Shown here: piece after piece, positions 1 through 64,000 of the stretch
Position numbering within the stretch: the first letter of the stretch is position 1
How the letters are laid out: each line of letters starts with the position of its first letter
Source of the DNA: Halorussus limi
GTDB taxonomy: Archaea; Halobacteriota; Halobacteria; Halobacteriales; Haladaptataceae
NCBI RefSeq assembly: GCF_023238205.1
Contig: NZ_CP096659.1
Location: 2,125,626 to 2,189,625 of the forward strand
DNA: 64,000 bases
Direction: 5' to 3'
Program-made: the position numbers and the translations under genes
The notes under the pieces: generated by a model
What the model saw: the letters and a program-made list of their open reading frames with translations, nothing else
What the model was told of the DNA's origin: nothing
The model's database searches: none

Positions 1-266
1 TCGACGGTATCGCCGGGTTCGAGGTCGGCGAGGTAGGGGCCGAGCGTTCCCTCGGGGTCCACCTCGACTGTCGTCTCGAAGGTCTCGTCGGCATTGGGCG
101 ACGAGAGCGTGTAGTGGCGCGTGACCTCCTCGCCGTCTATCGTCGCGGCTAACTGGACGAACTGGCCCGGGTGGGCGTCGAACGTCCCGGGCGTCTCCAG
201 CGTCAGCGCGATGGTGTCGCTTCCGACCGACTCGACCGAGCGAACCGCGACTTCGGTTCCGTCCAT
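1..266 (-). CDS. Partial FAD-binding oxidoreductase (ferredoxin-NADP reductase family), N-terminal 88 residues
   Basis: The gene starts at an ATG on the minus strand (positions 266-264) and runs off the left edge of the window, so only the FAD-binding beta-barrel is present. Directly visible are a PGQFVQL stretch around residues 33-39 and RHYTLSSP around residues 50-57, the R-x-Y-[ST] motif that holds the FAD in the ferredoxin reductase family. Proteins of this type move electrons between NAD(P)H and ferredoxin, haem or other acceptors; the partner cannot be read here because the NAD-binding half is missing. It is divergent from korA, with about 127 bases between them. A full-length relative of the same fold lies at 9361-10122. 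Confidence 0.8.
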   Translation of the reverse strand, partial: MDGTEVAVRSVESVGSDTIALTLETPGTFDAHPGQFVQLAATIDGEEVTRHYTLSSPNADETFETTVEVDPEGTLGPYLADLEPGDTV

Positions 267-393
267 GCGGGTTTCTTGCCGAGGCGCGATTAAAGAGTCT
301 GCGACTCAGCGCCCGATTCAGTGTCGGAAGCGATTGCCGCGAAAGGCGCTTCAGAAGGCTTTTGATTTGGCGTGAATTACCCGCTAGTTAGGA

Positions 394-2154
394 ATGCCAG
401 ACGACCTGAACTGGGCCATCGGCGGAGAGGCCGGCGATGGGATTGACTCTACTGGGAAAATCTTCGCGCAAGCGCTTTCCCGCGCAGGACGACACGTTTT
501 CACTTCGAAGGACTTCGCGTCCCGGATTCGCGGAGGCTACACCGCGTACAAGATTCGTAGTTCGACCGACCGCGTCGAGAGCGTCGTGGACCGCCTCGAC
601 ATCCTCGTGGCGCTGACCGAGCGCACCATCGACGAGAACCTCGACGAACTCCACGACGACAGCGTCATCATCTACGACGGTGAGCGCACCGAGATGGAGG
701 ACATCGAGATTCCGGGCGAAATGACCGGGCTCTCGGTTCCCCTCCAGCGTCTCGCCGAGGAGGCGGGCGGTGCCATCATGCAGAACATCGTCGCGCTGGG
801 CGCGGCCTGCGAAGTGACCAACTTCCCCATCGAGAACCTCGACTCCGCGCTGGAGAAGAAGTTCGGCAGCAAGGGCGAGTCCATCGTCTCCAACAACAAG
901 GAGGCCGCCCGGAAGGGCCAGGAGTTCGTGGCCGAGGAGTTCGACCACGAGTTCGACTACGACCTCGACACCACCGACAACGACTACGTCCTCCTGAACG
1001 GCGACCAAGCCATCGGGATGGGCGCAATCGCGGCCGGTTGCCGGTTCTACGCCGGGTATCCCATCACCCCCGCGACCGACGTGATGGAGTATCTCACGGG
1101 CCGCATCGAACAGTTCGGCGGCGAAGTCGTGCAGGCCGAGGACGAACTCTCGGCCATCAACATGGCGCTGGGCGCGGCCCGCGCCGGCGCGCGCTCGATG
1201 ACCGCGACCTCCGGACCGGGCATCGACCTGATGACCGAGACGTTCGGTCTCGTTGCGACCAGCGAGACGCCGCTGGTCATCGCCGACGTGATGCGCTCGG
1301 GTCCCTCCACGGGGATGCCGACCAAGCAGGAGCAGGGCGACCTCAACATGACGCTGTACGGCGGCCACGGCGAGATTCCGCGGTTCGTCCTCGCGCCGAC
1401 GAACGTCGCCGAGTGTTTCCAGAAGACCGTCGAGGCGTTCAACCTCGCCGAGAAGTACCAGACGCCGGTCTTCCTGCTCGCGGACCTCTCGATGGCCGTC
1501 ACCGAGCAGACCTTCGAACCGGAGACGTTCGACATGGACGCGGTCGAAATCGACCGCGGCAAAATCGTCGACGACGACGAGGTCGAGGCGTGGACCGACG
1601 AGCGCGACCGCTTCCAGCCTCACTTCTCGACGGCGGACGGCGTGAGTCCGCGCGCGCTCCCCGGCACGAAGAACGCCGCTCACATGTCTACTGGTCTCGA
1701 ACACAACTCGCTCGGTCGCCGGACCGAGGACACCGACGTCCGCATCGAGCAGGTGGACAAGCGCAACCGGAAGGTCGAGACCGCCAAAGAGCAAGAGGAC
1801 TGGAGTCCCCGCGAGTTCGGCGATTCGGACTCGGACAACCTCGTCATCTCGTGGGGGTCCAACGAGGGCGCGATGCGCGAGGCCCTCGAGTTCCTCGACG
1901 AGGAGGACATCGACGTGCGGTTCCTCTCGGTCCCGTACATCTTCCCGCGGCCCGACCTCAGCGACGACATCGAGGCGGCCGACGAGGTCATCGTCGTGGA
2001 GTGTAACGAGAGCGGACAGTTCGCCGACGTCCTCGAACACGACGCACTTACGCGCGTCAAGCGCGTGAACAAGTACAACGGCGTCAGGTTCAAGGCGGAC
2101 GAACTGGCAGAGGACATCAAAGAGCAACTCCAGAGCGAGGAGGTTACAGCATGA
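394..2154 (+). CDS. korA: 2-oxoacid:ferredoxin oxidoreductase, fused gamma-alpha subunit
   Basis: Large subunit (586 aa) of a CoA-dependent 2-oxoacid:ferredoxin oxidoreductase, which oxidatively decarboxylates 2-oxoglutarate or pyruvate to acyl-CoA and reduces ferredoxin; haloarchaea use these in place of the lipoate dehydrogenase complexes. The first ~190 residues carry the gamma domain (GGEAGDG near residue 10) fused in front of the alpha domain, which begins near residue 205 and contains the YPITPATD substrate/TPP-interface signature. The stop codon overlaps the korB start (ATGA), so the two are translationally coupled. A TTTTGATT stretch at about 358-366 is a possible TATA box and would give a nearly leaderless mRNA. 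Substrate preference (2-oxoglutarate versus pyruvate) cannot be settled by eye. Confidence 0.93.
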   Translation: MPDDLNWAIGGEAGDGIDSTGKIFAQALSRAGRHVFTSKDFASRIRGGYTAYKIRSSTDRVESVVDRLDILVALTERTIDENLDELHDDSVIIYDGERTEMEDIEIPGEMTGLSVPLQRLAEEAGGAIMQNIVALGAACEVTNFPIENLDSALEKKFGSKGESIVSNNKEAARKGQEFVAEEFDHEFDYDLDTTDNDYVLLNGDQAIGMGAIAAGCRFYAGYPITPATDVMEYLTGRIEQFGGEVVQAEDELSAINMALGAARAGARSMTATSGPGIDLMTETFGLVATSETPLVIADVMRSGPSTGMPTKQEQGDLNMTLYGGHGEIPRFVLAPTNVAECFQKTVEAFNLAEKYQTPVFLLADLSMAVTEQTFEPETFDMDAVEIDRGKIVDDDEVEAWTDERDRFQPHFSTADGVSPRALPGTKNAAHMSTGLEHNSLGRRTEDTDVRIEQVDKRNRKVETAKEQEDWSPREFGDSDSDNLVISWGSNEGAMREALEFLDEEDIDVRFLSVPYIFPRPDLSDDIEAADEVIVVECNESGQFADVLEHDALTRVKRVNKYNGVRFKADELAEDIKEQLQSEEVTA

Positions 2155-3014
2155 GTTCAGAAGTTAGATTCACGGACTTCAAATCCGACAAGCAGCCGAC
2201 GTGGTGCCCGGGTTGCGGGGACTTCGGCACGATGAACGGCATGATGAAGGCGCTGGCGAACACGGGCAACGACCCCGACAACACCTTCGTCGTGGCGGGC
2301 ATCGGTTGTTCCGGCAAAATCGGTACCTACATGCACAGCTACGCGCTCCACGGCGTCCACGGCCGGGCGCTCCCCGTGGGCACGGGCGTCAAACTCGCCA
2401 ACCCCGACCTCGAAGTGATGGTCGCGGGCGGTGACGGCGACGGCTACTCCATCGGCGCGGGCCACTTCATCCACGCGGTCCGCCGGAACGTGGACATGAC
2501 CTACGTGGTCATGGACAACCGCATCTACGGCCTGACGAAGGGTCAAGCCTCGCCGACGTCCCGCGAGGACTTCGAGACCAGCACGACCCCCGAGGGGCCG
2601 AAACAGCCGCCGGTCAACCCCCTCGCGCTCGCCCTCTCGGCGGGCGGGAGCTTCATCGCCCAGTCGTTCTCCACGGACGCCCAGCGCCACACCGAAATCG
2701 TCCAGAAGGCCATCGAACACGACGGTTTCGGCTTCGTGAACGTCTTCTCGCCGTGCGTGACGTTCAACGACGTGGACACCTACGACTACTTCCGCGACTC
2801 CATCGTGGACCTCGACGACGAGGACCACGACCCGACCGACCGCGACGCGGCCAAAGAGAAGATTCTAGACGCCGACAAGGAGTATCAGGGCATCCTCTAC
2901 CAGAACGAGGAGAGCGTTCCCTACTCGGAACTCCACGGCCTCGACTCCAACATGGCCGACATCCCGGACGGCGCGCCCGAGGGCGCGATGGACCTCGTCC
3001 GCGAGTTCTACTGA
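2151..3014 (+). CDS. korB: 2-oxoacid:ferredoxin oxidoreductase, beta subunit
   Basis: TPP- and iron-sulfur-binding small subunit (287 aa) of the KorAB complex. It opens with a CPGCG motif (Cys19, Cys22) and has a further Cys in GIGCSGKIG, the pattern of cysteines that holds the single [4Fe-4S] cluster of the two-subunit enzymes. The TPP-binding core GGDGDGYSIGAGH lies near residues 92-104, followed by MDNRIYGLTKGQ. Length is normal for the family. It overlaps korA by four bases and no third (delta, ferredoxin-like) subunit follows, which agrees with the halophilic two-subunit form that passes electrons to a separate 2Fe-2S ferredoxin. Confidence 0.94.
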   Translation: MSSEVRFTDFKSDKQPTWCPGCGDFGTMNGMMKALANTGNDPDNTFVVAGIGCSGKIGTYMHSYALHGVHGRALPVGTGVKLANPDLEVMVAGGDGDGYSIGAGHFIHAVRRNVDMTYVVMDNRIYGLTKGQASPTSREDFETSTTPEGPKQPPVNPLALALSAGGSFIAQSFSTDAQRHTEIVQKAIEHDGFGFVNVFSPCVTFNDVDTYDYFRDSIVDLDDEDHDPTDRDAAKEKILDADKEYQGILYQNEESVPYSELHGLDSNMADIPDGAPEGAMDLVREFY

Positions 3015-3254
3015 CGGTCTGACTGCCGATTCTCCCAGTTTCGGTCTTTGTGCGGGTTCTTCGGGCTATTCTCTCGCGTCGAACACTGTATTTTCACGGT
3101 CGTGAAGCGTAGCGCTCGTCGTTCCGAAGGCGCGTCGTCTGGAGCGAACGGATGGAAATCCACCGGACGGAAGTCGCTCACCGAGCGTCCGCCGACGATG
3201 GAGCGACCCGGAGCGGCCCCCAAGCGTATCCGGGGACGCGCCGTGGCGTAGTCC

Positions 3255-4316
3255 ATGCATCGACGGGAGCTACTGGGGGTCGTCGGCGCGGGGGCGACCG
3301 GACTGGCGGGCCTGCTCGGGACGCGAACGCGAGGGGCCGAACGGGACGCCGAGGTGACCGCGACGGGACCGACAACGAGGGCGACCACGACGAGCGACGG
3401 ACGAGGATTCGCCGGCGTCCAGTCGTCGGCCGACCGACCGTTCGCGACGATTTCGGTCGGCACGCGGGCGGGCGTCCGGAACCCCGAGAACAACCGGCCG
3501 CACGCGATTCGAGTCTGGAACGACAGCGACCGGGCGCGGACCATCGGTCTCCGACTGGTCCGGCGCGGCGACCAGCGCGGGGCGGCGCTGGACCGGCGTA
3601 TCGAGTTTCCGGCGGACGGCTACCTGACGATTCGATTGCTCGAACCCGGCGACTACGCGCTGGCGGTGCGGCCCGGTGCGGGAACGAGCGACGGAGCGAA
3701 CGGGACCGCGACGACCGACGCCGCGACGACCGCCCGAGCGACCGCGTCGGGCGGGACCGTCGAGGTGTCCCGCGCACGGTTCGACTGCAACGACTCGCGG
3801 ACGGACGTGGCGGTCACGGCCGACGGGCGAGTGCGGTCCGAGACCGTTACGACCGAAGCCGAATGTCCGCCCGAGGTGGTCTCCCGGACGTTCACCGCGT
3901 TCTCGGGGTCCTGCGGGTCGGCCGACGACGCCAACGTCTCGTTCGGCGAGCGATCGGTCGAGGTGTCGGGGTCGATTCGCGTTCCCAACCCGTGCTACGG
4001 CGCGAAACTGGCCGGAGTCGCGGCCCCCTCGGCCGACACGCTCCGGGTGACGGTCGCCACCACCGAACCGGCCGCGGGCGTCTGCACCCAGTGCGTCGGA
4101 ACCGTCGAGTACGCCGCCGACCTCCGATTCCGCGACCGAGTCCCGCGGACCGTCGAGGTGGTCCACCGGCGCGACGGCGGGTCCGCGACGGTCGCGACAG
4201 CGACGCGTGGCAGTGCGACAGCCACGACCCGAAGCGGCCAGACGACGAGCGGGAGCGAGCGGACGACCGGAGGCGAGCAGACGACGACCGCGACCGGGGC
4301 GGACGACTCCAACTGA
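3255..4316 (+). CDS. Tat-exported haloarchaeal protein of unknown function
   Basis: 353-residue protein with a twin-arginine type signal (HRRELLG at residues 2-8, then a Gly/Ala-rich hydrophobic run), so it is probably exported folded. After the signal there is a beta-rich region with six or more cysteines, including VPNPCYGAKLAG and VCTQCVG, which look like a conserved disulfide or metal-binding core. The last ~45 residues are almost only Thr, Ser, Gly and Ala, a typical linker or O-glycosylated tail, but no C-terminal membrane anchor or PGF-CTERM is seen. I do not recognise an enzymatic motif. It stands alone between korB and the reductase gene; start chosen at the ATG that places the Arg pair at the very N-terminus. 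Confidence 0.75.
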   Translation: MHRRELLGVVGAGATGLAGLLGTRTRGAERDAEVTATGPTTRATTTSDGRGFAGVQSSADRPFATISVGTRAGVRNPENNRPHAIRVWNDSDRARTIGLRLVRRGDQRGAALDRRIEFPADGYLTIRLLEPGDYALAVRPGAGTSDGANGTATTDAATTARATASGGTVEVSRARFDCNDSRTDVAVTADGRVRSETVTTEAECPPEVVSRTFTAFSGSCGSADDANVSFGERSVEVSGSIRVPNPCYGAKLAGVAAPSADTLRVTVATTEPAAGVCTQCVGTVEYAADLRFRDRVPRTVEVVHRRDGGSATVATATRGSATATTRSGQTTSGSERTTGGEQTTTATGADDSN

Positions 4317-4410
4317 ACCGACCGACGGGCGGACTCGATTACCCGCTGACACGACTCGTCTTTTGCCCGGTCCGCGCCAACAGAATTCCCGTGCGAGAGC
4401 GTTTGCGTCC

Positions 4411-4422
4411 GTTTTTTAAAGG
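4411..4422 (+). promoter_or_regulatory. TATA-type promoter before the flavoprotein gene
   Basis: GTTTTTTAAAGG is the only good TATA-like element between 4317 and 4562. Archaeal transcription starts about 25 bases downstream of the box centre, that is near 4442, which is four bases before the ATG of a 46-codon ORF (4446) and about 120 bases before the reductase gene. Confidence 0.5.
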
Positions 4423-4445
4423 AGAGGTGAATACACGAAGTAGAG

Positions 4446-4586
4446 ATGACTGCGGACGAATACGACACCGGCGAGCGGACCTCGCCGACCGACCGGCGAC
4501 GCCGCGGTCCGCGGGTTCGGGACAGTAACGCCGTCTGCGACCACCTCCGAGGAGCCACTCTATGTCTGACCACTTCGACGTCGTGA
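4446..4586 (+). CDS. Possible upstream ORF (46 codons) overlapping the reductase start
   Basis: An ATG at the predicted transcription start opens a 46-codon frame that ends with TGA at 4584-4586, 25 bases inside the reductase gene and in a different frame. The product begins acidic (MTADEYDTGE) and turns Arg-rich. I recognise no domain. It may be a regulatory upstream ORF of a leaderless transcript, or simply chance coding in an unusually long 5-prime leader; I keep it only because its start coincides with the position expected for the transcript start. Confidence 0.25.
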   Translation: MTADEYDTGERTSPTDRRRRGPRVRDSNAVCDHLRGATLCLTTSTS

Positions 4587-5791
4587 TCGCGGGCGCGGGA
4601 CCGGCGGGCGCACAGTGCGCGCGGGACTTGGCCGAGCGCGGCTACGACGTGGTCGTCCTCGAAACCGAGGCCGAGGACGAGTTCCCCGCCCAGAGCAACA
4701 AGTCCACGGCCGGGACCTTCCCCTCGATGATGGGGTCGTTCGGCATCCCCGACGACGTGGTGATGAACTACACCGACGACGTGGTGCTGGAGTCGCCCAG
4801 CGAACACTACGTCCGCCGCCAACCCGGCGCGGTCTTGGAGTTCGCCGACTTCAAGAACTTCCTCGTGGAGGACGCCCGCGAGGACGGTGCGGAGTACTGG
4901 TTCGACGCTCGGGTGTCCAAGCCCATCATGGACGACGGCGACATCGTCGGCGTTCGGTTCAACGGCGACCAGGAGGTCTACGGCGACATCGTCGTCGACG
5001 CGACCGGTCCGGCCGCGCCGCTGGCCAAGGACCTCGGCGTGACCGGTCTCGAACGCGAACACCAGGCCATCGGCGTCGAGTACGAACTGGAGGGCATCGA
5101 CATCGACGCCGACGGCTACGCCGACCTCAGCGACGCGATGATGCTGCGCCTCGACCACGACCTCGCGCCGGGGGGCTACTCGTGGATTTTCCACACGGGC
5201 GAGGACACCGCGAAGGTCGGCCTCTGCTACATCCAGAACGAGGCCCACCGCGACTACGCCAAGGACGGGATGAGCATCGACGGCTACCTCCAGTACTGGC
5301 TCGACAACGACCCCCGGTTCGAGGCCGCCGAGCGTATCGCCGGGAAACAGCACCGCGGGTCGGCCCACATCCAGATGCCCGACGGCTTCAGCACGGACAA
5401 CTTCATGGCCGTCGGCGACACGGTGCCGACCATCGACCCCCTCTGGGGCGAAGGCATCTACACCTGCATGAAGTCGGGCCGGGCGGCGGCGGTCACCGCC
5501 GACCGGTGTTTCATGTCGAGCGACCGAGACACCTCCGCCGAGAGACTCGCCGTCTACGACGACCTCTGGCACGAACGGGTCGCCCCGAAGATGCGGCGGC
5601 GACTCCTGATGACCCAACTGCTCTACCTCGTGCCCAACGAGCGCTACGACACCCTCATCCGCGACCTGAACCGCGTGGACGCCGACGCGCTCCGCAAGGC
5701 CAACGCGGGGAGCGTCCGCGGCATCCTGAAACTCTTCCACACCGAGGACATCCCCACGCTGGCGCGGTTCGTCAAGGAACGACTGCTGTAG
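4562..5791 (+). CDS. Geranylgeranyl reductase family FAD-dependent oxidoreductase
   Basis: 409-residue flavoprotein. The N-terminus has the dinucleotide-binding motif GAGPAG (residues 11-16) followed by the acidic end of beta-2 (VVLETE), and the second FAD contact is the MAVGDTVP...PLWGEGI segment around residues 280-300, both typical of the geranylgeranyl reductase/p-hydroxybenzoate hydroxylase fold. Members saturate the isoprenoid chains of archaeal lipids or of menaquinone/bacteriochlorophyll side chains. Several paralogues occur per haloarchaeal genome, so which isoprenoid is reduced is unknown. Single gene, followed by a MaoC-like hydratase about 190 bases on. Confidence 0.85.
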   Translation: MSDHFDVVIAGAGPAGAQCARDLAERGYDVVVLETEAEDEFPAQSNKSTAGTFPSMMGSFGIPDDVVMNYTDDVVLESPSEHYVRRQPGAVLEFADFKNFLVEDAREDGAEYWFDARVSKPIMDDGDIVGVRFNGDQEVYGDIVVDATGPAAPLAKDLGVTGLEREHQAIGVEYELEGIDIDADGYADLSDAMMLRLDHDLAPGGYSWIFHTGEDTAKVGLCYIQNEAHRDYAKDGMSIDGYLQYWLDNDPRFEAAERIAGKQHRGSAHIQMPDGFSTDNFMAVGDTVPTIDPLWGEGIYTCMKSGRAAAVTADRCFMSSDRDTSAERLAVYDDLWHERVAPKMRRRLLMTQLLYLVPNERYDTLIRDLNRVDADALRKANAGSVRGILKLFHTEDIPTLARFVKERLL

Positions 5792-5874
5792 CCACCGGCC
5801 ACCGCCCACCGCCGGTCGGTCGCCGCTTCTCACTCTCCGCGAACCTACTTCGCGCGAGGATTACCTTCAGAGTC

Positions 5875-5976
5875 TCACTCTTCGCCGAACTCCGCCTTCA
5901 CGGCCTGCCGGTCTATCTTCGCCGGCCCCGACGTGGGCATCTCCTCGACGAACGCCAGATGCCGCGGGCGCGACGT
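5875..5976 (-). pseudogene. Remnant: last ~33 codons of an AMP-forming acyl-CoA synthetase
   Basis: On the minus strand an open stretch ending in TGA at 5877-5875 reads RPRHLAFVEEMPTSGPAKID and continues to end in FGEE. This matches the C-terminal end of acyl-CoA synthetases (ANL family), where the chain passes through a P-x-x-x-x-G-K-type A10 motif with the catalytic Lys just before the end. Here the motif reads PTSGPAK. Upstream (in the gene's sense) the frame passes into the MaoC gene on the other strand and loses all similarity, so only the tail survives. Inference: a deleted synthetase gene whose place was taken by, or which bordered, the hydratase gene. Confidence 0.6.
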
Positions 5977-5982
5977 TCGACC

Positions 5983-6384
5983 ATGCCAGTCGCAACTGTC
6001 GAGGACGCCGCCGAGGCGAGTCTGACCGTCACCGAGGAGACCATCGACGCCTACGCCGACTTGACCGGCGACGACAACCCCATCCACCGCGACGACGAGT
6101 ACGCCGCCGAGGCCCTCTTCGGCGGTCGAGTCGCCCACGGGATGCTGTCGGCGGGGGTCGTGAGCGCCGCGCTCGCGGACTTGCCGGGCGACATCGTCTA
6201 CCTCTCGCAGGATTTGACCTTCGAGAATTCGGTCCGTCCGGGCCAGACCGTGACCGCGAGGGTGACCGTCGAGGAAGAGTTGGGCGACGATAGGCTACGG
6301 GTCGAGACGGTCGCCGAAACTGAAGACGAGCGAGTTCTCTCGGGCGAAGCGGTCGTGCTGTCGGTGCCCCACGAGAGCGACTAG
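5983..6384 (+). CDS. MaoC/hotdog-fold hydratase
   Basis: 133-residue single hotdog domain. The hydratase motif TGDDNPIH (residues 28-35) supplies the Asp and His that activate water in (R)-specific enoyl-CoA hydratases, followed by GGRVAHGML (47-55) which forms the CoA pocket. Likely role is hydration of trans-2-enoyl-CoA in fatty-acid or polyhydroxyalkanoate metabolism. An in-frame ATG at 5959 would add eight Arg-rich residues; I chose 5983 because it starts right before conserved sequence. It sits on top of the remains of an acyl-CoA synthetase tail, a functionally related gene on the opposite strand. Confidence 0.82.
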   Translation: MPVATVEDAAEASLTVTEETIDAYADLTGDDNPIHRDDEYAAEALFGGRVAHGMLSAGVVSAALADLPGDIVYLSQDLTFENSVRPGQTVTARVTVEEELGDDRLRVETVAETEDERVLSGEAVVLSVPHESD

Positions 6385-6453
6385 GCGCTCGTCGGTTGCT
6401 ACTCAGGCACGCGGTGACGCGGTCTCCGTGTCGTGCCGGTTCGCGTGAGAGAC

Positions 6454-6491
6454 GAGGGCCGCAGGGAGCGGAGTGACCGAGGACTGCAGGA
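6454..6491 (+). repeat. Degenerate intergenic repeat, copy 1
   Basis: The G-rich stretch here shares the order ACGAGG-CCGCA-CGGAGTGA-CGAGGAC-GCAG with the reverse complement of 13168-13217. Both copies are in non-coding DNA near gene 3-prime ends. It may be a small dispersed element or a transcription-related structure. Confidence 0.35.
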
Positions 6492-6623
6492 TGTTGGGAC
6501 GGCGTGAGGCCGTCGCCGTGCGGTTGCGGTAGATTCGACGGCTCAAGCAGTAGCTAGCTCCCTCGATACCGTCTCTCTCAAAGAGTTCTCTTACAACTCG
6601 TCTTGAGACACAGTGACGGACCA

Positions 6624-6643
6624 CAAAAACAGACCAAAAAATA
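6624..6643 (-). terminator. T-rich terminator downstream of proS
   Basis: Two runs (five A at 6625-6629 and six A at 6636-6641 on the plus strand) read as T5 and T6 on the minus strand about 10-30 bases after the proS stop codon. Archaeal termination uses such U-rich tracts, recognised by RNA polymerase and FttA. Confidence 0.55.
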
Positions 6644-6653
6644 TCGACGGCGC

Positions 6654-8111
6654 TCAGTACGACTTCGCGAAGTACGCCGTCTCCTCTGCCTCGTCGCCGC
6701 AGACGCCGCACTCGTCGCCGATGGGTTCCTCGTCGCGGTCCATCGGAACCATCACGATTTCCGCGGCTATCTCCTCCTTGATGACCTGCTCGCACGCTTG
6801 GTCGCCACACCACGGCGTCTTGACGTAGCCGCCGTGCTGGCCGATGGTGCCCAGGATCTGGGAGGTCTCGTAGGCCTCGCGGACGTTCTCCTCCAGATTC
6901 TCCTTCGCGGCGTCGTAGAGCTTCGCGTACACTTGGTCGAAGTGGTCCTCGATAGTCTCGCCGACGTTCTCGCGGTCCTCGACGGTGTCCTCGCCGTCGG
7001 GGCGGTGGACCACGGTTAGCTCGTCGTCCTCGACCTCGTTGGGGCCGATTTCGATGCGGACGGGGACGCCCTTCAGTTCCCACTCGTTGAACTTGAAGCC
7101 GGGGTTGCGCTCGTCGCGGTCGTCGAGTTCGACGCGGACGCCCGCGTCGTCTAAGTCCTCGGCGACGCCCTCGGCGTAGTCGAGGACCTCCTCGCGGTTG
7201 TCCTCGTTCCAGATGGGGACGATGACGACCTGCTCGGGCGCGATTCTGGGCGGGCAGACGAAGCCTTGGTCGTCGGAGTGGGTCATGATGAGCGCGCCGA
7301 GCGCGCGCCACGAGAGGCCCCACGAGGTCGTGTGCGCGACGGCTTCCTCCTCGTCCTCGTCGGTGTAGGTCAGGTCGTAGGCCTCCGCGAAGCCCTGTCC
7401 GAGGTAGTGGGAGGTGCCGCCCTGCACCGACTTGCCGTCGGGCATCAGCGCCTCGACGGTCGTGGTGGTGTGGGCGCCGGGGAACTTGTCGTGTGCGGGC
7501 TTGCGACCCCGGAGGACCGGGATGGCCAGCACGTCCTCGTAGAGGCTCTCGTACTGGTCGAGGCGGGTCATCGTCTCGTCCCACGCCTCGTCCTCGGACT
7601 CGTGGGCGGTGTGGCCCTCCTGCCAGAGGAACTCCTTGGTCCGGAAGAACGGCTTGGTCTCGGTGGCCTCCCACCGGATGACGCTACACCACTGGTTCAG
7701 GCGCAGGGGCAGGTCGCGGTGGCTCCGGACCCAGTTGCTCATGAACGGCGTGATGATGGACTCGCTGGTGGGCCGGAACGCGAGGCGCTCTTCGAGTTCC
7801 TCGTGGCCGCCGTGGGTGACCCACGCGACTTCGGGGTCGAACCCCTCCACGATGTCGCTCTCGCGTTCGAGGTAGCTCTCTGGGATGAGCGCGGGGAAGT
7901 AGGCGTTCTGCGCGCCGGTCGACTTGAACTTCTCGTCGAGGAACTCCTGGACGCCCTCCCAGAGGGCGTACCCGCGGGGGCGAGTGACGATGAACCCGCC
8001 CATGGGCGCGTAGTCGGCGAGTTCGGCCTTCTGGACGACCTCCGCGTACCACTCTCCGGGACTGTACTCCTTTCGCTCGGTGATGCCGAGTTCCTGCTCG
8101 TCGTCGGTCAT
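6654..8111 (-). CDS. proS: Prolyl-tRNA synthetase, archaeal/eukaryotic type
   Basis: 485-residue class II aminoacyl-tRNA synthetase that charges tRNA-Pro. Motif 1 surrounds GGFIVTRPRGYALWEGVQ, motif 2 is RWEATETKPFFRTKEFLWQEGHTAHE-like with the class II Arg, and motif 3 is the segment WGLSWRALGALIMTHSDDQG followed by the anticodon-binding domain. The C-terminus has the paired cysteines (CGDQAC and ECGVCG) of the short zinc-like domain found in the archaeal form. The frame is open farther upstream, but I chose ATG 8111 because the N-terminus then matches the family and a TTTAAG box lies 29 bases before it, as expected for a leaderless mRNA. Confidence 0.95.
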   Translation of the reverse strand: MTDDEQELGITERKEYSPGEWYAEVVQKAELADYAPMGGFIVTRPRGYALWEGVQEFLDEKFKSTGAQNAYFPALIPESYLERESDIVEGFDPEVAWVTHGGHEELEERLAFRPTSESIITPFMSNWVRSHRDLPLRLNQWCSVIRWEATETKPFFRTKEFLWQEGHTAHESEDEAWDETMTRLDQYESLYEDVLAIPVLRGRKPAHDKFPGAHTTTTVEALMPDGKSVQGGTSHYLGQGFAEAYDLTYTDEDEEEAVAHTTSWGLSWRALGALIMTHSDDQGFVCPPRIAPEQVVIVPIWNEDNREEVLDYAEGVAEDLDDAGVRVELDDRDERNPGFKFNEWELKGVPVRIEIGPNEVEDDELTVVHRPDGEDTVEDRENVGETIEDHFDQVYAKLYDAAKENLEENVREAYETSQILGTIGQHGGYVKTPWCGDQACEQVIKEEIAAEIVMVPMDRDEEPIGDECGVCGDEAEETAYFAKSY

Positions 8112-8134
8112 TGCGTAGGAGTTTCTTCGATGTG

Positions 8135-8145
8135 GTCTTAAATGC
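8135..8145 (-). promoter_or_regulatory. proS TATA box
   Basis: GCATTTAAGAC on the minus strand is centred 29 bases upstream of the proS ATG, the spacing expected when the first transcribed base is at or just before the start codon. Confidence 0.6.
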
Positions 8146-8208
8146 GGTGAAGCTATGGTAACTGTTCGACCCGTCCGCGAGGCGGTCGGCGTGCCGAGGA
8201 GAACGGCG

Positions 8209-8697
8209 TCAGAACGTCTCAATCGCGTCCACCTCTCGCACGCCGGTCTCGACCGCCCACTCGCGCAGTTCGTCGCCCTCGGCGTCGAAGACGAACTCGC
8301 CCGCGAAGGTCTCGCCGTCGAGTAGGTGGGGTAACCAGTAGCGGTCGTCCTCCCACATTTCGTCGTAGGGAACCGACTCGTAGTCGAACCACTCGGGGTC
8401 GGCCTCCGGGGTCGGTTCTGGCTCTCCGGCGAACTCCTCGGCGCGGAAGACGTGGACGAACATCCGGGGCTCGTCGCCGAAGATAAATCTGAACTCGCCG
8501 ACCTTCTCGGGGTCGCGGGGCGTGACTCGAATCTCCTCTTCGACCTCGCGCACGACGCACTCGCTCGGGGTCTCGCCGTCCTCGACCTTTCCGCCGGGAC
8601 CGACGAACTTGCCCTCGCCGAGACCGCGCTTCTTCCGGATGAGCAGGACCTCCTCGCTCTCGGGCCGGAGGAGGTAACAGAGCGTGGCGGACTGCAT
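8209..8697 (-). CDS. Nudix hydrolase, MutT/MTH1-like
   Basis: 162 residues. The Nudix box runs from GGKVEDGE (35-42) to REVEEEI (50-56), giving the G-x5-E-x7-RE-x2-EE pattern that binds magnesium. The GEGKFVGPGGKVE lead-in resembles MTH1-type sanitising enzymes that hydrolyse oxidised purine nucleoside triphosphates, so 8-oxo-dGTP pyrophosphatase activity is a reasonable guess. The DNA upstream contains a TATA-like GGTATATC (minus strand) 25-30 bases before the ATG, and this 80-base region is shared with the divergent zinc-ribbon Nudix gene at 8778. Confidence 0.88.
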   Translation of the reverse strand: MQSATLCYLLRPESEEVLLIRKKRGLGEGKFVGPGGKVEDGETPSECVVREVEEEIRVTPRDPEKVGEFRFIFGDEPRMFVHVFRAEEFAGEPEPTPEADPEWFDYESVPYDEMWEDDRYWLPHLLDGETFAGEFVFDAEGDELREWAVETGVREVDAIETF

Positions 8698-8718
8698 GGT
8701 CGCCCGGTCGAACGCGGC

Positions 8719-8728
8719 CGAGATATAC
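8719..8728. promoter_or_regulatory. Shared divergent promoter element of two Nudix genes
   Basis: GAGATATACC is the only AT-rich element in the 80 bases between the divergent genes. Its centre is about 26 bases from the minus-strand ATG at 8697 (leaderless spacing). For the plus-strand gene it would give a leader of about 28 bases. Confidence 0.4.
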
Positions 8729-8777
8729 CTGTCGGAATACCATCAATTCAAGAGCGTCCGGTACGATTGCCCGGACG

Positions 8778-9296
8778 ATGATAGCCGTCTTGGCCGACTA
8801 CTGCCCGGACTGCGGCGCGGAACTCACGACCGTCGAATTCGAAGGCAGAGAACGGAACCACTGCTCGTCCTGCGAGCAGACGTGGTGGCGCCAGTCGGTG
8901 CCGACGACGAGCGTGACCGTCCGGGACGAGGACCGCGTGTTACTCATCCAGCGCGACGGTGGCCGAGACGCCGGTCGCTGGGACCTCCCGGCGGGACACC
9001 CCGAGTACGACGAACCCGCCCGCGAGGCGGCCGCCCGCGAACTCCGGGAGGAGACCGGATTCGTCGCGGACCCCGAGGCGCTGGCCCTCGTCGGGACGGT
9101 CCTCTCGGCGGGACCGCGGGCGAACTACCGCTCGATAAACTTCCGCATCGACCGCGCTTCGACCGACGGCGAGGTGGCGGCCGGGTCCGACGCCGCCGAC
9201 GCCCGCTTCGTTTCGGTCGAGTCGGTCCGGGCCGGAGACGTGGACGTTCGGAAACTCGGCCGCCAGCGACTCCGGGACAGCGGAGTCTTAGAGTAG
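8778..9296 (+). CDS. Nudix hydrolase with N-terminal zinc ribbon
   Basis: 172 residues. A zinc ribbon with Cys9/Cys12 and Cys29/Cys32 precedes a Nudix domain whose box is AGHPEYDEPAREAAARELRE followed by ETGF. The zinc-ribbon/Nudix arrangement resembles NudC-type NADH pyrophosphatases and ADP-ribose hydrolases, but the substrate cannot be assigned. It is divergent from another Nudix gene at 8209-8697, so two nucleotide-clearing enzymes share a control region. Start is ATG 8778; the Cys pair begins eight residues later, so a downstream start is unlikely. Confidence 0.85.
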   Translation: MIAVLADYCPDCGAELTTVEFEGRERNHCSSCEQTWWRQSVPTTSVTVRDEDRVLLIQRDGGRDAGRWDLPAGHPEYDEPAREAAARELREETGFVADPEALALVGTVLSAGPRANYRSINFRIDRASTDGEVAAGSDAADARFVSVESVRAGDVDVRKLGRQRLRDSGVLE

Positions 9297-9360
9297 CCCC
9301 AACGGGTCTGTCGGCCACCCGAGTTATCCGAACGTCCGGCGTATCACCCCCGACTCCACG

Positions 9361-10122
9361 ATGACCGACACCCACGAAGTCACGGTCACGTCCGTCCACC
9401 AGATGACGCCGACGGTCGAGCAGTTCGTCCTCGAATCCGACGGCTATCGGTTCGACTTCGACCCCGGCCAGCACACCCACGTCCACTTCCCCCGTTCCGA
9501 GAGTCCGGCGGTGGACGAGGCTTCGGGCGACGAAGACGACGAAGTCGTCCGGCCTTACACCGCGACGGCGATGCCCGGTTCCGAGCGAATCACGCTCGCC
9601 GTCAAGCGCTACCCCGACGGCGTCGCCTCGACGTGGATGCACGAGCGGACGCCGGGCGACCGAATCGAAATCGAAGAACTGGGCGGGAACCTCTACCTCC
9701 GGGACCTCGATTCGGACGTGGCCTTCGTTTCGACGGGGACCGGCATCACGCCGATGATAGCGATGGCCAAGCAGTACGTCCGGGAGGGGACCGGCCGCGC
9801 GCACTTCTTCTTCGGCGAGAAGGACGAGGAGAACGTCATCTACCGCGAGACGCTCGACCAACTGGCGGCCGATTACCCGGACTTCGACGTGACCTACGTC
9901 CTCTCGGAGGCCGACGAGGGGTGGCCGGGAGCGGAGGGCCACGTGCAGGACCACCTCGCCGACTATCTGGACGGCTTCGGCGGCCGGGACTTCTACGTCT
10001 GCGGCGTGCCCCAGATGGTGGTGGACACGCAGGACTACCTCGACGAGCAGGGCGTGAGCGACGACCGGGTCTACGTCGAAGGGTGGGAGGGCGACGAGGT
10101 GGCCGACGACGAGGAGAGTTAG
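9361..10122 (+). CDS. FAD-dependent oxidoreductase, ferredoxin-NADP reductase family
   Basis: 253 residues with the full family layout: an FAD barrel with DPGQHTHVHF and RPYTATAMPG (the R-x-Y-[ST] FAD motif, about residues 61-70), then an NAD(P) domain with STGTGITPM and a C-terminal CGVPQMV. A short acidic insert (EASGDEDDEVV) in the FAD domain is typical of halophiles. The C-terminus lacks the 2Fe-2S domain found in phthalate-dioxygenase-type reductases, so it needs a separate electron carrier. Its stop overlaps the stop of the convergent gene at 10119 by three to four bases. Confidence 0.87.
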   Translation: MTDTHEVTVTSVHQMTPTVEQFVLESDGYRFDFDPGQHTHVHFPRSESPAVDEASGDEDDEVVRPYTATAMPGSERITLAVKRYPDGVASTWMHERTPGDRIEIEELGGNLYLRDLDSDVAFVSTGTGITPMIAMAKQYVREGTGRAHFFFGEKDEENVIYRETLDQLAADYPDFDVTYVLSEADEGWPGAEGHVQDHLADYLDGFGGRDFYVCGVPQMVVDTQDYLDEQGVSDDRVYVEGWEGDEVADDEES

Positions 10123-10610
10123 TCGTCAGCGCGTTCGACGGCGAACGGACTCTCGCTCTCGCGCCAGTCCCACCCCGGGAGTCGCGTCTGGAACCCGGCC
10201 GCGAGAGCGGCGTCTAAATCGTCCGCGCCCGCGGCCTCGCGGTCCTCGTCGGCGTGGACGCTCACGTCCGCGTAGTGGAACGTCGCCTCGCCGAGCAGTC
10301 TGAGCGGTTGGGTCCCCGCGATAGTTCCGGCGAGTTCACGACCCAGAATCTCGTCCACCACGAACCCCGGATAGTCGCCCTCCACGTCCAACTCGCGGAG
10401 AACGGCGACTAGCGCGGCGACGTTGACCGCGCGGTCGCCGTCGGCGAAGACGGTATCGACCGCCTCGCGGTAGGCGTCGGCGTCGACCTCGCCGACCTCG
10501 GTGTCGAACAGGTCGCCGAGACCCGTCCGGACCTCGTTGACCAGCGGAACCACAACGTCGGCCCGGCCGCGGACCCACTCGTACTCGTCGGCGACGCGCT
10601 CGGGAGTCAT
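10119..10610 (-). CDS. Conserved haloarchaeal protein of unknown function
   Basis: 163 residues, acidic, mostly helical by composition, without cysteines, signal peptide or membrane segment. I recognise no domain. The C-terminus contains TRLPGWDWRESESPF, a Trp-rich stretch that looks conserved. An in-frame ATG two codons upstream (10616) is an alternative start; the open frame extends to 10904 but the upstream portion has Arg/Ser-rich non-halophilic composition, so I excluded it. It converges with the flavin reductase gene, the two stop codons overlapping. Confidence 0.65.
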   Translation of the reverse strand: MTPERVADEYEWVRGRADVVVPLVNEVRTGLGDLFDTEVGEVDADAYREAVDTVFADGDRAVNVAALVAVLRELDVEGDYPGFVVDEILGRELAGTIAGTQPLRLLGEATFHYADVSVHADEDREAAGADDLDAALAAGFQTRLPGWDWRESESPFAVERADD

Positions 10611-10616
10611 TCGCAT

Positions 10617-11032
10617 ATCGGAGGCGACGACGCCCGCCGACTTGGACCTGTGCTTTCGGTTTCTGTTTTCGAGCGGACGCGTTCGGACGCCGTTGGGCCT
10701 CGCACGCCCGCCGTAGGCGGCGCGGTTGCCCGCATTGAGAAGGCTTTTATAACATCGGCAACTAATGCCGCATAAGCGGGTTTTCCTGCGTCCCCGAGTG
10801 AGCGTCCGGTCTTCCCCGGTGGTCCCGGGGACGTGGACGACTCGCCGACGCGCGAGTTCCATATCCCGCGGAGAAGGAAATCTATGCTGTGCTGTACTCT
10901 GCATCGTAGTCTTGACGGCATCTCGACCGGTCGAACGTGCGACCGTGAGCAGTTAGCACGCGGTGGCGCGCGACCGGTCGGCCCGAACGCGAGCGGAGTG
11001 ACAGTACGGACAGACGGAACCACTTTTTCACT
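10617..11032. other. 416-base intergenic region: probable long leader of fttA
   Basis: No convincing gene. It contains a strong TATA-like CTTTTATAAC at 10744-10753 on the plus strand, and no better box nearer fttA. Two identical 10-base palindromes CGACCGGTCG occur at 10924-10933 and 10971-10980, and CACTTTTTCACT precedes the fttA ATG. I looked for SRP RNA and RNase P RNA hallmarks and did not see them. If transcription starts near 10775 the fttA mRNA has a leader of roughly 260 bases. Confidence 0.5.
10744..10753 (+). promoter_or_regulatory. TATA-type promoter, probably of fttA
   Basis: CTTTTATAAC is the best plus-strand box in the 416 bases upstream of fttA. There is no AT-rich element at the usual 25-30 bases before its ATG, so the gene appears to have a long 5-prime leader. 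Confidence 0.5.
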
Positions 11033-12952
11033 ATGAGTAAAGTAGACCAGCAATTAGAGGACCTGCGAGCAGAGATTACGACCGAGTTACCGAGCGACAT
11101 CTCGGTATCCGACGTGAAGTACGAAGGCCCGGAACTGGTCGTGTACACGCGCGACCCCAAGAAGTTCGCCCGGAACGGCGACCTCATCCGGCAGTTGGCC
11201 AGCCAACTTCGCAAGCGCATCACCGTCCGGCCCGACCCGGACGTGCTGTCGCGGCCCGAAGACGCCCGCGAGCAAGTGCTCGACGTCATCCCCGAGGAGG
11301 CCGGCGTGACCGACCTCGACTTCCACGCCGACACCGGCGAGGTGGTCATCGAGGCCGAGAAGCCGGGGATGGTCATCGGCAAGCACGGTTCGACCCTCCG
11401 TGAGATTACCCAAGAGGTCGGCTGGACTCCGGAAGTCGTCCGGACCCCGCCCATCGAGTCCTCGACGGTCTCGAACGTCCGGAACTTCCTGAAACAGGAG
11501 CGCGACGAGCGCCGGAGCATCTTGGAGAAGGTGGGTCGCCAGATTCACCGCGAGGAGATGTCCGACGACGAGTACGTACGCATCACGACTCTCGGCTGTT
11601 GTCGGGAGGTCGGTCGGGCCTCGTTCATTCTCTCGACGCCCGAGACGCGCGTTCTCATCGACTGCGGCGACAAACCCGGCGCGGAGGACGAGGTTCCCTA
11701 CCTCCAAGTCGAGGAGGCGCTGGGCGCGGGCGCCAACACCATCGACGCGGTGGTGTTGACCCACGCCCACCTCGACCACTCGGCGCTGATTCCGCTCCTG
11801 TTCAAGTACGGCTACGACGGCCCCATCTACACGACGGAACCGACCCGCGACCTGATGGGCCTGCTCCAACTCGACTACCTCGACGTGGCCGCCAAGGAAG
11901 GTCGCACGCCGCCCTACGACTCGGAGATGGTCCGGGAGGCCATCAAGCACACCATCCCGCTGGAGTACGGCGACGTGACCGACATCGCGCCCGACGTGAA
12001 ACTCACCCTCCACAACGCGGGCCACATCCTCGGGTCGGCCGTCTCGCACTTCCACATCGGCGACGGCCTCTACAACGTCGCGTTCTCGGGCGACATCCAC
12101 TACGACGACACCCGCCTGTTCAACGGCGCGGTCAACGACTTCCCCCGAGTCGAGACGCTCGTGCTGGAGTCGACCTACGGCGGTCGCAACGACTACCAGA
12201 CCGACCAAGAGGACTCCGAGCGCAGACTCAAGGAGGTCATCAACGACACCTACGAGAAGGGCGGGAAGGTCGTCATCCCGGCCTTCGCGGTGGGTCGGTC
12301 CCAGGAGATGATGCTCGTCATCGAGGAGGCGATGCGAAACGGCGACATCCCCGAGATGCCGGTCCACCTCGACGGCATGATCTGGGAGGCGACCGCCATC
12401 CACACGACCTACCCCGAGTACCTGCGCGACGACCTCCGGGACCGCATCTTCCACGAGGACGAGAACCCCTTCCTCGCCGACCAGTTCAACCACATCGACG
12501 GCGGCGAGGAGGAACGACAGGACGTGGCCGACGGCGACCAGTGCATCATCCTCTCGACCTCCGGCATGGTCACGGGCGGCCCCATCATGTCGTGGCTCGA
12601 ACACCTCGGCGGCGACCCCGACAACACGATGACGTTCGTCGGCTATCAGGCGCAGGGGACGCTGGGCCGACGCATCCAGAACGGGTGGGACGAGATTCCG
12701 ATGAACCGCGGCGGCGGCCGTAACGGCAAACTCTCGCTCGAACTCGACGTGGAGACGGTCGACGGCTTCTCCGGCCACGCCGACCGGCAGGGCCTGATGA
12801 ACTTCGTGAAGACGATGAACCCCCGGCCCGAGAAGGTGCTGTGCGTCCACGGCGACGAGTCCTCGACGCAGGACCTCTCGTCGTCGCTCTACCACGAGTT
12901 CAACATGCGGACGTTCGCGCCGAAGAATCTGGAGACGTTCCGGTTCAAGTGA
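11033..12952 (+). CDS. fttA: Beta-CASP ribonuclease aCPSF1 / transcription termination factor FttA
   Basis: 639 residues with the arrangement of archaeal CPSF-like nucleases: two N-terminal KH-type RNA-binding domains (GMVIGKHGS around residues 115-123), a metallo-beta-lactamase domain with HAHLDH at 244-249 as the zinc-binding core, then a beta-CASP domain (GHILGSAV, VGRSQEM, STSGMVTGGP, GFSGHADRQ). The family cleaves nascent RNA at U-rich tracts and releases RNA polymerase together with Spt4/5 in archaea. It is single-gene here. The leader is unusually long and ends in a T5 tract immediately before the start codon. Confidence 0.96.
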   Translation: MSKVDQQLEDLRAEITTELPSDISVSDVKYEGPELVVYTRDPKKFARNGDLIRQLASQLRKRITVRPDPDVLSRPEDAREQVLDVIPEEAGVTDLDFHADTGEVVIEAEKPGMVIGKHGSTLREITQEVGWTPEVVRTPPIESSTVSNVRNFLKQERDERRSILEKVGRQIHREEMSDDEYVRITTLGCCREVGRASFILSTPETRVLIDCGDKPGAEDEVPYLQVEEALGAGANTIDAVVLTHAHLDHSALIPLLFKYGYDGPIYTTEPTRDLMGLLQLDYLDVAAKEGRTPPYDSEMVREAIKHTIPLEYGDVTDIAPDVKLTLHNAGHILGSAVSHFHIGDGLYNVAFSGDIHYDDTRLFNGAVNDFPRVETLVLESTYGGRNDYQTDQEDSERRLKEVINDTYEKGGKVVIPAFAVGRSQEMMLVIEEAMRNGDIPEMPVHLDGMIWEATAIHTTYPEYLRDDLRDRIFHEDENPFLADQFNHIDGGEEERQDVADGDQCIILSTSGMVTGGPIMSWLEHLGGDPDNTMTFVGYQAQGTLGRRIQNGWDEIPMNRGGGRNGKLSLELDVETVDGFSGHADRQGLMNFVKTMNPRPEKVLCVHGDESSTQDLSSSLYHEFNMRTFAPKNLETFRFK

Positions 12953-13167
12953 GATAGCCTTCCGTCTACTCGGGTTCGCAGGTTTTCGCTTTCTCCGGTC
13001 TTCGGAGTTCGGTAGCGGTCGGTGTTCGCGGAGTCGGTTCGACCGCTCTCGGCGGTTCGTGACGTTCTACGGGCGGACCCCGCACCGCAACAGCGAACCG
13101 CGCCGTCGCCGACGCCAATCAGACCGCGACCGACCCCACGGCACCGCGCCACCTCCTCTCCGACCGA

Positions 13168-13217
13168 CTGCGGTCCTCGCTCCCGTTTCACTCCGGCTTG
13201 CGGTCCTCGTTCCTCGC
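13168..13217 (-). repeat. Degenerate intergenic repeat, copy 2, with internal direct repeat
   Basis: Read on the minus strand it resembles 6454-6491. On the plus strand it also contains a direct repeat: TGCGGTCCTCG followed by CTCC and, about 30 bases later, TGCGGTCCTCG followed by TTCC. Confidence 0.35.
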
Positions 13218-13222
13218 GTGGT

Positions 13223-13250
13223 GGGCGCGTCGGCCGCGGCCGACGCGCCC
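13223..13250. repeat. Perfect 28-base palindrome
   Basis: The left arm GGGCGCGTCGGCCG is followed without any spacer by its exact reverse complement. As RNA it would form a GC-rich hairpin; as DNA it could be a dimer-binding site or cruciform. It lies about 30 bases from an orphan TATA-like block. Confidence 0.75.
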
Positions 13251-13282
13251 GCACGCGCCGAAATTGGAATTAACGATGTGGC

Positions 13283-13298
13283 TTTAAAGAATATATAG
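13283..13298. promoter_or_regulatory. Orphan TATA-like block
   Basis: TTTAAAGAATATATAG is flanked by GGC and CC and can act as a TATA box in either direction. A minus-strand transcript would start near 13260 and run through the palindrome; a plus-strand transcript would start near 13320 and run antisense to sppA. Confidence 0.4.
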
Positions 13299-13340
13299 CC
13301 ACGTTTAGAAACGACGTAGATTGCCGAATCGACGCTCCGG

Positions 13341-14360
13341 CTACCGCAACTCGAACTCGAAGCCGTCCACGCTCTTGCCGTCCTCGGCGCCGAGGGCGCT
13401 GGCGATGCCCGCGCCGAAGGCGTACGCGACCGCTTGGGACCCGCCGCGGAGGCGGTCCATCACGCCGCGCTCCGGTTCGAACTCCTCGACGGTGACCTCC
13501 TCGACGCCGAGGTCGGCCGCGAGTCGGTCCTCGACCTGTCGTTTCGTGGCGAGTTCGTCCACGAGACCGATGGACTCGGCGTCGTCGCCGAGGTAGACCC
13601 TCGCCTCGGTGTCCCGGACCTGCTCGTCGCTCAACTCCCGGCCGTCGGTCACGCGCTCGACGAACTCCTCGTAGTAGCCGTCGATGATGCCCTGCAGGTA
13701 CTCGCGCTCGTCCTCGGTCATCTCTTTGAGCGACGTGCCCGCGTCCTTGTACTTGCCCGCCGCCAAGCGCTCGTACTCCAGCCCCAACTTGTCGGCCGCT
13801 CCCTTGGCGTTGACCCGCGAACCGATGACGCCGATGGAGCCGACGATGCTCCCCTCGCGAGCGTAGATGGCGTCACAGCCGCTGGCTATCCAGTAGCCGC
13901 CGCTGGCGCACACGTCCGTCGCGTAGGCGACCGTCGGACCGTCGAACCGCTCGGCCGCGAGTCGGATGTCGTCGCTGGGCACCACTTCGCCGCCGGGCGT
14001 GTTGAGTCGCAGGAGCAGGGCCCGGGCGGCGTCGTCCTCGTCGGCGGTCTCGATTTGCTCCACGACGTCGTCGGCGGGCGTGCCGCCGGGCCGCGGCGGA
14101 ATCGAGCTCCCGCCGCCGTCCCGGGTGATGGGACCTTCGACGGCCACCTCCGCCACGTCGTAGTCGGCGAACCACCCGGAGGCGAGGCTTCCGGCCGCTC
14201 GCGCGCCGAGGACGCCCCCGAGGACGGCCAGCACGACTCCGAGGAGACGCGCGAGGTTGCCCTCGGGCACCTCGACGAACAGGAGCCATCCGAGCGCCAC
14301 CGCCACGACCGCTCCGATAAGTACGACCGACGCCTGCACGACCCGCGAGCTATCCGCCAC
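13341..14360 (-). CDS. sppA: Signal peptide peptidase SppA-type serine protease (S49)
   Basis: 339 residues. Two N-terminal hydrophobic segments (about residues 8-30 and 36-60) anchor the protein in the membrane. The S49 core follows: LRLNTPGGEVVPSDDI supplies the oxyanion region, ATDVCASGGYWIASGCD carries the nucleophile Ser in the A-S-G-G-Y motif, and VGSIGVIG plus the later Lys in AGKYKDAG fit the Ser-Lys dyad. It is the short, single-domain archaeal form rather than the duplicated E. coli SppA. Proposed role: degradation of cleaved signal peptides or membrane-protein fragments. Confidence 0.9.
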   Translation of the reverse strand: MADSSRVVQASVVLIGAVVAVALGWLLFVEVPEGNLARLLGVVLAVLGGVLGARAAGSLASGWFADYDVAEVAVEGPITRDGGGSSIPPRPGGTPADDVVEQIETADEDDAARALLLRLNTPGGEVVPSDDIRLAAERFDGPTVAYATDVCASGGYWIASGCDAIYAREGSIVGSIGVIGSRVNAKGAADKLGLEYERLAAGKYKDAGTSLKEMTEDEREYLQGIIDGYYEEFVERVTDGRELSDEQVRDTEARVYLGDDAESIGLVDELATKRQVEDRLAADLGVEEVTVEEFEPERGVMDRLRGGSQAVAYAFGAGIASALGAEDGKSVDGFEFELR

Positions 14361-14523
14361 GGCCGCTCACCTCGATTCGCTGCATACCACCGATTCGGGC
14401 CGGACCGCCCGTAAGTCTTCGGCGACGGCCGCTGTCGCCGGAGGCCGTGCGCGACGGTGCTCGACTCCTCGGTTCCGCCGTAGCGTCTCTCCTCGACCGC
14501 CCGTCGCCCGTGCCACCCGAACG

Positions 14524-14533
14524 CTTATATTAG
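14524..14533 (+). promoter_or_regulatory. arsR TATA box
   Basis: CTTATATTAG is centred about 32 bases before the arsR ATG and overlaps the left arm of an inverted repeat, TATTAG-6-CTAATA (14528-14545). Confidence 0.6.
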
Positions 14534-14559
14534 CAGAGCCTAATATTAGCACGTGCTAA
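14528..14559. promoter_or_regulatory. Candidate ArsR operators
   Basis: Two dyads lie side by side: TATTAG-N6-CTAATA at 14528-14545, overlapping the TATA box, and the perfect 14-base palindrome TTAGCACGTGCTAA at 14546-14559, ending one base before the arsR ATG. Both contain the TTAG/CTAA half-site, so they may be two sites for the same dimeric repressor. Confidence 0.6.
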
Positions 14560-14560
14560 A

Positions 14561-14935
14561 ATGAGTGGACAGGAGACGAGCGGTCAGACTCCCGACGAGA
14601 GAGGCCCGGAGGCGACTGGTTGCTGTTCGGTCGGCCACTCCCTGCCGGAATCGGAGGTAGCCGACGACGTTCAGACGCTCGCGACCTTGGGCAACGACAC
14701 TCGGTACGAAGCGCTCCGACTCATCGCCGAGGCCGACGAGGACGTCTGCGTCTGCGAGTTGGAACCCGCGCTCGGAGTGAGCCAAGGCGCGGTCAGTCAA
14801 GCGCTCTCGCGGCTCTTCGCCGCCGGACTGGTCGAGCGCCGGAAGGAGGGCCGCTGGCGGTACTACACCGCGACGCCGCGCGCGCAGCGACTCCTCGACG
14901 TTCTCGACGACACGAGGTCACTCGACGATGACTGA
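14561..14935 (+). CDS. arsR: ArsR/SmtB-family metalloregulator
   Basis: 124-residue winged-helix repressor. The recognition helix is within GVSQGAVSQALSRL. Just before it stands DVCVCEL with Cys63 and Cys65, equivalent to the ELCVCDL As(III)-sensing pair of classical ArsR. A second vicinal pair, Cys21-Cys22, near the N-terminus could provide the third thiol. It overlaps arsM by eight bases, so regulator and enzyme are co-translated. The promoter carries dyads that overlap the TATA box and start site, which fits derepression by arsenite. Confidence in family is high; the inducer (arsenite, antimonite or organoarsenical) is inferred. Confidence 0.92.
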   Translation: MSGQETSGQTPDERGPEATGCCSVGHSLPESEVADDVQTLATLGNDTRYEALRLIAEADEDVCVCELEPALGVSQGAVSQALSRLFAAGLVERRKEGRWRYYTATPRAQRLLDVLDDTRSLDDD

Positions 14936-15818
14936 CGACGCGTCCGCCGCCGACGCCGATGCCGACAGCCTCGACGGTGACGGCCTCGACGCCGCGGACC
15001 AGCGCACCGCCGTGCGCGAGCGGTACGCGCGAATCGCCACGGAGGAGTCGTCGTGTTGCGACACCGACTGCTGCGAGAGCGACGACACCGACAGCGACCC
15101 GGACGACGCCACCGACCGGGCGCACCGACGCGGCTACTCCGACGCCGACCTCGACGCCGTCGACGCGGGAGCGGACGCCAGCCTCGGTTGCGGCAATCCG
15201 ACCGCGATAGCCGACTTGGAGGAGGGCGACACCGTCCTCGACCTCGGTTCCGGCGGCGGATTCGACTGCTTCCTCGCGGCCCGAGAGGTCGGGTCGGCCG
15301 GCCGCGTCGTGGGCGTCGATATGACGCCCGAGATGGTCGAGAAGGCCCGCGAGAACGCCGAGACGAACGACGCGTCGAACGTCGAGTTCCGACTCGGCGA
15401 AATCGAACACCTCCCGGTCGCCGACGCGTCCGTCGACGTGATTCTCTCGAACTGCGTCGTCAACCTCTCGCCCGACAAGCGCCGCGTGTTCCGCGAGGCG
15501 TATCGCGTCCTCCGACCGGGCGGACGCCTCGCCGTCTCGGACGTCGTGTTGACCGCCGACCTACCGGCCGACCTGCGGGCCGACCCGGCGTCGGTGGCGG
15601 CCTGCGTCGGCGGCGCGTCGCCGATTTCCGCGCTCGAAGCGATGCTGACCGACGCCGGATTCGCGGACGTGTCGATCGAACCGAAGGCGGAGAGCGAGGA
15701 GTTCGTCCGCGAGTGGGACGACGAACACGATTTGAGCGATTACCTCGTCGCCGCGACTATCGAAGGGAAGAAACCGGCGTCGGAGTCTGACTCGTCGCGC
15801 GGGGGTCGGTCCGCGTGA
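14928..15818 (+). CDS. arsM: Arsenite S-adenosylmethionine methyltransferase
   Basis: 296 residues. A class I methyltransferase core begins at VLDLGSGGGFDC (motif I), with VVGVDMTPEMVEKA as motif II. The three cysteines essential in ArsM are all present: Cys88 (GCGNP), Cys176 (SNCVVNL) and Cys226 (ACVGG). Extra vicinal pairs Cys43-Cys44 and Cys48-Cys49 lie in the acidic N-terminus and may pick up trivalent arsenic. The enzyme methylates As(III) to mono-, di- and trimethyl species. It overlaps arsR and is followed by a small membrane protein and an ArsN2-like acetyltransferase. Confidence 0.93.
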   Translation: MTDDASAADADADSLDGDGLDAADQRTAVRERYARIATEESSCCDTDCCESDDTDSDPDDATDRAHRRGYSDADLDAVDAGADASLGCGNPTAIADLEEGDTVLDLGSGGGFDCFLAAREVGSAGRVVGVDMTPEMVEKARENAETNDASNVEFRLGEIEHLPVADASVDVILSNCVVNLSPDKRRVFREAYRVLRPGGRLAVSDVVLTADLPADLRADPASVAACVGGASPISALEAMLTDAGFADVSIEPKAESEEFVREWDDEHDLSDYLVAATIEGKKPASESDSSRGGRSA

Positions 15819-15916
15819 CCGCAGTCGTCGGCGGACGGGACCGAGCGAAACGGAACGGCGCGCCGACCGCATCGCGCCGCATCACCGCGATTCACCGACG
15901 GGAGACGAGATAACCG

Positions 15917-16207
15917 ATGCACGGACCACCACCGGACTCGCGATACCGTTTGTCGCACAGACACCTCACGTGGCGGAGCATCTTCGTGAGTTACGTAGCG
16001 ATGGTGGCGATTCCCCTCGCGATTTGGGTCGCCACCCACCCCGTGACAGGCACCGCCGCCGTCGCGGCTACCGCCGGCCTTCTCGCCGTCGGACGCCGCA
16101 CCTACCGACTGGCCCGCTGTTTCAGCGAGTGCGGGGGGTTCGCGCTCGACGTGGGCGGAACGGCCCGAATTACGGTCGCACGGGCTCCCACCGATGACCC
16201 GTGCTGA
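15917..16207 (+). CDS. Small membrane protein of the arsenic cluster
   Basis: 96 residues, not recognised. It has one or two hydrophobic helices (about residues 24-42 and 46-58), a short Arg-rich stretch, then RLARCFSECGGFALDVGG, with two cysteines spaced C-x3-C, and a final Cys as the last residue. The start ATG lies about 100 bases after arsM. Position between arsM and an arsN2-like gene on the same strand suggests a role in handling or extruding arsenicals, but nothing in the sequence proves transport, and it is far too small to be ArsB or Acr3 by itself. Confidence 0.6.
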   Translation: MHGPPPDSRYRLSHRHLTWRSIFVSYVAMVAIPLAIWVATHPVTGTAAVAATAGLLAVGRRTYRLARCFSECGGFALDVGGTARITVARAPTDDPC

Positions 16208-16260
16208 CCGACGCTCCGGGCCGTCGAGCCATCCCTCCGCTGGGAACGCCCGCCGAAACG

Positions 16261-16320
16261 GAGTCCCGAGACGCAAAACCCGAGTACCGCGACGAGAAAA
16301 CCGAGTCCCGAAACGGGAGT
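16261..16320 (+). repeat. 21-base tandem repeat upstream of the acetyltransferase
   Basis: GAGTCCCGAGACG at 16261, GAGTACCGCGACG at 16282 and GAGTCCCGAAACG at 16303 recur with an exact period of 21 bases, each of the first two followed by an A-rich AAAACC. The array ends 14 bases before the ATG at 16334. The period equals two turns of DNA, so it may bind a protein on one face. Confidence 0.5.
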
Positions 16321-16333
16321 TCACTCCGAACAC

Positions 16334-16777
16334 ATGACTGACTCTTCGATAACGCTCCGGAAGGCGGACGCCGCGGACGCCGACCGGGTCGAGGCCCTGC
16401 TGAAGGCGAACGGACTTCCGCACAGCGACGTGCGACTGGAGTCGGGGCGTTTCTTCGTCGCCTCGGCCGACGCGGCGGTCGTCGGCATCGGCGGTGTCGA
16501 AACGTACGGGTCGAACGGTCTCCTCCGGTCGGTCGTCGTTCCGGAATCGAAGCGCGGGCGTGGCTACGGAACGTCGCTGTGCGACGCGCTGGAGGACCGT
16601 GCGCAGGCGAACGGCGTGGAGACGCTGTACCTGTTGACCACGACCGCGGCGGCGTTCTTCCGCCGGCGCGGATACGAGGAAGTCGAGCGGGAGCGAGTTC
16701 CGGCGAGTATCCGGCAGACGACCGAGTTCGCCGACCTCTGTCCGAGTTCGGCGACCTGCATGAGGAAAGAACTGTGA
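16334..16777 (+). CDS. arsN2: GNAT acetyltransferase, ArsN2-like (arsenical resistance)
   Basis: 147-residue GNAT domain. The acetyl-CoA loop is VVPESKRGRGYGTSLCDAL (R-x2-G-x-G/A type), followed by YLLTTTAAAFFRRRGYEEVER and the characteristic ending ASIRQTTEFADLCPSSATCM. That C-terminal pattern is typical of the proteins annotated as arsenic-resistance N-acetyltransferase ArsN2; the related ArsN1 enzymes acetylate the amino group of the arsenic antibiotic arsinothricin. Its location downstream of arsR, arsM and a small membrane protein supports the assignment. A 21-base tandem repeat precedes it. Substrate is inferred from the family and context. Confidence 0.8.
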   Translation: MTDSSITLRKADAADADRVEALLKANGLPHSDVRLESGRFFVASADAAVVGIGGVETYGSNGLLRSVVVPESKRGRGYGTSLCDALEDRAQANGVETLYLLTTTAAAFFRRRGYEEVERERVPASIRQTTEFADLCPSSATCMRKEL

Positions 16778-16804
16778 GCGAACGCCGCTCGTCGCTCGGG
16801 CGGT

Positions 16805-17365
16805 TCAGAGCGCGGCGACCGTCGACCCGACGAGAAAGAGGGTCACGAGGAGTCGGCCGACGCTCCCGGCGAACGTCGCCAGCGCGAACTTGACGTAGTC
16901 CTCTTCGAGGACCGCGAAGGCGTAGATGGAGAGCGTGTCGGGGAAGAAGGGGACCGACAGCGCCAGCGCCATCCCGACGTAGCCCCACTTGCGGGCGAGT
17001 TGGAGCGTCTTGTTTTCGGACCACTCGACGACGTCGAACCGCGAGCGCCGGAGGAAGCCGATGACTGGACCCGACTCCTTCGCCTCTTGGCCGATGTGGA
17101 ACGCGAAGACGCTCCCGACCGCCTTGCCGAGGCCGCTGACGACGATGATGAGCGCGAGTCGCCCGGCCTGCGAGAGACCGAGGTCCAGCGGCGCGGCCAG
17201 CACCACCTCGCTCACGCCGGGGAGCGCGAACGCGATGAGAAACGAGTAGACGAAGATGATGGCGAGACCCGCCCACCCCGTAGTGGTCTCGACGACGTGT
17301 TCCAACCACTCGAAGGACCCGAGAGCGACGCCGTCGACGAGCGCGGGGGCAACGATGCCGAACAC
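16805..17365 (-). CDS. DedA/VTT-domain membrane protein
   Basis: About 186 residues with four to five hydrophobic segments and the VTT-domain hallmarks: ALPGVSEVVLAAPL near the N-terminus and GLGKAVGSVFAFHIG plus FFPDTLSIYAFA later. DedA/VTT proteins are implicated in lipid scrambling and in membrane and proton homeostasis. The frame stays open to 17515, but that part overlaps the divergent gene and has no hydrophobic or conserved character. I chose the GTG at 17365 because conserved sequence (VFGIVAPALVDGV) begins there and a TATA-like GCTCATAA lies about 27 bases upstream; GTG 17386 is the alternative. Confidence 0.75.
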   Translation of the reverse strand: MFGIVAPALVDGVALGSFEWLEHVVETTTGWAGLAIIFVYSFLIAFALPGVSEVVLAAPLDLGLSQAGRLALIIVVSGLGKAVGSVFAFHIGQEAKESGPVIGFLRRSRFDVVEWSENKTLQLARKWGYVGMALALSVPFFPDTLSIYAFAVLEEDYVKFALATFAGSVGRLLVTLFLVGSTVAAL

Positions 17366-17495
17366 AGGTGGATGAGAGCGAAGCACCGTTATGAGCTTTT
17401 TGTCTTCGTTTCTCGCGCGATTCCGTGACAGAATCGCCCGTCGGACCCGACCCCCGGCGAACAGACTCAAGCACGTCCGGCCGCTAAACGAGTCC

Positions 17496-18188
17496 ATGTT
17501 CGACCACGAGTACACCCTCGTCGCGCACCCGCGACTCCGCGCCCGACTCTCGTACCGGAGCGACGACGCCGAACTCGCGGCGGCGACCGCCGAAATCGAC
17601 TACCGGCGCGACGAGACGTGGACCGAGGAGGGAACCGCAGTCGAACCGCCCGAACCGCCGGAGACCGACGGCGTCGAGTGGCGGGGGCTCTCGATTTCGC
17701 TCTACCGGGACGGCGAGCGCGTGCTTGTCCGGGACTTTTCGTCGTCCTCGCTGGTGTCGGACGCGTTCGACGCGCTCGACACCGTCGAGCGAGTCGCCCC
17801 CTCGCTGGTCCGCAAGGGGAGAGACGCCACCAAGCGATCCGTCCGGCGGTGGACCGGCGGTCGGGTCGAGATGCGCCAACTCGACGGCTCGACCGTCGAG
17901 GCGTTCGAACCGCCCGCGAAGGCCTCCTTCGAGGTCTACGAGGGCAAGGACGGCAAGTGGCGCTGGCGACTCGTCCACGACAACGGCAACACCATCGCCG
18001 ACTCGGGGCAGGGCTACTCCTCCCGGCGGGCCGCCGAGAAGGGCCTCCGGAGCGTCAAGCGCAACGCCCTCGGCGCGGAGATAGAGCGCATCGGCGGCGA
18101 CGCTCAGCGCGACGTGCGGTCGAGTTCCGACGCCCAGAGCGACCCCGGCACCGACGCGGGGTCCGACACCGGGACCGCCGAGTCCTGA
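17496..18188 (+). CDS. DUF1508/YegP-like domain protein
   Basis: 230 residues. The C-terminal half contains one DUF1508 unit, FEVYEGKDGKWRWRLVHDNG followed by TIADSGQGYSSRRAAEKGL, a small beta-alpha fold also known from E. coli YegP and Haloferax HVO_2922; no biochemical role is established. The N-terminal part is unfamiliar and acidic; the tail is a Ser/Asp/Gly linker. The frame is open from 17391, but I chose ATG 17496 because the earlier 35 codons are Arg-rich and overlap the promoter of the divergent DedA-type gene. Confidence 0.7.
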   Translation: MFDHEYTLVAHPRLRARLSYRSDDAELAAATAEIDYRRDETWTEEGTAVEPPEPPETDGVEWRGLSISLYRDGERVLVRDFSSSSLVSDAFDALDTVERVAPSLVRKGRDATKRSVRRWTGGRVEMRQLDGSTVEAFEPPAKASFEVYEGKDGKWRWRLVHDNGNTIADSGQGYSSRRAAEKGLRSVKRNALGAEIERIGGDAQRDVRSSSDAQSDPGTDAGSDTGTAES

Positions 18189-18213
18189 GCGCCTGCGTCC
18201 GCCGGAGCGACGC

Positions 18214-18843
18214 TCACGCTTCGGGGTAGTAGACGTAGGAGTGGCGCGCGTCGATGTCGTAGAGCAGGGTTCCCTCGGGCATCCGGAGGATTCGCCACGA
18301 GAGGTAGAGGTCCCCGATTGCGCCCCCGGTGTTTACGACGAGGACGAGGAACGCCGCGAGCGCGACCACCAACGGCCCCGCGAGCAGGGGCGTCAGGACG
18401 ACCGTGAACGCGACCAGCGGCGTGAGTCCGACCCGCAGGTTGTCCCAGCGGGTCTGGAACTGGCCGAAGGCGGCGGCGTAGGCCGCGCCCATGTTCAGCG
18501 CGAGACCGTACTGGACCCGGTAGCCGAGCAGGCGGTAGACCAGTCCGTGGACGAGTTCGTGGACGACGATGGTACCGACCGACAGGAGCGCGACGACGCC
18601 GATTCCGGTCGGGCCGACCGTGAACTCCAGCGCGGTGTCGGCCCGGAGCGCGCCCATCAGTCGCCCGAACCCGAGGTACGCGGCGACGAACAGGACGAGC
18701 GACCCGACCGACAACCACACCGCCGGATACTCGAACGCGACCGGTTCGCGGTACCCCTCCGGCGGGTCCGGGGGTTCGGGCGTCGGCGGTCCGTCGCCGG
18801 ATTCGGGCGGGGACGAATCGGCGGCCGGGTCGGGCGACTCCAT
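18214..18843 (-). CDS. DUF3267-type membrane metalloprotease
   Basis: 209 residues. The first ~35 are Pro/Asp/Ser-rich and disordered, followed by about five hydrophobic helices. The second helix carries HELVH (His95-Glu96 to His99), the zinc-protease HExxH motif embedded in a membrane segment as in site-2 proteases and DUF3267 proteins. The later sequence GLALNMGAAYAAAFGQF fits the family's second conserved block. Target unknown. The frame is open far upstream but that part is the shadow of mfnA, so I start at ATG 18843. Confidence 0.78.
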   Translation of the reverse strand: MESPDPAADSSPPESGDGPPTPEPPDPPEGYREPVAFEYPAVWLSVGSLVLFVAAYLGFGRLMGALRADTALEFTVGPTGIGVVALLSVGTIVVHELVHGLVYRLLGYRVQYGLALNMGAAYAAAFGQFQTRWDNLRVGLTPLVAFTVVLTPLLAGPLVVALAAFLVLVVNTGGAIGDLYLSWRILRMPEGTLLYDIDARHSYVYYPEA

Positions 18844-18896
18844 CGTATGGGTCCCACGGACGCCGACGAGACGGAAAAAGCTGTTCGGGCGGGCGC

Positions 18897-19946
18897 TCAG
18901 ACCGAGTCGAGGTCCGCGAGGAACTCCTCCAGCATCTCGCGAGTGACGTGGGGCATGCAGACGATTCGCAACTCGCCGGTCGCGGTGGGCGAGACCCGCC
19001 ACCCCGCCGACTGGAGCGCCGAAATCTCCTCGCGGGGGATGTCGGCGGCGACCAGCGGGAGGACGGGGTCGACGACCCCGTAGCCCCGGGATTCGAGCGC
19101 GTCGGCGACCCACTCGGCGTTGGCCTGTCCGCGCTCGTAGTTCTCGCGGTAGCCCTCGCGCCAGAGGGCGTCCATCGCGGCCTTCGCGCCGGCGACGCCC
19201 GCGCCGCTCCGAGTGCCGGTCAGCGTCGCCTGCGAAGTCGATTCGAGGTACGGCGTGTCCACGGCGAGCGCGTCCAGCGTCGCCTCGTCGCGGGCGAGAA
19301 AGCCGCCCGCGGGGACCGGCGCGCGCCCCATCTTGTGCGGGTCGATAGCCATCGTGTCGACGGGGGCGTCGGCGAAGTTCCACGCCCAGTCGGTGAACGG
19401 CAGGACGAATCCGCCCCACGCGGCGTCCACGTGGAGGAGCGCCCCGACCTCGCGGGCGACTTCGCCGAGGTCCGGAATCGGGTCCACGCGGCCGTACTCG
19501 GTGGTCCCGGCCACGCCGGCTATCAGCGCGGTCTCGTCGTCGGCGAGTCGCCGGACGGCGTCGAGGTCGACTCGCCGGTCGTCGTCCACGGGCGCGAGTC
19601 GGAGTTCCACGCCCAGCACGTCGGCGGCCTTCTGGAAACTGAAGTGGGCGCTCTCGGGCGCGACGACGTTCGGGTCGTCGCCGTCCGCGAGGTTCCGCGC
19701 GGCCCTGACGGCCTGCAGGTTGGCCTCGGTCCCGCCGCTGGCGACGTAGCCGTGCGGGTCGTCGAGGCCGGTTATCTCGCCGAGAAGTTCGACGGCCTCG
19801 CGCTCCAGTTCGGCGACCGCAGGGTAGGTCGTGGGGTCGCCGGGGTTGTCGGCGAGGAACCGCCGGGCGGCCTCGCGGGCGTCGGGGTGGGGCACGGTAC
19901 ACATCGAGGAGAGGACGCGCCCGAAGTTCTGCGGCTCGCGCTGCAT
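18897..19946 (-). CDS. mfnA: PLP-dependent tyrosine/aspartate decarboxylase MfnA
   Basis: 349 residues, group II decarboxylase family. The PLP Lys is Lys205 in the motif IDPHKMG; the ring-stacking and phosphate-binding region is [16 protein letters not shown], and [13 protein letters not shown] supplies the Asp that pairs with the pyridine nitrogen. In methanogens the enzyme makes tyramine for methanofuran. Haloarchaea have no methanofuran, and aspartate decarboxylation to beta-alanine for CoA is the more likely use. The purine run just before the ATG (AAAAAAGAAGAG on the minus strand) could help ribosome binding. Confidence 0.9.
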
Positions 19947-20003
19947 GACTCTTCTTTTTTACGGCGCGCGTTTAGTGGTTCTGTTATCGGTCGCCGCGAA
20001 AAT

Positions 20004-20057
20004 TGCGCGGCGGTGTGCGACAGTGCGCGGCGGTGCTCTGCAGTGCGTCGCGTCGCC
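20004..20057. repeat. 20-base tandem repeat between mfnA and the MGMT-like gene
   Basis: TGCGCGGCGGTG recurs at 20004 and 20024, and a degenerate third copy begins at 20044, an exact 20-base period. It lies just downstream of the MGMT-like stop codon and upstream of the mfnA promoter. Confidence 0.45.
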
Positions 20058-20060
20058 CGC

Positions 20061-20552
20061 TCACAACCCCTCCAGCGAGCGCAACTTCTGTTCGACCGCG
20101 GCCGGTGCGGCGCTCGGCCCGTCTCGGACTCGGTGGTCCGGAATCAGGAGCGGCGCGGGGTTCTCGTCGAGCGCGGTCCGGACCAGATCCAGGTCCTCCT
20201 CGTCGGTGTGGTCGATGCCGCTGGTCATCCGGGTCAGCGTCTCGACGTTCACCTGGTCGCCGTAGGGAATTCCGCGGACGGACTCCAGCACGCGGCGCTT
20301 GTAGGTCGGAACCGTGAGCGCGACCACCACGTCCGAGAAGTCGTCGTCCTCGATGCCGTCGAGGTAGTCGAAGATGCGGTCGAGCAGGTCGTGGTCCTCG
20401 GCGGCCTCCTCGTCGGGAACCTCCGGGAACGAGACGCTGAGGACCCGACCGCTCGCGGTCCCGAGTTGGACGTATCGGTCCAGATACGACGACTCGCGCG
20501 CGAAGATGCCAGTGACGCCGTCGCCGTCGAGTGCGTCGCCAATGTCGTCCAT
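20061..20552 (-). CDS. MGMT/ATL-like protein lacking the catalytic cysteine
   Basis: 163 residues. The C-terminal half follows the O6-alkylguanine-DNA alkyltransferase pattern: VPTYKRRVLESVRGIPYGDQ (the helix-turn-helix entry and the P-x-G block), then NPAPLLIPDHRV and a terminal KLRSLEGL. In true MGMT the active site reads PCHR; here it is PDHR, with Asp139 in place of the methyl-accepting Cys. Alkyltransferase-like proteins with PWHR bind alkylated DNA and recruit nucleotide excision repair, so a DNA-lesion sensor is plausible. ATG 20552 was preferred over an upstream TTG (20612). Divergent from trpC with a shared promoter. Confidence 0.8.
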   Translation of the reverse strand: MDDIGDALDGDGVTGIFARESSYLDRYVQLGTASGRVLSVSFPEVPDEEAAEDHDLLDRIFDYLDGIEDDDFSDVVVALTVPTYKRRVLESVRGIPYGDQVNVETLTRMTSGIDHTDEEDLDLVRTALDENPAPLLIPDHRVRDGPSAAPAAVEQKLRSLEGL

Positions 20553-20613
20553 GTCGCCCGATTCGGGCGGTCCGGACTTGAAGATTCCGCGCACGCGACG
20601 GACCCAGCGCAAG

Positions 20614-20644
20614 TCTTATGTACAATTCCGTCCGTTGGTGTACA
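20614..20644 (+). promoter_or_regulatory. trpC promoter with two TGTACA boxes
   Basis: TCTTATGT (20614-20621) is a TATA-like box 30 bases before the trpC ATG. Two identical palindromes TGTACA lie at 20619-20624 and 20639-20644, exactly 20 bases apart; the first overlaps the TATA box and the second ends three bases before the ATG. TGTACA is the TRP-box consensus bound by TrpY in Methanothermobacter. On the minus strand the same DNA offers a box (ACATAAGAC) to the MGMT-like gene. Confidence 0.6.
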
Positions 20645-20647
20645 ACG

Positions 20648-21451
20648 ATGAACGACAGCGACGAACTCGCGCCCGCAGTCGCCGCCATCCTGCGGTCCGC
20701 CGAGGCCCGCGGTGACCCCGACAGGGGGCCGGTCTCGGTGGACGCGCGGTCGCTCCCCGCGGCGCTCGCAGACGCCGAGGCAGACGGGCGCGCGCCAGTC
20801 ATCGCGGAAGTGAAGCCGACGAGTCCGACCACGGAGGGGACCCGCGAGGAGGACCCCGTGGCGCTCGCCGAGGCGATGGTCGAGGGCGGGGCGGCCGCCC
20901 TCTCGGTCCTCACCGAACCCGACCACTTCGGCGGGTCGCCCGAGAACCTGCGTCGAATCCGGGAGGCGGTGGACGTGCCCGTCCTCCGGAAGGACTTCGT
21001 ACTGCGCGAGGCCCAACTCGACACGGTGAGAGCCGACGCCGTCCTGCTCATCGCCCGGTTCGTGGACGACCTGTCGGGACTGGTCGCGGCCGCGAACGAG
21101 CGCGGGTTCCAACCGCTCGTGGAGGTCCACGACCGCGAGGAACTGCGGGCGGCCCTCGACGCCGGGGCCGAAATCGTCGGCGTCAACAATCGCGACTTGG
21201 CCCGACTGGAGGTGGACCTCGAAACCTTCGAGAGCGTCGCGCCCGAAGCGCCCGACGACGTGACGTTGGTCGCGGAGAGCGGTATCGGCGCGCCCGCCGA
21301 CGCCCGCCGGATGGTCGAGGCGGGCGCCGACGGCCTGCTGATAGGGAGCGCGATTATGGACGGCGTTTCGGCGGCCGACGACTCCGAGAGTCGAGGGGAC
21401 GACCCCCTCAGCAACGTAACCGAGAACACGCGGAGACTGACACGAGCATGA
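20648..21451 (+). CDS. trpC: Indole-3-glycerol-phosphate synthase
   Basis: 267-residue TIM barrel that closes the indole ring in tryptophan synthesis. The conserved lysines are in [11 protein letters not shown] and [13 protein letters not shown] near residue 216 and LLIGSAIM near the end form the phosphate-binding loops. ATG 20648 gives a leaderless transcript from the TATA box at 20614-20621; an ATG-like frame opening at 20618 lies inside that box and is rejected. It is the first gene of trpCBA, with the operator-like TGTACA pair across its promoter. Confidence 0.94.
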
Positions 21452-21467
21452 CGACGGTGACACAGAC

Positions 21468-22706
21468 ATGAGCAGCGAATCGAAGTTCGGCGAGTACGGC
21501 GGCCAGTACGTCCCCGAGGCGCTGATGCCCGCCATCGAGGAGTTGACAGACGCGTACGAGCGCTACGTCCTCGACAACGAGGACGGGTTCATGGACGAGT
21601 TCCGACAGCGTTTGCGGGACTTCGGCGGGCGGCCGACGCCGCTCCAGCGCGCGGACCGCCTGAGCGAGCGCTACGACCGGGAGGTCTACCTGAAGCGCGA
21701 GGACCTGCTCCACGGCGGCGCCCACAAGTTGAACAACGCGCTCGGCCAAGTCCTGCTGGCCAAGTACATGGGAAAGGAGCGCATCGTCGCCGAGACCGGC
21801 GCGGGCCAGCACGGCACCGCGACAGCGATGGCCTGCGCGCACCTCGACGTGGACTGCGAAATCTACATGGGCCGGACCGACATCAACCGCCAGCGGCCCA
21901 ACGTCTTCCGGATGCGCATCCACGACGCCGAGGTGAACCCGGTGGACATCGGGTCGGGCACGCTCAAGGAGGCCATCAACGAGACGATGCGCGACTGGGC
22001 GACCAACGTCGAGGACACCCACTACGTCATCGGGTCGGTCGTGGGTCCGCACCCGTTCCCCCGCATGGTCCGAGACTTCCAGTCGGTCATCTCCGAGGAG
22101 GCCCGCGACCAGATTCGGGCGAAGGCGGGGCGACTCCCTGACAGCGTGGTCGCCTGCGCCGGCGGCGGGTCGAACACGATGGGCGCGTTCCACGAGTTCG
22201 TCGGCGACGGGGACGTGGACCTCGTGGCCGTGGAGGCCGGCGGGTCGGGCCTCGCCATCGACGAGGAGGAGGAACTCGCGCCCCACTCGGCGTCGCTCTC
22301 GACGGGCGACGACGGCGTCCTCCACGGCGCGCGCACCAAACTCCTCCAGAGTCGGGACGGCCAGATTCTCGAATCCCACAGCGTGAGCGCTGGCCTCGAC
22401 TACTCGGGGGTCGGCCCGGAACTGGCGCATCTCGCCGACGAGGGCCGGGTGACGCCGGTCAACGTCGGCGACGACGCCGCGCTGGAGGCCTTCCACCGAC
22501 TCTCGAAGACGGAGGGCATCATCCCCGCGCTCGAATCCAGTCACGCGCTGGCGTATCTGGAGGAACATCCCGACGAACTGGGCGACCTCGTAGTCGTCAA
22601 CGTCTCGGGGCGGGGCGACAAGGACCTCGACACGGTCATCGAGGAGAGCGCCAGGCGGAATCTCGACGCCGCGCCGACGATGGAGGTGTTCGACGGTGAG
22701 CAGTGA
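21468..22706 (+). CDS. trpB: Tryptophan synthase beta chain
   Basis: 412 residues, PLP enzyme that joins indole and serine. The PLP Lys is Lys87 in [12 protein letters not shown], exactly the numbering of the reference enzyme. [12 protein letters not shown], the Gly-rich phosphate cup [12 protein letters not shown], and [12 protein letters not shown] are all present, placing it in the TrpB1 class that works with TrpA. It follows trpC by 16 bases and overlaps the trpA GTG start by 11 bases. Confidence 0.96.
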
Positions 22707-23556
22707 CGGCGCGGGCGGAGCGGACGAGAGCGCGACCGAGAGCGACGTCGAGGCGGCCTTCGCCGACGGACCGGCGCTGCTCTCCTACGTCGTGGCGGGC
22801 GACCCGGACGCCGAATCGACCGCGGAGTACGTCCGGGCGCTGGCCCGCGGCGGGGCCGACGTAATCGAACTCGGCCTGCCGTTCTCCGAACCCATCGCGG
22901 AGGGGCCGACCATCCAGCAGGCCATCCGCCGGGCGCTCGACGCCGGGATGACGCCCGACCGCTACTTCGACCTCGCGGCGGAGTTGAGCGAGGAGGTGGA
23001 CGTCCCGCTGGTCTGCATGACGTACTACAATCTGATATACCAGTACGGGTCCGAGGAGGGGCCCGAACCCTTCGTGGCGGCCGCCGCCGAGGCGGGCATC
23101 TCGGGTCTCATCGTCCCGGACCTGCCGGTGGACGAGAGCGCCCCGCTGAAGGCGGCCTGCGAGGACCACGGTCTCGATCTCGTGTTCATCGTCGCGCCGA
23201 CGACGACCGACGAGCGACTCGGGCGGATGCTCGACCGTGCGAGCGGGTTCGTCTACGTGCAGGGGCGACTCGGCACGACCGGCGCGCGCTCGGACGTGAG
23301 CAGCGAGACCCACGGAAGCCTCGACCGCCTCGCCGAAACCGACCTGCCGAAGGCGGTCGGGTTCGGCATCAGCGAGCGGGAACACGCCAGAGAAATCGTC
23401 GCGGGCGGCGCTGACGGCGTCGTCGTCGGGAGCGAGTTCGTGGACATCGTAGCGTCCGGGGAGAACGTCGCCGACCGACTCGAAGCCAAGGCGCGCGAAC
23501 TCAAGCAGGGGGCGCTCGACGGCGCGACAGAAGTACCGGAACCGGAAGGCAAATAA
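22696..23556 (+). CDS. trpA: Tryptophan synthase alpha chain
   Basis: 286-residue TIM barrel that cleaves indole-3-glycerol phosphate. The general acid/base Glu is Glu58 in [10 protein letters not shown]. The second catalytic residue, Asp60 in the bacterial enzyme (LADGPTIQ), is replaced by Glu69 in IAEGPTIQ, at the same spacing of 11 residues. [12 protein letters not shown] replaces the usual loop before the phosphate site, and GFGISERE follows. GTG start inside the end of trpB implies coupling. The N-terminal ~15 residues are an acidic extension. Confidence 0.94.
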
Positions 23557-23583
23557 CGACGTCTTGCCACACATTCACATACT

Positions 23584-24378
23584 ATGGACGTAGGAACTGC
23601 GGCACGACTCGAACGCATCGGCACAGACGGGAAACACGTAATCGTCCCGATGGACCACGGCATCACCCTCGGCGCGGTGAAGGGACTGGTGGACATCGAA
23701 TCGACCATCGACGCGGTGACGCGCGGCGGCGCGGACGCGGTCCTGACCCAGAAGGGCATCGCGCCGCGGGTCCACGACAACAAGAACGGCGCGGGCTACG
23801 TCGTCCACCTCAACGCCTCGACCTCCATCGGCCCGGACAACAACGACAAGCGCCTGACCGGCACCGTCACGGAAGCGGTCCGGGCGGGCGCGGACGCGGT
23901 CTCGTTCCACATCAACGTCGGGAGCAAGTACGAGCGCGAGCAGATGGCACAACTGGCCGAACTCACCGACGAGGCCGACGAGTACGGGATGCCCGTGCTG
24001 GCGATGGCCTACGCCCGCGGGCCGGGCGTGGACGAACACGACGCCGAGAGTCTGGGCCACGCCGTCCGCCTCGCCGAGGAAGTCGGCTGTGACGTGGTCA
24101 AGACCGGCTACAGCGGCGACGCCGAGAGCTTCGAGCGCGTCGTGGAATCGACCCGACTCCCGGTCGTCATCGCCGGCGGCGAACCGGCGGGCGACCGCGC
24201 GACCCTCGACGCGGTCCGCGGTGCGATGGACGCGGGCGCGGCGGGCGTCTCGATGGGTCGGTCGGTGTTCCAACACGACGACCCCGAAGCGATTACGCGG
24301 GCGGTGACGTCGGTGGTCCACGACGGGTCTTCGGCCGAGGACGCGCTCCGCGAGGCCGGACTGGCCGTCGAAGCCTGA
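23584..24378 (+). CDS. 2-amino-3,7-dideoxy-D-threo-hept-6-ulosonate (ADH) synthase
   Basis: 264 residues, class I aldolase family of archaea. VPMDHGITLGAVKGL near residue 20 and the Schiff-base Lys173 in VVKTGYSGD are diagnostic. ADH synthase performs the first step of the archaeal alternative route to 3-dehydroquinate, which replaces DAHP synthase. Linkage to trpCBA (27 bases downstream of trpA) supports this over a fructose-bisphosphate aldolase role. The partner enzyme, dehydroquinate synthase II, is not in the window; aroE is at 32277. Confidence 0.88.
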   Translation: MDVGTAARLERIGTDGKHVIVPMDHGITLGAVKGLVDIESTIDAVTRGGADAVLTQKGIAPRVHDNKNGAGYVVHLNASTSIGPDNNDKRLTGTVTEAVRAGADAVSFHINVGSKYEREQMAQLAELTDEADEYGMPVLAMAYARGPGVDEHDAESLGHAVRLAEEVGCDVVKTGYSGDAESFERVVESTRLPVVIAGGEPAGDRATLDAVRGAMDAGAAGVSMGRSVFQHDDPEAITRAVTSVVHDGSSAEDALREAGLAVEA

Positions 24379-24416
24379 AGTCGGGATTGGGGCGGGGCAC
24401 TTTTCTGCTATCACGT

Positions 24417-24439
24417 TTCGAGCGCTTTCCCCGCTCGAA
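24417..24439 (+). terminator. Hairpin after the trp/ADH synthase operon
   Basis: TTCGAGCG, a seven-base loop CTTTCCC, then the exact complement CGCTCGAA, 38 bases after the stop codon. A short T-run (CTTTTC) precedes the hairpin. This fits an operon end or an mRNA 3-prime stabiliser. Confidence 0.5.
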
Positions 24440-24636
24440 GCGGCGTTACACCGTATCCGACGATAGCAATTGCTCGCGCGAGACTCGGTGTGTAGACGCA
24501 GTCGCGTGTGCGAGCGTTCCTGAAGACTCGTTCGAGGCGCAGTGCCGAGGCCCAAGTCGGAGGAGCAGTCGCTACTCGGGTCGGCGATTCGCGTCGAAAT
24601 CCCGCAGAAAGAGAGGTCCCAAGCCCCCGAACGGCG

Positions 24637-25074
24637 TTACCGCTCTTCGGAGTCGAGAACGCGAATCTGGTCGCCCCGAACCGTCACCGGAATCGGAACC
24701 GTCGCCTCGTACAGTTCGACCGTCACTTGGTCCTTGCCTTCGTCGATGCGCTGGACCTGCGCCTTCTCGCCCTTGAACGGCCCGGCGATGAGTTCCACGA
24801 TGTCGCCCTCGGCGATGCCCTCCACGTCGGGGGTCGGCGAGAGGAAGTGTTCTACCTCGGAGATGTCGCTCGCGCCGGGCACCATGCTCCGGGCGTGGGG
24901 AATCTCTTCGAGGACGCGGGAGATGACCGCGTCGTTGTCCGCCTCGACCATCACGTAACTCGTCAGCGAGTCGGGCGCGAGCGCGGCGTGAATCTCCGGC
25001 TCCTCCCGGTTGATAATCATGTCCGCCACGGTGCGCTCCTGACTCGCCGTCGTCTTGACTGCGTACATTGCCAT
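24637..25074 (-). CDS. spt5: Transcription elongation factor Spt5 (NusG)
   Basis: 145 residues: an NGN domain (MYAVKTTASQERTVADMI; SYVMVEADND) followed by one KOW domain, IAEGDIVELIAGPFKGEKAQ. This is the archaeal length. Spt5 with Spt4 clamps RNA polymerase, raises processivity and cooperates with FttA in termination. It begins 10 bases after the stop of secE, so they form one transcript. The start ATG codes MAMYAVK; the internal ATG two codons later is an alternative. Confidence 0.95.
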   Translation of the reverse strand: MAMYAVKTTASQERTVADMIINREEPEIHAALAPDSLTSYVMVEADNDAVISRVLEEIPHARSMVPGASDISEVEHFLSPTPDVEGIAEGDIVELIAGPFKGEKAQVQRIDEGKDQVTVELYEATVPIPVTVRGDQIRVLDSEER

Positions 25075-25084
25075 TCTGAATCAC

Positions 25085-25252
25085 CTACGCTGGGAGGAAA
25101 CTCATGATGGCGAAGATGATAAAGCCGAGCAGTCCCACGAGGATGATTCCCGCACCGGCGATCTTCGAAATCTTCGAGAACTCCTCCCACGAGGGCGTGC
25201 TGGCGAGTTTGAGGACTCGCACGTACGACGAGAGGTCGAGCTTGACGTCCAT
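25085..25252 (-). CDS. secE: Preprotein translocase subunit SecE (Sec61 gamma)
   Basis: 55-residue protein. It begins MDVKLDLSSYVRVLKLASTP, has the amphipathic stretch SWEEFSKISKIA and one membrane helix (GAGIILVGLLGFIIFAIMSF) and ends at a TAG 10 bases before spt5. This is the single-span archaeal SecE/Sec61 gamma that clamps the two halves of SecY. The P-S-W-E-E-F element before the membrane span is highly characteristic. Neighbour order secE-spt5, with ftsZ1 next upstream, is a conserved haloarchaeal arrangement. Confidence 0.93.
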   Translation of the reverse strand: MDVKLDLSSYVRVLKLASTPSWEEFSKISKIAGAGIILVGLLGFIIFAIMSFLPA

Positions 25253-25477
25253 GTTATCGGGGCTTAGAGAGCGTCCTTTTTCTATCTATTGCTTCGAGAC
25301 ACGCGCGACGGTCGCGTCGAGCGTCCGCTGGCAGGCCGGAAATCGAGCGCATCCCAGTCGGCGGAGAGAATCCGTCCGCAATCGTCACGAAGCAGTCGCT
25401 CCCGAGACTGCGAGTGAGAGGAGAACGGGGCAGGGCGGCACCCGATAGCTCCCGAATCGTCGCGCGAAGGCGTCGGA

Positions 25478-26626
25478 CTACTCGACGTAGTCGATGTCTT
25501 GGAGTCGCTTGTTGGCCTTGGCCTGCTGGGCCTCGTTGCGGCCGTAAATCTGGGGCGACTCGACGCCGGTGACGACTATCATCGTGCGCATCTCGCCGTC
25601 GAGTTCCTCGTCGATGGAGGTCCCCCAGATGATACGCGCGTCGGGGTCGATGCGGTCGTATATCTCCTCGACCACGCCCTCGGCCTCCTCGATGGACATG
25701 TCGTTGCCGCCCGTGACGTTCACGAGCGCGGAGTTCGCGCCCGAGATGTCCACGTCGAGCAGCGGCGAGCGCATCGCCGACTTCACCGAGTCTTGGGCCT
25801 TCGAGTCCGAGTCGCTCTCGCCGAGACCTATCATCGCCACGCCGCCCTTCTCCATGACGGTCCGAACGTCGGCGAAGTCGAGGTTGACGAGACCGGGCTT
25901 GGTGATGAGTTCGGTGATGCCCTTGACCGAGCGCATCAGCACCTCGTCGGCGACCTTGAACGCCTGCCGGACGGGGAGTTTACCCACCGAGTCGAGCAGG
26001 CGGTCGTTGGGCACGACGATGACCGTGTCGCTCACGTCGCGCAGGCGCTCCAGTCCGGCCTCGGCGTTGGTCCGGCGGACCTCGCCCTCCGCGGTGAACG
26101 GCGTCGTCACGATGGAGATGGTCAGCGCGCCCGACTCGCGGGCGGCCTTGGCGACCACGGGCGCCGAACCGGTGCCGGTTCCGCCGCCGAGTCCGGCGGT
26201 GACGAACACCATGTCCGAGCCCTGAATCGCGTCGTAAATCTCGTCCTGACTTTCGAGGGCGGCCTCCTCGCCGACCTGCGGGAGCGAACCTGCGCCCCGA
26301 CCTTGGGTCTTCTGCTCGCCCATCAGAATCTTGGTGTCGGCCTCGATCTCCACGAGGTGCTGTACGTCCGTGTTGGCGGCCACGAGCTTCGCGCCGTGGA
26401 TGCCTTCTTCTGCCATGCGATTGACCGTGTTGCCACCGGCCCCGCCGCAACCGACGACGGTGATGTCGGTCTGGAGGTCCTGCAGTACGTCCTTGAGTTC
26501 TTCGTCGGTCATCGTCCCCGACGCATTCGCGGCCTGCGACTGCGCCCCGGTCCCCGAACTGGCCTGTCGGGACTCCTGCTGTCCCCCCTCGGCTTCCTCG
26601 ATGGCGTCTTCGACTAGCGAGTCCAT
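25478..26626 (-). CDS. ftsZ1: Cell division GTPase FtsZ1
   Basis: 382 residues. The tubulin signature [12 protein letters not shown] is near residue 145, [15 protein letters not shown] opens the GTP-binding domain, and the T7-type loop [11 protein letters not shown] with the catalytic Asp follows. The ~40-residue Ser/Gln/Ala N-terminal extension and the ending RLQDIDYVE resemble haloarchaeal FtsZ1, which organises the division site, rather than FtsZ2. A GATAATTA box on the minus strand lies 30 bases before the ATG. Confidence 0.92.
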
Positions 26627-26650
26627 GCTGAAGTTGGCTTGAGAACGGAG

Positions 26651-26660
26651 CGTAATTATC
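26651..26660 (-). promoter_or_regulatory. ftsZ1 TATA box
   Basis: GATAATTACG on the minus strand is centred about 30 bases upstream of the ftsZ1 ATG, the spacing of a leaderless transcript. Confidence 0.5.
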
Positions 26661-26894
26661 TTTCCCCTCTATGTCGGACGAATGTCTGACGTATGCTAGC
26701 ATTTGACTCTACACTGCCGATACAAGTTACATACTATACACTAACTCTCGGTGCTGCCGGGGCGCTCTCATCGTCGGACAGAACGCGACAGGTAACGGGG
26801 ACGACACGGTCGCGACGTGCATCGCCGCCACCGCTCTCCGCCGTCGAGCGGACTGCCACAACCGAAAAGTCCGCGTCAGTCGAACCGAGACCGC

Positions 26895-28223
26895 ATGCTC
26901 AGACCGGAGACCGAGAGCGACGACCGGGAGCGTAACGGAGGGAATCGGGACGGTGCAAGCGGGTACCTGCGGGACGGTCTGGCCCTCGCGGCCGCCTCGC
27001 TCGGCAGACGACGCCGCGAGGCGAGCGCCGGGGAGACCCGGGGAACGCCGACGAGACTGACCCGCGGCGTGACTCGCGTGCGCGAACTGATGGCCTCCGC
27101 CTCGGCCGGAGGCGGGGACGCGAACGGGAGGGCCGACCGACGGGAGACGCTGCGGAGCGTCGCAACGGACAAGCGCGTTCGGAACGGTGTGACGCTCGCA
27201 CTCGCGCTGCTCGCGGGAATGCTACTCGCCGAGCGTCGCGGCGACGGGGGAGCGACCGACGGAGCCAGTCGCACGGAGGCCGAGGGAGCGCGCGAGCGAG
27301 ACCACGAAGCGGGGACGCGTCCGGTCGACGCCGCGGTCGATGCGACTCGACCCGCCGAAATCGAGGCCACCGAAGTCGAGGGCGACGTCACCGACTTCAC
27401 CGCGCCGAGGATTCGCGAGATGCCGATGCTCGGTCTCGGCACGTACCCGAACGCGGACTACGACGAGTGCGTCGAGAGCGTGCGACGAGCGCTCGACGTG
27501 GGGTATCGGCACGTAGACGCGACCGAACGACGAGAGGGCTACTACAACGAGACCGCCGTGGGCGACGCCGTCGCTCAGGTGGGCGTGCCCCGCGAGGACC
27601 TCTTCGTGGCGACGAAGGTCAGCCCCGAGGACCTCGACTACGACCACGTGTTCAGGAGCGTCGAGGAGAGCCTCGACCGACTCGGGATGGAGTACATCGA
27701 CCTGCTGTACGTCCACTGGCCGACCGGCGACTACGAGGTCACCGACACCCTCGACGCCTTCGCGGACCTCCGCGAGGAGGGCCTCATCGAGAGAATCGGC
27801 GTGAGCAACTTCACGGTGGACCTGCTGGAGGAGGCCGTCGAGGTGGCGGACGAACCGATATTCGCCAATCAGGTCGAGATGCACCCGCTGCTCCCCCAGA
27901 CCGAACTCCGGGAGTTCTGCGCGCGCGACGACGTGAACGTCGAACTGGTGGCGTACTCGCCCATCGCCCGCGGGAACCTCGAAGCAGTCGGCGAGCTGCG
28001 GGAAGTGGCCGGGAAATACGGTGCGACGCCCGAACAGGTCAGCCTCGCGTGGCTCCGCGAGAAAGGCGTGACCGCCATCCCCGAGTCCACCAGCGAGGAC
28101 CACCTCCGAGAGAACTGGCTGAGTCTCGGGGTGGAGTTGGACGACGACGATATGGAGAAGATAGACTCCATCGAGGAGCGACGCCGCATCGTCGACCCGG
28201 ACGAAGCCCCGTGGAACTGGTGA
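26895..28223 (+). CDS. Aldo-keto reductase with a long N-terminal membrane-anchored extension
   Basis: 442 residues. Residues ~172-442 form an aldo-keto reductase barrel (MPMLGLGTYPN; EYIDLLYVHWP; VSNFTVDLLEEAV; AIPESTS). The catalytic tetrad reads Asp208, Tyr216, Lys241 and His274. Asp and Tyr are eight residues apart instead of the usual five, a three-residue insertion (ATERREG). The first ~170 residues are unlike any AKR: Arg-rich helices, a hydrophobic segment at about 98-113 (VTLALALLAGMLLAE), and an acidic linker. The same frame and halophilic codon use run throughout, so this looks like a real fusion. ATG 26895 preferred over the frame's earlier ATG at 26817. Confidence 0.8.
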   Translation: MLRPETESDDRERNGGNRDGASGYLRDGLALAAASLGRRRREASAGETRGTPTRLTRGVTRVRELMASASAGGGDANGRADRRETLRSVATDKRVRNGVTLALALLAGMLLAERRGDGGATDGASRTEAEGARERDHEAGTRPVDAAVDATRPAEIEATEVEGDVTDFTAPRIREMPMLGLGTYPNADYDECVESVRRALDVGYRHVDATERREGYYNETAVGDAVAQVGVPREDLFVATKVSPEDLDYDHVFRSVEESLDRLGMEYIDLLYVHWPTGDYEVTDTLDAFADLREEGLIERIGVSNFTVDLLEEAVEVADEPIFANQVEMHPLLPQTELREFCARDDVNVELVAYSPIARGNLEAVGELREVAGKYGATPEQVSLAWLREKGVTAIPESTSEDHLRENWLSLGVELDDDDMEKIDSIEERRRIVDPDEAPWNW

Positions 28224-28280
28224 CCCGGACGGTCGTTCGACGTTTCCGGTCGGACGGACGCGGTCCCCGCCGGTCTCGAA

Positions 28281-29648
28281 TCAGACCGGAAACTCGCGGA
28301 CTCGTTCGCTCCGAACCTTCTGAGGGTCTATCTCTCGACCGCTCACCGTGACCGGCTCTCCGGCCGAGAGTTTGCCGAACGCCGGTCCCTCCTCGACGCC
28401 GAGCGTGCGGGCCTTCTCCGGGTCGAAAGCGGTCTCGCGCGCGACTACCGCGCCGTCCTCGCGCGCGACCGAGTCGTACTTGGTCCGGAGCACGTCGGCC
28501 AGCGCCTCGACCAGCGCCTCCGCGTCGTCCGGCCCGCGGACCGCAGCACGGCCCGCCGCGCGGCTTCCGCTCTGCTCGGTCTCGAAGGCGAGCGCGCGGG
28601 AGGCGACCGCCTCGCGGGTCGCATCGGCGTCGATGCTCTGGGCCTCCGCGAGCAGGTCGTTCGGCAGGTCGACGAGTTCGTACTCGGTCGCCTCGGGGTC
28701 GTACTCCCGCGCGGCGTCGCCGAACCGCAGGCCCGCCGAAATCGGCGAGAGGTCGGCTTCGAGTCCCTCGACGAGCGCGAGCGGAACCCCGGTGGTCTCC
28801 CGGACCCACGTCTCGCTGACCGCGTCGTAGCCGAGGTCCGCCACGACCCGCTTCAGTTCGGGATACTCGCCCTCGATTACCGCGCGGTCGGCGCGACTCT
28901 CCTCGAAGGCCCGACGAATCACCTCGCGGTTGCGCTCGGGCGACCCCATCGCGTCCAGCATCCAGTCGGCCGCGATGTGACCGACCGCCCAGTCGGTCTC
29001 GCGTTCGACGCGCTCGAACCGGGGGGCGTAGTGGCCGCCGCCGAACCCGACCAACTGGCGCTCGCGGTGGGGTTCGACCCCCGCCAAGTCGAGGATTCCG
29101 CGCGCGACCGCTCGAGCGCCCTCGGGGTCTTCCCACTCGGACTCGTCGCTCCCCAGTTCCGCGAACAGCGAGGGGACGCCGACCTCGGAGGGGCCGTGGT
29201 GCGTACACTCCATGCCGACCTCGTAGCCGTCGGGCGCGCGCTCCGCGAACGCCTCCAGCAGGCGGGCGTGGGCGTTCGGGCACGCCTCCGCGAGACCGCC
29301 CTCGACGCCGCCGTACTCGGCGGGACCGAAGTTGCCCGTGAAGTGGGCCGTCAGGAGCGGCCCGGTGTCCCCGGAGTGGCGCGAGGCGAACACGAGCAGG
29401 TCGGGCGCGTCGGCCCCCGCGGCGTCCGGCGACCCGAACGCCGCGGCCGCGTCCTCGATTTCGAGGTGGAGGGCGTCGAACTCCCGGAGTTCGAAGTCCT
29501 CCGTGCGGTAGAACCGGCCGCCGCCCTCGGCGTCGGGTCGCGCGTCGTCCTCGCGGGTCTCCCAGTCCGCGAGGTCTAGCAGGTGGTCGCCGATGTGTTC
29601 GGAGGCCGAGTCGGCTCTGCTGACGACGATGGCAATCACGGCCGACAC
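28281..29648 (-). CDS. dtdA: D-aminoacyl-tRNA deacylase, DtdA/GEK1 type
   Basis: 455 residues. The conserved blocks of the archaeal/plant deacylase are visible: IAIVVSRADSASEHIG at the N-terminus, FASRHSGDTGPLLTAHFTGN, ECTHHGPSEVGVPSLF and VGFGGGHYAPRF, the last three providing His and other metal ligands. It removes D-amino acids wrongly attached to tRNA. Archaeal DtdA is ~270 residues; the haloarchaeal form carries an extra C-terminal region of ~180 residues. The start is a GTG; 29648 or the GTG at 29639 (which begins exactly with IAIVV) are both possible. Confidence 0.9.
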   Translation of the reverse strand: MSAVIAIVVSRADSASEHIGDHLLDLADWETREDDARPDAEGGGRFYRTEDFELREFDALHLEIEDAAAAFGSPDAAGADAPDLLVFASRHSGDTGPLLTAHFTGNFGPAEYGGVEGGLAEACPNAHARLLEAFAERAPDGYEVGMECTHHGPSEVGVPSLFAELGSDESEWEDPEGARAVARGILDLAGVEPHRERQLVGFGGGHYAPRFERVERETDWAVGHIAADWMLDAMGSPERNREVIRRAFEESRADRAVIEGEYPELKRVVADLGYDAVSETWVRETTGVPLALVEGLEADLSPISAGLRFGDAAREYDPEATEYELVDLPNDLLAEAQSIDADATREAVASRALAFETEQSGSRAAGRAAVRGPDDAEALVEALADVLRTKYDSVAREDGAVVARETAFDPEKARTLGVEEGPAFGKLSAGEPVTVSGREIDPQKVRSERVREFPV

Positions 29649-29676
29649 TACGGCCGGACCGAAAGAAAAGCGCGTC

Positions 29677-29781
29677 GGATAGCGTCGTCGGAGACGACGG
29701 GCGGATAGCGTCGTCGAAGACGACGAGGTGGATAGCGTCGCCCCGTCGGCGACGGGCAGATAGCGTCGTCGGAGACGGACG
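29677..29781. repeat. Four tandem hairpin repeats
   Basis: GGATAGCGTCG-type units start at 29677, 29703, 29730 and 29758, periods 26, 27 and 28. Units 1, 2 and 4 contain CGTCGTCG-(G/A)A-GACGACG or close variants, and unit 3 has CGCCCCGTCGGCGACG; each can form a stem-loop, and changes in one arm are often matched in the other (GGAGAC versus GAAGAC). The array fills the gap between the exchanger stop codon and the dtdA start. Confidence 0.7.
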
Positions 29782-29784
29782 GTC

Positions 29785-31128
29785 TCAGTCCGCGTGTTCG
29801 ACCGGTTCGGACCCGCCGGGCAGGGCGTTGCGAGCGTTTGCGGCCGTGCGGTCGAAGATGGCTCGGAGTTCGTCGCGCCGCGAGACGAACAGCGCCACGC
29901 CGAGAACCGCGTAGACCGCGGTGTAGGCGTAGAGGATGAGCATGCTCAGTTCGCCGGCGCGCGGTTCGGGTACCGTCTGGATGACGAAGAACTCGGCGAC
30001 GACCTGCGAGACGAACAGCACGAGCAGGACGAGCGCTTCCCTGACGCTGATTTCGAAGTTCGCCAGGACGCCGAGCGCGAAGAAGCTCTGGGCCGCGGTG
30101 ATCCAGATTTCGGCCTGCTGTTTCTCGTCGAACGGGAGCGTCCCGATGGCCCCCGAGGCGATGCTGTAGACGACCGCGAGCGTCCCGATGAGCAGCGTCC
30201 ACTGGTTGAGCTTCGAGGAGATGAGCGCGTTGAACCCGGCGGTCGAGCGCGCCTTGTTGACGAGGTAGGCGACCACGATGAGTTCGGGCGACTCGGAGGC
30301 CAGCGGGGCGATCCACTGAATCATGAAGAACGGCGGGATGCCGAGGCTGGTACCGAGATGTTCGAGACCCTCGGCGAACGGGTGGACCGCGGTGTAAATC
30401 ATCGCGCCCGAGTAGCTGAACATGAGCAGTACCGACGCGATTCGGGGGAATCTCGGGAGCGACTGGAAGTACCCCGGAACCCCGACCTGCTCCTCGTGTT
30501 CCTCGACTTCGCCCCGGATGACGATGCCGATGTAAATCGCGTACAGGCTCACGAGGACGGCGGTGTCGAGCATGCCGATACCGTGGCCCAGCGGCACGAA
30601 GAAGGCGTACGCGGTCGCGGCGAGCAGGAACGCGATTTCGGTCGCGAGGTCGCGGTCGATTCTGACCTTACTCTTCAGGAACCCGGGCTTCTGAACTACG
30701 GCGGGGTCCTCGGAACTGCGGGAGCGATACACCGTGAACAGCGCGATGCCCGACCAGCCGAGACCGATGAGGATGCGGTTCGCGCCGGTCATGTTCGCGA
30801 CAGCGAGGTTCGCCTTCTCGGCCCCGAGCGGCGTTCCGGCGTTCGCACCCGCCTGCCACGCGTAGAGCGCGTCGACCGCGTACTCCGGTGCGACCGCGAG
30901 GACGGCGAGAACCGCCAGCGCGAACGCACGCGGGACATCTTTTTCGGCCGTTTCGGCGGCCCATGCGAGCATGAAGGAGGCTCCGAGCACGGCGAGACCG
31001 CTCAGTACGACCGTCGTGAGGTCGCCCAACGCGTGGGCCGACCCCGTCGCCCAGACGTAGACCCACGGGAGTGTGAGCGCCGTCGTCGCGCCGACTGCGG
31101 AGAGCGGGTGTCGTAAACGACTCAACAT
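29785..31128 (-). CDS. Sodium/calcium exchanger family membrane protein
   Basis: 447 residues with about ten to twelve hydrophobic helices. Two alpha-repeat signatures are visible: VLAVAPEYAVDALYAWQAG in the first half and APLASESPELIVVAYLVNKA in the second, as in cation/Ca2+ exchangers. The helices are separated by a cytoplasmic region with a QKPGFLKSKVRIDRD stretch. Likely exports Ca2+ or other divalents against Na+ or H+. Both repeats deviate from the classical GNxxG pattern, so specificity is unclear. A second exchanger gene follows on the same strand 47 bases upstream. Confidence 0.85.
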   Translation of the reverse strand: MLSRLRHPLSAVGATTALTLPWVYVWATGSAHALGDLTTVVLSGLAVLGASFMLAWAAETAEKDVPRAFALAVLAVLAVAPEYAVDALYAWQAGANAGTPLGAEKANLAVANMTGANRILIGLGWSGIALFTVYRSRSSEDPAVVQKPGFLKSKVRIDRDLATEIAFLLAATAYAFFVPLGHGIGMLDTAVLVSLYAIYIGIVIRGEVEEHEEQVGVPGYFQSLPRFPRIASVLLMFSYSGAMIYTAVHPFAEGLEHLGTSLGIPPFFMIQWIAPLASESPELIVVAYLVNKARSTAGFNALISSKLNQWTLLIGTLAVVYSIASGAIGTLPFDEKQQAEIWITAAQSFFALGVLANFEISVREALVLLVLFVSQVVAEFFVIQTVPEPRAGELSMLILYAYTAVYAVLGVALFVSRRDELRAIFDRTAANARNALPGGSEPVEHAD

Positions 31129-31175
31129 TCTGTCCGAGGATAGCTCACCCCGAAAAGTAGGTCTTGCGTTATCCC

Positions 31176-32153
31176 TCAGGGCAGCAGGAGGTAGACGAAC
31201 CCGCCGTAGGCCCCGACCAGGGCGACGCCGCTCGGGCGGGAGATGTGACGACCGAAGGCCATCAGCGCCATCGCACCGACGGTGAAGGCTATCATCACCG
31301 GGAAGTGGAACGTCTGGACGCTGGCGTTCACCGACAGGGGGTGAACTAGCGCGAGGAGACCGATGACCGCGAGGACGTTGTAGATGTTCGACCCGACGAC
31401 GTTACCGATGCTGAACTCGGCCTCGTCGCGGAGCGAACTCACCAGCGAGGTGGCCAGTTCGGGCAGCGAGGTACCGAACGCGATGATGGTGATGCCGATG
31501 AAGAGGTCGTCGAAGCCGAACGACCGGAGGAGACCGGTGCCGCCCTGCACGAGACCGACCGAACCGCCGAGGAGACAGACCCCCGCGCCCACCAGCATCG
31601 CGACCTGCCGGGCGCTGACCGACTCGGAGTCGGCCTCGACCTGCATCTCGTCGGGGAGAACCTCGTCGTCCGCGGACCGGGATTGATAGACCATGTATCC
31701 GGTGAAGACGGCCAGCAGGGCGAGCATCCCCGCGCCGTCGAACTGGCCGAGCGTCCCGTCGCTCCCGAGGACGACGAGCAGGACCGCGGCCGCGAGCATG
31801 AACGGGCCGTGTCGCCAGAGCAGTTTCGAGTCGACCGATAGCGGTTGGACGAGCGCCGACGCGCCGAGGACCAAACCGAGGTTGGCGATGTTCGACCCGA
31901 TGATGTTGCCCAGTCCGATGTCGCTCGAAATCCCGATGCCACCGACGATACTGACGAACAGTTCGGGCGCGGTCGTCGAGAACGCGACGACGGTGACGCC
32001 GACCGTCGCCGGCGCGATGCCGTAGCCGATGGCCAGCGACGAGGCGCTGTCGACCAGCAACTCCGCACCGAGATACAGGAGGAGGATGCCCCCGAGGAGA
32101 TATATCGTGTCCACCGAGACGAACAAACCTGCCAACGTTTGGAGCGGTATCAT
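31176..32153 (-). CDS. CaxA/YrbG-type calcium:sodium antiporter
   Basis: 325 residues, about ten membrane helices and a typical pseudo-twofold layout. The first alpha repeat has VTVVAFSTTAPELFVSIVGG and GLGNIIGSNIANLGLV, the second has ITIIAFGTSLPELATSLVSS and SIGNVVGSNIYNVLAV. The central acidic loop (SADDEVLPDEMQVEADSES) separates the halves. It is the standard microbial K+-independent Na+/Ca2+ exchanger fold. It is the first gene of a two-exchanger run and starts near the divergent aroE promoter region. Confidence 0.9.
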   Translation of the reverse strand: MIPLQTLAGLFVSVDTIYLLGGILLLYLGAELLVDSASSLAIGYGIAPATVGVTVVAFSTTAPELFVSIVGGIGISSDIGLGNIIGSNIANLGLVLGASALVQPLSVDSKLLWRHGPFMLAAAVLLVVLGSDGTLGQFDGAGMLALLAVFTGYMVYQSRSADDEVLPDEMQVEADSESVSARQVAMLVGAGVCLLGGSVGLVQGGTGLLRSFGFDDLFIGITIIAFGTSLPELATSLVSSLRDEAEFSIGNVVGSNIYNVLAVIGLLALVHPLSVNASVQTFHFPVMIAFTVGAMALMAFGRHISRPSGVALVGAYGGFVYLLLP

Positions 32154-32185
32154 CTGTTCTCTACTGGCGTCCGAATCAGAGAGCC

Positions 32186-32213
32186 CAGATAAGTACTTGG
32201 ATGATTATATATT
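32186..32213. promoter_or_regulatory. Divergent promoter region between exchanger and aroE
   Basis: GATTATATATTC at 32204-32213 is a strong TATA box usable on either strand. TACTTATC (minus strand, about 32186-32193) lies 33-40 bases before the exchanger ATG and is the better fit for that gene. Confidence 0.45.
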
Positions 32214-32276
32214 CTGAGAACCGGCCGCGGGTCGCAGAACCCAGTCGTTAACCCGCTCGCCGACCTTGCGCCGGGC

Positions 32277-33119
32277 ATGGACGTGTTCGGACTCCTCGGT
32301 AACCCCGTCGGCCACTCGCTGTCGCCGCCGATGCACGAGGCGGCGTACGACGAACTCGGAACCGACGCTCGGTACGTCACCTTCGAACCGGCCCCCGACG
32401 ACCTCGGCGCGGCAATCGAAGGCGCGCGGGCGCTCGGCGTCGCGGGTCTGAACGTCACGATTCCGTTCAAACAGGACGCGCTGGCCTACGTGGAACCCGA
32501 CGACCTCGCGGCCCGCATCGGCGCGGTCAACACCATCGACTTCTCGGACGGCGACGACTCGGCAGACGACCTGCCGACCGGTCACAACACCGACGCGGCG
32601 GGCGTGCGCCGGTCGTTCGCCCATCACGACGTGACGCTCGCGGACCGAAACGCGGTCGTGGTCGGCGCCGGCGGCGCGGCCCGCGCGGCCGCCTTCGCGC
32701 TGGCGGACGCCGGCGCGGCGGTCCACGTCGCCAACCGGACCGCGGAGCGCGCCGAGCGACTCGTCGCGGACGTGGGCCGCGGGACCCCCGACGGCGCGGA
32801 GCGGGCGACCGCCGGCGGTCTCGACACGCTCGAAACCCGCGTCCCGGACGCCGACGTGCTGGTCAACGCGACCAGCGTCGGCATGGAGGAAGACCGGTCG
32901 CCGGTCCCGTCCGAGACGCTCCACGGCGACCTCGCTGTACTCGATGCGGTCTACCGGCCGCTCGACACGCGACTCCTGCGGGAGGCCCGGGAGCGCGGCG
33001 CGACGACCATCGACGGCGCGTGGATGCTGTTGTATCAGGGAGTCGAAGCGTTCGAGCTGTGGACGGGTCGGGACGCGCCCGTGGACGCGATGAACGAGGC
33101 GCTTCGGGCACGGCTTTAA
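32277..33119 (+). CDS. aroE: Shikimate dehydrogenase
   Basis: 280 residues. The substrate site begins with [20 protein letters not shown], the catalytic Lys is in [11 protein letters not shown], and the shikimate-binding Asp is in [10 protein letters not shown]. The NADPH domain has [15 protein letters not shown] and the basic patch [24 protein letters not shown] closes the protein. Reduces 3-dehydroshikimate to shikimate in the aromatic pathway. The downstream helix-hairpin-helix gene has its promoter inside the aroE stop codon. Confidence 0.95.
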
Positions 33120-33120
33120 G
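33114..33120 (+). promoter_or_regulatory. Promoter of the helix-hairpin-helix gene
   Basis: CTTTAAG overlaps the aroE stop codon and is 30 bases before the ATG at 33147, so the acidic protein may be transcribed on its own. Confidence 0.45.
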
Positions 33121-33146
33121 TGGCGCGGCCGTCTACTGTCGCGCAA

Positions 33147-33914
33147 ATGGGACTGCTCACTAAGCTGAAGTCGTTGCTTGGGCTCGAGGAGGACCGCTCG
33201 AAGGTGCGTCGGACCGAGTCCGGCGTGACCATCGAGCGCGAACCCGACGAGTCGGCCGAACCAAACGTGGAAGCCGAGAGCGCCGTCAAGGGCGTCGACG
33301 CCGGCGCGGAGGAGTCCACCCAGCCGACCGAGTCTGCCGACGCGACCGAATCCGACGACGTTCCGGACATCGAAGAAGCCGAACCGACCGAGACCGAAAC
33401 TGCGGACGAAAGCGAACCCACCGAGACCGACGAGGTCGAGGAAACTGACGACGTCGAAGACGCCGACGAAGTCGAGACGACCGAAGATGCCGACGAGACC
33501 GAGGCCGAAGACGCCGAGACGGGCATCTCGACCGAAGACGTGACGACGGCGCCCGAGGGGAGCGAGAGCGCCGAGACCGGACTCGACGACGCGGCCGAAC
33601 CCGCCGAGGCGGTCCAACCCTCGACGGACGCGGCCGAACCCGACCAGTCCGCGGGCGACGAACCCGAACCGACCCCCGAGGACACCGAGGACGAGGAACC
33701 CGAACCCGACGCGGCCGCCGAGGAACCGGTCGGCGAGGGCGAAGCGCTCGAAGAGGTCAAGGGCATCGGCCCGGCCTACGCCGAGCGCCTCCGAGACGCG
33801 GGGGTCGCCGACGTGACCGAACTGGCGAAGGCCGACGCAAGCCAACTCGCCGACGAGACGGGCCTCTCGGACAAGCGCATCTCGTCGTGGATCGAGCGAG
33901 CGCAGGCGCGCTAA
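33147..33914 (+). CDS. Acidic protein with C-terminal helix-hairpin-helix domain
   Basis: 255 residues. An N-terminal basic helix (MGLLTKLKSLLGLEEDRSKV) leads into about 150 residues made almost only of Glu, Asp, Thr, Ala and Pro. The last ~55 residues form a helix-hairpin-helix pair, VKGIGPAYAERLRDAGVADV and LADETGLSDKRISSWIERA, a non-specific DNA-binding fold found in repair proteins and in ribosomal protein/DNA polymerase tails. A GTG at 33120 would add nine residues; I prefer ATG 33147 for promoter spacing. Role unknown; possibly a DNA-tethering factor. Confidence 0.8.
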   Translation: MGLLTKLKSLLGLEEDRSKVRRTESGVTIEREPDESAEPNVEAESAVKGVDAGAEESTQPTESADATESDDVPDIEEAEPTETETADESEPTETDEVEETDDVEDADEVETTEDADETEAEDAETGISTEDVTTAPEGSESAETGLDDAAEPAEAVQPSTDAAEPDQSAGDEPEPTPEDTEDEEPEPDAAAEEPVGEGEALEEVKGIGPAYAERLRDAGVADVTELAKADASQLADETGLSDKRISSWIERAQAR

Positions 33915-33977
33915 TCCGGAGCACGCCGAACGCTCCCGACCGACTCTTCTCCGAGAGGACGGCGGGCGTAGCGTCGG

Positions 33978-34334
33978 CTACACCTCGTCGCGGTCGGTGT
34001 AGGTCCACCGCGACGTGATTTTGCCGTCGTCGTCGAACCGGTGGAAGTCCGCGAAGTCGAAGGCGACCTCCTCGCCGTCCTGCGTGCCGGCGAATCGCCC
34101 GCGGACCGCCACCGTGTCGCCCTCCGCGACCAACTGGTGGACTTCGTGGTCTCCGTCTTCGAGCGGTCGGTCTTCGAGGTAGAACTCGCGGAACTCGGCC
34201 ATACCGTCGAGGTGTGACTGGCCGGGCCGGTCGTAGGTCACGTCGTCGGCGAACAGCGAGAACACCTCCTCGTACTCCTCGGCGTCGACGTAGTCGTAGT
34301 ACGACCGGACCGCCTCGGGGTCTGCCTTCGTCAT
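33978..34334 (-). CDS. SnoaL-like/NTF2-fold protein
   Basis: 118 residues, a single alpha+beta cone. SYYDYVDAEEYEEVFSLFAD at the N-terminus, AEFREFY and the closing FHRFDDDGKITSRWTYTDRD are standard for the SnoaL/ketosteroid-isomerase-like superfamily. Enzymes and plain ligand binders share this fold, so no reaction can be given. A GGATTAAC box on the minus strand is ~25 bases before the ATG. Divergent from the aminotransferase gene. Confidence 0.8.
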   Translation of the reverse strand: MTKADPEAVRSYYDYVDAEEYEEVFSLFADDVTYDRPGQSHLDGMAEFREFYLEDRPLEDGDHEVHQLVAEGDTVAVRGRFAGTQDGEEVAFDFADFHRFDDDGKITSRWTYTDRDEV

Positions 34335-34428
34335 CCCGTCGAGATACGGCGCGGGCGAAGTTAATCCCGTGGGATTGTCGAACCCGGCGGTCGAAAGAAA
34401 GACCTTCTCGGCGTCCGAGCGTTGGCGT

Positions 34429-35529
34429 ATGGACTACGACACGCCGCTGTTCTTCCACGTGATGCAGTACGCCGCGGACGCCGACCGGGACGTGGTGGAC
34501 ATGGTGAGCGGCAACCCCGACTGGGGGTCGCCCGACGCCATCAGCGAGGGACTCCACGAGTACGCCGACCTCGGCGGGGCCGACTTCCAGTATCCGCCGA
34601 GCGAGGGGTTGACGGCGCTCCGCGAGGAGATAGCGGGGCGTCGGAACGTCGACCGGTCGCAGGTCGTCGTGACCAACGGCGGCGGCGAGGCGAACTACCT
34701 CGCCATGGCCCGGGCGCTGGAGCGCGAACGCGGGTCCGAGTTCGTGCTGACCGACCCCGTCTACCCGTACTACCCCGGCAAGACGACGATGCTCGGCGCG
34801 ACCGCGCGATACGTCGCCACCGCCGAAGACGGCTCTCTCGACCCCGAAGCGGTGCGGGAGGCCGCGAGCGAGGAGACCGCCGGAATCGTGGTCAACACGC
34901 CCAACAACCCCACCGGGGCGGTCTACGACGAGGCGACGATGCGCGAACTCGTGGCTATCGCCGAGGAGTACGACGCCCTGCTGGTCAGCGACGAGGTGTA
35001 CGACCACTTCGACTTCTCCGGGGAGTTCACCTCGGCGCTGTCGTTCGACTCCGACCACCGCGTCGTCACGAACTCTTACTCGAAGACGTTCGCCATCACC
35101 GGGTTTCGAGTGGGGTACGCCGTCTTCCCCGAATCGCTGGTGGACGTAGCCAAGACGCGTCACATGCTGACCAACGTCGCCACTACTCGACCCGGCCAGT
35201 ACGCGGTCCTCCGCGCGCTCCGGAACACCGACCCGGCGTACTACGAGGCGAACCGCGAGTTACTGCGCGAGCGGGTCGCGACGTTCACCGACGCGCTCGA
35301 CGCGGCGGGTGCCGACTACTCGACGCCCGACGGCGCGTTCTACGTGATGGCGCGGTTCCCCGACTTCCCCGGGACGCTGGCGAACGTCGAGCGACTCGTG
35401 GACGAGGCGGGCGTGGCGGGAATGCCCGGCGAGGCGTTCGGCGAGTCGCGCGACGACTGGCTTCGGTTCGCGCTCGTCACGCCCCGCGTCGAGGAGGCCG
35501 CCGAGCGACTCGCCGACTACTTCGCGTAG
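34429..35529 (+). CDS. PLP-dependent class I aminotransferase
   Basis: 366 residues, fold type I. PLP Lys219 sits in NSYSKTFAITGFRVGY; NTPNNPTGAVYDE and LLVSDEVYDHFDF carry the Asn and Asp that hold the cofactor. GNPDWGSPDAI near residue 25 and FRVGY make it an aspartate/aromatic-type enzyme. It may act in tyrosine/phenylalanine or aspartate metabolism. A GTG at 34369 could add 20 residues, but MDYDTPLFFHVMQYA is a better N-terminus. Confidence 0.87.
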   Translation: MDYDTPLFFHVMQYAADADRDVVDMVSGNPDWGSPDAISEGLHEYADLGGADFQYPPSEGLTALREEIAGRRNVDRSQVVVTNGGGEANYLAMARALERERGSEFVLTDPVYPYYPGKTTMLGATARYVATAEDGSLDPEAVREAASEETAGIVVNTPNNPTGAVYDEATMRELVAIAEEYDALLVSDEVYDHFDFSGEFTSALSFDSDHRVVTNSYSKTFAITGFRVGYAVFPESLVDVAKTRHMLTNVATTRPGQYAVLRALRNTDPAYYEANRELLRERVATFTDALDAAGADYSTPDGAFYVMARFPDFPGTLANVERLVDEAGVAGMPGEAFGESRDDWLRFALVTPRVEEAAERLADYFA

Positions 35530-35842
35530 CGGTCGCTCTCCGCCGTCAGCAGTGGCGGGTGGCTCAGCTCTCTCGAGGTAGTCGGACTGGCGGTCGCGGG
35601 GTCATCGACGCTGGCGGCCGAGTCGCCGCCTCCCTGTCCGCAACCGCGCGAAGCGTCCGGGCGAGGTTCGTCCCGTACTCGTATTTCAACGTTCGCGCGA
35701 GCAGGCCGACCGTTCATCAGTCCCATCTGCTGGCCCGACAGGGAATCGACCGCGGGTCGCGTCGTGGAGTCGGCACCGGCCGACCGCAACCGACTCCCGC
35801 TTCCCGAACAACTAAGCCCCCGCGAGAACCGCTCGATAACGA
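35530..35842. other. 313-base intergenic region without a recognised gene
   Basis: A 90-codon minus-strand frame (35517-35789) crosses it and overlaps the aminotransferase end by 13 bases, but has no recognisable pattern. The only feature I see is CAACTAAGCC about 30 bases before the next gene, a weak TATA-like promoter. Confidence 0.4.
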
Positions 35843-36328
35843 ATGGCCGACACCAAAGACGAACTCGCCGGAGTGGTGGACCTGTTCGGCGGTCTCGCCC
35901 GCGACGAACTCGAACAGGCGCTGGTCGAACTCGCGTTCAAGCAGGGCAAGGACGTCGAGCGCGAGGCGTTCGGAGCCGAAATCGAGCGCGCGGTCGCGGA
36001 CTACTACCTCGTGGAAACCGAGTACGACGCCGAATCGGACGACGACGCGGCCGAAACGCTGCTGGTCGCCGGTCCGGTCGCCTTCCCGACGGTGCCGGAG
36101 AACGGCGAGGACCTGCCCCACATCCTCGACGTGCCCGACCGCGAGTTGGACCGCGAGGGACTCGGCGAAGCGGTCGCCGAGCGTCTCGCCGAGGAGGCGC
36201 GGACGATTGCCGCCGCGGGCGACGCCGAGCGTGCCCAGGAACTGCTCGACGTGAGCTACGACCTCGAAGCGTGGGCGCCCGTCGAGGCCGACGAGGTGCG
36301 CGAGACGCTCGACCGGGCGTTCGAGTAG
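35843..36328 (+). CDS. Conserved haloarchaeal protein (DUF7109-like)
   Basis: 161 residues, acidic and mostly helical. It begins LAGVVDLFGGLARDELEQAL, where a Leu-rich helical repeat stands out, and contains DYYLVETEYDAE and VAGPVAFPTVPENGEDLPHI. The composition matches a haloarchaea-specific family I recall as DUF7109, of unknown function; this label is from memory. Single gene with a weak promoter ~30 bases upstream, followed by the Nudix gene 76 bases on. Confidence 0.65.
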   Translation: MADTKDELAGVVDLFGGLARDELEQALVELAFKQGKDVEREAFGAEIERAVADYYLVETEYDAESDDDAAETLLVAGPVAFPTVPENGEDLPHILDVPDRELDREGLGEAVAERLAEEARTIAAAGDAERAQELLDVSYDLEAWAPVEADEVRETLDRAFE

Positions 36329-36404
36329 TGCTATCACGGGTCGAACAGTCGCAGGTCCGTCCGCGGACGGACGAATTAAGGCGACGCGGTACGACGTTCC
36401 GGGT

Positions 36405-37007
36405 ATGGAGCTTGGTCGCGTGGCCGAACACGTGCCACAGACCGTCGCCGACGAGGACCACGACGCGGCGGTCTTAGCGCCGGTCGTGACTCGCGGGAGC
36501 GACTACTACCTGCTGTTCACGAAACGAGCCGACCACCTCGGGGAACACGCCGGCCAGATGAGTTTCCCCGGCGGCGGGCGCGAACCGAGCGACGCCGACC
36601 TCCGGGCCACCGCGCTCCGCGAGGCCGAGGAGGAAATCGGGCTTCGCGCCGACGAGGCGGACGTGGTGGGCAGACTCGACGACATCCGGACGACCAGTCG
36701 GTACGCGGTCACGCCCTACGTCGCCCGGGTGCCCGACCGCGAGTACACCCCCGACGAGCGCGAGGTGGCCGAAATCGCGGTCCTGCCGGTCGATGGCCTG
36801 CTCGACCCCGACAACCACGAGGTCGAGCGCCGCCGGCACCCCCAGTACGGCGAGGCCATCGTCCACTTCTTCCGCGTGAACGGGTACACGGTCTGGGGCG
36901 CGACCGCTCGGATTCTGGTGCAACTGCTGGAACTGACCACCGACTGGCGCGCGCCGGAGGAAGTCGACAGGGTCGTGGACCCCGACGCCGACGTTCGGCA
37001 GGACTGA
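36405..37007 (+). CDS. Nudix hydrolase, CoA pyrophosphatase-like
   Basis: 200 residues. The sequence LLFTKRADHLGEHAGQMSFPGG is the UPF0035 block that accompanies the Nudix box in coenzyme A diphosphatases, and the box itself runs GGGREPSDADLRATALREAE then EEIGL. Such enzymes split CoA or oxidised CoA to 3-prime,5-prime-ADP and 4-prime-phosphopantetheine. The middle segment VEIAVLPVDGLLD-type and the ending TARILVQLLEL also fit. Confidence 0.88.
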   Translation: MELGRVAEHVPQTVADEDHDAAVLAPVVTRGSDYYLLFTKRADHLGEHAGQMSFPGGGREPSDADLRATALREAEEEIGLRADEADVVGRLDDIRTTSRYAVTPYVARVPDREYTPDEREVAEIAVLPVDGLLDPDNHEVERRRHPQYGEAIVHFFRVNGYTVWGATARILVQLLELTTDWRAPEEVDRVVDPDADVRQD

Positions 37008-37021
37008 GATTCGGGGGAGGT

Positions 37022-37050
37022 CGTCCCCGTGAGGACGGGGCGTCCCCGTG
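37022..37050 (+). terminator. Overlapping GC hairpins after the Nudix gene
   Basis: CCCCGT-GAGG-ACGGGG (37025-37040) forms a six-base stem with a tetraloop, and its right arm also pairs with CCCCGT at 37044-37049 as ACGGGGCGTCCCCGT. The two hairpins exclude each other. Position 15 bases after the stop codon suggests an operon end; no T-run follows. Confidence 0.4.
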
Positions 37051-37149
37051 ACCCGCGAGGGCGGGCGGACGACGCGTTTCGCTCCGCCGCCTCGGTAAGT
37101 ATCGACCGCGCCGATACGCTTTTCACCCTCCCGCGGGTACGAGTGGCTA

Positions 37150-37191
37150 CATGGTCGCACAGACGATGGATCGCGTTCCGCACGAGCAGTA
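37150..37191 (+). CDS. Possible 13-codon leader peptide
   Basis: ATG at 37150 opens MVAQTMDRVPHEQ then TAG. It is followed by a 13-base palindrome (37205-37217) and a strong Shine-Dalgarno GGAGGTG directly before the next gene. No domain; may be a regulatory leader or chance. Confidence 0.25.
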
Positions 37192-37204
37192 GAGTACGAC
37201 GACG

Positions 37205-37224
37205 AGTAACTGTTACTGGAGGTG
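37205..37224 (+). promoter_or_regulatory. Palindrome next to a Shine-Dalgarno site
   Basis: AGTAACTGTTACT (37205-37217, perfect around a central T) abuts GGAGGTG (37218-37224), 7 bases before ATG 37232. SD sites are uncommon among leaderless haloarchaeal genes, so this gene probably has a real leader. Confidence 0.5.
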
Positions 37225-37231
37225 TTCGCGC

Positions 37232-38014
37232 ATGCTAACTACTGGCGAGACTATCGCCGAGACTGGATTGGACGCCGCCGCGCTCAAGCCCGCGGAGTGC
37301 GACGTGTCGCGCGCGGCCGAGTTACCCTTCGAGACGGTGGCCATCGACTACGAGGGGCGCGAACACCTGCCGGACGCCGAGACGCTGGCAGGTCTCGCGG
37401 AGGAGTTGGAGGTCCGCCTGACCACGCCCGTCAGAGCCGAGGGGTTCGACCCGCTCGGCGACGACTCGGGGTACGACCGCGTCCCCGACGAAGTCCAGCG
37501 GGTCGCCGTGGCCGGGCACGCGGCCTACCTCTCAGAGGACGAACGCCGGAAGGCGGTCGCGCCCAGACTCCGGGCAGCGGTCGAGCGCGACCCCGCGGCG
37601 TGGGTCGGCACCGAGGGCGTCGAGCGCCTCGCGCTGGCGACCGGTGCCACCCAGTTTGAACTCCTCTCGCGAACCACCGAGCGCGACCTGCGAGCGCTCA
37701 GGGCCGCCGGATTCGACGGCGAACTCGCGGTGTACGCGCCCACCGTCCTCACCGACGACGACGACGCGGTGTTGGACGCGGTGGGCGCGTACGCCGCCCG
37801 GCGCGGCCCCGTGGCGAGCGCGCTCCCCGAGGGCGCGGCCACGGACCGAACCGCGACCGGCCGAGCGCGAGAGGTCCTCTCGGCCGCGAGTCGGGACTAC
37901 GCGCTGGTCGGGTCGCCCGCGGCGGTCGGCGAACGCGTCGCCGACCTGAAGGAGGCGGGCGCCGACCTCGTGGTCGGCTACCCCGCCCGCGGCGTCGAGG
38001 AGTTCGCGAACTGA
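37232..38014 (+). CDS. Conserved haloarchaeal protein (DUF7388-like)
   Basis: 260 residues. It begins with MLTTGETIAETGLDAAALKP and has FETVAIDYEGREHLPD near residue 40. The C-terminal AASRDYALVGSPAAVGERVA followed by DLKEAGADLVVGYPARG resembles the end of luciferase-like (F420-dependent) monooxygenases, but the F420-binding N-terminal motifs are not obvious. I remember the group as DUF7388; function unknown. Preceded by a strong SD and a possible leader peptide; next gene is an FAH-family protein 64 bases on. Confidence 0.65.
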   Translation: MLTTGETIAETGLDAAALKPAECDVSRAAELPFETVAIDYEGREHLPDAETLAGLAEELEVRLTTPVRAEGFDPLGDDSGYDRVPDEVQRVAVAGHAAYLSEDERRKAVAPRLRAAVERDPAAWVGTEGVERLALATGATQFELLSRTTERDLRALRAAGFDGELAVYAPTVLTDDDDAVLDAVGAYAARRGPVASALPEGAATDRTATGRAREVLSAASRDYALVGSPAAVGERVADLKEAGADLVVGYPARGVEEFAN

Positions 38015-38078
38015 CGCCCGCCGACCGCCGGCGTTCCGGAGTCGGTATCTCTTTCCCGCTCAGTTCCGAACCCCGACT

Positions 38079-38801
38079 ATGCGACTCGCACGCCTGCTGA
38101 CGCCGGAGGGACCGGTCTCGGGCCGCTACGAGGACGGTACCGTTCGAACCGACGACGGCACCTACGAGGTCGGCCGCGACGGGCGACTGCTCCCGCCGTG
38201 CGAACCGACCGCGCTGTACTGCGTCGGCCGGAACTACGCCGAGACGCTCGACCAGATGGAGTACGAGCGCCCCGAGGAACCGGACTTCTTCGTCAAGCCG
38301 CCGGCCTCCCTGATCGCCCACGACCGGCCGATTCCGTACCCGTCGTTCACCGACGAACTCACCTACGCGGGCGAGTTGGCGGCCGTCGTCGACGAACGGT
38401 GCCGGAATCTCGATCCCGAGGAAGTCCCCGAAGTCGTCCGCGGGTACACCGTGATGAACGACGTGGACGCGCTCGACCAGCAGGGCCGGACCGCCCGGAA
38501 GGCGTTCGACGCCTCGGGACCGCTCGGCCCGTGGGTCGAGACCGACGTCGACCCGACCGGCATCGACATGTGGACCGACGTGTCGGGCGAGCGCCGACAG
38601 GAGGCCAACACCGAACTGATGCTGTTCGACCCCTACGAAATCGTCTCGTACCTCTCCGAGCGGTTCACGCTCCGTCCGGGCGACGTGGTCGCGTTCGGCA
38701 GTCCCGCGAACCCGGGACTGGTCGAACCCGGCGACGAGGTCGAAATCACCTACGAGGGCGTCGGCACCCTCCGGAACGAAGTCGTCGGACGAGAACGGTA
38801 G
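38079..38801 (+). CDS. Fumarylacetoacetate hydrolase family protein
   Basis: 240 residues. YCVGRNYAETLDQM, FFVKPPASLIAHDRPI, LTYAGELAAVVDERC and the closing FGSPANPGLVEPGDEVEI are the core blocks of FAH-fold hydrolases/decarboxylases, with the metal site in the GELA region. The family includes 2-hydroxyhepta-2,4-diene-dioate isomerases and acylpyruvases. Actual substrate not readable. Part of a same-strand run with a creatininase-family enzyme and a DAO-type flavoprotein. Confidence 0.85.
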   Translation: MRLARLLTPEGPVSGRYEDGTVRTDDGTYEVGRDGRLLPPCEPTALYCVGRNYAETLDQMEYERPEEPDFFVKPPASLIAHDRPIPYPSFTDELTYAGELAAVVDERCRNLDPEEVPEVVRGYTVMNDVDALDQQGRTARKAFDASGPLGPWVETDVDPTGIDMWTDVSGERRQEANTELMLFDPYEIVSYLSERFTLRPGDVVAFGSPANPGLVEPGDEVEITYEGVGTLRNEVVGRER

Positions 38802-38906
38802 CGCCGTTCCGGACTCCGAGCGAGAACTCCGAGAGGACCGACTCGACAACTGTCGCCCTTTTCCGGCGGGCACACCTCTAAGTGCCCGCTGGCCTTTCTC
38901 CCCGCC

Positions 38907-39677
38907 ATGAGTCGCACGTATCTCCACGAACACACTACGACCACGGCGGCCGACGCCTTCGACGACGCGTCGGTCGCGGTTCTCCCGACCGGTAGCGTCG
39001 AACAGCACGGCCCCGCGCTCCCGCTCGGTACCGACTTCCTCGCGGCCCGGGCGGTCGCCGAGACGGTCGCCGACCACCCCGATGCCGTCGTCTTCCCGCC
39101 GATTCCGGTCGGCGTCAGCGCCCACCACCGCCAGTTCGACGGGACGCTCTGGACCGACCCCGAAACCTTCGAGCGCTACGTCGCCGACATCGTGGCGAGC
39201 GCGGCCCACCACGGACTCGAGAAGGCAGTCATCGTCAACGGCCACGGCGGAAACTCCGGAGCGCTCCGGCGGGCGGCCCGCGGTCTGCGCGACGAAGAGG
39301 TCGCGTTCGCCGCGCCGTGGAACTGGTGGTCGAACCTCGACGCCCTCATCGAGGAGGAACTCGACACCTCGCTGGGCCACGCCGACGCGGTCGAGACCAG
39401 CGTGATGCTCGCCGTCGCGGAGGACCTCGTCCGCGAGTCGGCGCTCCGGGCCGCCGAGGACGAGGGCGGCGACTCGTGGGGCAAGTCGGTCCGCGGCGCG
39501 TCGGTCGGCTTCGACGCCATCGACTTCACCGAGAGCGGCGCGGTCGGCGAACCCACCGAGGGGTCCCGCGAGGTCGGCGAGAAACTGCTCGACCACGCGA
39601 GCGACGACCTCGCCGCGCTCGTAGAGTGGGTGGCCGAGCAGGACCTCGAATCGCTCTGGCCCCGGGGTCACAAATGA
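38907..39677 (+). CDS. Creatininase-family amidohydrolase
   Basis: 256 residues. VLPTGSVEQHGPALPLGTD provides the metal-binding Glu, His and Asp of the creatininase fold; VNGHGGNSGALRRA and HADAVETSVMLAVA complete it. In archaea the same fold makes ArfB (a formamide hydrolase of F420/riboflavin synthesis), so either that role or hydrolysis of a cyclic amide is possible. The stop overlaps the start of a DAO-type flavoprotein (ATGA), meaning the two are co-translated. Confidence 0.85.
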   Translation: MSRTYLHEHTTTTAADAFDDASVAVLPTGSVEQHGPALPLGTDFLAARAVAETVADHPDAVVFPPIPVGVSAHHRQFDGTLWTDPETFERYVADIVASAAHHGLEKAVIVNGHGGNSGALRRAARGLRDEEVAFAAPWNWWSNLDALIEEELDTSLGHADAVETSVMLAVAEDLVRESALRAAEDEGGDSWGKSVRGASVGFDAIDFTESGAVGEPTEGSREVGEKLLDHASDDLAALVEWVAEQDLESLWPRGHK

Positions 39678-40822
39678 CCGGCGGGGACGAGCGAGCGACC
39701 CGAGTCGCAGTCGTCGGCGGCGGCGCGGTCGGCGTCACCGCGGCCTACGACCTCGCCCGGCGGGGCGCGTCGGTCGTCGTCTACGAGAAGGACGAAATCG
39801 CGGGCGGAAGCACCGGCCGGGCCGCGGGCGTCCTCTACGACGCCTTCGCCTCGCCGGAGGACGCCCGCGTCGGCGACCGAGCGATGGCGCGCTTCCGGGA
39901 GTTCTCCGGCGAGGGCGACTTCGAGTTCCGCGAGAACCCGTACGTCTGGTTCGCCCACGAGGGCGACGAGCGCCGCGCAGCGGCCATCCGCGAGCAGGTA
40001 CCCCGGATGCGAGACGCCGGCCGGGCCGTCGCGATCGCAGACCCCGAAGACCTCCGGGAGCGGTTCCCCGCGGCGGACTGGTCGGACGCGGGCGTCGCGG
40101 CCGTCGCCGAGAACGCGGGCCACACCGACTCCGAGAGCTACGCCCGCCTGCTCGCTCGGAAGGCGGAGGAAGCGGGCGCGGAGATTCGGACCGACACCGA
40201 GGTCCGACTCGACGCCGACGACCGCCGAGTGCGCCCCGTCGGAGAGGAAGACGCCTCGGAGTCGTTCGACGCGATACTGGTCGCCGCGGGCGCTCACACC
40301 AAGCGCCTGCTCGCTATCGCTGGGATTCCGGTCGCGCTCAAACCCTACCGCGTGCAGGCGCTGACCGCGGGGTTCGACGCCGAGCGCCGGGCCGACCTCC
40401 CGATGTGCTACGACGCGACTGCGGGCTACTACCTCCGGCCCCACCCGGAGGGCCTGCTCGCGGGCGACGGCACCGAAGAAGTAGAGAGCGACCCCGACGA
40501 CTGGACCCGCGACGCCGACCGGGAGTTCTGCGAGATGACCTGCGAGCGACTCGGTCGCCGACTCGGCGAGTTCGGCGCGGTCCGGGAGGCGTGGGCCGGA
40601 CTCTGCGTGGCGACGCCCGACCGCGACCCCCTGCTCGGGGAGTTGCGCGACGGCCTGTTCGTCGCCGCCGGGTGGCAGGGCCACGGATTCATGCGCTCCC
40701 CGGCGCTGGGCGAGGCGGCCGCCGAGGCCGTCCTCGGCGAGAACCCCCTGCCGGAGTTCGCCCCGACCCGGTTCGACGGCGACGAGGAGTTCGAGGTGGT
40801 CGAGGGCATGACCGTCGAGTGA
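39674..40822 (+). CDS. FAD-dependent amine/amino acid oxidase (DAO family)
   Basis: 382 residues. VAVVGGGAVGVTAAYDLARR (residues ~10-29) is the FAD Rossmann motif, VVYEKDEIAGGSTGRAAGVL follows as in sarcosine/glycine oxidases, and GLFVAAGWQGHGFMRSPALG near the C-terminus is the DAO-family GxxGHG-type closure. Likely oxidises a secondary amine or D-amino acid. It overlaps the creatininase-family gene by four bases. The product converges with the GH3 gene, three bases between stops. Confidence 0.87.
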   Translation: MTGGDERATRVAVVGGGAVGVTAAYDLARRGASVVVYEKDEIAGGSTGRAAGVLYDAFASPEDARVGDRAMARFREFSGEGDFEFRENPYVWFAHEGDERRAAAIREQVPRMRDAGRAVAIADPEDLRERFPAADWSDAGVAAVAENAGHTDSESYARLLARKAEEAGAEIRTDTEVRLDADDRRVRPVGEEDASESFDAILVAAGAHTKRLLAIAGIPVALKPYRVQALTAGFDAERRADLPMCYDATAGYYLRPHPEGLLAGDGTEEVESDPDDWTRDADREFCEMTCERLGRRLGEFGAVREAWAGLCVATPDRDPLLGELRDGLFVAAGWQGHGFMRSPALGEAAAEAVLGENPLPEFAPTRFDGDEEFEVVEGMTVE

Positions 40823-40825
40823 CGC

Positions 40826-42952
40826 CTACCGCTCGGTCTCGACCGTCGCTCGAACGTCTCGCGACGACCGACCGACCTCGACGGTGTAGGTCCCCTCGTC
40901 GGTGACCCACCCGTCGTCGGGGTCGTAGCGGGCGAACGCCCGGTCGTCGAGGTCGATTTCTACCGTTCGGCTCTCGCCGGGGTCGAGTCCGACCGCGGCG
41001 GTGCCGGCGAGTTCCCGAACTGGTCGCTCGACGCCCTCCGGGGCCGCAGGCGGGCGGACGTACGCCTGCACCACTTCTCGACCGGGGCGCTCGGCGCAGT
41101 TCTCGACGGTGACGCGGACCGCGTCGCCGAGCGACTCCGCGTCCCGGTACCGGAACTCCGCATAGGAGTCCCCGTGGCCGAACGGGTAGGTCGGTTCGAC
41201 GTCCGCGGCGTCGAAGTGCCGATACCCGACGAAAAGCCCTTCCGCGTACTCGACCGTGTCGTCAACGCCCGGATACTGGGTTTCGTCGGTCGCGGGGAAC
41301 GCTTCTTCGGGGCCGAAGGTGACCGGGAGGCGTCCGCCGGGGTCGCGGTCGCCGTACAGCACGTCGGCGAGCGCGTCACCGTGGGCCTGCCCGGGGTACC
41401 ACGCCGCGAGCAGGGCCTCGACGTCGTCGTGCCACGGCAGTTCCACCGGCCCGCTGGAGTTGACGACGACGACCGTCCGCTCGGTCGCGTCGGCGACTGC
41501 CTCGACCAGTTCGTCCTGTCGACCGGGGAGTTCGAGGGTCTCGCGGTCGCGGGCCTCGGTGGTGGCGTCGCGCACGACAACCACGGCGACGTCGGCGTCC
41601 TCAGCGGCCGCGACCGCCTCGTCTATCGAGGGGTCCGGGGTCGTCTCCGCGTCCCCGCCCGCCTCGTCGGAGTCGTCTATGTAGGGAAGCAGGTCGAACA
41701 GCGAGACGTCCTCGATTTCGGGGACGCCGCGCGCGACGGTCACCTCGCCGTCGGCGCGAGCGTCGATTCCCTCCGCGGGGGCGACCGACCGGAACGGGGT
41801 CGTCTCCGACGACCCGCCGCCGCCGACTGTCGCCTCGCGAACGTTCGGTCCGATTAGTGCGACGTCGGTTCCGTCGTCCAGCGGCAGGACGTCGTCGTTC
41901 TCGAGCAGGACCGTCCCGCGGGCCGCGATTCGTTCCGCGAGGTCGCGGTGGGCGGGCGTGTCGATAGCCCCGTCGTCTCGGTCGCCGTCGAGCAGTCCGA
42001 TTCGCTCCATCTGGCCGAGGACTCGCGCCGCCATGTCGTCGAGTCGGTCGGCGGAGACCGCTCCGTCGTCGATGGCCTCGGCCAGCGGTTCGCCGAAGAG
42101 GCCCGCCTTCGTCGGGTCCGGGATGCCGTCGAGCGACGACACGTCGGCGGCGTCCGGCGACGCGTCGCCGCCGTCGTCCGCCTCGCGGATGGCGGCCGGG
42201 GAGACGCCCGGCATCTCCAGGTCGAGTCCGGCGTTCGCCGCGCCGACGGTACTCTCGACCCCGTACCAGTCGGAGACGACGTACCCCTCGAACCCCCACT
42301 CGCCTTTGAGAACCTCCGAGACCAGTTCGCGGTGGTCGCTCAGGTGGGTGCCGTTCACCCTGTTGTAGGCGGTCATCACCGACCCGACGCCGGCGTCCAC
42401 GGCCGCGCGGAACGCCGGGAGGTAGAGTTCGCGGAGCGTCCGCTCGTCCACCTCGGCGCTGACCCGCGTGCGGTTGGACTCCTGATTGTTGGCGACGTAG
42501 TGTTTCACCGTCGCGACCACGTCCTCGTCGTGAATCCCCTCGACGACGCCCGCGGTGAGGTCGGCCGCCAGTTGCGGGTCTTCGGAGAAGTACTCGAAGT
42601 TGCGGCCGCAGTGGGGCACGCGGACGAGGTTCGCGCCCGGCGCGAGCAGCGCGTCTTGATTGTGGGCCTTCGCCTCGCGGGCCATCGCCGCGCCCTGTTC
42701 GCGCGCCAGTTCGGGGTCGAACGTCGCCGCCAGCGCGAGCGAGGCCGGGAACGCCGTCGCGCGCTCTCCCTCGGCGCGCACGCCCAGCGGTCCGTCGACC
42801 AGTCTGAACTCGGGGACGTCGAGGCGCTCGACGCCGGGCAAGTACCCCGTCGCCGTTCTCTCGGGGTCCGCGGCGCCGCTGACCAGTCGGAACTTCTCGT
42901 CGCGAGTGAGTTCGTCGAGCAGACGCTCGACTCGGTCGGTCGTATCGCTCAT
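40826..42952 (-). CDS. Glycoside hydrolase family 3 beta-glycosidase
   Basis: 708 residues. The N-terminal GH3 barrel contains KHYVANNQE, RELYLPAFRAAVDAG and the nucleophile Asp228 in GYVVSDWYGV. The second domain (LLENDDVLPLDD; AVVVVRDATTEARDRETLEL) carries the acid/base region, and a fibronectin III-like domain closes the protein (EVVQAYVRPPAAPEG; GTYTVEVG). No signal peptide, so it acts in the cytoplasm on imported oligosaccharides. The insert around residues 250-270 (DDGGDASPDAADVSS) is a halophilic loop. Beta-glucosidase or beta-xylosidase activity is inferred. Confidence 0.92.
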   Translation of the reverse strand: MSDTTDRVERLLDELTRDEKFRLVSGAADPERTATGYLPGVERLDVPEFRLVDGPLGVRAEGERATAFPASLALAATFDPELAREQGAAMAREAKAHNQDALLAPGANLVRVPHCGRNFEYFSEDPQLAADLTAGVVEGIHDEDVVATVKHYVANNQESNRTRVSAEVDERTLRELYLPAFRAAVDAGVGSVMTAYNRVNGTHLSDHRELVSEVLKGEWGFEGYVVSDWYGVESTVGAANAGLDLEMPGVSPAAIREADDGGDASPDAADVSSLDGIPDPTKAGLFGEPLAEAIDDGAVSADRLDDMAARVLGQMERIGLLDGDRDDGAIDTPAHRDLAERIAARGTVLLENDDVLPLDDGTDVALIGPNVREATVGGGGSSETTPFRSVAPAEGIDARADGEVTVARGVPEIEDVSLFDLLPYIDDSDEAGGDAETTPDPSIDEAVAAAEDADVAVVVVRDATTEARDRETLELPGRQDELVEAVADATERTVVVVNSSGPVELPWHDDVEALLAAWYPGQAHGDALADVLYGDRDPGGRLPVTFGPEEAFPATDETQYPGVDDTVEYAEGLFVGYRHFDAADVEPTYPFGHGDSYAEFRYRDAESLGDAVRVTVENCAERPGREVVQAYVRPPAAPEGVERPVRELAGTAAVGLDPGESRTVEIDLDDRAFARYDPDDGWVTDEGTYTVEVGRSSRDVRATVETER

Positions 42953-43068
42953 ACCGAACGGTCGAGCGTCTGACGGTTAGGTGTTCGTGTAGGAGCAAAA
43001 ACGGAAAGCGCCCGCCGGTGTCGAACGTCCGTCGCGTCGAGTCCGAGAGCGGGGAACCGCGCGCCGGC

Positions 43069-43485
43069 CTACGCCTCGACGGACTCCGCGACGGAGTCGT
43101 CGGTCGATTCGGCGCGCTTGGGTACGCGGACTCGGAGCGTTCCGTTCTCGGTCAGGGTCGCCGACGCCTCCTCGGCCTCGACCGCGGCGTCGGCGGGCAG
43201 GTCGGCCTTCCCGTCGAGCGATAGCCCCCGACCCGGGAACAGCATCTCGAACCCCCCGTAGAAGTCCCGAAACCGGTCGATGCGGACGTGGACCGCGCCG
43301 TCGGCGTACCGGACCTGCACGTCGCTGCCGGTCGCGCCCGGCGCGTCGAACACCACGAGGTAGGCGTCGTCGCTCTCCAGCAGGTCCACGGGGAGGGGCT
43401 TGGACTCCTGAACTTTGCTCGCGGCCCGGCCGACGCGCTGGAGGACCGCGTTTCCGACCGACTGGCCGATTTCTCGCAGGGTCAT
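43069..43485 (-). CDS. Hsp20/alpha-crystallin family protein
   Basis: 138 residues. MTLREIGQSVGNAVLQRVG forms an N-terminal helix, then LPVDLLESDDAYLVVFDAPG opens the alpha-crystallin beta sandwich, closing with ASATLTENGTLRVRVPKR, the A-x-x-x-N-G-x-L-x-V/I box of small heat-shock proteins. It starts within the stop codon of a zinc-ribbon gene (ATGA overlap), so both are co-translated. The longer open frame to 43617 is in the wrong frame for that upstream gene and is rejected. Confidence 0.85.
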   Translation of the reverse strand: MTLREIGQSVGNAVLQRVGRAASKVQESKPLPVDLLESDDAYLVVFDAPGATGSDVQVRYADGAVHVRIDRFRDFYGGFEMLFPGRGLSLDGKADLPADAAVEAEEASATLTENGTLRVRVPKRAESTDDSVAESVEA

Positions 43486-43640
43486 AGCTCGATTTCTCGG
43501 AGGCAATCGGTTCCGCCGCAGTAGGGGCACTGGAAGTCCGAGACCCCCACGTCGTCGGGCATGTCGTAGGTGTAATGCATCTCGAACATGTCCATCTCGC
43601 ACTCGTCGTTCGTACACTTCACTTCGAGCGTCGCGGGCAT
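43482..43640 (-). CDS. Small zinc-ribbon protein (52 aa)
   Basis: 52 residues: LEVKCTNDECEMDMFEMHYT with a C-x5-C pair, then FQCPYCGGTDCLREIEL. Four cysteines in two knuckles fit a zinc ribbon; DUF7559-like from memory. It begins 27 bases after a TTTATAGT box and its TGA overlaps the start of the Hsp20-like gene. Small zinc proteins are numerous in haloarchaea and mostly uncharacterised. Confidence 0.8.
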   Translation of the reverse strand: MPATLEVKCTNDECEMDMFEMHYTYDMPDDVGVSDFQCPYCGGTDCLREIEL

Positions 43641-43662
43641 AGCCGAATCTTACGGCGCGGTG

Positions 43663-43670
43663 ACTATAAA
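43663..43670 (-). promoter_or_regulatory. TATA box of the zinc-ribbon/Hsp20 operon
   Basis: TTTATAGT on the minus strand is centred 27 bases before the ATG of the 52-residue protein, leaderless spacing. Confidence 0.6.
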
Positions 43671-43713
43671 CGCGAGGGCTTCGGCGATTCTGGGTCGGTC
43701 GTCCGCCGTCGGG

Positions 43714-45180
43714 TCAGTCGTCCCCGTCGCGACCCTTCCCGCGACCACGTCCTCGCCCGGGGTTGTCGTCGTTTCCGTGACCGTTCCCGTTTCCGTGACC
43801 TTTTCCGCCCCCGTGGCCCTTTCCGTTTCCGCGCCCGTGGTCGCTCTCGGTATCCTCCGCTCCGTCCTCGTCTGACTCCTCCCCACCGCTCTCGTCGTGG
43901 TCTTCCGCCCGCTCGTCGTCCTCTTTGCGCTCGGCCTCTTTCTCCCCGTCTCCGTCCTCGCCGTGCTTGCTGTCACCGTCCTCGTCGTCACCGTCTCCCT
44001 CGTCTCTGTCGCCGTTCTCGTCCTCCTCGTTGTCGTCACCGTCGCCCCGCGGAACCAGTTCCACGTCGGCGACGCAGACGACCTCCCGGCCGCTCTCGGT
44101 TTCGCCGGTCAGTTCCACCTCGTCGGTGTCCCAGTCGATGCCGGTCGCGTCCAGTCGGAAGTGGAGTTTCAGGTCCGCGCGGCCGTCGGCGTCGGTCCGG
44201 ATTCGCTTCACCGGGCCCGCGGCGCTCGGTCCGAACTCGACGCTCCCGCGGGCCACGCGGGTCGCGTCGAACTCGTCGGTCGAGCGGACCACGACCGGGA
44301 GGCGGCCGTGGCTCCGGGGGTTCACCTTGCCGGGGAGTATCTCCAACTCGGCGTGAATCGGGTCGGAGGACTGCTCCTCGTCGGCGTCTTCGGTCGTCTC
44401 TTCCGTCGTCGTTTCTTCGGTCGTCTCGGTCCGCGTCGCCGTGGTCGTCGCCGCGCCGCAGGTTCCCGCCCGAATCGTGAGTGGTTGGTCCATCGCCAGC
44501 GAGAATCGGTCGGGGTCGCTCCGGTCGCCCGAGAGGACCTGCCACTCGGTGAGTTCGCCCTCGTAGGGGTTTCCGTAGAGGGCGGCGTTCTCGTTGAAAC
44601 GCGGGTCGATGGTCACGGTGAAGTCGTCGCCGAGCGGTCGGAGCGCCCCGCCGTCGGACCGGCCGCTGGCCCACGTCCAATCGACGGTCCACCCCGCGTC
44701 GGTCCGGGTGAACTCGTCGTAGTTGGTCGGGGCGTCGTAGTCGTCGTCGCCGACGACCCACGCGGTGGTGCCGGGGGTAGCCACTCGGAGGTCGAACGTC
44801 ACCGCGCCGCCGGAGGTGCCGTCGTTCAGTTTGTCGTGGACGACGACCAGACTCAGTCCCTCGGGGCCGTCGTAGAGGAAGCAGACGCTGGTCTCGGGGC
44901 GCTGGAGGTCGGTCGTACCGTAGGAACTGTAGGCTTCCCCGGACGGCGCCGTGTGCGGCGTCCGGTAGTCGTAGAAGGATTCGACGGTCTCGTCGCCCGA
45001 GAGCGGCGTTATCGGGACGCACCGGTCGCCCTGCTCGACGACGTACTGGGTCGCGTCGAGCGTGCCCGTTTCACGGGCGAACGAACTGCGCGCCAGACCG
45101 ACGCCGCCGACACCGGTCGCCAGCGCCGCGAGGACGCCGCGTCGTTCGATACCGTCGCGAGAGGAGTCTCGTTCGGACAT
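43714..45180 (-). CDS. Tat-exported protein with Gly/His/Asn-rich tail
   Basis: 488 residues. A twin-arginine signal (IERRGVLAALATGVGGVG, residues ~11-28) marks export. The middle holds a beta-rich region with VCFLYDGPEGLSLVVVHDKL and ADVELVPRG, then an acidic Glu/Asp stretch and finally a tail of GRGNGKGHGGGKGHGNGNGH-type sequence ending in DD. The Thr/Glu segment (TETTEETTTEETTEDADEE) is a linker. No enzymatic motif is recognised; the tail could bind metals, DNA or the cell surface. ATG 45180 chosen because it places the Arg pair correctly. Confidence 0.7.
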   Translation of the reverse strand: MSERDSSRDGIERRGVLAALATGVGGVGLARSSFARETGTLDATQYVVEQGDRCVPITPLSGDETVESFYDYRTPHTAPSGEAYSSYGTTDLQRPETSVCFLYDGPEGLSLVVVHDKLNDGTSGGAVTFDLRVATPGTTAWVVGDDDYDAPTNYDEFTRTDAGWTVDWTWASGRSDGGALRPLGDDFTVTIDPRFNENAALYGNPYEGELTEWQVLSGDRSDPDRFSLAMDQPLTIRAGTCGAATTTATRTETTEETTTEETTEDADEEQSSDPIHAELEILPGKVNPRSHGRLPVVVRSTDEFDATRVARGSVEFGPSAAGPVKRIRTDADGRADLKLHFRLDATGIDWDTDEVELTGETESGREVVCVADVELVPRGDGDDNEEDENGDRDEGDGDDEDGDSKHGEDGDGEKEAERKEDDERAEDHDESGGEESDEDGAEDTESDHGRGNGKGHGGGKGHGNGNGHGNDDNPGRGRGRGKGRDGDD

Positions 45181-45497
45181 GCCAATCGTCGACCGTTCGT
45201 TGGACCGAACCGGCCATTGTTCCGGGGCGCCTACTGTCGCACGCCGAACACGTGGCATTCCACGGGCCGAGCGGCGTCAAACGGGTCCGGAGATGAACTC
45301 GCGTGAACGGCGCGAACAGTGACTTTAGGCTCCGTACAACGCCGGCGAGCAACCCAGTCTACGCCGGGCGTGACGGCGTCGTCGGCCGACCGCGCCGGGG
45401 AATCGACCTGTGGTCGGCAGTCGATTCCCGGCGCGCGACCGGGCCACTTTCGCCCCGTGTAGTCACCGTTTTACCCGTCGAGAGGCAACCGTGGTCT
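45181..45497. other. 317-base divergent intergenic region with a long hairpin
   Basis: Between the Tat protein and the radical SAM gene. It contains a hairpin (45391-45435) and a CGTTTTACCC box (about 45467-45475) suited to leaderless transcription of the radical SAM gene. I see no small gene. Confidence 0.5.
45391..45435. repeat. Long inverted repeat / hairpin
   Basis: CGCGCCGGGGAATCGAC and GTCGATTCCCGGCGCG form a 16-base stem with one bulged G and a 12-base loop (CTGTGGTCGGCA). It lies upstream of the promoter of the radical SAM gene, so it is not part of that mRNA. Confidence 0.6.
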
Positions 45498-47225
45498 ATG
45501 ACCGACCTCGCGGACCTCGACGTGACCCTCGTGGACGGGTACGTCGACGAACCGGCCCACTTCGGCGTCCCGCCGTACATCTCGACGTACCCCCGGTACA
45601 CCGCCGGGGCCATCGTGGACGCGGGCGTTCCGGCGGAGAACGTCACGTACCACACCATCGACGAGTTGCGGGACGACTCCGGGAAGTGGCGCGACGTGGA
45701 GGACGCCGACCTGTTCGTCTACATCGGCGGAATGACCGTGCCGGGAAAGTACGTCGGCGGCACCCCCGCCGAACCCGACGAAGTGCGCAAGATGGCGTGG
45801 ACCGCGCAGGGGACCAGTCTGATGGGCGGCCCCGTCAAGTTCGGCGTCGGCGACGAGAACGCCGGTGCGACCGAGACCGAGCGCGACGACCTCGACTTCG
45901 ACTTCGTGGCGAAAGGCGACGTGGAAGCCGCGGCCTACGACCTGCTGGAGAGCGGGTTGGAGGGGTTCAACAACCGGATGCGCGACAACGAGGAGATAGA
46001 CCGGTGGGCCGCCGACGGCGCGTTCGTCATCGAACAGCACCCCAACCACCCCGACTACCTCATCTGCGAGATGGAGACCTCGCGGGGGTGTCCCTACCGG
46101 TGTTCGTTCTGCACGGAACCGCTGTACGGCAACCCGTCGTTCCGGCGGCCCCCGTCCGTCGTCAGCGAAGTCCAGACGCTCTACGAGCGCGGAGCGAGGC
46201 ACTTCCGACTCGGGCGACAGGCCGACATCCTCGCCTACGGCGGCGACGGCGAGAAACCCAACCCCGACGCGCTTCGCGACCTCTACGGCGGGATTCGGGA
46301 GGTCGCGCCCGACATCGAGACGCTCCACCTCGACAACATGAACCCCATCACGGTGGTCGAGTGGCCCGAGTTGGCCCGGGAGGGCATCCGAGTCATCGCC
46401 GAACACAACACCCCGGGCGACACCGCCGCCTTCGGCCTCGAATCGGCCGACCCGCGCGTGCAGGAGGAGAACAACCTCAACGTGACCGCCGAGGAGTGCT
46501 TCGAGGCGGTCAAAATCGTCAACGAGGAGGCCGGGTGGCGACCCGGCGAGGACCCCGCCGACGCGCCCACCCACGGCCGAGACGCCGCGAACCGCCTCCC
46601 GAAGCTCCTGCCCGGCATCAACCTGCTCCACGGACTGAAGGGCGAGCGCGAGGAGACGTTCGACCACAACAAGGAGTTCCTGAACCGGGTGTACGACGAG
46701 GGGCTGATGCTGCGGCGGGTCAACATCCGGCAGGTCATGGCCTTCGACGGCACGGAGATGAGCGACGTCGGCGCGGACATCGCCAAGGATCACAAGAAGC
46801 TGTTCAAGCAGTACAAGACCGAGGTCCGCGAGGACATCGACAACCCGATGCTCCAGCGCCTCGCCCCGGCGGGCACGATTCTGCCCGACGTTCACCTCGA
46901 ATACCACGAGGGCGGCAGGACGTTCGGCCGCCAACTCGGGACCTACCCCCTGCTGGTCGGGATTCCGGGCGAGCGAGAACTCGGCCAGACCGTGGACGTG
47001 GCGGTGGTAGACCACGGCTATCGCTCGGTGACGGGCGTGGTCCATCCGCTCGACCTCAACAGCGCGACGATGGACGAACTCACCGCGATTCCGGGTCTCG
47101 GAAAACAGCGCGCCGGAAACGTCATCGTGAACCGGCCCTACGACTCGCCCGCGGACCTCGACGCCGACGTGGGCGTGGACCTGACGGCGTTCACCACCGC
47201 GGAACGGCCGGAAGGCGCGGACTGA
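45498..47225 (+). CDS. Radical SAM protein (COG1031-type) with C-terminal helix-hairpin-helix
   Basis: 575 residues. The [4Fe-4S]/SAM site is SRGCPYRCSFC with Cys198, Cys202 and Cys205. N-terminal ~130 residues resemble a B12-binding-like Rossmann region (LVDGYVDEPAHFGVPPYIST). The C-terminus ends with LNSATMDELTAIPGLGKQRA, a helix-hairpin-helix as in DNA/RNA-binding enzymes. The combination is found in an archaeal family of unknown reaction; a role in nucleic-acid or tRNA modification is an inference from the tail. ATG 45498 lies ~28 bases after a CGTTTTACC box. Confidence 0.87.
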   Translation: MTDLADLDVTLVDGYVDEPAHFGVPPYISTYPRYTAGAIVDAGVPAENVTYHTIDELRDDSGKWRDVEDADLFVYIGGMTVPGKYVGGTPAEPDEVRKMAWTAQGTSLMGGPVKFGVGDENAGATETERDDLDFDFVAKGDVEAAAYDLLESGLEGFNNRMRDNEEIDRWAADGAFVIEQHPNHPDYLICEMETSRGCPYRCSFCTEPLYGNPSFRRPPSVVSEVQTLYERGARHFRLGRQADILAYGGDGEKPNPDALRDLYGGIREVAPDIETLHLDNMNPITVVEWPELAREGIRVIAEHNTPGDTAAFGLESADPRVQEENNLNVTAEECFEAVKIVNEEAGWRPGEDPADAPTHGRDAANRLPKLLPGINLLHGLKGEREETFDHNKEFLNRVYDEGLMLRRVNIRQVMAFDGTEMSDVGADIAKDHKKLFKQYKTEVREDIDNPMLQRLAPAGTILPDVHLEYHEGGRTFGRQLGTYPLLVGIPGERELGQTVDVAVVDHGYRSVTGVVHPLDLNSATMDELTAIPGLGKQRAGNVIVNRPYDSPADLDADVGVDLTAFTTAERPEGAD

Positions 47226-47249
47226 GGGCGGCGCGGGGCGTCCGAATAC

Positions 47250-47870
47250 TCACGCGAGTCGCGCGACTGCTTTTCGGGCGAGGAGACCGGTCGAGAGCGA
47301 ACAGCCGACGTACCACGCGAGCCAGACCTTGAGCGGGCCGACCAGCGTCGCGGTCCACGCGACGTGACCGACGAGCGGGAGCGCGAACGCCGCCGGGGCG
47401 ACGGCGACGCTCGGGGCGACGAACACCCAGCGAAGCCACAGGAACACCGGGACCGAGACGAGCATGCTCCACACCGCTGGCCGGAGTTGCGTCTTCATCG
47501 CGGCGAGGTACTCGCCGGTGAGGTCCCGCTGTTCCGCTCGAAGTTCCTCGACGGCGTCCTCGTCGTCGCGCTCGCGGGTGGACTCCAACCGGTCGCGCAG
47601 GTCCGACATGCGCTCCTGAAGACGTTCCATGCGCTCGCGATTCCGTAGCTTCGTCTGGAGGACGGCCGACGAGAGACCGGTCGTTCCCGCGAGCAGCAGT
47701 ATCAGCACCGAGAACGGCAGGATGGTCGTGGCCGGGCCGAGCATCGCGTGCATCGCCCCGCCGACGGTCTGCTGTATCGGCGTCACGTAGTAGCCCGCCA
47801 TGAGCGCCAGTGCGACCAGTCCGGCGAGTTTGTCGTAACCGGTCCACTCCCGCGACGAATCGGTAGCCAT
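47250..47870 (-). CDS. EMC3/TMCO1/YidC-like membrane insertase (DUF106)
   Basis: 206 residues with the Oxa1-superfamily layout: an N-terminal helix, a helix followed by a charged coiled coil (LRNRERMERLQERMSDLRDR), then three C-terminal helices after AAMKTQLRPAVWSMLVSVPV. Archaeal DUF106 proteins are homologues of YidC and EMC3 and help place small membrane proteins. On the minus strand a Shine-Dalgarno GAGGTGA sits six bases before the ATG. Stands alone rather than in the usual secY-adk-cmk context, as far as this window shows. Confidence 0.87.
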   Translation of the reverse strand: MATDSSREWTGYDKLAGLVALALMAGYYVTPIQQTVGGAMHAMLGPATTILPFSVLILLLAGTTGLSSAVLQTKLRNRERMERLQERMSDLRDRLESTRERDDEDAVEELRAEQRDLTGEYLAAMKTQLRPAVWSMLVSVPVFLWLRWVFVAPSVAVAPAAFALPLVGHVAWTATLVGPLKVWLAWYVGCSLSTGLLARKAVARLA

Positions 47871-48249
47871 ACTATCACCTCGTAGGTCGGAGCGTATCAA
47901 TGTTAGCCCGTTCACACGTCTGGCGAGGTTCGAAACGATGCGAAGACCGCGCGAAACGACCGTCGAACGGGGGAGACGAGGTGAACTCCGAATCCACCGC
48001 GAGCGGTCCGGCGATTCCAACCACACGCAGTCCACCGCGGACGGGACGACACCCGAGCGGGGAGTCGGGAGGCTCCGAAGTCCTCCCGAGCGAAGCGCGA
48101 CGAAACTGAGGCGGTGGTGACGGTCTCGAACCGGGCTTTCGCCGCGAACGGGGACCAGAGAGCGACTCGCCGCCGCACGCGCAGGAAACTACCGTTGAGT
48201 AAAATTCTTTACGCGCTGACCACTTGGCTTCGAACGGAGGTATATAGCC
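47871..48249. other. 379-base divergent intergenic region
   Basis: Between the DUF106 and TRAM genes. No gene recognised. It has a possible TATA box AAAATTCTTTACG (about 48200-48212) ~40-50 bases before the TRAM start, the SD GGAGGT at 48236-48241, and on the minus strand ATTGATACG plus SD GAGGTGA for the insertase gene. Confidence 0.45.
48236..48241 (+). promoter_or_regulatory. Shine-Dalgarno deciding the TTG start of the TRAM gene
   Basis: GGAGGT, eight bases before TTG 48250. The intervening TATATAG looks like a TATA box but is too close to the start; it is the SD-to-start spacer. Confidence 0.65.
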
Positions 48250-48675
48250 TTGGAGATCTCTGACAAACTCCTGTGTCTGTTCAGTGCTGACGTAACTATC
48301 GAAGACGACAAGTACGTCGTCGAAGTACCGCGTCGAGAAATCGAAACCGGGTCGGTAGAACCGGGCGAGACCTACCGCGTCGCGCTCATCTCGGACGACT
48401 CCGACTCCGCTCAGCAGTCCGAGTCGAAGTCCCAGTCCCAGTCGCAGTCCGAGAGCGGCGGCGCACCGTCCGAACCGCAACCCCCCGTCGAGGAGGGCGA
48501 AGTGCGCTACGTCGAAGTCGAGGACATCGGCAAGCAGGGCGACGGCATCGCCCGCGTCGAGCGCGGCTACGTCATCATCGTCCCCGACGCCGAAATCGGC
48601 GAGCGCGTCAAGGTCGAGATTACGGAAGTCAAGTCCAACTTCGCTGTCGGCGAAATCATCGAAGAAGACTTCTAA
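48250..48675 (+). CDS. TRAM-domain RNA-binding protein
   Basis: 141 residues with a TTG start. The C-terminal ~65 residues are a TRAM domain: EVEDIGKQGDGIARVERGYV then IIVPDAEIGERVKVEITEVK. The first ~45 residues (MEISDKLLCLFSADV) are a conserved N-terminal element. A Ser/Gln repeat (QSESKSQSQSQSES) links the two. TRAM proteins act as RNA chaperones or accompany tRNA/rRNA-modifying enzymes. A T5 tract follows the stop codon. Confidence 0.87.
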   Translation: MEISDKLLCLFSADVTIEDDKYVVEVPRREIETGSVEPGETYRVALISDDSDSAQQSESKSQSQSQSESGGAPSEPQPPVEEGEVRYVEVEDIGKQGDGIARVERGYVIIVPDAEIGERVKVEITEVKSNFAVGEIIEEDF

Positions 48676-48683
48676 GCCGACTC

Positions 48684-48688
48684 TTTTT
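48684..48688 (+). terminator. T-run after the TRAM gene
   Basis: CTCTTTTTAC nine bases after the stop codon is a short U-rich terminator candidate. Confidence 0.45.
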
Positions 48689-48815
48689 ACCGCAGGACGG
48701 TCGCCGACACCGGCGGCTCTCCCCGACGCGTGACCGGCCGGTCCGCGTCCTCCCGGTACTCTCTCGCTCGCAACGAGCGGTGACCGGTCGGAGCTGGAGA
48801 CAACTACAGCTATGT

Positions 48816-48838
48816 TTTAACTATATAGAGTAGATCTA
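48816..48838. promoter_or_regulatory. Orphan AT-rich promoter-like block
   Basis: ATGTTTTAACTATATAGAGT is TATA-like on both strands but is not at the 5-prime end of any recognised gene. A plus-strand transcript would run antisense to the end of the cysteine-cluster gene. Confidence 0.35.
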
Positions 48839-48942
48839 AAGAACGGTTTACCAATCTTTCGTGGTACGCCCGCAAGTGCCCGCCCGCGCAGACCTTCGCG
48901 CGGCCACACTCGCAGTCCTTCGCACGGCCCTGCCCGCGGTGC

Positions 48943-49770
48943 TTACCCGTCGTAGACCGACCCGTCGGGGCGCTTCGCTCCCTCCGAGTCGTGGACGACG
49001 ACGCCTTCGTCGGGGTGAGCGGGTTCGTACTCGTCGCGGACCCCAATTGCTTCCTCCAGTTCTCGGACCGCCCGCTCCTTGAGCGCCGCCGCGAGGTCCT
49101 CGGCGTCCTCCCGCGAGATATCTCTGCCCAACCCCTCGCACTCGTGGGCGCGGACCACGCCCTCCTCGTCTACTGCCTCGCCCATCGGTTGACTCGTCCC
49201 GCCGAGCGCGACGGAAAACGGGTAGGTCCGGCAGATGAGCGGTCGGTCGTCGTGGACCGTGCAGGCGCCCGTGCCGTCTGCTCCGACGGCTTCGCCGTCT
49301 CCGTGAGGCGACTCCGTCGCCTCTCCCTCCTCGTAAAAGACGCAATCGCCGCAGGCGTCGGTCTGGAGCGCCCACTCGAACGTCTCGCCGGTGGGTTCGG
49401 TTCCGGACGACTCGTCGGCCGCGCCGTCACCGCCGTCGAGACCGTAGGGCATCGGCCGGGCCACGTCGCGCCAGTCGTAGTCGGTGGCGTCCTGCAACGC
49501 CCGGACCTCGTCGGGGAAGACGGTGGCCGTGTGCGGTTCGTCGGCTTCGGCGTCTGGCGACGCCGCCGTCTGCTCGCGGCTATCGCCGCTCGCACGGTCC
49601 GAGGGACGCTCCGCGTCGCTCGCTACTCGGCCGTCCGCGGAGTCCGGTTCCGCGCTCTTACAGCACGCGCCACACCGGGTACACTCGAAACCGATGGTCT
49701 CGATGGCGTCCGCGAGGTCGTCGGTGTCGAGGTCCCGGGCGCGCTCCAGTTCCGATTCGAGACTCTGCAC
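48943..49770 (-). CDS. YkgJ-family cysteine-cluster protein
   Basis: 275 residues, GTG start. Metal or Fe-S-binding cysteines occur as CTRCGACC near residue 32, CGDCVFY in the middle and CTVHDDRPLICRTYPF later, the order of the YkgJ/zinc-iron-chelating domain. A halophilic acidic insert (SAEPDSADGRVASDAERPSD...) separates the first block. Some relatives assist lysine-trimethylation or metal insertion; no specific role known here. The frame stays open to 50043 but that part overlaps the MBL gene; GATAAACACC on the minus strand gives leaderless spacing for GTG 49770. Confidence 0.8.
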   Translation of the reverse strand: MQSLESELERARDLDTDDLADAIETIGFECTRCGACCKSAEPDSADGRVASDAERPSDRASGDSREQTAASPDAEADEPHTATVFPDEVRALQDATDYDWRDVARPMPYGLDGGDGAADESSGTEPTGETFEWALQTDACGDCVFYEEGEATESPHGDGEAVGADGTGACTVHDDRPLICRTYPFSVALGGTSQPMGEAVDEEGVVRAHECEGLGRDISREDAEDLAAALKERAVRELEEAIGVRDEYEPAHPDEGVVVHDSEGAKRPDGSVYDG

Positions 49771-49873
49771 ATCCGGAGGTGGGGTCTCGCGAGCAAAAGG
49801 GTGTTTATCGGGGCGCGACTCCGGAGCGAACCTCCCCGCCGACTCGCTACGAACCGCCCGTCGGCCGCCGCCG

Positions 49874-50650
49874 CTACGCGTCGGCGTCCGCCGCGTTCGC
49901 TCGCTGGCCGTCCCACGAGACCTTCCCCTCGACGGCCAACTTCTCGAGGTGCGCGGCGGTCGTGGTTCGCGCGAGGTCCCGGACGCCGGAGAGGTCCTTG
50001 TCGTAGGCTGCGTCGAGAATTTCGTCCAGCGTGGTCGCGCCACCGCGGACCGCCGCGAGAACCGTCGCCTCGCGGTCGAGTCGGTGGCGGAGCAGGCGCT
50101 CGATTTCGGCCCGCGGGTCGTCGATAGCGGGACCGTGGCCGGGGTAGAGTCGGTCCGGGTTCCGTGCGTAGAGTCGCCGCAGCGAGGTGAGGTAGGCCCG
50201 CACGTCGCCCTCGTCCGCGCCGACGACCACGCTCCCGGCCGAGACGACGAGGTCGCCGGTCAGCATCGCACCGTCTGCCGCGAGCGCGACGTGGTCGGGC
50301 GCGTGGCCCGGCGTCTCCACGACCGTCGCGCCGGCGACGGTCGTCCCCTCGCGGAAGGTCCGGTCGGGCGCGACGCCGGTGGCGCGCTCGAATCGTCGCT
50401 CTCGGCCCGCGCGCGCCCAGACGGTCGCGTCGCACGACTCAGCGTAGTGAGCGACTCCGCCCACGTGGTCGGGGTGGGCGTGCGTGACGAGGACGTGTTC
50501 GACCGACGCCGACGCGACCGCGGCGTCGAGGTCGTCGGTTCGGCCCGCCGGGTCCACCAGAATCGCCTCCTCGTCGCCGACGACGTAGGCGTTGGTCGCC
50601 CCGGTCGGCGCGAGCGTCTGGGTCGGGACCGAGACCTGCCGGATGTCCAT
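49874..50650 (-). CDS. MBL-fold metallo-hydrolase (LACTB2/glyoxalase II-like)
   Basis: 258 residues. THAHPDHVGG is the dinuclear zinc motif, PGHAPDH the next His, TGDLVV the bridging Asp and YPGHGP the last His. A winged-helix-like C-terminus (TTLDEILDAAY; AAHLEKLAVEGKV) resembles LACTB2-type proteins with a C-terminal helical domain. Reaction (thioester, RNA or lactone hydrolysis) not assignable. It is followed downstream by the cysteine-cluster gene on the same strand. Confidence 0.87.
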   Translation of the reverse strand: MDIRQVSVPTQTLAPTGATNAYVVGDEEAILVDPAGRTDDLDAAVASASVEHVLVTHAHPDHVGGVAHYAESCDATVWARAGRERRFERATGVAPDRTFREGTTVAGATVVETPGHAPDHVALAADGAMLTGDLVVSAGSVVVGADEGDVRAYLTSLRRLYARNPDRLYPGHGPAIDDPRAEIERLLRHRLDREATVLAAVRGGATTLDEILDAAYDKDLSGVRDLARTTTAAHLEKLAVEGKVSWDGQRANAADADA

Positions 50651-50713
50651 GTCGGACCGGAGGTGCGCCAGCGAGAAAAGTGTCGGTGAGTCTACTGCGA
50701 GGCGGAGACGTCG

Positions 50714-50983
50714 TCAGCGGTCGAGGAAGTAGACCTGCTTGCGGGCGTCCTGAAAGCTGTAGCGCGAGTCCACGAGGTCCTCCTCTTCGAGGCGGTTCAG
50801 GGCGTAGCGTACCGTACGGTCGGGCAGCAGCGACTCCTCGGCGAGTTGGCCCTGCGAGAGGGGCGCGTCGGTCTCCAGCACCTTGGCGACCAACTTGGCG
50901 CTCGGGGGGAGTTCGCGCAGGCGTTCGCGGAAGTCGTCAGATAACTGTTCGGCGACGGGTGACTCGTCCGTGGTCGTGCTCAT
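50714..50983 (-). CDS. Small winged-helix (MarR-like) regulator
   Basis: 89 residues forming one winged helix: LPPSAKLVAKVLETDAPLSQ, LPDRTVRYALNRLEEEDLV (recognition helix and wing) and RYSFQDARKQVYFLDR. Haloarchaea have many such one-domain MarR/TrmB-like regulators. A minus-strand ACATTTACC box lies 29 bases before the ATG. It is divergent from a flavin-binding-type gene with an unusually AT-rich 150-base gap, the likely site of mutual regulation. Confidence 0.82.
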   Translation of the reverse strand: MSTTTDESPVAEQLSDDFRERLRELPPSAKLVAKVLETDAPLSQGQLAEESLLPDRTVRYALNRLEEEDLVDSRYSFQDARKQVYFLDR

Positions 50984-51007
50984 ACCTACCTCACTCCGGA
51001 AGAGACG

Positions 51008-51076
51008 GGTAAATGTTGGCTATATGTTTATCAGTACACTCTATACTCCTTAAGGACATATTATGTCACCTTAAAT
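51008..51076. promoter_or_regulatory. AT-rich divergent control region
   Basis: It holds the minus-strand TATA box CAACATTTACC (51008-51018) and three plus-strand candidates: CTATACTC (51041-51048), ACATATTATG (about 51057-51066) and CTTAAATG (51070-51077). Which one drives the PPOX gene decides between starts 51075 and 51135. Confidence 0.45.
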
Positions 51077-51134
51077 GAGTTTCGTCCGTAGCGAGGCGGC
51101 AAAACCTACGTCGGGCGAACACGTTGCGTGCGGC

Positions 51135-51539
51135 ATGGAGTCGATTCCCGAGGCGTTCCGCGACCTGTTCGAACGCGAGACGTTCGCCAACTTCGCCACC
51201 CTGATGCCCGGGGGCACCCCGCAGGTGACGCCAGTTTGGATAGACCGCGACGACGAGGGGCACCTGCTGGTCAACACCGCGCGCGGTCGCCGGAAGACGA
51301 AGAACGTCGAGCGCGACCCCAAGGTCGGCGTCTGCGTGATGGACCCCGACGACCCCTACCGGTACGTCTCGGTCCGAGGCGAGGTCGTCGAAGTCACCGA
51401 GGACGGCGCTGTCGAACACATCGACGAACTCGCGCGCCGCTACATGGACGTCGAGGAGTATCCCAACCACGGCGAGGAGGCCGGTCCGCGCGTCATCGTT
51501 CGAATTCGACCTGACCGCGTCGTCACCAGCGGTGAGTAA
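51135..51539 (+). CDS. PPOX-class (probably F420-dependent) oxidoreductase
   Basis: 134 residues. FANFATLMPGGTPQVTPVWI and VNTARGRRKTKNVERDPKV are the flavin/F420-phosphate-binding blocks of the split-beta-barrel PPOX family (Rv1155 type), followed by RYVSVRGEVVEVTEDGAVEH. Usual substrates are F420H2-reduced quinones or unknown. Family N-termini usually begin at the MESIPEAFRDLF segment, so I chose 51135; an upstream ATG at 51075 would add 20 residues and fits one of the TATA boxes. Confidence 0.83.
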   Translation: MESIPEAFRDLFERETFANFATLMPGGTPQVTPVWIDRDDEGHLLVNTARGRRKTKNVERDPKVGVCVMDPDDPYRYVSVRGEVVEVTEDGAVEHIDELARRYMDVEEYPNHGEEAGPRVIVRIRPDRVVTSGE

Positions 51540-51542
51540 GCG

Positions 51543-51704
51543 CTACTCGCGCGGGCCGTCGGTCCCCGGGTCGTCGCCGTGGCGGTTGTACCGGCCGAGC
51601 GGAAACTTGCAGTCCGGACAGTGGACGACGACGAAGCGGCCTCGCTCGTGTCGAACGAGGTCCGCGGCGTCGAGGGGGCGTCCGCATCGCTTGCAGGTCG
51701 TCAT
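51543..51704 (-). CDS. Small zinc-ribbon protein (53 aa)
   Basis: 53 residues: MTTCKRCGRPLDAADLV with C-x2-C, then VVHCPDCKFPLGRYN with a second C-x2-C. It is a classic single zinc ribbon with a short Asp/Gly tail. The open frame extends upstream to 51740 but ATG 51704 starts directly at the conserved pair. It converges with the PPOX gene. Function unknown; probably protein or nucleic-acid contact. Confidence 0.75.
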   Translation of the reverse strand: MTTCKRCGRPLDAADLVRHERGRFVVVHCPDCKFPLGRYNRHGDDPGTDGPRE

Positions 51705-51815
51705 TCGTCTCCTCGCGTGCAGCACGGTGGCGAGGAGCAAAGAACTTCGCCCCGTCGCGCGAAGCGGTCAGTCGCGAGACGGTTCCAATACCGTTTTAGT
51801 CCCCCCGCGGACTAC

Positions 51816-52538
51816 ATGGAGACGAGAAGCGTGAAAGGAGCGGAGTGGTACCAGGCCGACGAAGTCGCCGAGGAGTACGAAGACAAGCGATTCTCCCGCG
51901 GCGGGCGTCTCATCGACCGCCGGGAGAAACAGGCCGTCCTCGACGCCATCGGCCCGCTGGAAGACCAGAACGTGCTAGAGATAGCCTGCGGGACCGGCAG
52001 GTTCACCGTCATGCTGGCCGAACGCGGGGCCGACATCGTCGGTCTGGACATCTCGGCGGCGATGCTCCAGCAGGGCCGCCAGAAGGCCCGGAACGCCGGG
52101 GTCGCCGACCACCTCGAGTTCATGCGCGGCGACGCGGGTCGCCTCCCGTTCCCCGACGACCATTTCGACACCGTGTTCGCGATGCGATTTTTCCACCTCG
52201 CGGACACGCCCGCGACCTTCCTCTCGGAGATGCGTCGGGTCGCCAAGGAGCGGGTCGTCTTCGACACCTTCAACGCCCGGAGCACCCGGAGCGTCTACAA
52301 CTGGTTGCTCCCGATGGGGTCGCACCTCTACTCGCGGGCCGACGTGGACAAACTGCTAGACGAGGCCGACCTCCACCTCGTGGACGCCGAACACGACTGG
52401 ATACTCCCGTACGGTTTCTACCGGAAGATTCCGGGCGCTATCGCGGGCCAGATTCGGAACCTCGATACGTCCATCGGCGAGTCGCCCATCGGCGACTACT
52501 TCGCGTCGGTGTCCTACTGGAACACTCGCGTGGAGTGA
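51816..52538 (+). CDS. Class I SAM-dependent methyltransferase
   Basis: 240 residues. Motif I LEIACGTGRFTVMLAERGAD, motif II VGLDISAAMLQQGRQ, and the catalytic-like MRGDAGRLPFPDDHFDTVFA with MRFFHL are typical of UbiE/Tam-like enzymes. A post-core segment NWLLPMGSHLYSRADVDKLL is specific to this haloarchaeal type. Target is unknown, possibly a sugar or lipid given the glycosyltransferase 130 bases downstream. Start ATG is preceded by TTTTAGT but at a short distance (19 bases), so the promoter is uncertain. Confidence 0.83.
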   Translation: METRSVKGAEWYQADEVAEEYEDKRFSRGGRLIDRREKQAVLDAIGPLEDQNVLEIACGTGRFTVMLAERGADIVGLDISAAMLQQGRQKARNAGVADHLEFMRGDAGRLPFPDDHFDTVFAMRFFHLADTPATFLSEMRRVAKERVVFDTFNARSTRSVYNWLLPMGSHLYSRADVDKLLDEADLHLVDAEHDWILPYGFYRKIPGAIAGQIRNLDTSIGESPIGDYFASVSYWNTRVE

Positions 52539-52638
52539 CTGGTCGGGTCTCGCTCGATGTGAGTCGGCGGACCTCGGGCGGAAGTACCGTCACAGACCTT
52601 TACGCGGAGTGACGATTCGGTGAACAGAGGCCGAACTG

Positions 52639-52646
52639 TTTTTAAG
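52639..52646 (+). promoter_or_regulatory. Promoter of the GT2 gene
   Basis: TTTTTAAG is centred 27 bases before ATG 52670, leaderless spacing. Confidence 0.55.
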
Positions 52647-52669
52647 GCTCGGGCAGGAGATTCGGGGGT

Positions 52670-53623
52670 ATGGAGCTATCCGTGGTGGTTCCGACGCTCA
52701 ACGGTCGCGAGCGCCTCGCGTCGTGTCTCGACGCGCTCGCGGCCTACGCTCCCGACGCCGAAGTGGTCGTCGTCAACGGCCCCTCGGCCGACGGGACCAC
52801 CGGGATGATACGAGAGCGCGACGACGTGGACGTGCTGATAGAGGTCTCCGACCGGAAACTCAACGTCGCGCGCAACGCCGGCCTCTCGACCGCCAGCGGC
52901 GACGCCATCGCGCTGGTCGGGCAGGACAACGCGGTCGAACCCACGTGGGCCGAGGGCGTCCGCGACGCACTCGCGGACGCCGACACCGACGCGGTGACCG
53001 GACCGGTCCACCGTTCGGTCCGGGCGGGCGTGACCGCCGAGACCGAGGAGTCGCGGACCATCGACGGGCGAGAGGTGACTTACTTCGAGGGCGGGAACGT
53101 CGCGTTCACTCGCGAGGCCATCGAAGCGGTGGACGGGTTCGACGAGTACCTCGTCACCGGCGGCGCGCGCGACTGCGCCCACCGACTCGCCGCCAACGAC
53201 TACGAGGTGGCGTGGTCCCCGTCGGTCTGCGTGATTCACGACGACGCCGACGACGACGAGGACGACGACCGGGACTGGGGGTGGAAGTACCGCGCGCTGG
53301 CCTATCGACTCGTGAAGAACTACGGCCCGCGGCCCGGTGTCTTCGCGCGGACGTTCCGAGACGCGGTGTCCGACGCGGCGTCGAACGCGAGCGACGTGAT
53401 TCGGGGCGAACAGACGCCGTCGGGATGGATCGGAAGCGGCAAGCGCGTGACCAAGAGCATCGCGGTCGGGTCCAAGGACGGTCTCTGGTCGCGTCTCAGA
53501 GACCGAAGCGACGCCAGAAACCCCAACGGACTCTCGGCCCGGGCCGACCGGGCGGTCGAACTGTACGACTGGCGGACCGCGCCCGAGACGGTCGACGACC
53601 CCGTCGAAGAACCGGAACAGTGA
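52670..53623 (+). CDS. Glycosyltransferase family 2
   Basis: 317 residues. GT-A fold: MELSVVVPTLNGRERLASCL at the N-terminus, VVVNGPSADGTT, a DxD-like ALVGQDNAVEPTW region, and FEGGNVAFTREAIEAVDGFD followed by GGARDCAHRLAAN as the acceptor side. After ~residue 200 there is an acidic run (DDADDDEDDDRDWGWK) and a C-terminal domain without recognised fold. No membrane helices, so soluble or peripheral. Participates in surface glycoprotein or glycolipid synthesis by inference. Confidence 0.85.
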   Translation: MELSVVVPTLNGRERLASCLDALAAYAPDAEVVVVNGPSADGTTGMIRERDDVDVLIEVSDRKLNVARNAGLSTASGDAIALVGQDNAVEPTWAEGVRDALADADTDAVTGPVHRSVRAGVTAETEESRTIDGREVTYFEGGNVAFTREAIEAVDGFDEYLVTGGARDCAHRLAANDYEVAWSPSVCVIHDDADDDEDDDRDWGWKYRALAYRLVKNYGPRPGVFARTFRDAVSDAASNASDVIRGEQTPSGWIGSGKRVTKSIAVGSKDGLWSRLRDRSDARNPNGLSARADRAVELYDWRTAPETVDDPVEEPEQ

Positions 53624-53759
53624 CTCCGTCGCCGCTCGGGTCGGTCTTGGTCCGCTACTGACGACTCCGACAGGGCCGGTAGCACTGGCCGAGGAGTCGG
53701 CGTGAAACGGTTGCAACGGTACGAACAAAAATACAAAACGGTACGGGAACGAATCCTGC

Positions 53760-53767
53760 GTTTAAGT
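53760..53767 (+). promoter_or_regulatory. Promoter of the first DUF7344-like gene
   Basis: GTTTAAGT centred ~28 bases before ATG 53792. Confidence 0.55.
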
Positions 53768-53791
53768 ACAAGATAGTCGTACCGCTACTCG

Positions 53792-54184
53792 ATGGTACGA
53801 CAGGACAGGACAACTGTCAGCGAACGAATCGACCGTTCGTGCGATCTCCTCCGTAGCGCATACCGACGGCGCGTCATCTACGCTCTCCGACGAAGCGGTC
53901 CGGCGTCCGTCGGCGAACTCGCAGATGTCGTCACCGCCGCAGGTCTCGCGGACGACCGACAGCGCGCAGTGGCCTCGCTCGTCCACACCCACCTCCCGAA
54001 ACTCTCGGAGGCCGACATCGTGGACTACGAAGACGCCGACGAGGTGGTGTCGCTCGCCGGCGGCGTCGAGGACCTCGAACCGTTTCTCGCGGTCGCCGCC
54101 GAACGCGAGGCGGACACCGACTATCTAACTTTTACCGGGCCCGCCGTCGCGTCGGACGCGGTCGCCCGATACATGCCCGATTAG
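53792..54184 (+). CDS. DUF7344-like winged-helix protein
   Basis: 130 residues. RSAYRRRVIYALRRSGPASV followed by GELADVV and a long HTHLPKLSEADIVDYEDADE block is typical of the haloarchaeal DUF7344 family, small winged-helix proteins thought to be transcription regulators. The C-terminus FTGPAVASDAVARYM is unusual. Its stop overlaps by four bases the stop of a related gene on the other strand, so the two face each other. Confidence 0.75.
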   Translation: MVRQDRTTVSERIDRSCDLLRSAYRRRVIYALRRSGPASVGELADVVTAAGLADDRQRAVASLVHTHLPKLSEADIVDYEDADEVVSLAGGVEDLEPFLAVAAEREADTDYLTFTGPAVASDAVARYMPD

Positions 54185-54636
54185 TCGCCGTCGCGGGCCT
54201 CGATGCGCTCGTGCCACGTTTCGAGTCGTTCGCTTCCCCAGTAACGAACCTCCTGCCTACGGGCGTCGTAGTCGACCACGCCCGCGTCGACCAGTTTCGG
54301 GAGATGGATGTGGTGGAGCGTCGAGAGGACGTGACTTCGGCCGGGCCGCTCGCCGGTCCGCGCCGCCCTCCGCTCGACGAGGTGGTCGGCCAGTTCGTCC
54401 GCCGTCGCGGTCTGACGGGTCGCGTCCCGGAGGTAGGAGATGATCGCCCGCCGGTCGTGATTGGCGAGGAGTTCGAGCGTCGCGTCGAGCGAGAGCGTCA
54501 CGCTCCCGACCGACTCGTCGGTCGATTCCTCGCGGTCGCTCCGGTCGCCGGAGTCCTCGTCTCGGTCGCCGTCCGTGCTCGCCTCCTCGTCACGGTCGTC
54601 GCCACCGTCGGTCCCGTTGTTCCCGTTGTCTGACAT
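54181..54636 (-). CDS. DUF7344-like winged-helix protein with acidic N-terminus
   Basis: 151 residues. The first ~50 are Asp/Glu/Ser-rich (NGNNGTDGGDDRDEEASTDG); the domain then reads LELLANHDRRAIISYLRDAT, TADELADHLVERRAARTG and LHHIHLPKLVDAGVVDYDAR, closely parallel to the gene at 53792. It probably binds DNA as a dimer. A CCATTAGG box on the minus strand precedes ATG 54636 by ~40 bases; a GTG at 54672 is the upstream alternative. Confidence 0.75.
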   Translation of the reverse strand: MSDNGNNGTDGGDDRDEEASTDGDRDEDSGDRSDREESTDESVGSVTLSLDATLELLANHDRRAIISYLRDATRQTATADELADHLVERRAARTGERPGRSHVLSTLHHIHLPKLVDAGVVDYDARRQEVRYWGSERLETWHERIEARDGD

Positions 54637-54774
54637 CCGGTTCCGCCCCGAGTACACATCGTCGGCTTGCACCTAATGGTTTCGCCCGGCGATGGCCGCG
54701 ACGGCGTCGAGAGAGTCCGAGCGGTCGAGACGCGAACCGCCGGGCGAGTCGTCGGGGCGGAACTGTCGCCGAAC

Positions 54775-55599
54775 TCAGAAGTCGTCGGGAAGCGAGTCGC
54801 CGAGGACCCGCCGAGCGTTCTTGTCGAACACCTTCCGCATCGCGTCCTCCGGCACGTCGAGGGTCAGAATCTCCATGACCGCCACGTTCGGGTGGGAACT
54901 CGGCGCGCCGCTCCCGAACAGCACGCGGTCGGGGTGTTCCATCACCGCGCGCTCCAGCAGGTCCCGGTACCGGACGTAACTCGTGTCGAGATAGCAGTTG
55001 TCGCACCGCTCCAGCAGGTCCACCGCGTCGGTCATCAGGTCGCGGTTCAGCGGGTGGCCGCCGAAGTGGGCCAGCACGACCGGGAACGACCGCGAGAGCA
55101 GGGTGTCCTCGGCGGCGGTCGGCGTGAACCCCTCGCCGCCGTGGACGAGGACCGGCAGGCCGACGTCCTCCAACTGGTCGAGGGTCTCGTCGTCGGGCAG
55201 TCCGTCCTCGGCCGGGTTGAGTTTGAACCCGTGGAACCGGTCGTCGTAGGCGTACTGTTCCACGTCCTCCGGCGAGGTGTGGTGGTCCTTCCGGCGCGCG
55301 GTGAGGTTCCGCAGGCGCGAGGAGGCCCGCTCGCCGGGGTCGCGCGGCCCGTTGATGCGGGCGAACGCGAGGAACGGCCGGTCCACGCTCCGGCGCGCGA
55401 CGGCGTTGTTCGCGCTGACGTAGCTCCCGCCGTCGCGTTCGCCGGGGAACACGACCGACCGGACGACGCCCGCCTGATGCATTTCTCGCTCTAACCTGTC
55501 GGGACTGATTGCCCGCCCGCGGGTCTGGACGCCTCCGGCGTCTGCGTTGAGGCGCGCGTGCACGTCCACCACCCGAAAGCGATGCTCCAACTCCAGCAT
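54775..55599 (-). CDS. Amidohydrolase-related TIM-barrel protein
   Basis: 274 residues. Metal-binding elements of the amidohydrolase_2 group are present but modified: the N-terminal HxH appears as VDVHARL, then HGFKLNP, VLVHGGEG, VLAHFGG with a buried His, and RVLFGSGAP. The single-His first motif suggests one metal rather than two. Possible decarboxylase or hydrolase; no substrate can be assigned. Single gene, upstream 100-base gap to katG. Confidence 0.82.
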   Translation of the reverse strand: MLELEHRFRVVDVHARLNADAGGVQTRGRAISPDRLEREMHQAGVVRSVVFPGERDGGSYVSANNAVARRSVDRPFLAFARINGPRDPGERASSRLRNLTARRKDHHTSPEDVEQYAYDDRFHGFKLNPAEDGLPDDETLDQLEDVGLPVLVHGGEGFTPTAAEDTLLSRSFPVVLAHFGGHPLNRDLMTDAVDLLERCDNCYLDTSYVRYRDLLERAVMEHPDRVLFGSGAPSSHPNVAVMEILTLDVPEDAMRKVFDKNARRVLGDSLPDDF

Positions 55600-55746
55600 C
55601 GTATCGCCCTTCGGAACTACCCTATTTTTTAGTGTCGGTCGTGCGCCCGGCGCGTCGGAGTCGGGGCGAGTCGAAAAAACCGCGGCGAAAACCGGGAGAA
55701 CGGTCGGAGAGAGAACGGCGAGAGGTCCCGCGAGACGCGAGCGGGA

Positions 55747-57953
<2,207 letters not shown>

Positions 57954-57989
57954 CTTCTGAACTCACTCATCCGAAGTGAGGGAACCGCT

Positions 57990-58001
57990 ATTACAAAAAA
58001 G
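57990..58001 (-). promoter_or_regulatory. katG promoter
   Basis: TTTTTTGTAATA on the minus strand is the only TATA-like element upstream of katG, placing the transcript start near 57970, before the leader ORF. Confidence 0.45.
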
Positions 58002-58143
58002 TCGTGGTATTCCCCTGACTTCGCTTGGTGAACGAGAAGACGATTTTCGATAAAGACAAAATCGGCGAGGCGTCACGCCACCCGGCCCTGCTCCCAGCGC
58101 GGAAATAACTCGGTGCCATCAGTATCCGGACGACCGGAGAAAT

Positions 58144-58163
58144 ATTTATATAGAAGTTTAAAC
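58144..58163 (+). promoter_or_regulatory. Thermosome promoter region
   Basis: TTTATATAGAAGTTTAAAC has two overlapping TATA candidates: TTTATATAG (58145-58153) and GTTTAAAC (58156-58163). The second gives a leaderless start at 58186; the first leaves ~11 bases of leader. Two boxes may serve basal and heat-induced transcription. Confidence 0.5.
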
Positions 58164-58185
58164 ATCTTTTAGACGGGGAAGCACT

Positions 58186-59778
58186 ATGGCCGAATCACCA
58201 TCCGGACAGCCACGCATGGGCGGACGACCGATGTTCGTCCTCTCGGAGGACACCGAACGAACGCAAGGCAGAGACGCCCAGTCGTCGAACATCGCCGCCG
58301 GAAAGGCGGTCAGCGAGTCCGTACGCACCACGCTCGGACCCCGTGGGATGGACAAGATGCTGGTGACAGACACCGGCGACGTGACCATCACCAACGACGG
58401 GGCGACCATCCTGAACACGATGGACATCGAACACCCCGCGGCCCAGATGATAGTCGAAGTCGCCGAGGCCCAGGAGGACGAGGTGGGCGACGGCACGACG
58501 ACGGCCGCGGTCCTCGCGGGCGAACTGCTCTCGAAGGCCGAGAACCTGCTGGACGACGACGTCCACCCGACGACCATCGTGGAGGGGTACGCCGAGGCCC
58601 GCGACATCGCGCTCGACGCCATCGACGGACTCGTCCGCGACGACGAGTTGGACGACGAACTCCTGCGACACGTCGCGGAATCGAGCATGACCGGGAAGGG
58701 GACCGGCGACGTGACGACCGAGAAACTGGCCGAGGAGGTCGTCCGTGCGGTTCGCCACGTCGAAGGCGACGACGGCGTCGTCCGCGACGACGTTCGGGTC
58801 CACACGCAGACCGGCGGGTCGTCGTCGGCCACCGAACTCGTGGCTGGCGTCATCAGCGAGGCCGAACCGGTCCACGACAACGCGCCCCGCGAAGTCGAGG
58901 ACGCCGCCATCGCGGTCGTGGACGAGAAGTTCGGCGTCCGCGAGGCCGAAATCGACGCCGAGTACAGCGTCGAGAGCGTCGACCAACTCACCGCCGCGAT
59001 GGACGCCGAGGACCGCGAGTTGCGGGAGTACGCCGACGCTCTCGCCGACGCGGGCGTGGACGTGGTCTTCTCGACCGACTCCATCGACGACCGCCCGGCC
59101 GCCTACCTCGCGGACGCCGGCATCCTCGCGTTCGAGAGCGTGAGCGACGACGAGGCCGCCGCCGTCGCGTCGGCGACCGGCGCGAGTCGGACGAGCAAGG
59201 TCGCCGACATCGAGGACGCCGACCTCGGGCGCGCCGACGCCGTCCGCGTCCGGACGTTCGGCGACGACGATCTCGCGTTCGTGGAGGGCGGCGCGGCCGC
59301 GGAGGCGGTCACGATGCTCGTCCGGGGCGGCACGGAACACGTCGTGGACGAACTGGAGCGCGCCCTCTCGGACGCGCTCGACGTCGTAACTGCCGCGCTC
59401 GACTCCGGCGGCGTGGTCGCGGGCGCCGGCGCGACCGAAATCGTCGTCGCCGACCACGTCCGGGAGGAGGCCGCGAGCATCGAGGGCCGCAAGCAACTCG
59501 CGGTCGAGGCGTTCGCCGACGCGGTGGACGTTCTGCCCCGCACTCTCGCGGAGAACACCGGTATGGACCCCATCGACGGACTGGTCGACCTCCGGGCCGC
59601 GAACGACGACGAGGAGGGCCGGGCCGGTATCATCGCGACCGGTCAGCACGGCGAAATCGGCGACCCCGTGGAGGCGGGCGTCTTCGACCCCGCCGCGGTC
59701 AAGCGCGAGGCGTTCGAGTCGGCGACCGAGGCTGCGACGATGATAGCCCGCATCGACGACGTAATCTCGGCGGAGTGA
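58186..59778 (+). CDS. Thermosome (group II chaperonin) subunit
   Basis: 530 residues. ATP-binding blocks GPRGMDKMLVTDTGDVTITN, DGATIL, GDGTTTAAVLAGELL are intact, and GGVVAGAGATEIVV with VLPRTLAENTGMDPID complete the equatorial domain. Assembles into the eight- or nine-membered double ring that folds proteins. The C-terminal Gly-Gly-Met tail of the major subunits is missing, as in the accessory (ThsC/CCT3-like) subunits. Divergent from katG, both stress genes. Subtype is a guess. Confidence 0.94.
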   Translation: MAESPSGQPRMGGRPMFVLSEDTERTQGRDAQSSNIAAGKAVSESVRTTLGPRGMDKMLVTDTGDVTITNDGATILNTMDIEHPAAQMIVEVAEAQEDEVGDGTTTAAVLAGELLSKAENLLDDDVHPTTIVEGYAEARDIALDAIDGLVRDDELDDELLRHVAESSMTGKGTGDVTTEKLAEEVVRAVRHVEGDDGVVRDDVRVHTQTGGSSSATELVAGVISEAEPVHDNAPREVEDAAIAVVDEKFGVREAEIDAEYSVESVDQLTAAMDAEDRELREYADALADAGVDVVFSTDSIDDRPAAYLADAGILAFESVSDDEAAAVASATGASRTSKVADIEDADLGRADAVRVRTFGDDDLAFVEGGAAAEAVTMLVRGGTEHVVDELERALSDALDVVTAALDSGGVVAGAGATEIVVADHVREEAASIEGRKQLAVEAFADAVDVLPRTLAENTGMDPIDGLVDLRAANDDEEGRAGIIATGQHGEIGDPVEAGVFDPAAVKREAFESATEAATMIARIDDVISAE

Positions 59779-59802
59779 GACCGAAATCGCGCGACTCCGT
59801 TC

Positions 59803-60888
59803 TCAGCGGCGAGTCCGCGGTGCGGTCCTGACCGTCCTCGTTTCCGATTCGTGTTCGCCGTCGCCGGATTCCGAGCTACGCCGCTTCGACCGATAGCGGC
59901 CGTACAGCGCCAGTCCGACCGCACCCAGACCCGCGAGCGCGAGACCGGTCAGGCTCCGCCGCTGTGAGGCCTCCGTGTAGGCGCTGGTCTCCGAGACGTG
60001 TCGGTCGTAGTCGCCGCGCTCTTCGAGGTCCCCGGTCGGACCGTCGAGGTTGTTCTCGTCCGAGCGCGCCGGGCGGTCCTTCTTCTGCATCGGGACGAAC
60101 AGTTTCTCCATGATGGTGTCCATCAGACCGGCGGCGTAGTAGCCGAGCGCGGCCATGCCCTTGGCACCGCCGCCGACGTACACGTCCCGCTGCGGGTGTT
60201 CCGCGGCGTGGAGTATCGCCCGGGCAACCGTCTCGGGGGTGTAAATGGGCGGCGGTAGGGTCGCCTCCTCGTCCATGTAGTTCTTCGCGTGGTCCGGGTA
60301 CGGCGTGTCGATGGACGCCGGTTTGACGAGCGTCACCGAGACGGGCGCGCCCTCCTGTTCCAGTTCCATGCGAAGCGCGTCGGTGAACCCCTTGACGGCG
60401 TGTTTGCTCGCCGAGTAGCTACCCTGAAGCGGGATGGCGCGGTCCGAGGCGACGCTCCCGATGTTGATTATCGCGCCGCCGCGCTCCTTCAGGAGGTCGG
60501 CGGCCTCCAGCGACCCGTAGAGCAGTCCCCAGACGTTGGTGTCGAACTGCTCGCGCATCTCCTCGACCGGCGTCTCCTCCAGTTTACCGTAGAGGAAGGC
60601 GCCGGCGACGTTGACCCACGTGTCGAATCCGCCGTAGGCGTCCCGGGCCGTCTCGGCGATTTCGCGCACGTCGTCGCGGTCGCTCACGTCGGCGACGACG
60701 TAGGTCGCCTCTCCGCCGGACTGCGTTATCTCGTCGGTCAGGTCCCGAAGCGCGTCCTCGCTCCGAGCGGCGAGAACGACCCGCGCGCCCCGGTCGGCGG
60801 CCATCCGCGCGGTCGTCAGGCCGATGCCCGACGACGCGCCGGTGATTACCATCACCTGCTCCTCGACGGGTTTCAGGTCCACGCTCAT
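59803..60888 (-). CDS. Short-chain dehydrogenase with C-terminal membrane anchor
   Basis: 361 residues. TGASSGIGLTTARM binds NAD(P), VNVAGAF is the N-A-G motif, SVASD supplies the Ser and YSASKHAV the catalytic Tyr and Lys. After the SDR core (~260 residues) comes a linker and a single hydrophobic helix, LTGLALAGLGAVGLALYG (about 312-330), ending in a basic KRRSSES tail. This longer SDR form with a tail anchor is known from many haloarchaea and actinobacteria; the substrate is unknown. Confidence 0.85.
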   Translation of the reverse strand: MSVDLKPVEEQVMVITGASSGIGLTTARMAADRGARVVLAARSEDALRDLTDEITQSGGEATYVVADVSDRDDVREIAETARDAYGGFDTWVNVAGAFLYGKLEETPVEEMREQFDTNVWGLLYGSLEAADLLKERGGAIINIGSVASDRAIPLQGSYSASKHAVKGFTDALRMELEQEGAPVSVTLVKPASIDTPYPDHAKNYMDEEATLPPPIYTPETVARAILHAAEHPQRDVYVGGGAKGMAALGYYAAGLMDTIMEKLFVPMQKKDRPARSDENNLDGPTGDLEERGDYDRHVSETSAYTEASQRRSLTGLALAGLGAVGLALYGRYRSKRRSSESGDGEHESETRTVRTAPRTRR

Positions 60889-61093
60889 CGCGAATCCGCC
60901 CCGATGCCACCGCGTGGACTCGCGGAGGCGGAAACTGAACCGATTGTGCGCCTCTGTACTGGCGTGACGACGCCGATTTCTGTCCGTGTCATGGTTCGGT
61001 CTCGACCCCGTTGTCGGGGTTCCCTACGACACTCACGACGGTCTTAGTCTCGGTGGCAGACGAGTCGGCGACTCTCAGTGACAGAACGGGCGG
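60889..61093. other. 205-base intergenic region
   Basis: No gene or clear promoter recognised between the SDR start (minus strand) and the pantoate kinase end (minus strand). Confidence 0.3.
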
Positions 61094-61885
61094 TCACAGC
61101 AGTTTCGCGCCGTCGGGACACACCTCGGTCCGGTTCGGCAGGACGCCCTCGACGCCCACCGCGAACACCGTCTCGCCGACCATCGCCATGCTGGCGACTC
61201 CGCCCGCCGCCTCCACCTCGGCGACCGCCTCCCGGACCTCGTCGGTCGGCAGGTCGACGGCCTGCGCGAACGCCCACGAGTCGCGGGTCACGCGCGCCAG
61301 CGAGGGGTCGTCGGGAAGCGCGTCGAGAGTGGCCGACCCCTCGCGGGCGACGGCGGCCATCAGGTCGTCGTCGGCCAGCGCCTCCTCGGTCGCGATGGGA
61401 CCGAACGAGGCGTACTCGACGGGCGTCTCGCGCTCGTACTTCCGGGGGTCGCCGCCGTCGCCGACGACCAGTCCGCCGCGGTTCTGGACGAACACGTCGC
61501 CGAGGCCGGTCCCGGCCTCGACCTCTGCACGGTGGGCCACCTCTACCAGTTGCTCGCGCGAGTAGTCCAGTCCGAACTCGGCGTTCGCGGCGAGTAGCGC
61601 GGCGAGGGTCGCGGCCCCGCTCGCGCCGAATCCCCGACCGATGGGAACCTCGGCGGTGAGGTCGGCGCGCGCCGGCACGTCCAACTCGCGGAGCGCCAGT
61701 TCCACCGGTTCGAAGTCGGTCGGTTCGCCGCCGACCGCGACGACCGGGTCGGCGTGCCGTCGCTCGGCGGGCGTCACGTCCGCGACCACGCCGTCGGCCA
61801 CGGCCACGCTCGCGCCCTTCGACTGGTCTGCGGTCTCTGCGGGCGCGAAGACGGCGGTGACGCTTCCGGGGGCGAACGCTCTCAT
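61094..61885 (-). CDS. Pantoate kinase (GHMP family)
   Basis: 263 residues. The GHMP signature is VPIGRGFGASGAATLAALLA, with the N-terminal MRAFAPGSVTAVFAPAETAD and the C-terminal GGVASMAMVGETVFAVG. Pantoate kinase with phosphopantothenate synthetase is the archaeal way to 4-prime-phosphopantothenate for CoA. ATG 61885 chosen because it begins right at the conserved RAFAPGS. mfnA, which may supply beta-alanine for the same pathway, is at 18897-19946, and a CoA-type Nudix at 36405. Confidence 0.85.
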   Translation of the reverse strand: MRAFAPGSVTAVFAPAETADQSKGASVAVADGVVADVTPAERRHADPVVAVGGEPTDFEPVELALRELDVPARADLTAEVPIGRGFGASGAATLAALLAANAEFGLDYSREQLVEVAHRAEVEAGTGLGDVFVQNRGGLVVGDGGDPRKYERETPVEYASFGPIATEEALADDDLMAAVAREGSATLDALPDDPSLARVTRDSWAFAQAVDLPTDEVREAVAEVEAAGGVASMAMVGETVFAVGVEGVLPNRTEVCPDGAKLL

Positions 61886-61991
61886 GGTCGGTGATTCGTC
61901 GGAATCCTTTTTGAACCCTCGGGACGCGGCGACCGGGCGCGGCCCCCATCGGCCGACGGACTTTCGCCCCTGAAGCCGAAATGACTCGGCC

Positions 61992-63005
61992 GTGACCGAC
62001 ACCATGCACGCGGTCGCCATCGAGGAGTTCGGCGACCCGGAGGTCTTCGAGGACCGCGAGTTCGACCGGCCCGACCCCGGCCCGGAGGAGGCGCTAGTCC
62101 GGGTCGAGGCGTCGAGCGTCAACCCCGTCGAGTACAAGATACGCGCCGGCGACCTGCCGCCGTTCGCGCCCGACTTCCCCGCCGTTCTGGGTTGTGACGC
62201 CGCGGGCGTCGTCGAGGCGGTCGGCGACGACGTGACGGCCTTCGAGGCGGGCGACGAGGTGTACGGCATGGTCGGGGGCGTCACCGGCGCGCAGGGGGCG
62301 TACGCCGAGTACGTGCCCGCTCACGCCGACCTGCTCGCGCCCGTCCCCGAGTCGCTGTCGTTCGCCGAGGCCGCGGCGCTCCCGGTCGTGGGTCTCACGG
62401 CGTGGGAGATGCTGGTCGACAAGGCCGACGCGGGCGAGGGCGACTCGACGCTCGTCTACGGCGGCGCGGGCGGCGTCGGCCACGTCGGCGTCCAACTGGC
62501 CGACTGGCTCGGCGCGGACGTGTACGCCACCGGTTCGACCGAGCGCAAGCGCGAGTTCGCCGCGGACCTCGGCGCGTCCGCGACCATCGACTACACCGCG
62601 ACCGACACCGAGGAGTACGTCGCCGAGTACGCGGGCGGCGAGGGGTTCGACGTGGTGTTCGACCCGGTGGGCGACGACCACCTCCCGACCGCGTTCGAGG
62701 CGGTCGCGCCCTTCGAGCGGGTCGTCACCACCGAGTCGAGTTCGAGACAGGACCTCTCGGCGATGCACCAGAAGGCGCTCTCGCTCGGCGTGGTCCTCGT
62801 CATCCTGCCGGTCCTCCGCGGGCAGGGCCGCGAGCGCGTCGGCGAGCGCCTCCGGCGAATCAACGAGGTCGTCGAAGACGGCGGTCTCGAACCGGTGCTG
62901 GACGACGAGCGGTTCGAGTTGACCGCGGCGGGCGTCGCCGACGCCCACCGCTACGCCGAGGCGGGCGACCACGTCGGCAAGATTTCGCTCGTCAGCGAGC
63001 GGTAG
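61992..63005 (+). CDS. Quinone oxidoreductase-like zinc-less alcohol dehydrogenase (MDR family)
   Basis: 337 residues with a GTG start; ATG 62004 is the alternative. VRVEASSVNPVEYKIRAGDL, AVLGCDAAGVVEAVGDDVTA and VYGGAGGVGHVGVQLADWLG (NADPH-binding) are the MDR quinone-reductase hallmarks, and it lacks the structural-zinc cysteines. Reduces quinones or enones, probably as a stress enzyme. Divergent from pantoate kinase and convergent with the antiporter gene. Confidence 0.85.
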   Translation: MTDTMHAVAIEEFGDPEVFEDREFDRPDPGPEEALVRVEASSVNPVEYKIRAGDLPPFAPDFPAVLGCDAAGVVEAVGDDVTAFEAGDEVYGMVGGVTGAQGAYAEYVPAHADLLAPVPESLSFAEAAALPVVGLTAWEMLVDKADAGEGDSTLVYGGAGGVGHVGVQLADWLGADVYATGSTERKREFAADLGASATIDYTATDTEEYVAEYAGGEGFDVVFDPVGDDHLPTAFEAVAPFERVVTTESSSRQDLSAMHQKALSLGVVLVILPVLRGQGRERVGERLRRINEVVEDGGLEPVLDDERFELTAAGVADAHRYAEAGDHVGKISLVSER

Positions 63006-63031
63006 GACCGCGACGTCGTTTGCCGGGCCGT

Positions 63032-64000
63032 TCAGTCCGAGTCGACGGCACTTTCCATCGGTCCCATCGTTTCGGTGGTCCGGAGGACGTAGGGCATCAG
63101 GAGCCCCTGCACGACGATACTCAGGACCGCCACTCCGAACACCATCGCACCGAGTTTGTCGTGGTACGGGAGCGCGTCTGGGACGGTCAGGAAGAGCGCT
63201 ATCGGGATGACCGTGTGCATCCCGCCCCAGACGAGGACGTGCTGGTAGTCCAGCGGAATCTTCCCCGTACTCGTCCGGTTCACCAGTTTGATAACCGGGT
63301 ACACGGACACGGCCCGGACGAAGAACACCAGCAGCGTAGCGACGAGGATGAGCGGCGTGAAGTTGAGCAAGTGGTTTACCGGCACGCGGATGCCGACCAG
63401 CACGAAGAGGACGGTGGTAGCGAGGAACGCCGCTGTCCGCCAGATTTCCTCGATGAACTCCACGCTCTCCGGGCGAATCACGTTCGCCTTCCCGTAGGTG
63501 CCGATCAACAGTCCCGCCGAGACGACCGCGAGGACCCCGCTCAGGTGGAGTACCTCCTCGGCGAGGAGATAACTGCCGTACGGGAGGATAATCAGGAACA
63601 GCAACTGGGACATCTCCTCGACCGTGTACTGCAGGACGAGTAGGACGAGACCGCCCGTTACGGCACCGACGACGAGACCGCCGAGGCTCACCCACGTAAT
63701 CTCGACGGCGAGGTTGACGAGTTCCGAGACGGTGACGAGTCCCTCTATCGAGCGCCCGGTCTGTACCTGTTCCCAGACCAGCGCGAGCAGCGTCGAGAAC
63801 GTCACGATGGCGAACCCCTCGCTCAGGTGACTCTCGGTCTCGGCGAGGACGCCGAGTCGCGCCGGAGCGTCCGTGTCCCGGAAGATAGCCAGCACGGCGA
63901 CCGGGTCGATGGGGTAGACGATGACGGCGTACAGGAGCGCGATGACGACGGGTACGCCGAACGCGTAGCTTCCCAGCAACCCGAGGAGTAGCACGGCGAA
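63032..64000 (-). CDS. Cation:proton antiporter (NhaP/CPA1-like), partial
   Basis: At least 322 residues; the N-terminus lies beyond the right edge. About ten membrane helices are visible. The sequence AVIVYPIDPVAVLAIFRDTD and ESHLSEGFAIVTFSTLLALV contain Asp and Glu positions of the CPA1 ion site (…D-P-V… and …S.LNDG…-like), and VLVWGGMHTVIPIALFLTV is the late conserved helix. It likely exchanges Na+ for H+. The C-terminal PMESAVDSD is acidic. Confidence 0.85.
   Translation of the reverse strand, partial: FAVLLLGLLGSYAFGVPVVIALLYAVIVYPIDPVAVLAIFRDTDAPARLGVLAETESHLSEGFAIVTFSTLLALVWEQVQTGRSIEGLVTVSELVNLAVEITWVSLGGLVVGAVTGGLVLLVLQYTVEEMSQLLFLIILPYGSYLLAEEVLHLSGVLAVVSAGLLIGTYGKANVIRPESVEFIEEIWRTAAFLATTVLFVLVGIRVPVNHLLNFTPLILVATLLVFFVRAVSVYPVIKLVNRTSTGKIPLDYQHVLVWGGMHTVIPIALFLTVPDALPYHDKLGAMVFGVAVLSIVVQGLLMPYVLRTTETMGPMESAVDSD

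Follow-up and report, generated by a model that had tools for sequence, protein, structure and literature searches.

The trpC operon and its promoter

The window analysed here, a stretch of haloarchaeal DNA of 64 kb, carries on its forward strand trpC (20648..21451), assigned as indole-3-glycerol-phosphate synthase from its translation and from a match to Pfam IGPS (231.5 bits, cutoff 27), followed on the same strand by the open reading frames of trpB (21468..22706) and trpA (22696..23556), encoding the beta and alpha subunits of tryptophan synthase, each of which recovered its namesake in other archaea. The next forward open reading frame (23584..24378) matches the methanogen gene for 2-amino-3,7-dideoxy-D-threo-hept-6-ulosonate synthase, an aroA'-type aldolase, and is probably the last gene of a trpCBA-aroA' operon. 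The corresponding genes of H. salinarum, trpCBA-OE1472F, form a single operon (PMC4162585).

Two copies of the palindrome TGTACA, both within 5'-CGCAAGTCTTATGTACAATTCCGTCCGTTGGTGTACAACGATG, lie ahead of trpC on the forward strand, at 20619..20624 and 20639..20644. They stand 20 bp apart, centre to centre, one on the TATA element and the other just before the start codon, exactly as described in a first-pass annotation of this DNA. Between them, exactly 10 bp from each, is a degenerate half site, CGTCCG (20629..20634, forward strand), recognisable from the consensus [AC]GTnC[AG] of a matrix built on 65 promoters. The trpC operator is thus a three-box array in 10-bp steps. The two-turn spacing read by the annotation stands, but the array that it described was incomplete: the phase is 10 bp, with three boxes at trpC and four at trpD. 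Two elements had been missed, namely the degenerate middle box and a second array before trpD. TGTACA is the published TRP-box consensus of the Methanothermobacter regulator TrpY.

The core promoter of trpC (20608..20622, forward strand) consists of a CGCAAG element and a TATA-like CTTATGTA (20615-20622), the right half of which is box 1; GCAAGnCTTA is near-invariant in the 65 promoters. We infer from their location, some 28 nt upstream of the ATG, that CGCAAG and CTTATGTA serve as BRE and TATA, respectively. Box 3 ends 3 nt before the ATG (20648). Haloarchaeal transcripts mostly lack a leader (72% in Haloferax; PMC4983044), which agrees with a trpC transcript starting at or just before the ATG.

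The gene divergent from trpC (20061-20552, reverse strand), annotated as MGMT-like, reads PDHR in place of the catalytic PCHR of O6-alkylguanine transferases, which suggests an alkyltransferase-like protein devoid of the cysteine. The PDHR motif was found in 60 of the 62 trpC neighbours in which the motif was recovered, and a homologue of the gene occurs at 111 of 132 trpC loci. The annotation had also proposed that the boxes affect this gene. We found no support for such an effect, given that 67 nt separate the ATG of the gene (20552) from box 1, that an AT-poor promoter region of its own lies in between, and that the array has its position fixed with respect to trpC. No regulator gene recurs near trpC or trpD in the class; only the alkyltransferase-like divergent gene does. 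A DUF7839 helix-turn-helix (HTH) protein encoded directly upstream of the trpD array in one haloarchaeon (G286) was considered as a candidate regulator and rejected, because a close relative (G218) has a PII-like gene at that place and the two homologues in the present genome are unlinked to trp.

Rarity and conservation of the trpC array

Taken singly, TGTACA is unremarkable, with three occurrences in the window against 1.9 expected. As a pair separated by 12-16 nt, the word has a single occurrence in the whole 4.62 Mb genome, which holds no copy of TGTACA-N14-TGTACA with one mismatch. Copies with two mismatches numbered 26, against 21 in the control, and are thus mostly noise, the one before trpD alone being meaningful. 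Of 292 haloarchaeal genomes, 116 contain the exact N14 pair, usually once per genome, and one contains the reversed pattern, used as a control. The first 30 loci with an exact pair comprised 27 at trpC, one at trpD and two elsewhere. Thirty genomes devoid of the exact pair showed it at the same place with one (n = 22), two (n = 7) or four (n = 1) mismatches over the 12 box bases, compared to a best score of usually only five to seven mismatches in random 95-nt windows from the same loci.

Overall, 65 haloarchaeal trpC promoters were seen to have the array in the same position, no more than two of the 12 box bases being changed in 64 of them. Their joint matrix reads GCAAGnCTTA-TGTACA-nAtn-[AC]GTnC[AG]-T[TC][AG][AG]-TGTACA-nnR-ATG. 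Conservation extends to the degenerate middle box, in which G, T and C are kept in 63, 60 and 65 of the 65 promoters, respectively, and which reads AGTACA in G286. A scan of 84,980 prokaryote genomes for CTTW-TGTACA-N14-TGTACA-NNR-ATG yielded 90 stretches; the 80 listed comprised 76 archaeal stretches at trpC (two of them assigned to trpC by N-terminus or contig edge only) and four chance matches in bacteria. Genera with the pattern include Haloferax, Halobacterium, Halorubrum, Natrinema and Halococcus, and the site was in the same position in every haloarchaeal genus checked. The paired boxes are not there by chance: the pair is kept before trpC across the class, is unique in its own genome and is almost confined to trp operons, which speaks for the annotation on the two points, conservation in relatives and rarity elsewhere, on which it had made its reading depend.

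Eight genomes have a second exact pair, located at trpD in one (G286), possibly before a 2-isopropylmalate-synthase-like gene in another (G047, L092), and without common theme in the rest. The two exact pairs of G286, a deep-branching haloarchaeon, are located before trpD and, in place of the usual site upstream of trpC, between trpC and trpB. The gene near the pair in G047 resembles 2-isopropylmalate or citramalate synthase, a single case that may be due to chance. A contig of another genome (G195:C55, L005) displays nine TGTACA words in 8-12 bp steps within simple-repeat-like DNA away from trp genes. Finally, two genomes of one family (G118, L079; G150, L084) share an almost identical element, TGTACAGGGTCGTCG..CCTGTACACGGTCA, in which TGTACA recurs several times and which apparently has no trp connection; a resolvase-like open reading frame is found beside it in L084.

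A second array before trpDFEG

The trpDFEG genes form an operon separate from that of trpC. The best two-mismatch copy of the pair in the present genome (G000, C1:435033-435058) lies 13 nt upstream of trpD, and across families the trpD promoter has the form CGACAnGCTTAAGnnGA-TGTACG-nnTT-TGTACA-TyGT-AAnnCG-AAnn-CGTACA-TyGGTG, i.e., four half sites at 10-bp intervals that immediately follow the TATA element. This four-box array could be made out in the majority of 30 loci, drawn from at least five families. Given the usual distance from TATA to start, the trpD transcript would begin between boxes 2 and 3. The annotation had suggested looking for paired boxes upstream of trpC and of trpDFEG; arrays are kept at both operons. 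The third half site at trpD always reads AAnnCG instead of TGTACA and is nonetheless strictly conserved; AA comes next and GGTG further on. This half site may also serve as an initiator or leader element.

The arrays at trpC and at trpD were combined into a position-specific, sequence-only model, which was then applied to 44 haloarchaeal genomes. It returned 52 rows at E<=0.5, every one of them at trp operons, the less evident rows having been verified individually (one was placed through its distance from trpE, and one is the reverse strand of another). No other target of the array was detected at this threshold in the 44 genomes. Within the sensitivity of the model, the haloarchaeal targets are thus the two trp operons only; weaker further targets are possible, because the trpD site of the present genome (G000) itself falls below the E<=0.5 threshold.

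TGTACA arrays in other Halobacteriota

TGTACA-like boxes are also found ahead of the first trp gene in other Halobacteriota. When boxes with at least five of six matches to TGTACA were counted in 12 such promoters, nine pairs had a lag of 10 bp, five a lag of 20 and two a lag of 30, the other lags from 6 to 42 accounting together for five pairs. In 48 such genomes, exact matches to TGTACAN4TGTACA precede trpD, trpC, trpB2, aroA', the first gene of the aromatic pathway, and, in one genome, two further genes described below; the remaining matches look like chance. The annotation had regarded the boxes in front of haloarchaeal trpCBA as an independent appearance, a view that is not supported, because phased TGTACA arrays mark trp promoters across the Halobacteriota. 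Comparison of the promoters suggests, most simply, one ancestral operator type common to haloarchaea and methanogens.

In one methanogen (G299, L126), three TGTACA boxes at offsets 0, 10 and 30 precede trpB2, identified by a match to NCBIfam TrpB-like (706.9 bits). trpB2 is likewise a target of TrpY in Methanothermobacter, where further assembly is needed at that promoter. In a Methanocella-like genome (G326, L138 and L127), TGTACA arrays precede the gene for a small hydrophobic protein without library match and that for an energy-coupling-factor ATPase, respectively; the two are candidates for a tryptophan uptake system.

A TrpY-family protein in haloarchaea

The present genome encodes a 167-aa TrpY-family HTH-ACT protein (G000, C1:1492079-1492582, reverse strand) which matches TrpY_fam NF053754 with 244 bits over residues 2-164 (curated cutoff 180) and, at its C-terminal end, the Pfam ACT domain with 30.9 bits (cutoff 27). 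By curated cutoff and ACT domain, it is a member of the TrpY family. Its putative N-terminal HTH region has no Pfam match, though it is clearly alignable and conserved; in a relative from family f18, the region yields a weak HTH_11 match of 13.2 bits, below cutoff. No solved structure was found for the family. The search for TrpY homologues that the annotation had advised returned a curated family member in all 292 haloarchaea, 291 of them over cutoff and nearly always as a single copy, and in 145 of 148 Halobacteriota. The annotation's central proposal, that a TrpY-like regulator acts on the TGTACA boxes, thereby gains comparative support from boxes at both trp operons combined with a universal TrpY-family gene, although the presence of TrpY singles out nothing by itself because genes of this family are near universal.

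Family members were compared in the putative recognition region of the HTH. Haloarchaea, Methanosarcinales and family f19, all of them users of TGTACA, share VDRRVVD[AS]TT. Archaeoglobus-like family f15 has VDRKVV(I/V)xAI there instead, and TGTACA is absent from the two of its trp promoters that were examined. The HTH region also differs in f18, in which no clear TGTACA array was detected despite adjacency to trp: its 173-aa HTH-ACT gene (TrpY_fam NF053754) lies head-to-head with trpCDFEG. Family f30, in contrast, has TGTACA boxes, yet a somewhat different helix. The sequence of the helix thus appears to track the use of TGTACA, as a correlation over few lineages into which f30 fits poorly.

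A tryptophan at residue 2 is typical of TrpY, and is found in all 22 aligned members from outside the haloarchaea. In the present protein and in nearly all haloarchaea this residue is phenylalanine, the tryptophan being retained in a deep haloarchaeon (G021); W2 is not a criterion of the NF053754 model. The gene, moreover, is located some 650 kb from trpC on the chromosome, unlinked to trp, and no TGTACA was detected in its promoter in the loci inspected around it.

A model for tryptophan control and competing explanations

The closest known system is that of Methanothermobacter, in which TrpY binds TRP boxes and represses the trp operon in the presence of tryptophan (PMC6737238). Work on TrpY has up to now centred on a single methanogen. 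The likeness to M. thermautotrophicus extends to the word TGTACA over a trp promoter, the trp operon as target, the boxes before trpB2 in methanogen G299 and a regulator from the same curated HTH-ACT family. The methanogen trpY gene is arranged head-to-head with the trp operon (PMC6737238), as it is in f18. Unlike M. thermautotrophicus, haloarchaea have two separate trp operons, a regulator gene unlinked to either, a first trpC box fused to the TATA element and, except in G021, no W2; unlike the autoregulated trpY of Methanothermobacter, their gene lacks a box in its own promoter. The unlinked gene, the box-free promoter and the loss of W2 count against TrpY as the reader of the arrays. The absence of adjacency, autoregulation and W2 would not weaken the claim of a TrpY-like function.

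We consider it probable that the boxes are the operator of trpCBA-aroA' within an ancient Trp regulon of haloarchaea and methanogens, and that a TrpY-family HTH-ACT protein reads them. According to this model, tryptophan, when plentiful, would bind the ACT domain of TrpY, and the Trp-loaded protein would assemble along the half sites, whose 10-bp phase puts them all on the same side of the helix. At trpC, where box 1 has bases in common with the TATA element and where box 3 lies just before the presumed leaderless start, the complex would keep out both TBP and RNA polymerase; at trpDFEG, it would exclude RNA polymerase from an array that sits just downstream of TATA, over the expected start. 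When tryptophan is scarce, the complex would leave and both operons would be expressed together. Binding of TrpY to the array, its oligomerisation, tryptophan as ligand and repression as outcome are predictions of this model. In H. salinarum deprived of aromatic amino acids, all seven trp genes and OE1472F are induced, the regulator responsible not having been established (PMC4162585). A statement in PMC13147458, citing Large et al. 2007, describes the native trpCBA promoter of Haloferax as not tightly regulated, which counts against a tryptophan switch.

A fuller history, to which we give only a slight preference, would have an ancestral Trp regulon, older than the split between haloarchaea and Methanosarcina- or Methanocella-like lineages, in which TrpY oligomerised on a 10-bp ladder, and which in haloarchaea shrank to two operons, with box 1 fused to TATA, TBP and TrpY competing for it, the regulator gene unlinked, and both W2 and, judging by the promoter, autoregulation lost.

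Should the array be a genuine Trp operator, it might still be read by another protein, such as Lrp-family LrpA2 (trh1), TrpY controlling something else. We view this as unlikely, even though there is precedent for TrpY-family paralogues with other roles in Thermococcus kodakarensis, whose TK1227, a homologue 42% identical to the Methanothermobacter protein, reportedly does not control the trp operon, that task falling to Tar (TK0271) at a site of the form TGGACA-N8-TGTCCA (PMC6737238). The case of TK1227 weighs against TrpY as the haloarchaeal reader. Lrp, LrpA1 and LrpA2 are, in addition, amino-acid-linked regulators of these very organisms, and LrpA2, which responds to missing aromatic amino acids with a 14.9-fold induction in H. 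salinarum, has been proposed as a regulator of the pathway (PMC4162585). Yet Trp genes of methanogens carry this word in the same phase, and TrpY_fam occurs across these lineages, such that one regulator common to all of them is the simpler explanation. Lrp/AsnC proteins belong to a different family from TrpY; no report of a TGTACA array for them was found in the publications consulted, and a Halobacterium Lrp study is silent on trp genes and LrpA2.

Less probable still is binding of the boxes by an activator, or a TrpY that activates at low tryptophan instead of acting as a Trp-dependent repressor. Activation of this kind is known in Archaea, the T. kodakarensis Tar protein activating the trp and aro operons (PMC6737238), but the positions of box 1 on TATA and of box 3 before the expected start are those fitting steric repression, whereas activators in Archaea are as a rule located upstream of TATA/BRE. 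The overlap of box 1 with the TATA-like element, together with the general conservation of haloarchaeal core promoters, might also suggest that nothing more than an extended TATA and a proximal element is being conserved, with no dedicated regulator. This reading is highly improbable, in that the pattern is almost confined to trp operons in whole genomes, the word recurs before trpD at other distances from TATA and start codon, and methanogens with other core promoters use the same word in the same 10-bp phase.

The TrpY-family protein thus remains our preferred reader. A 2019 study expressly assigned no function to the branch of TrpY homologues found in haloarchaea (PMC6737238), and no earlier printed mention of the boxes was found in the open-access literature. 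On the comparative evidence, TrpY control very probably reaches an entire class for which no regulator had been established, and the geometry of the array is defined. The data join a universal putative regulator of tryptophan synthesis to an operator at a fixed position, one that can be explained as a helically phased array and that belongs to a rare example of an archaeal regulon traceable across a whole phylum. Haloferax research makes wide use of trp markers and of promoters inducible by tryptophan, so that knowledge of the switch matters for experiments in this genus; the operator is found in both Haloferax and Halobacterium, model genera in which deletion and reporter tests are routine.
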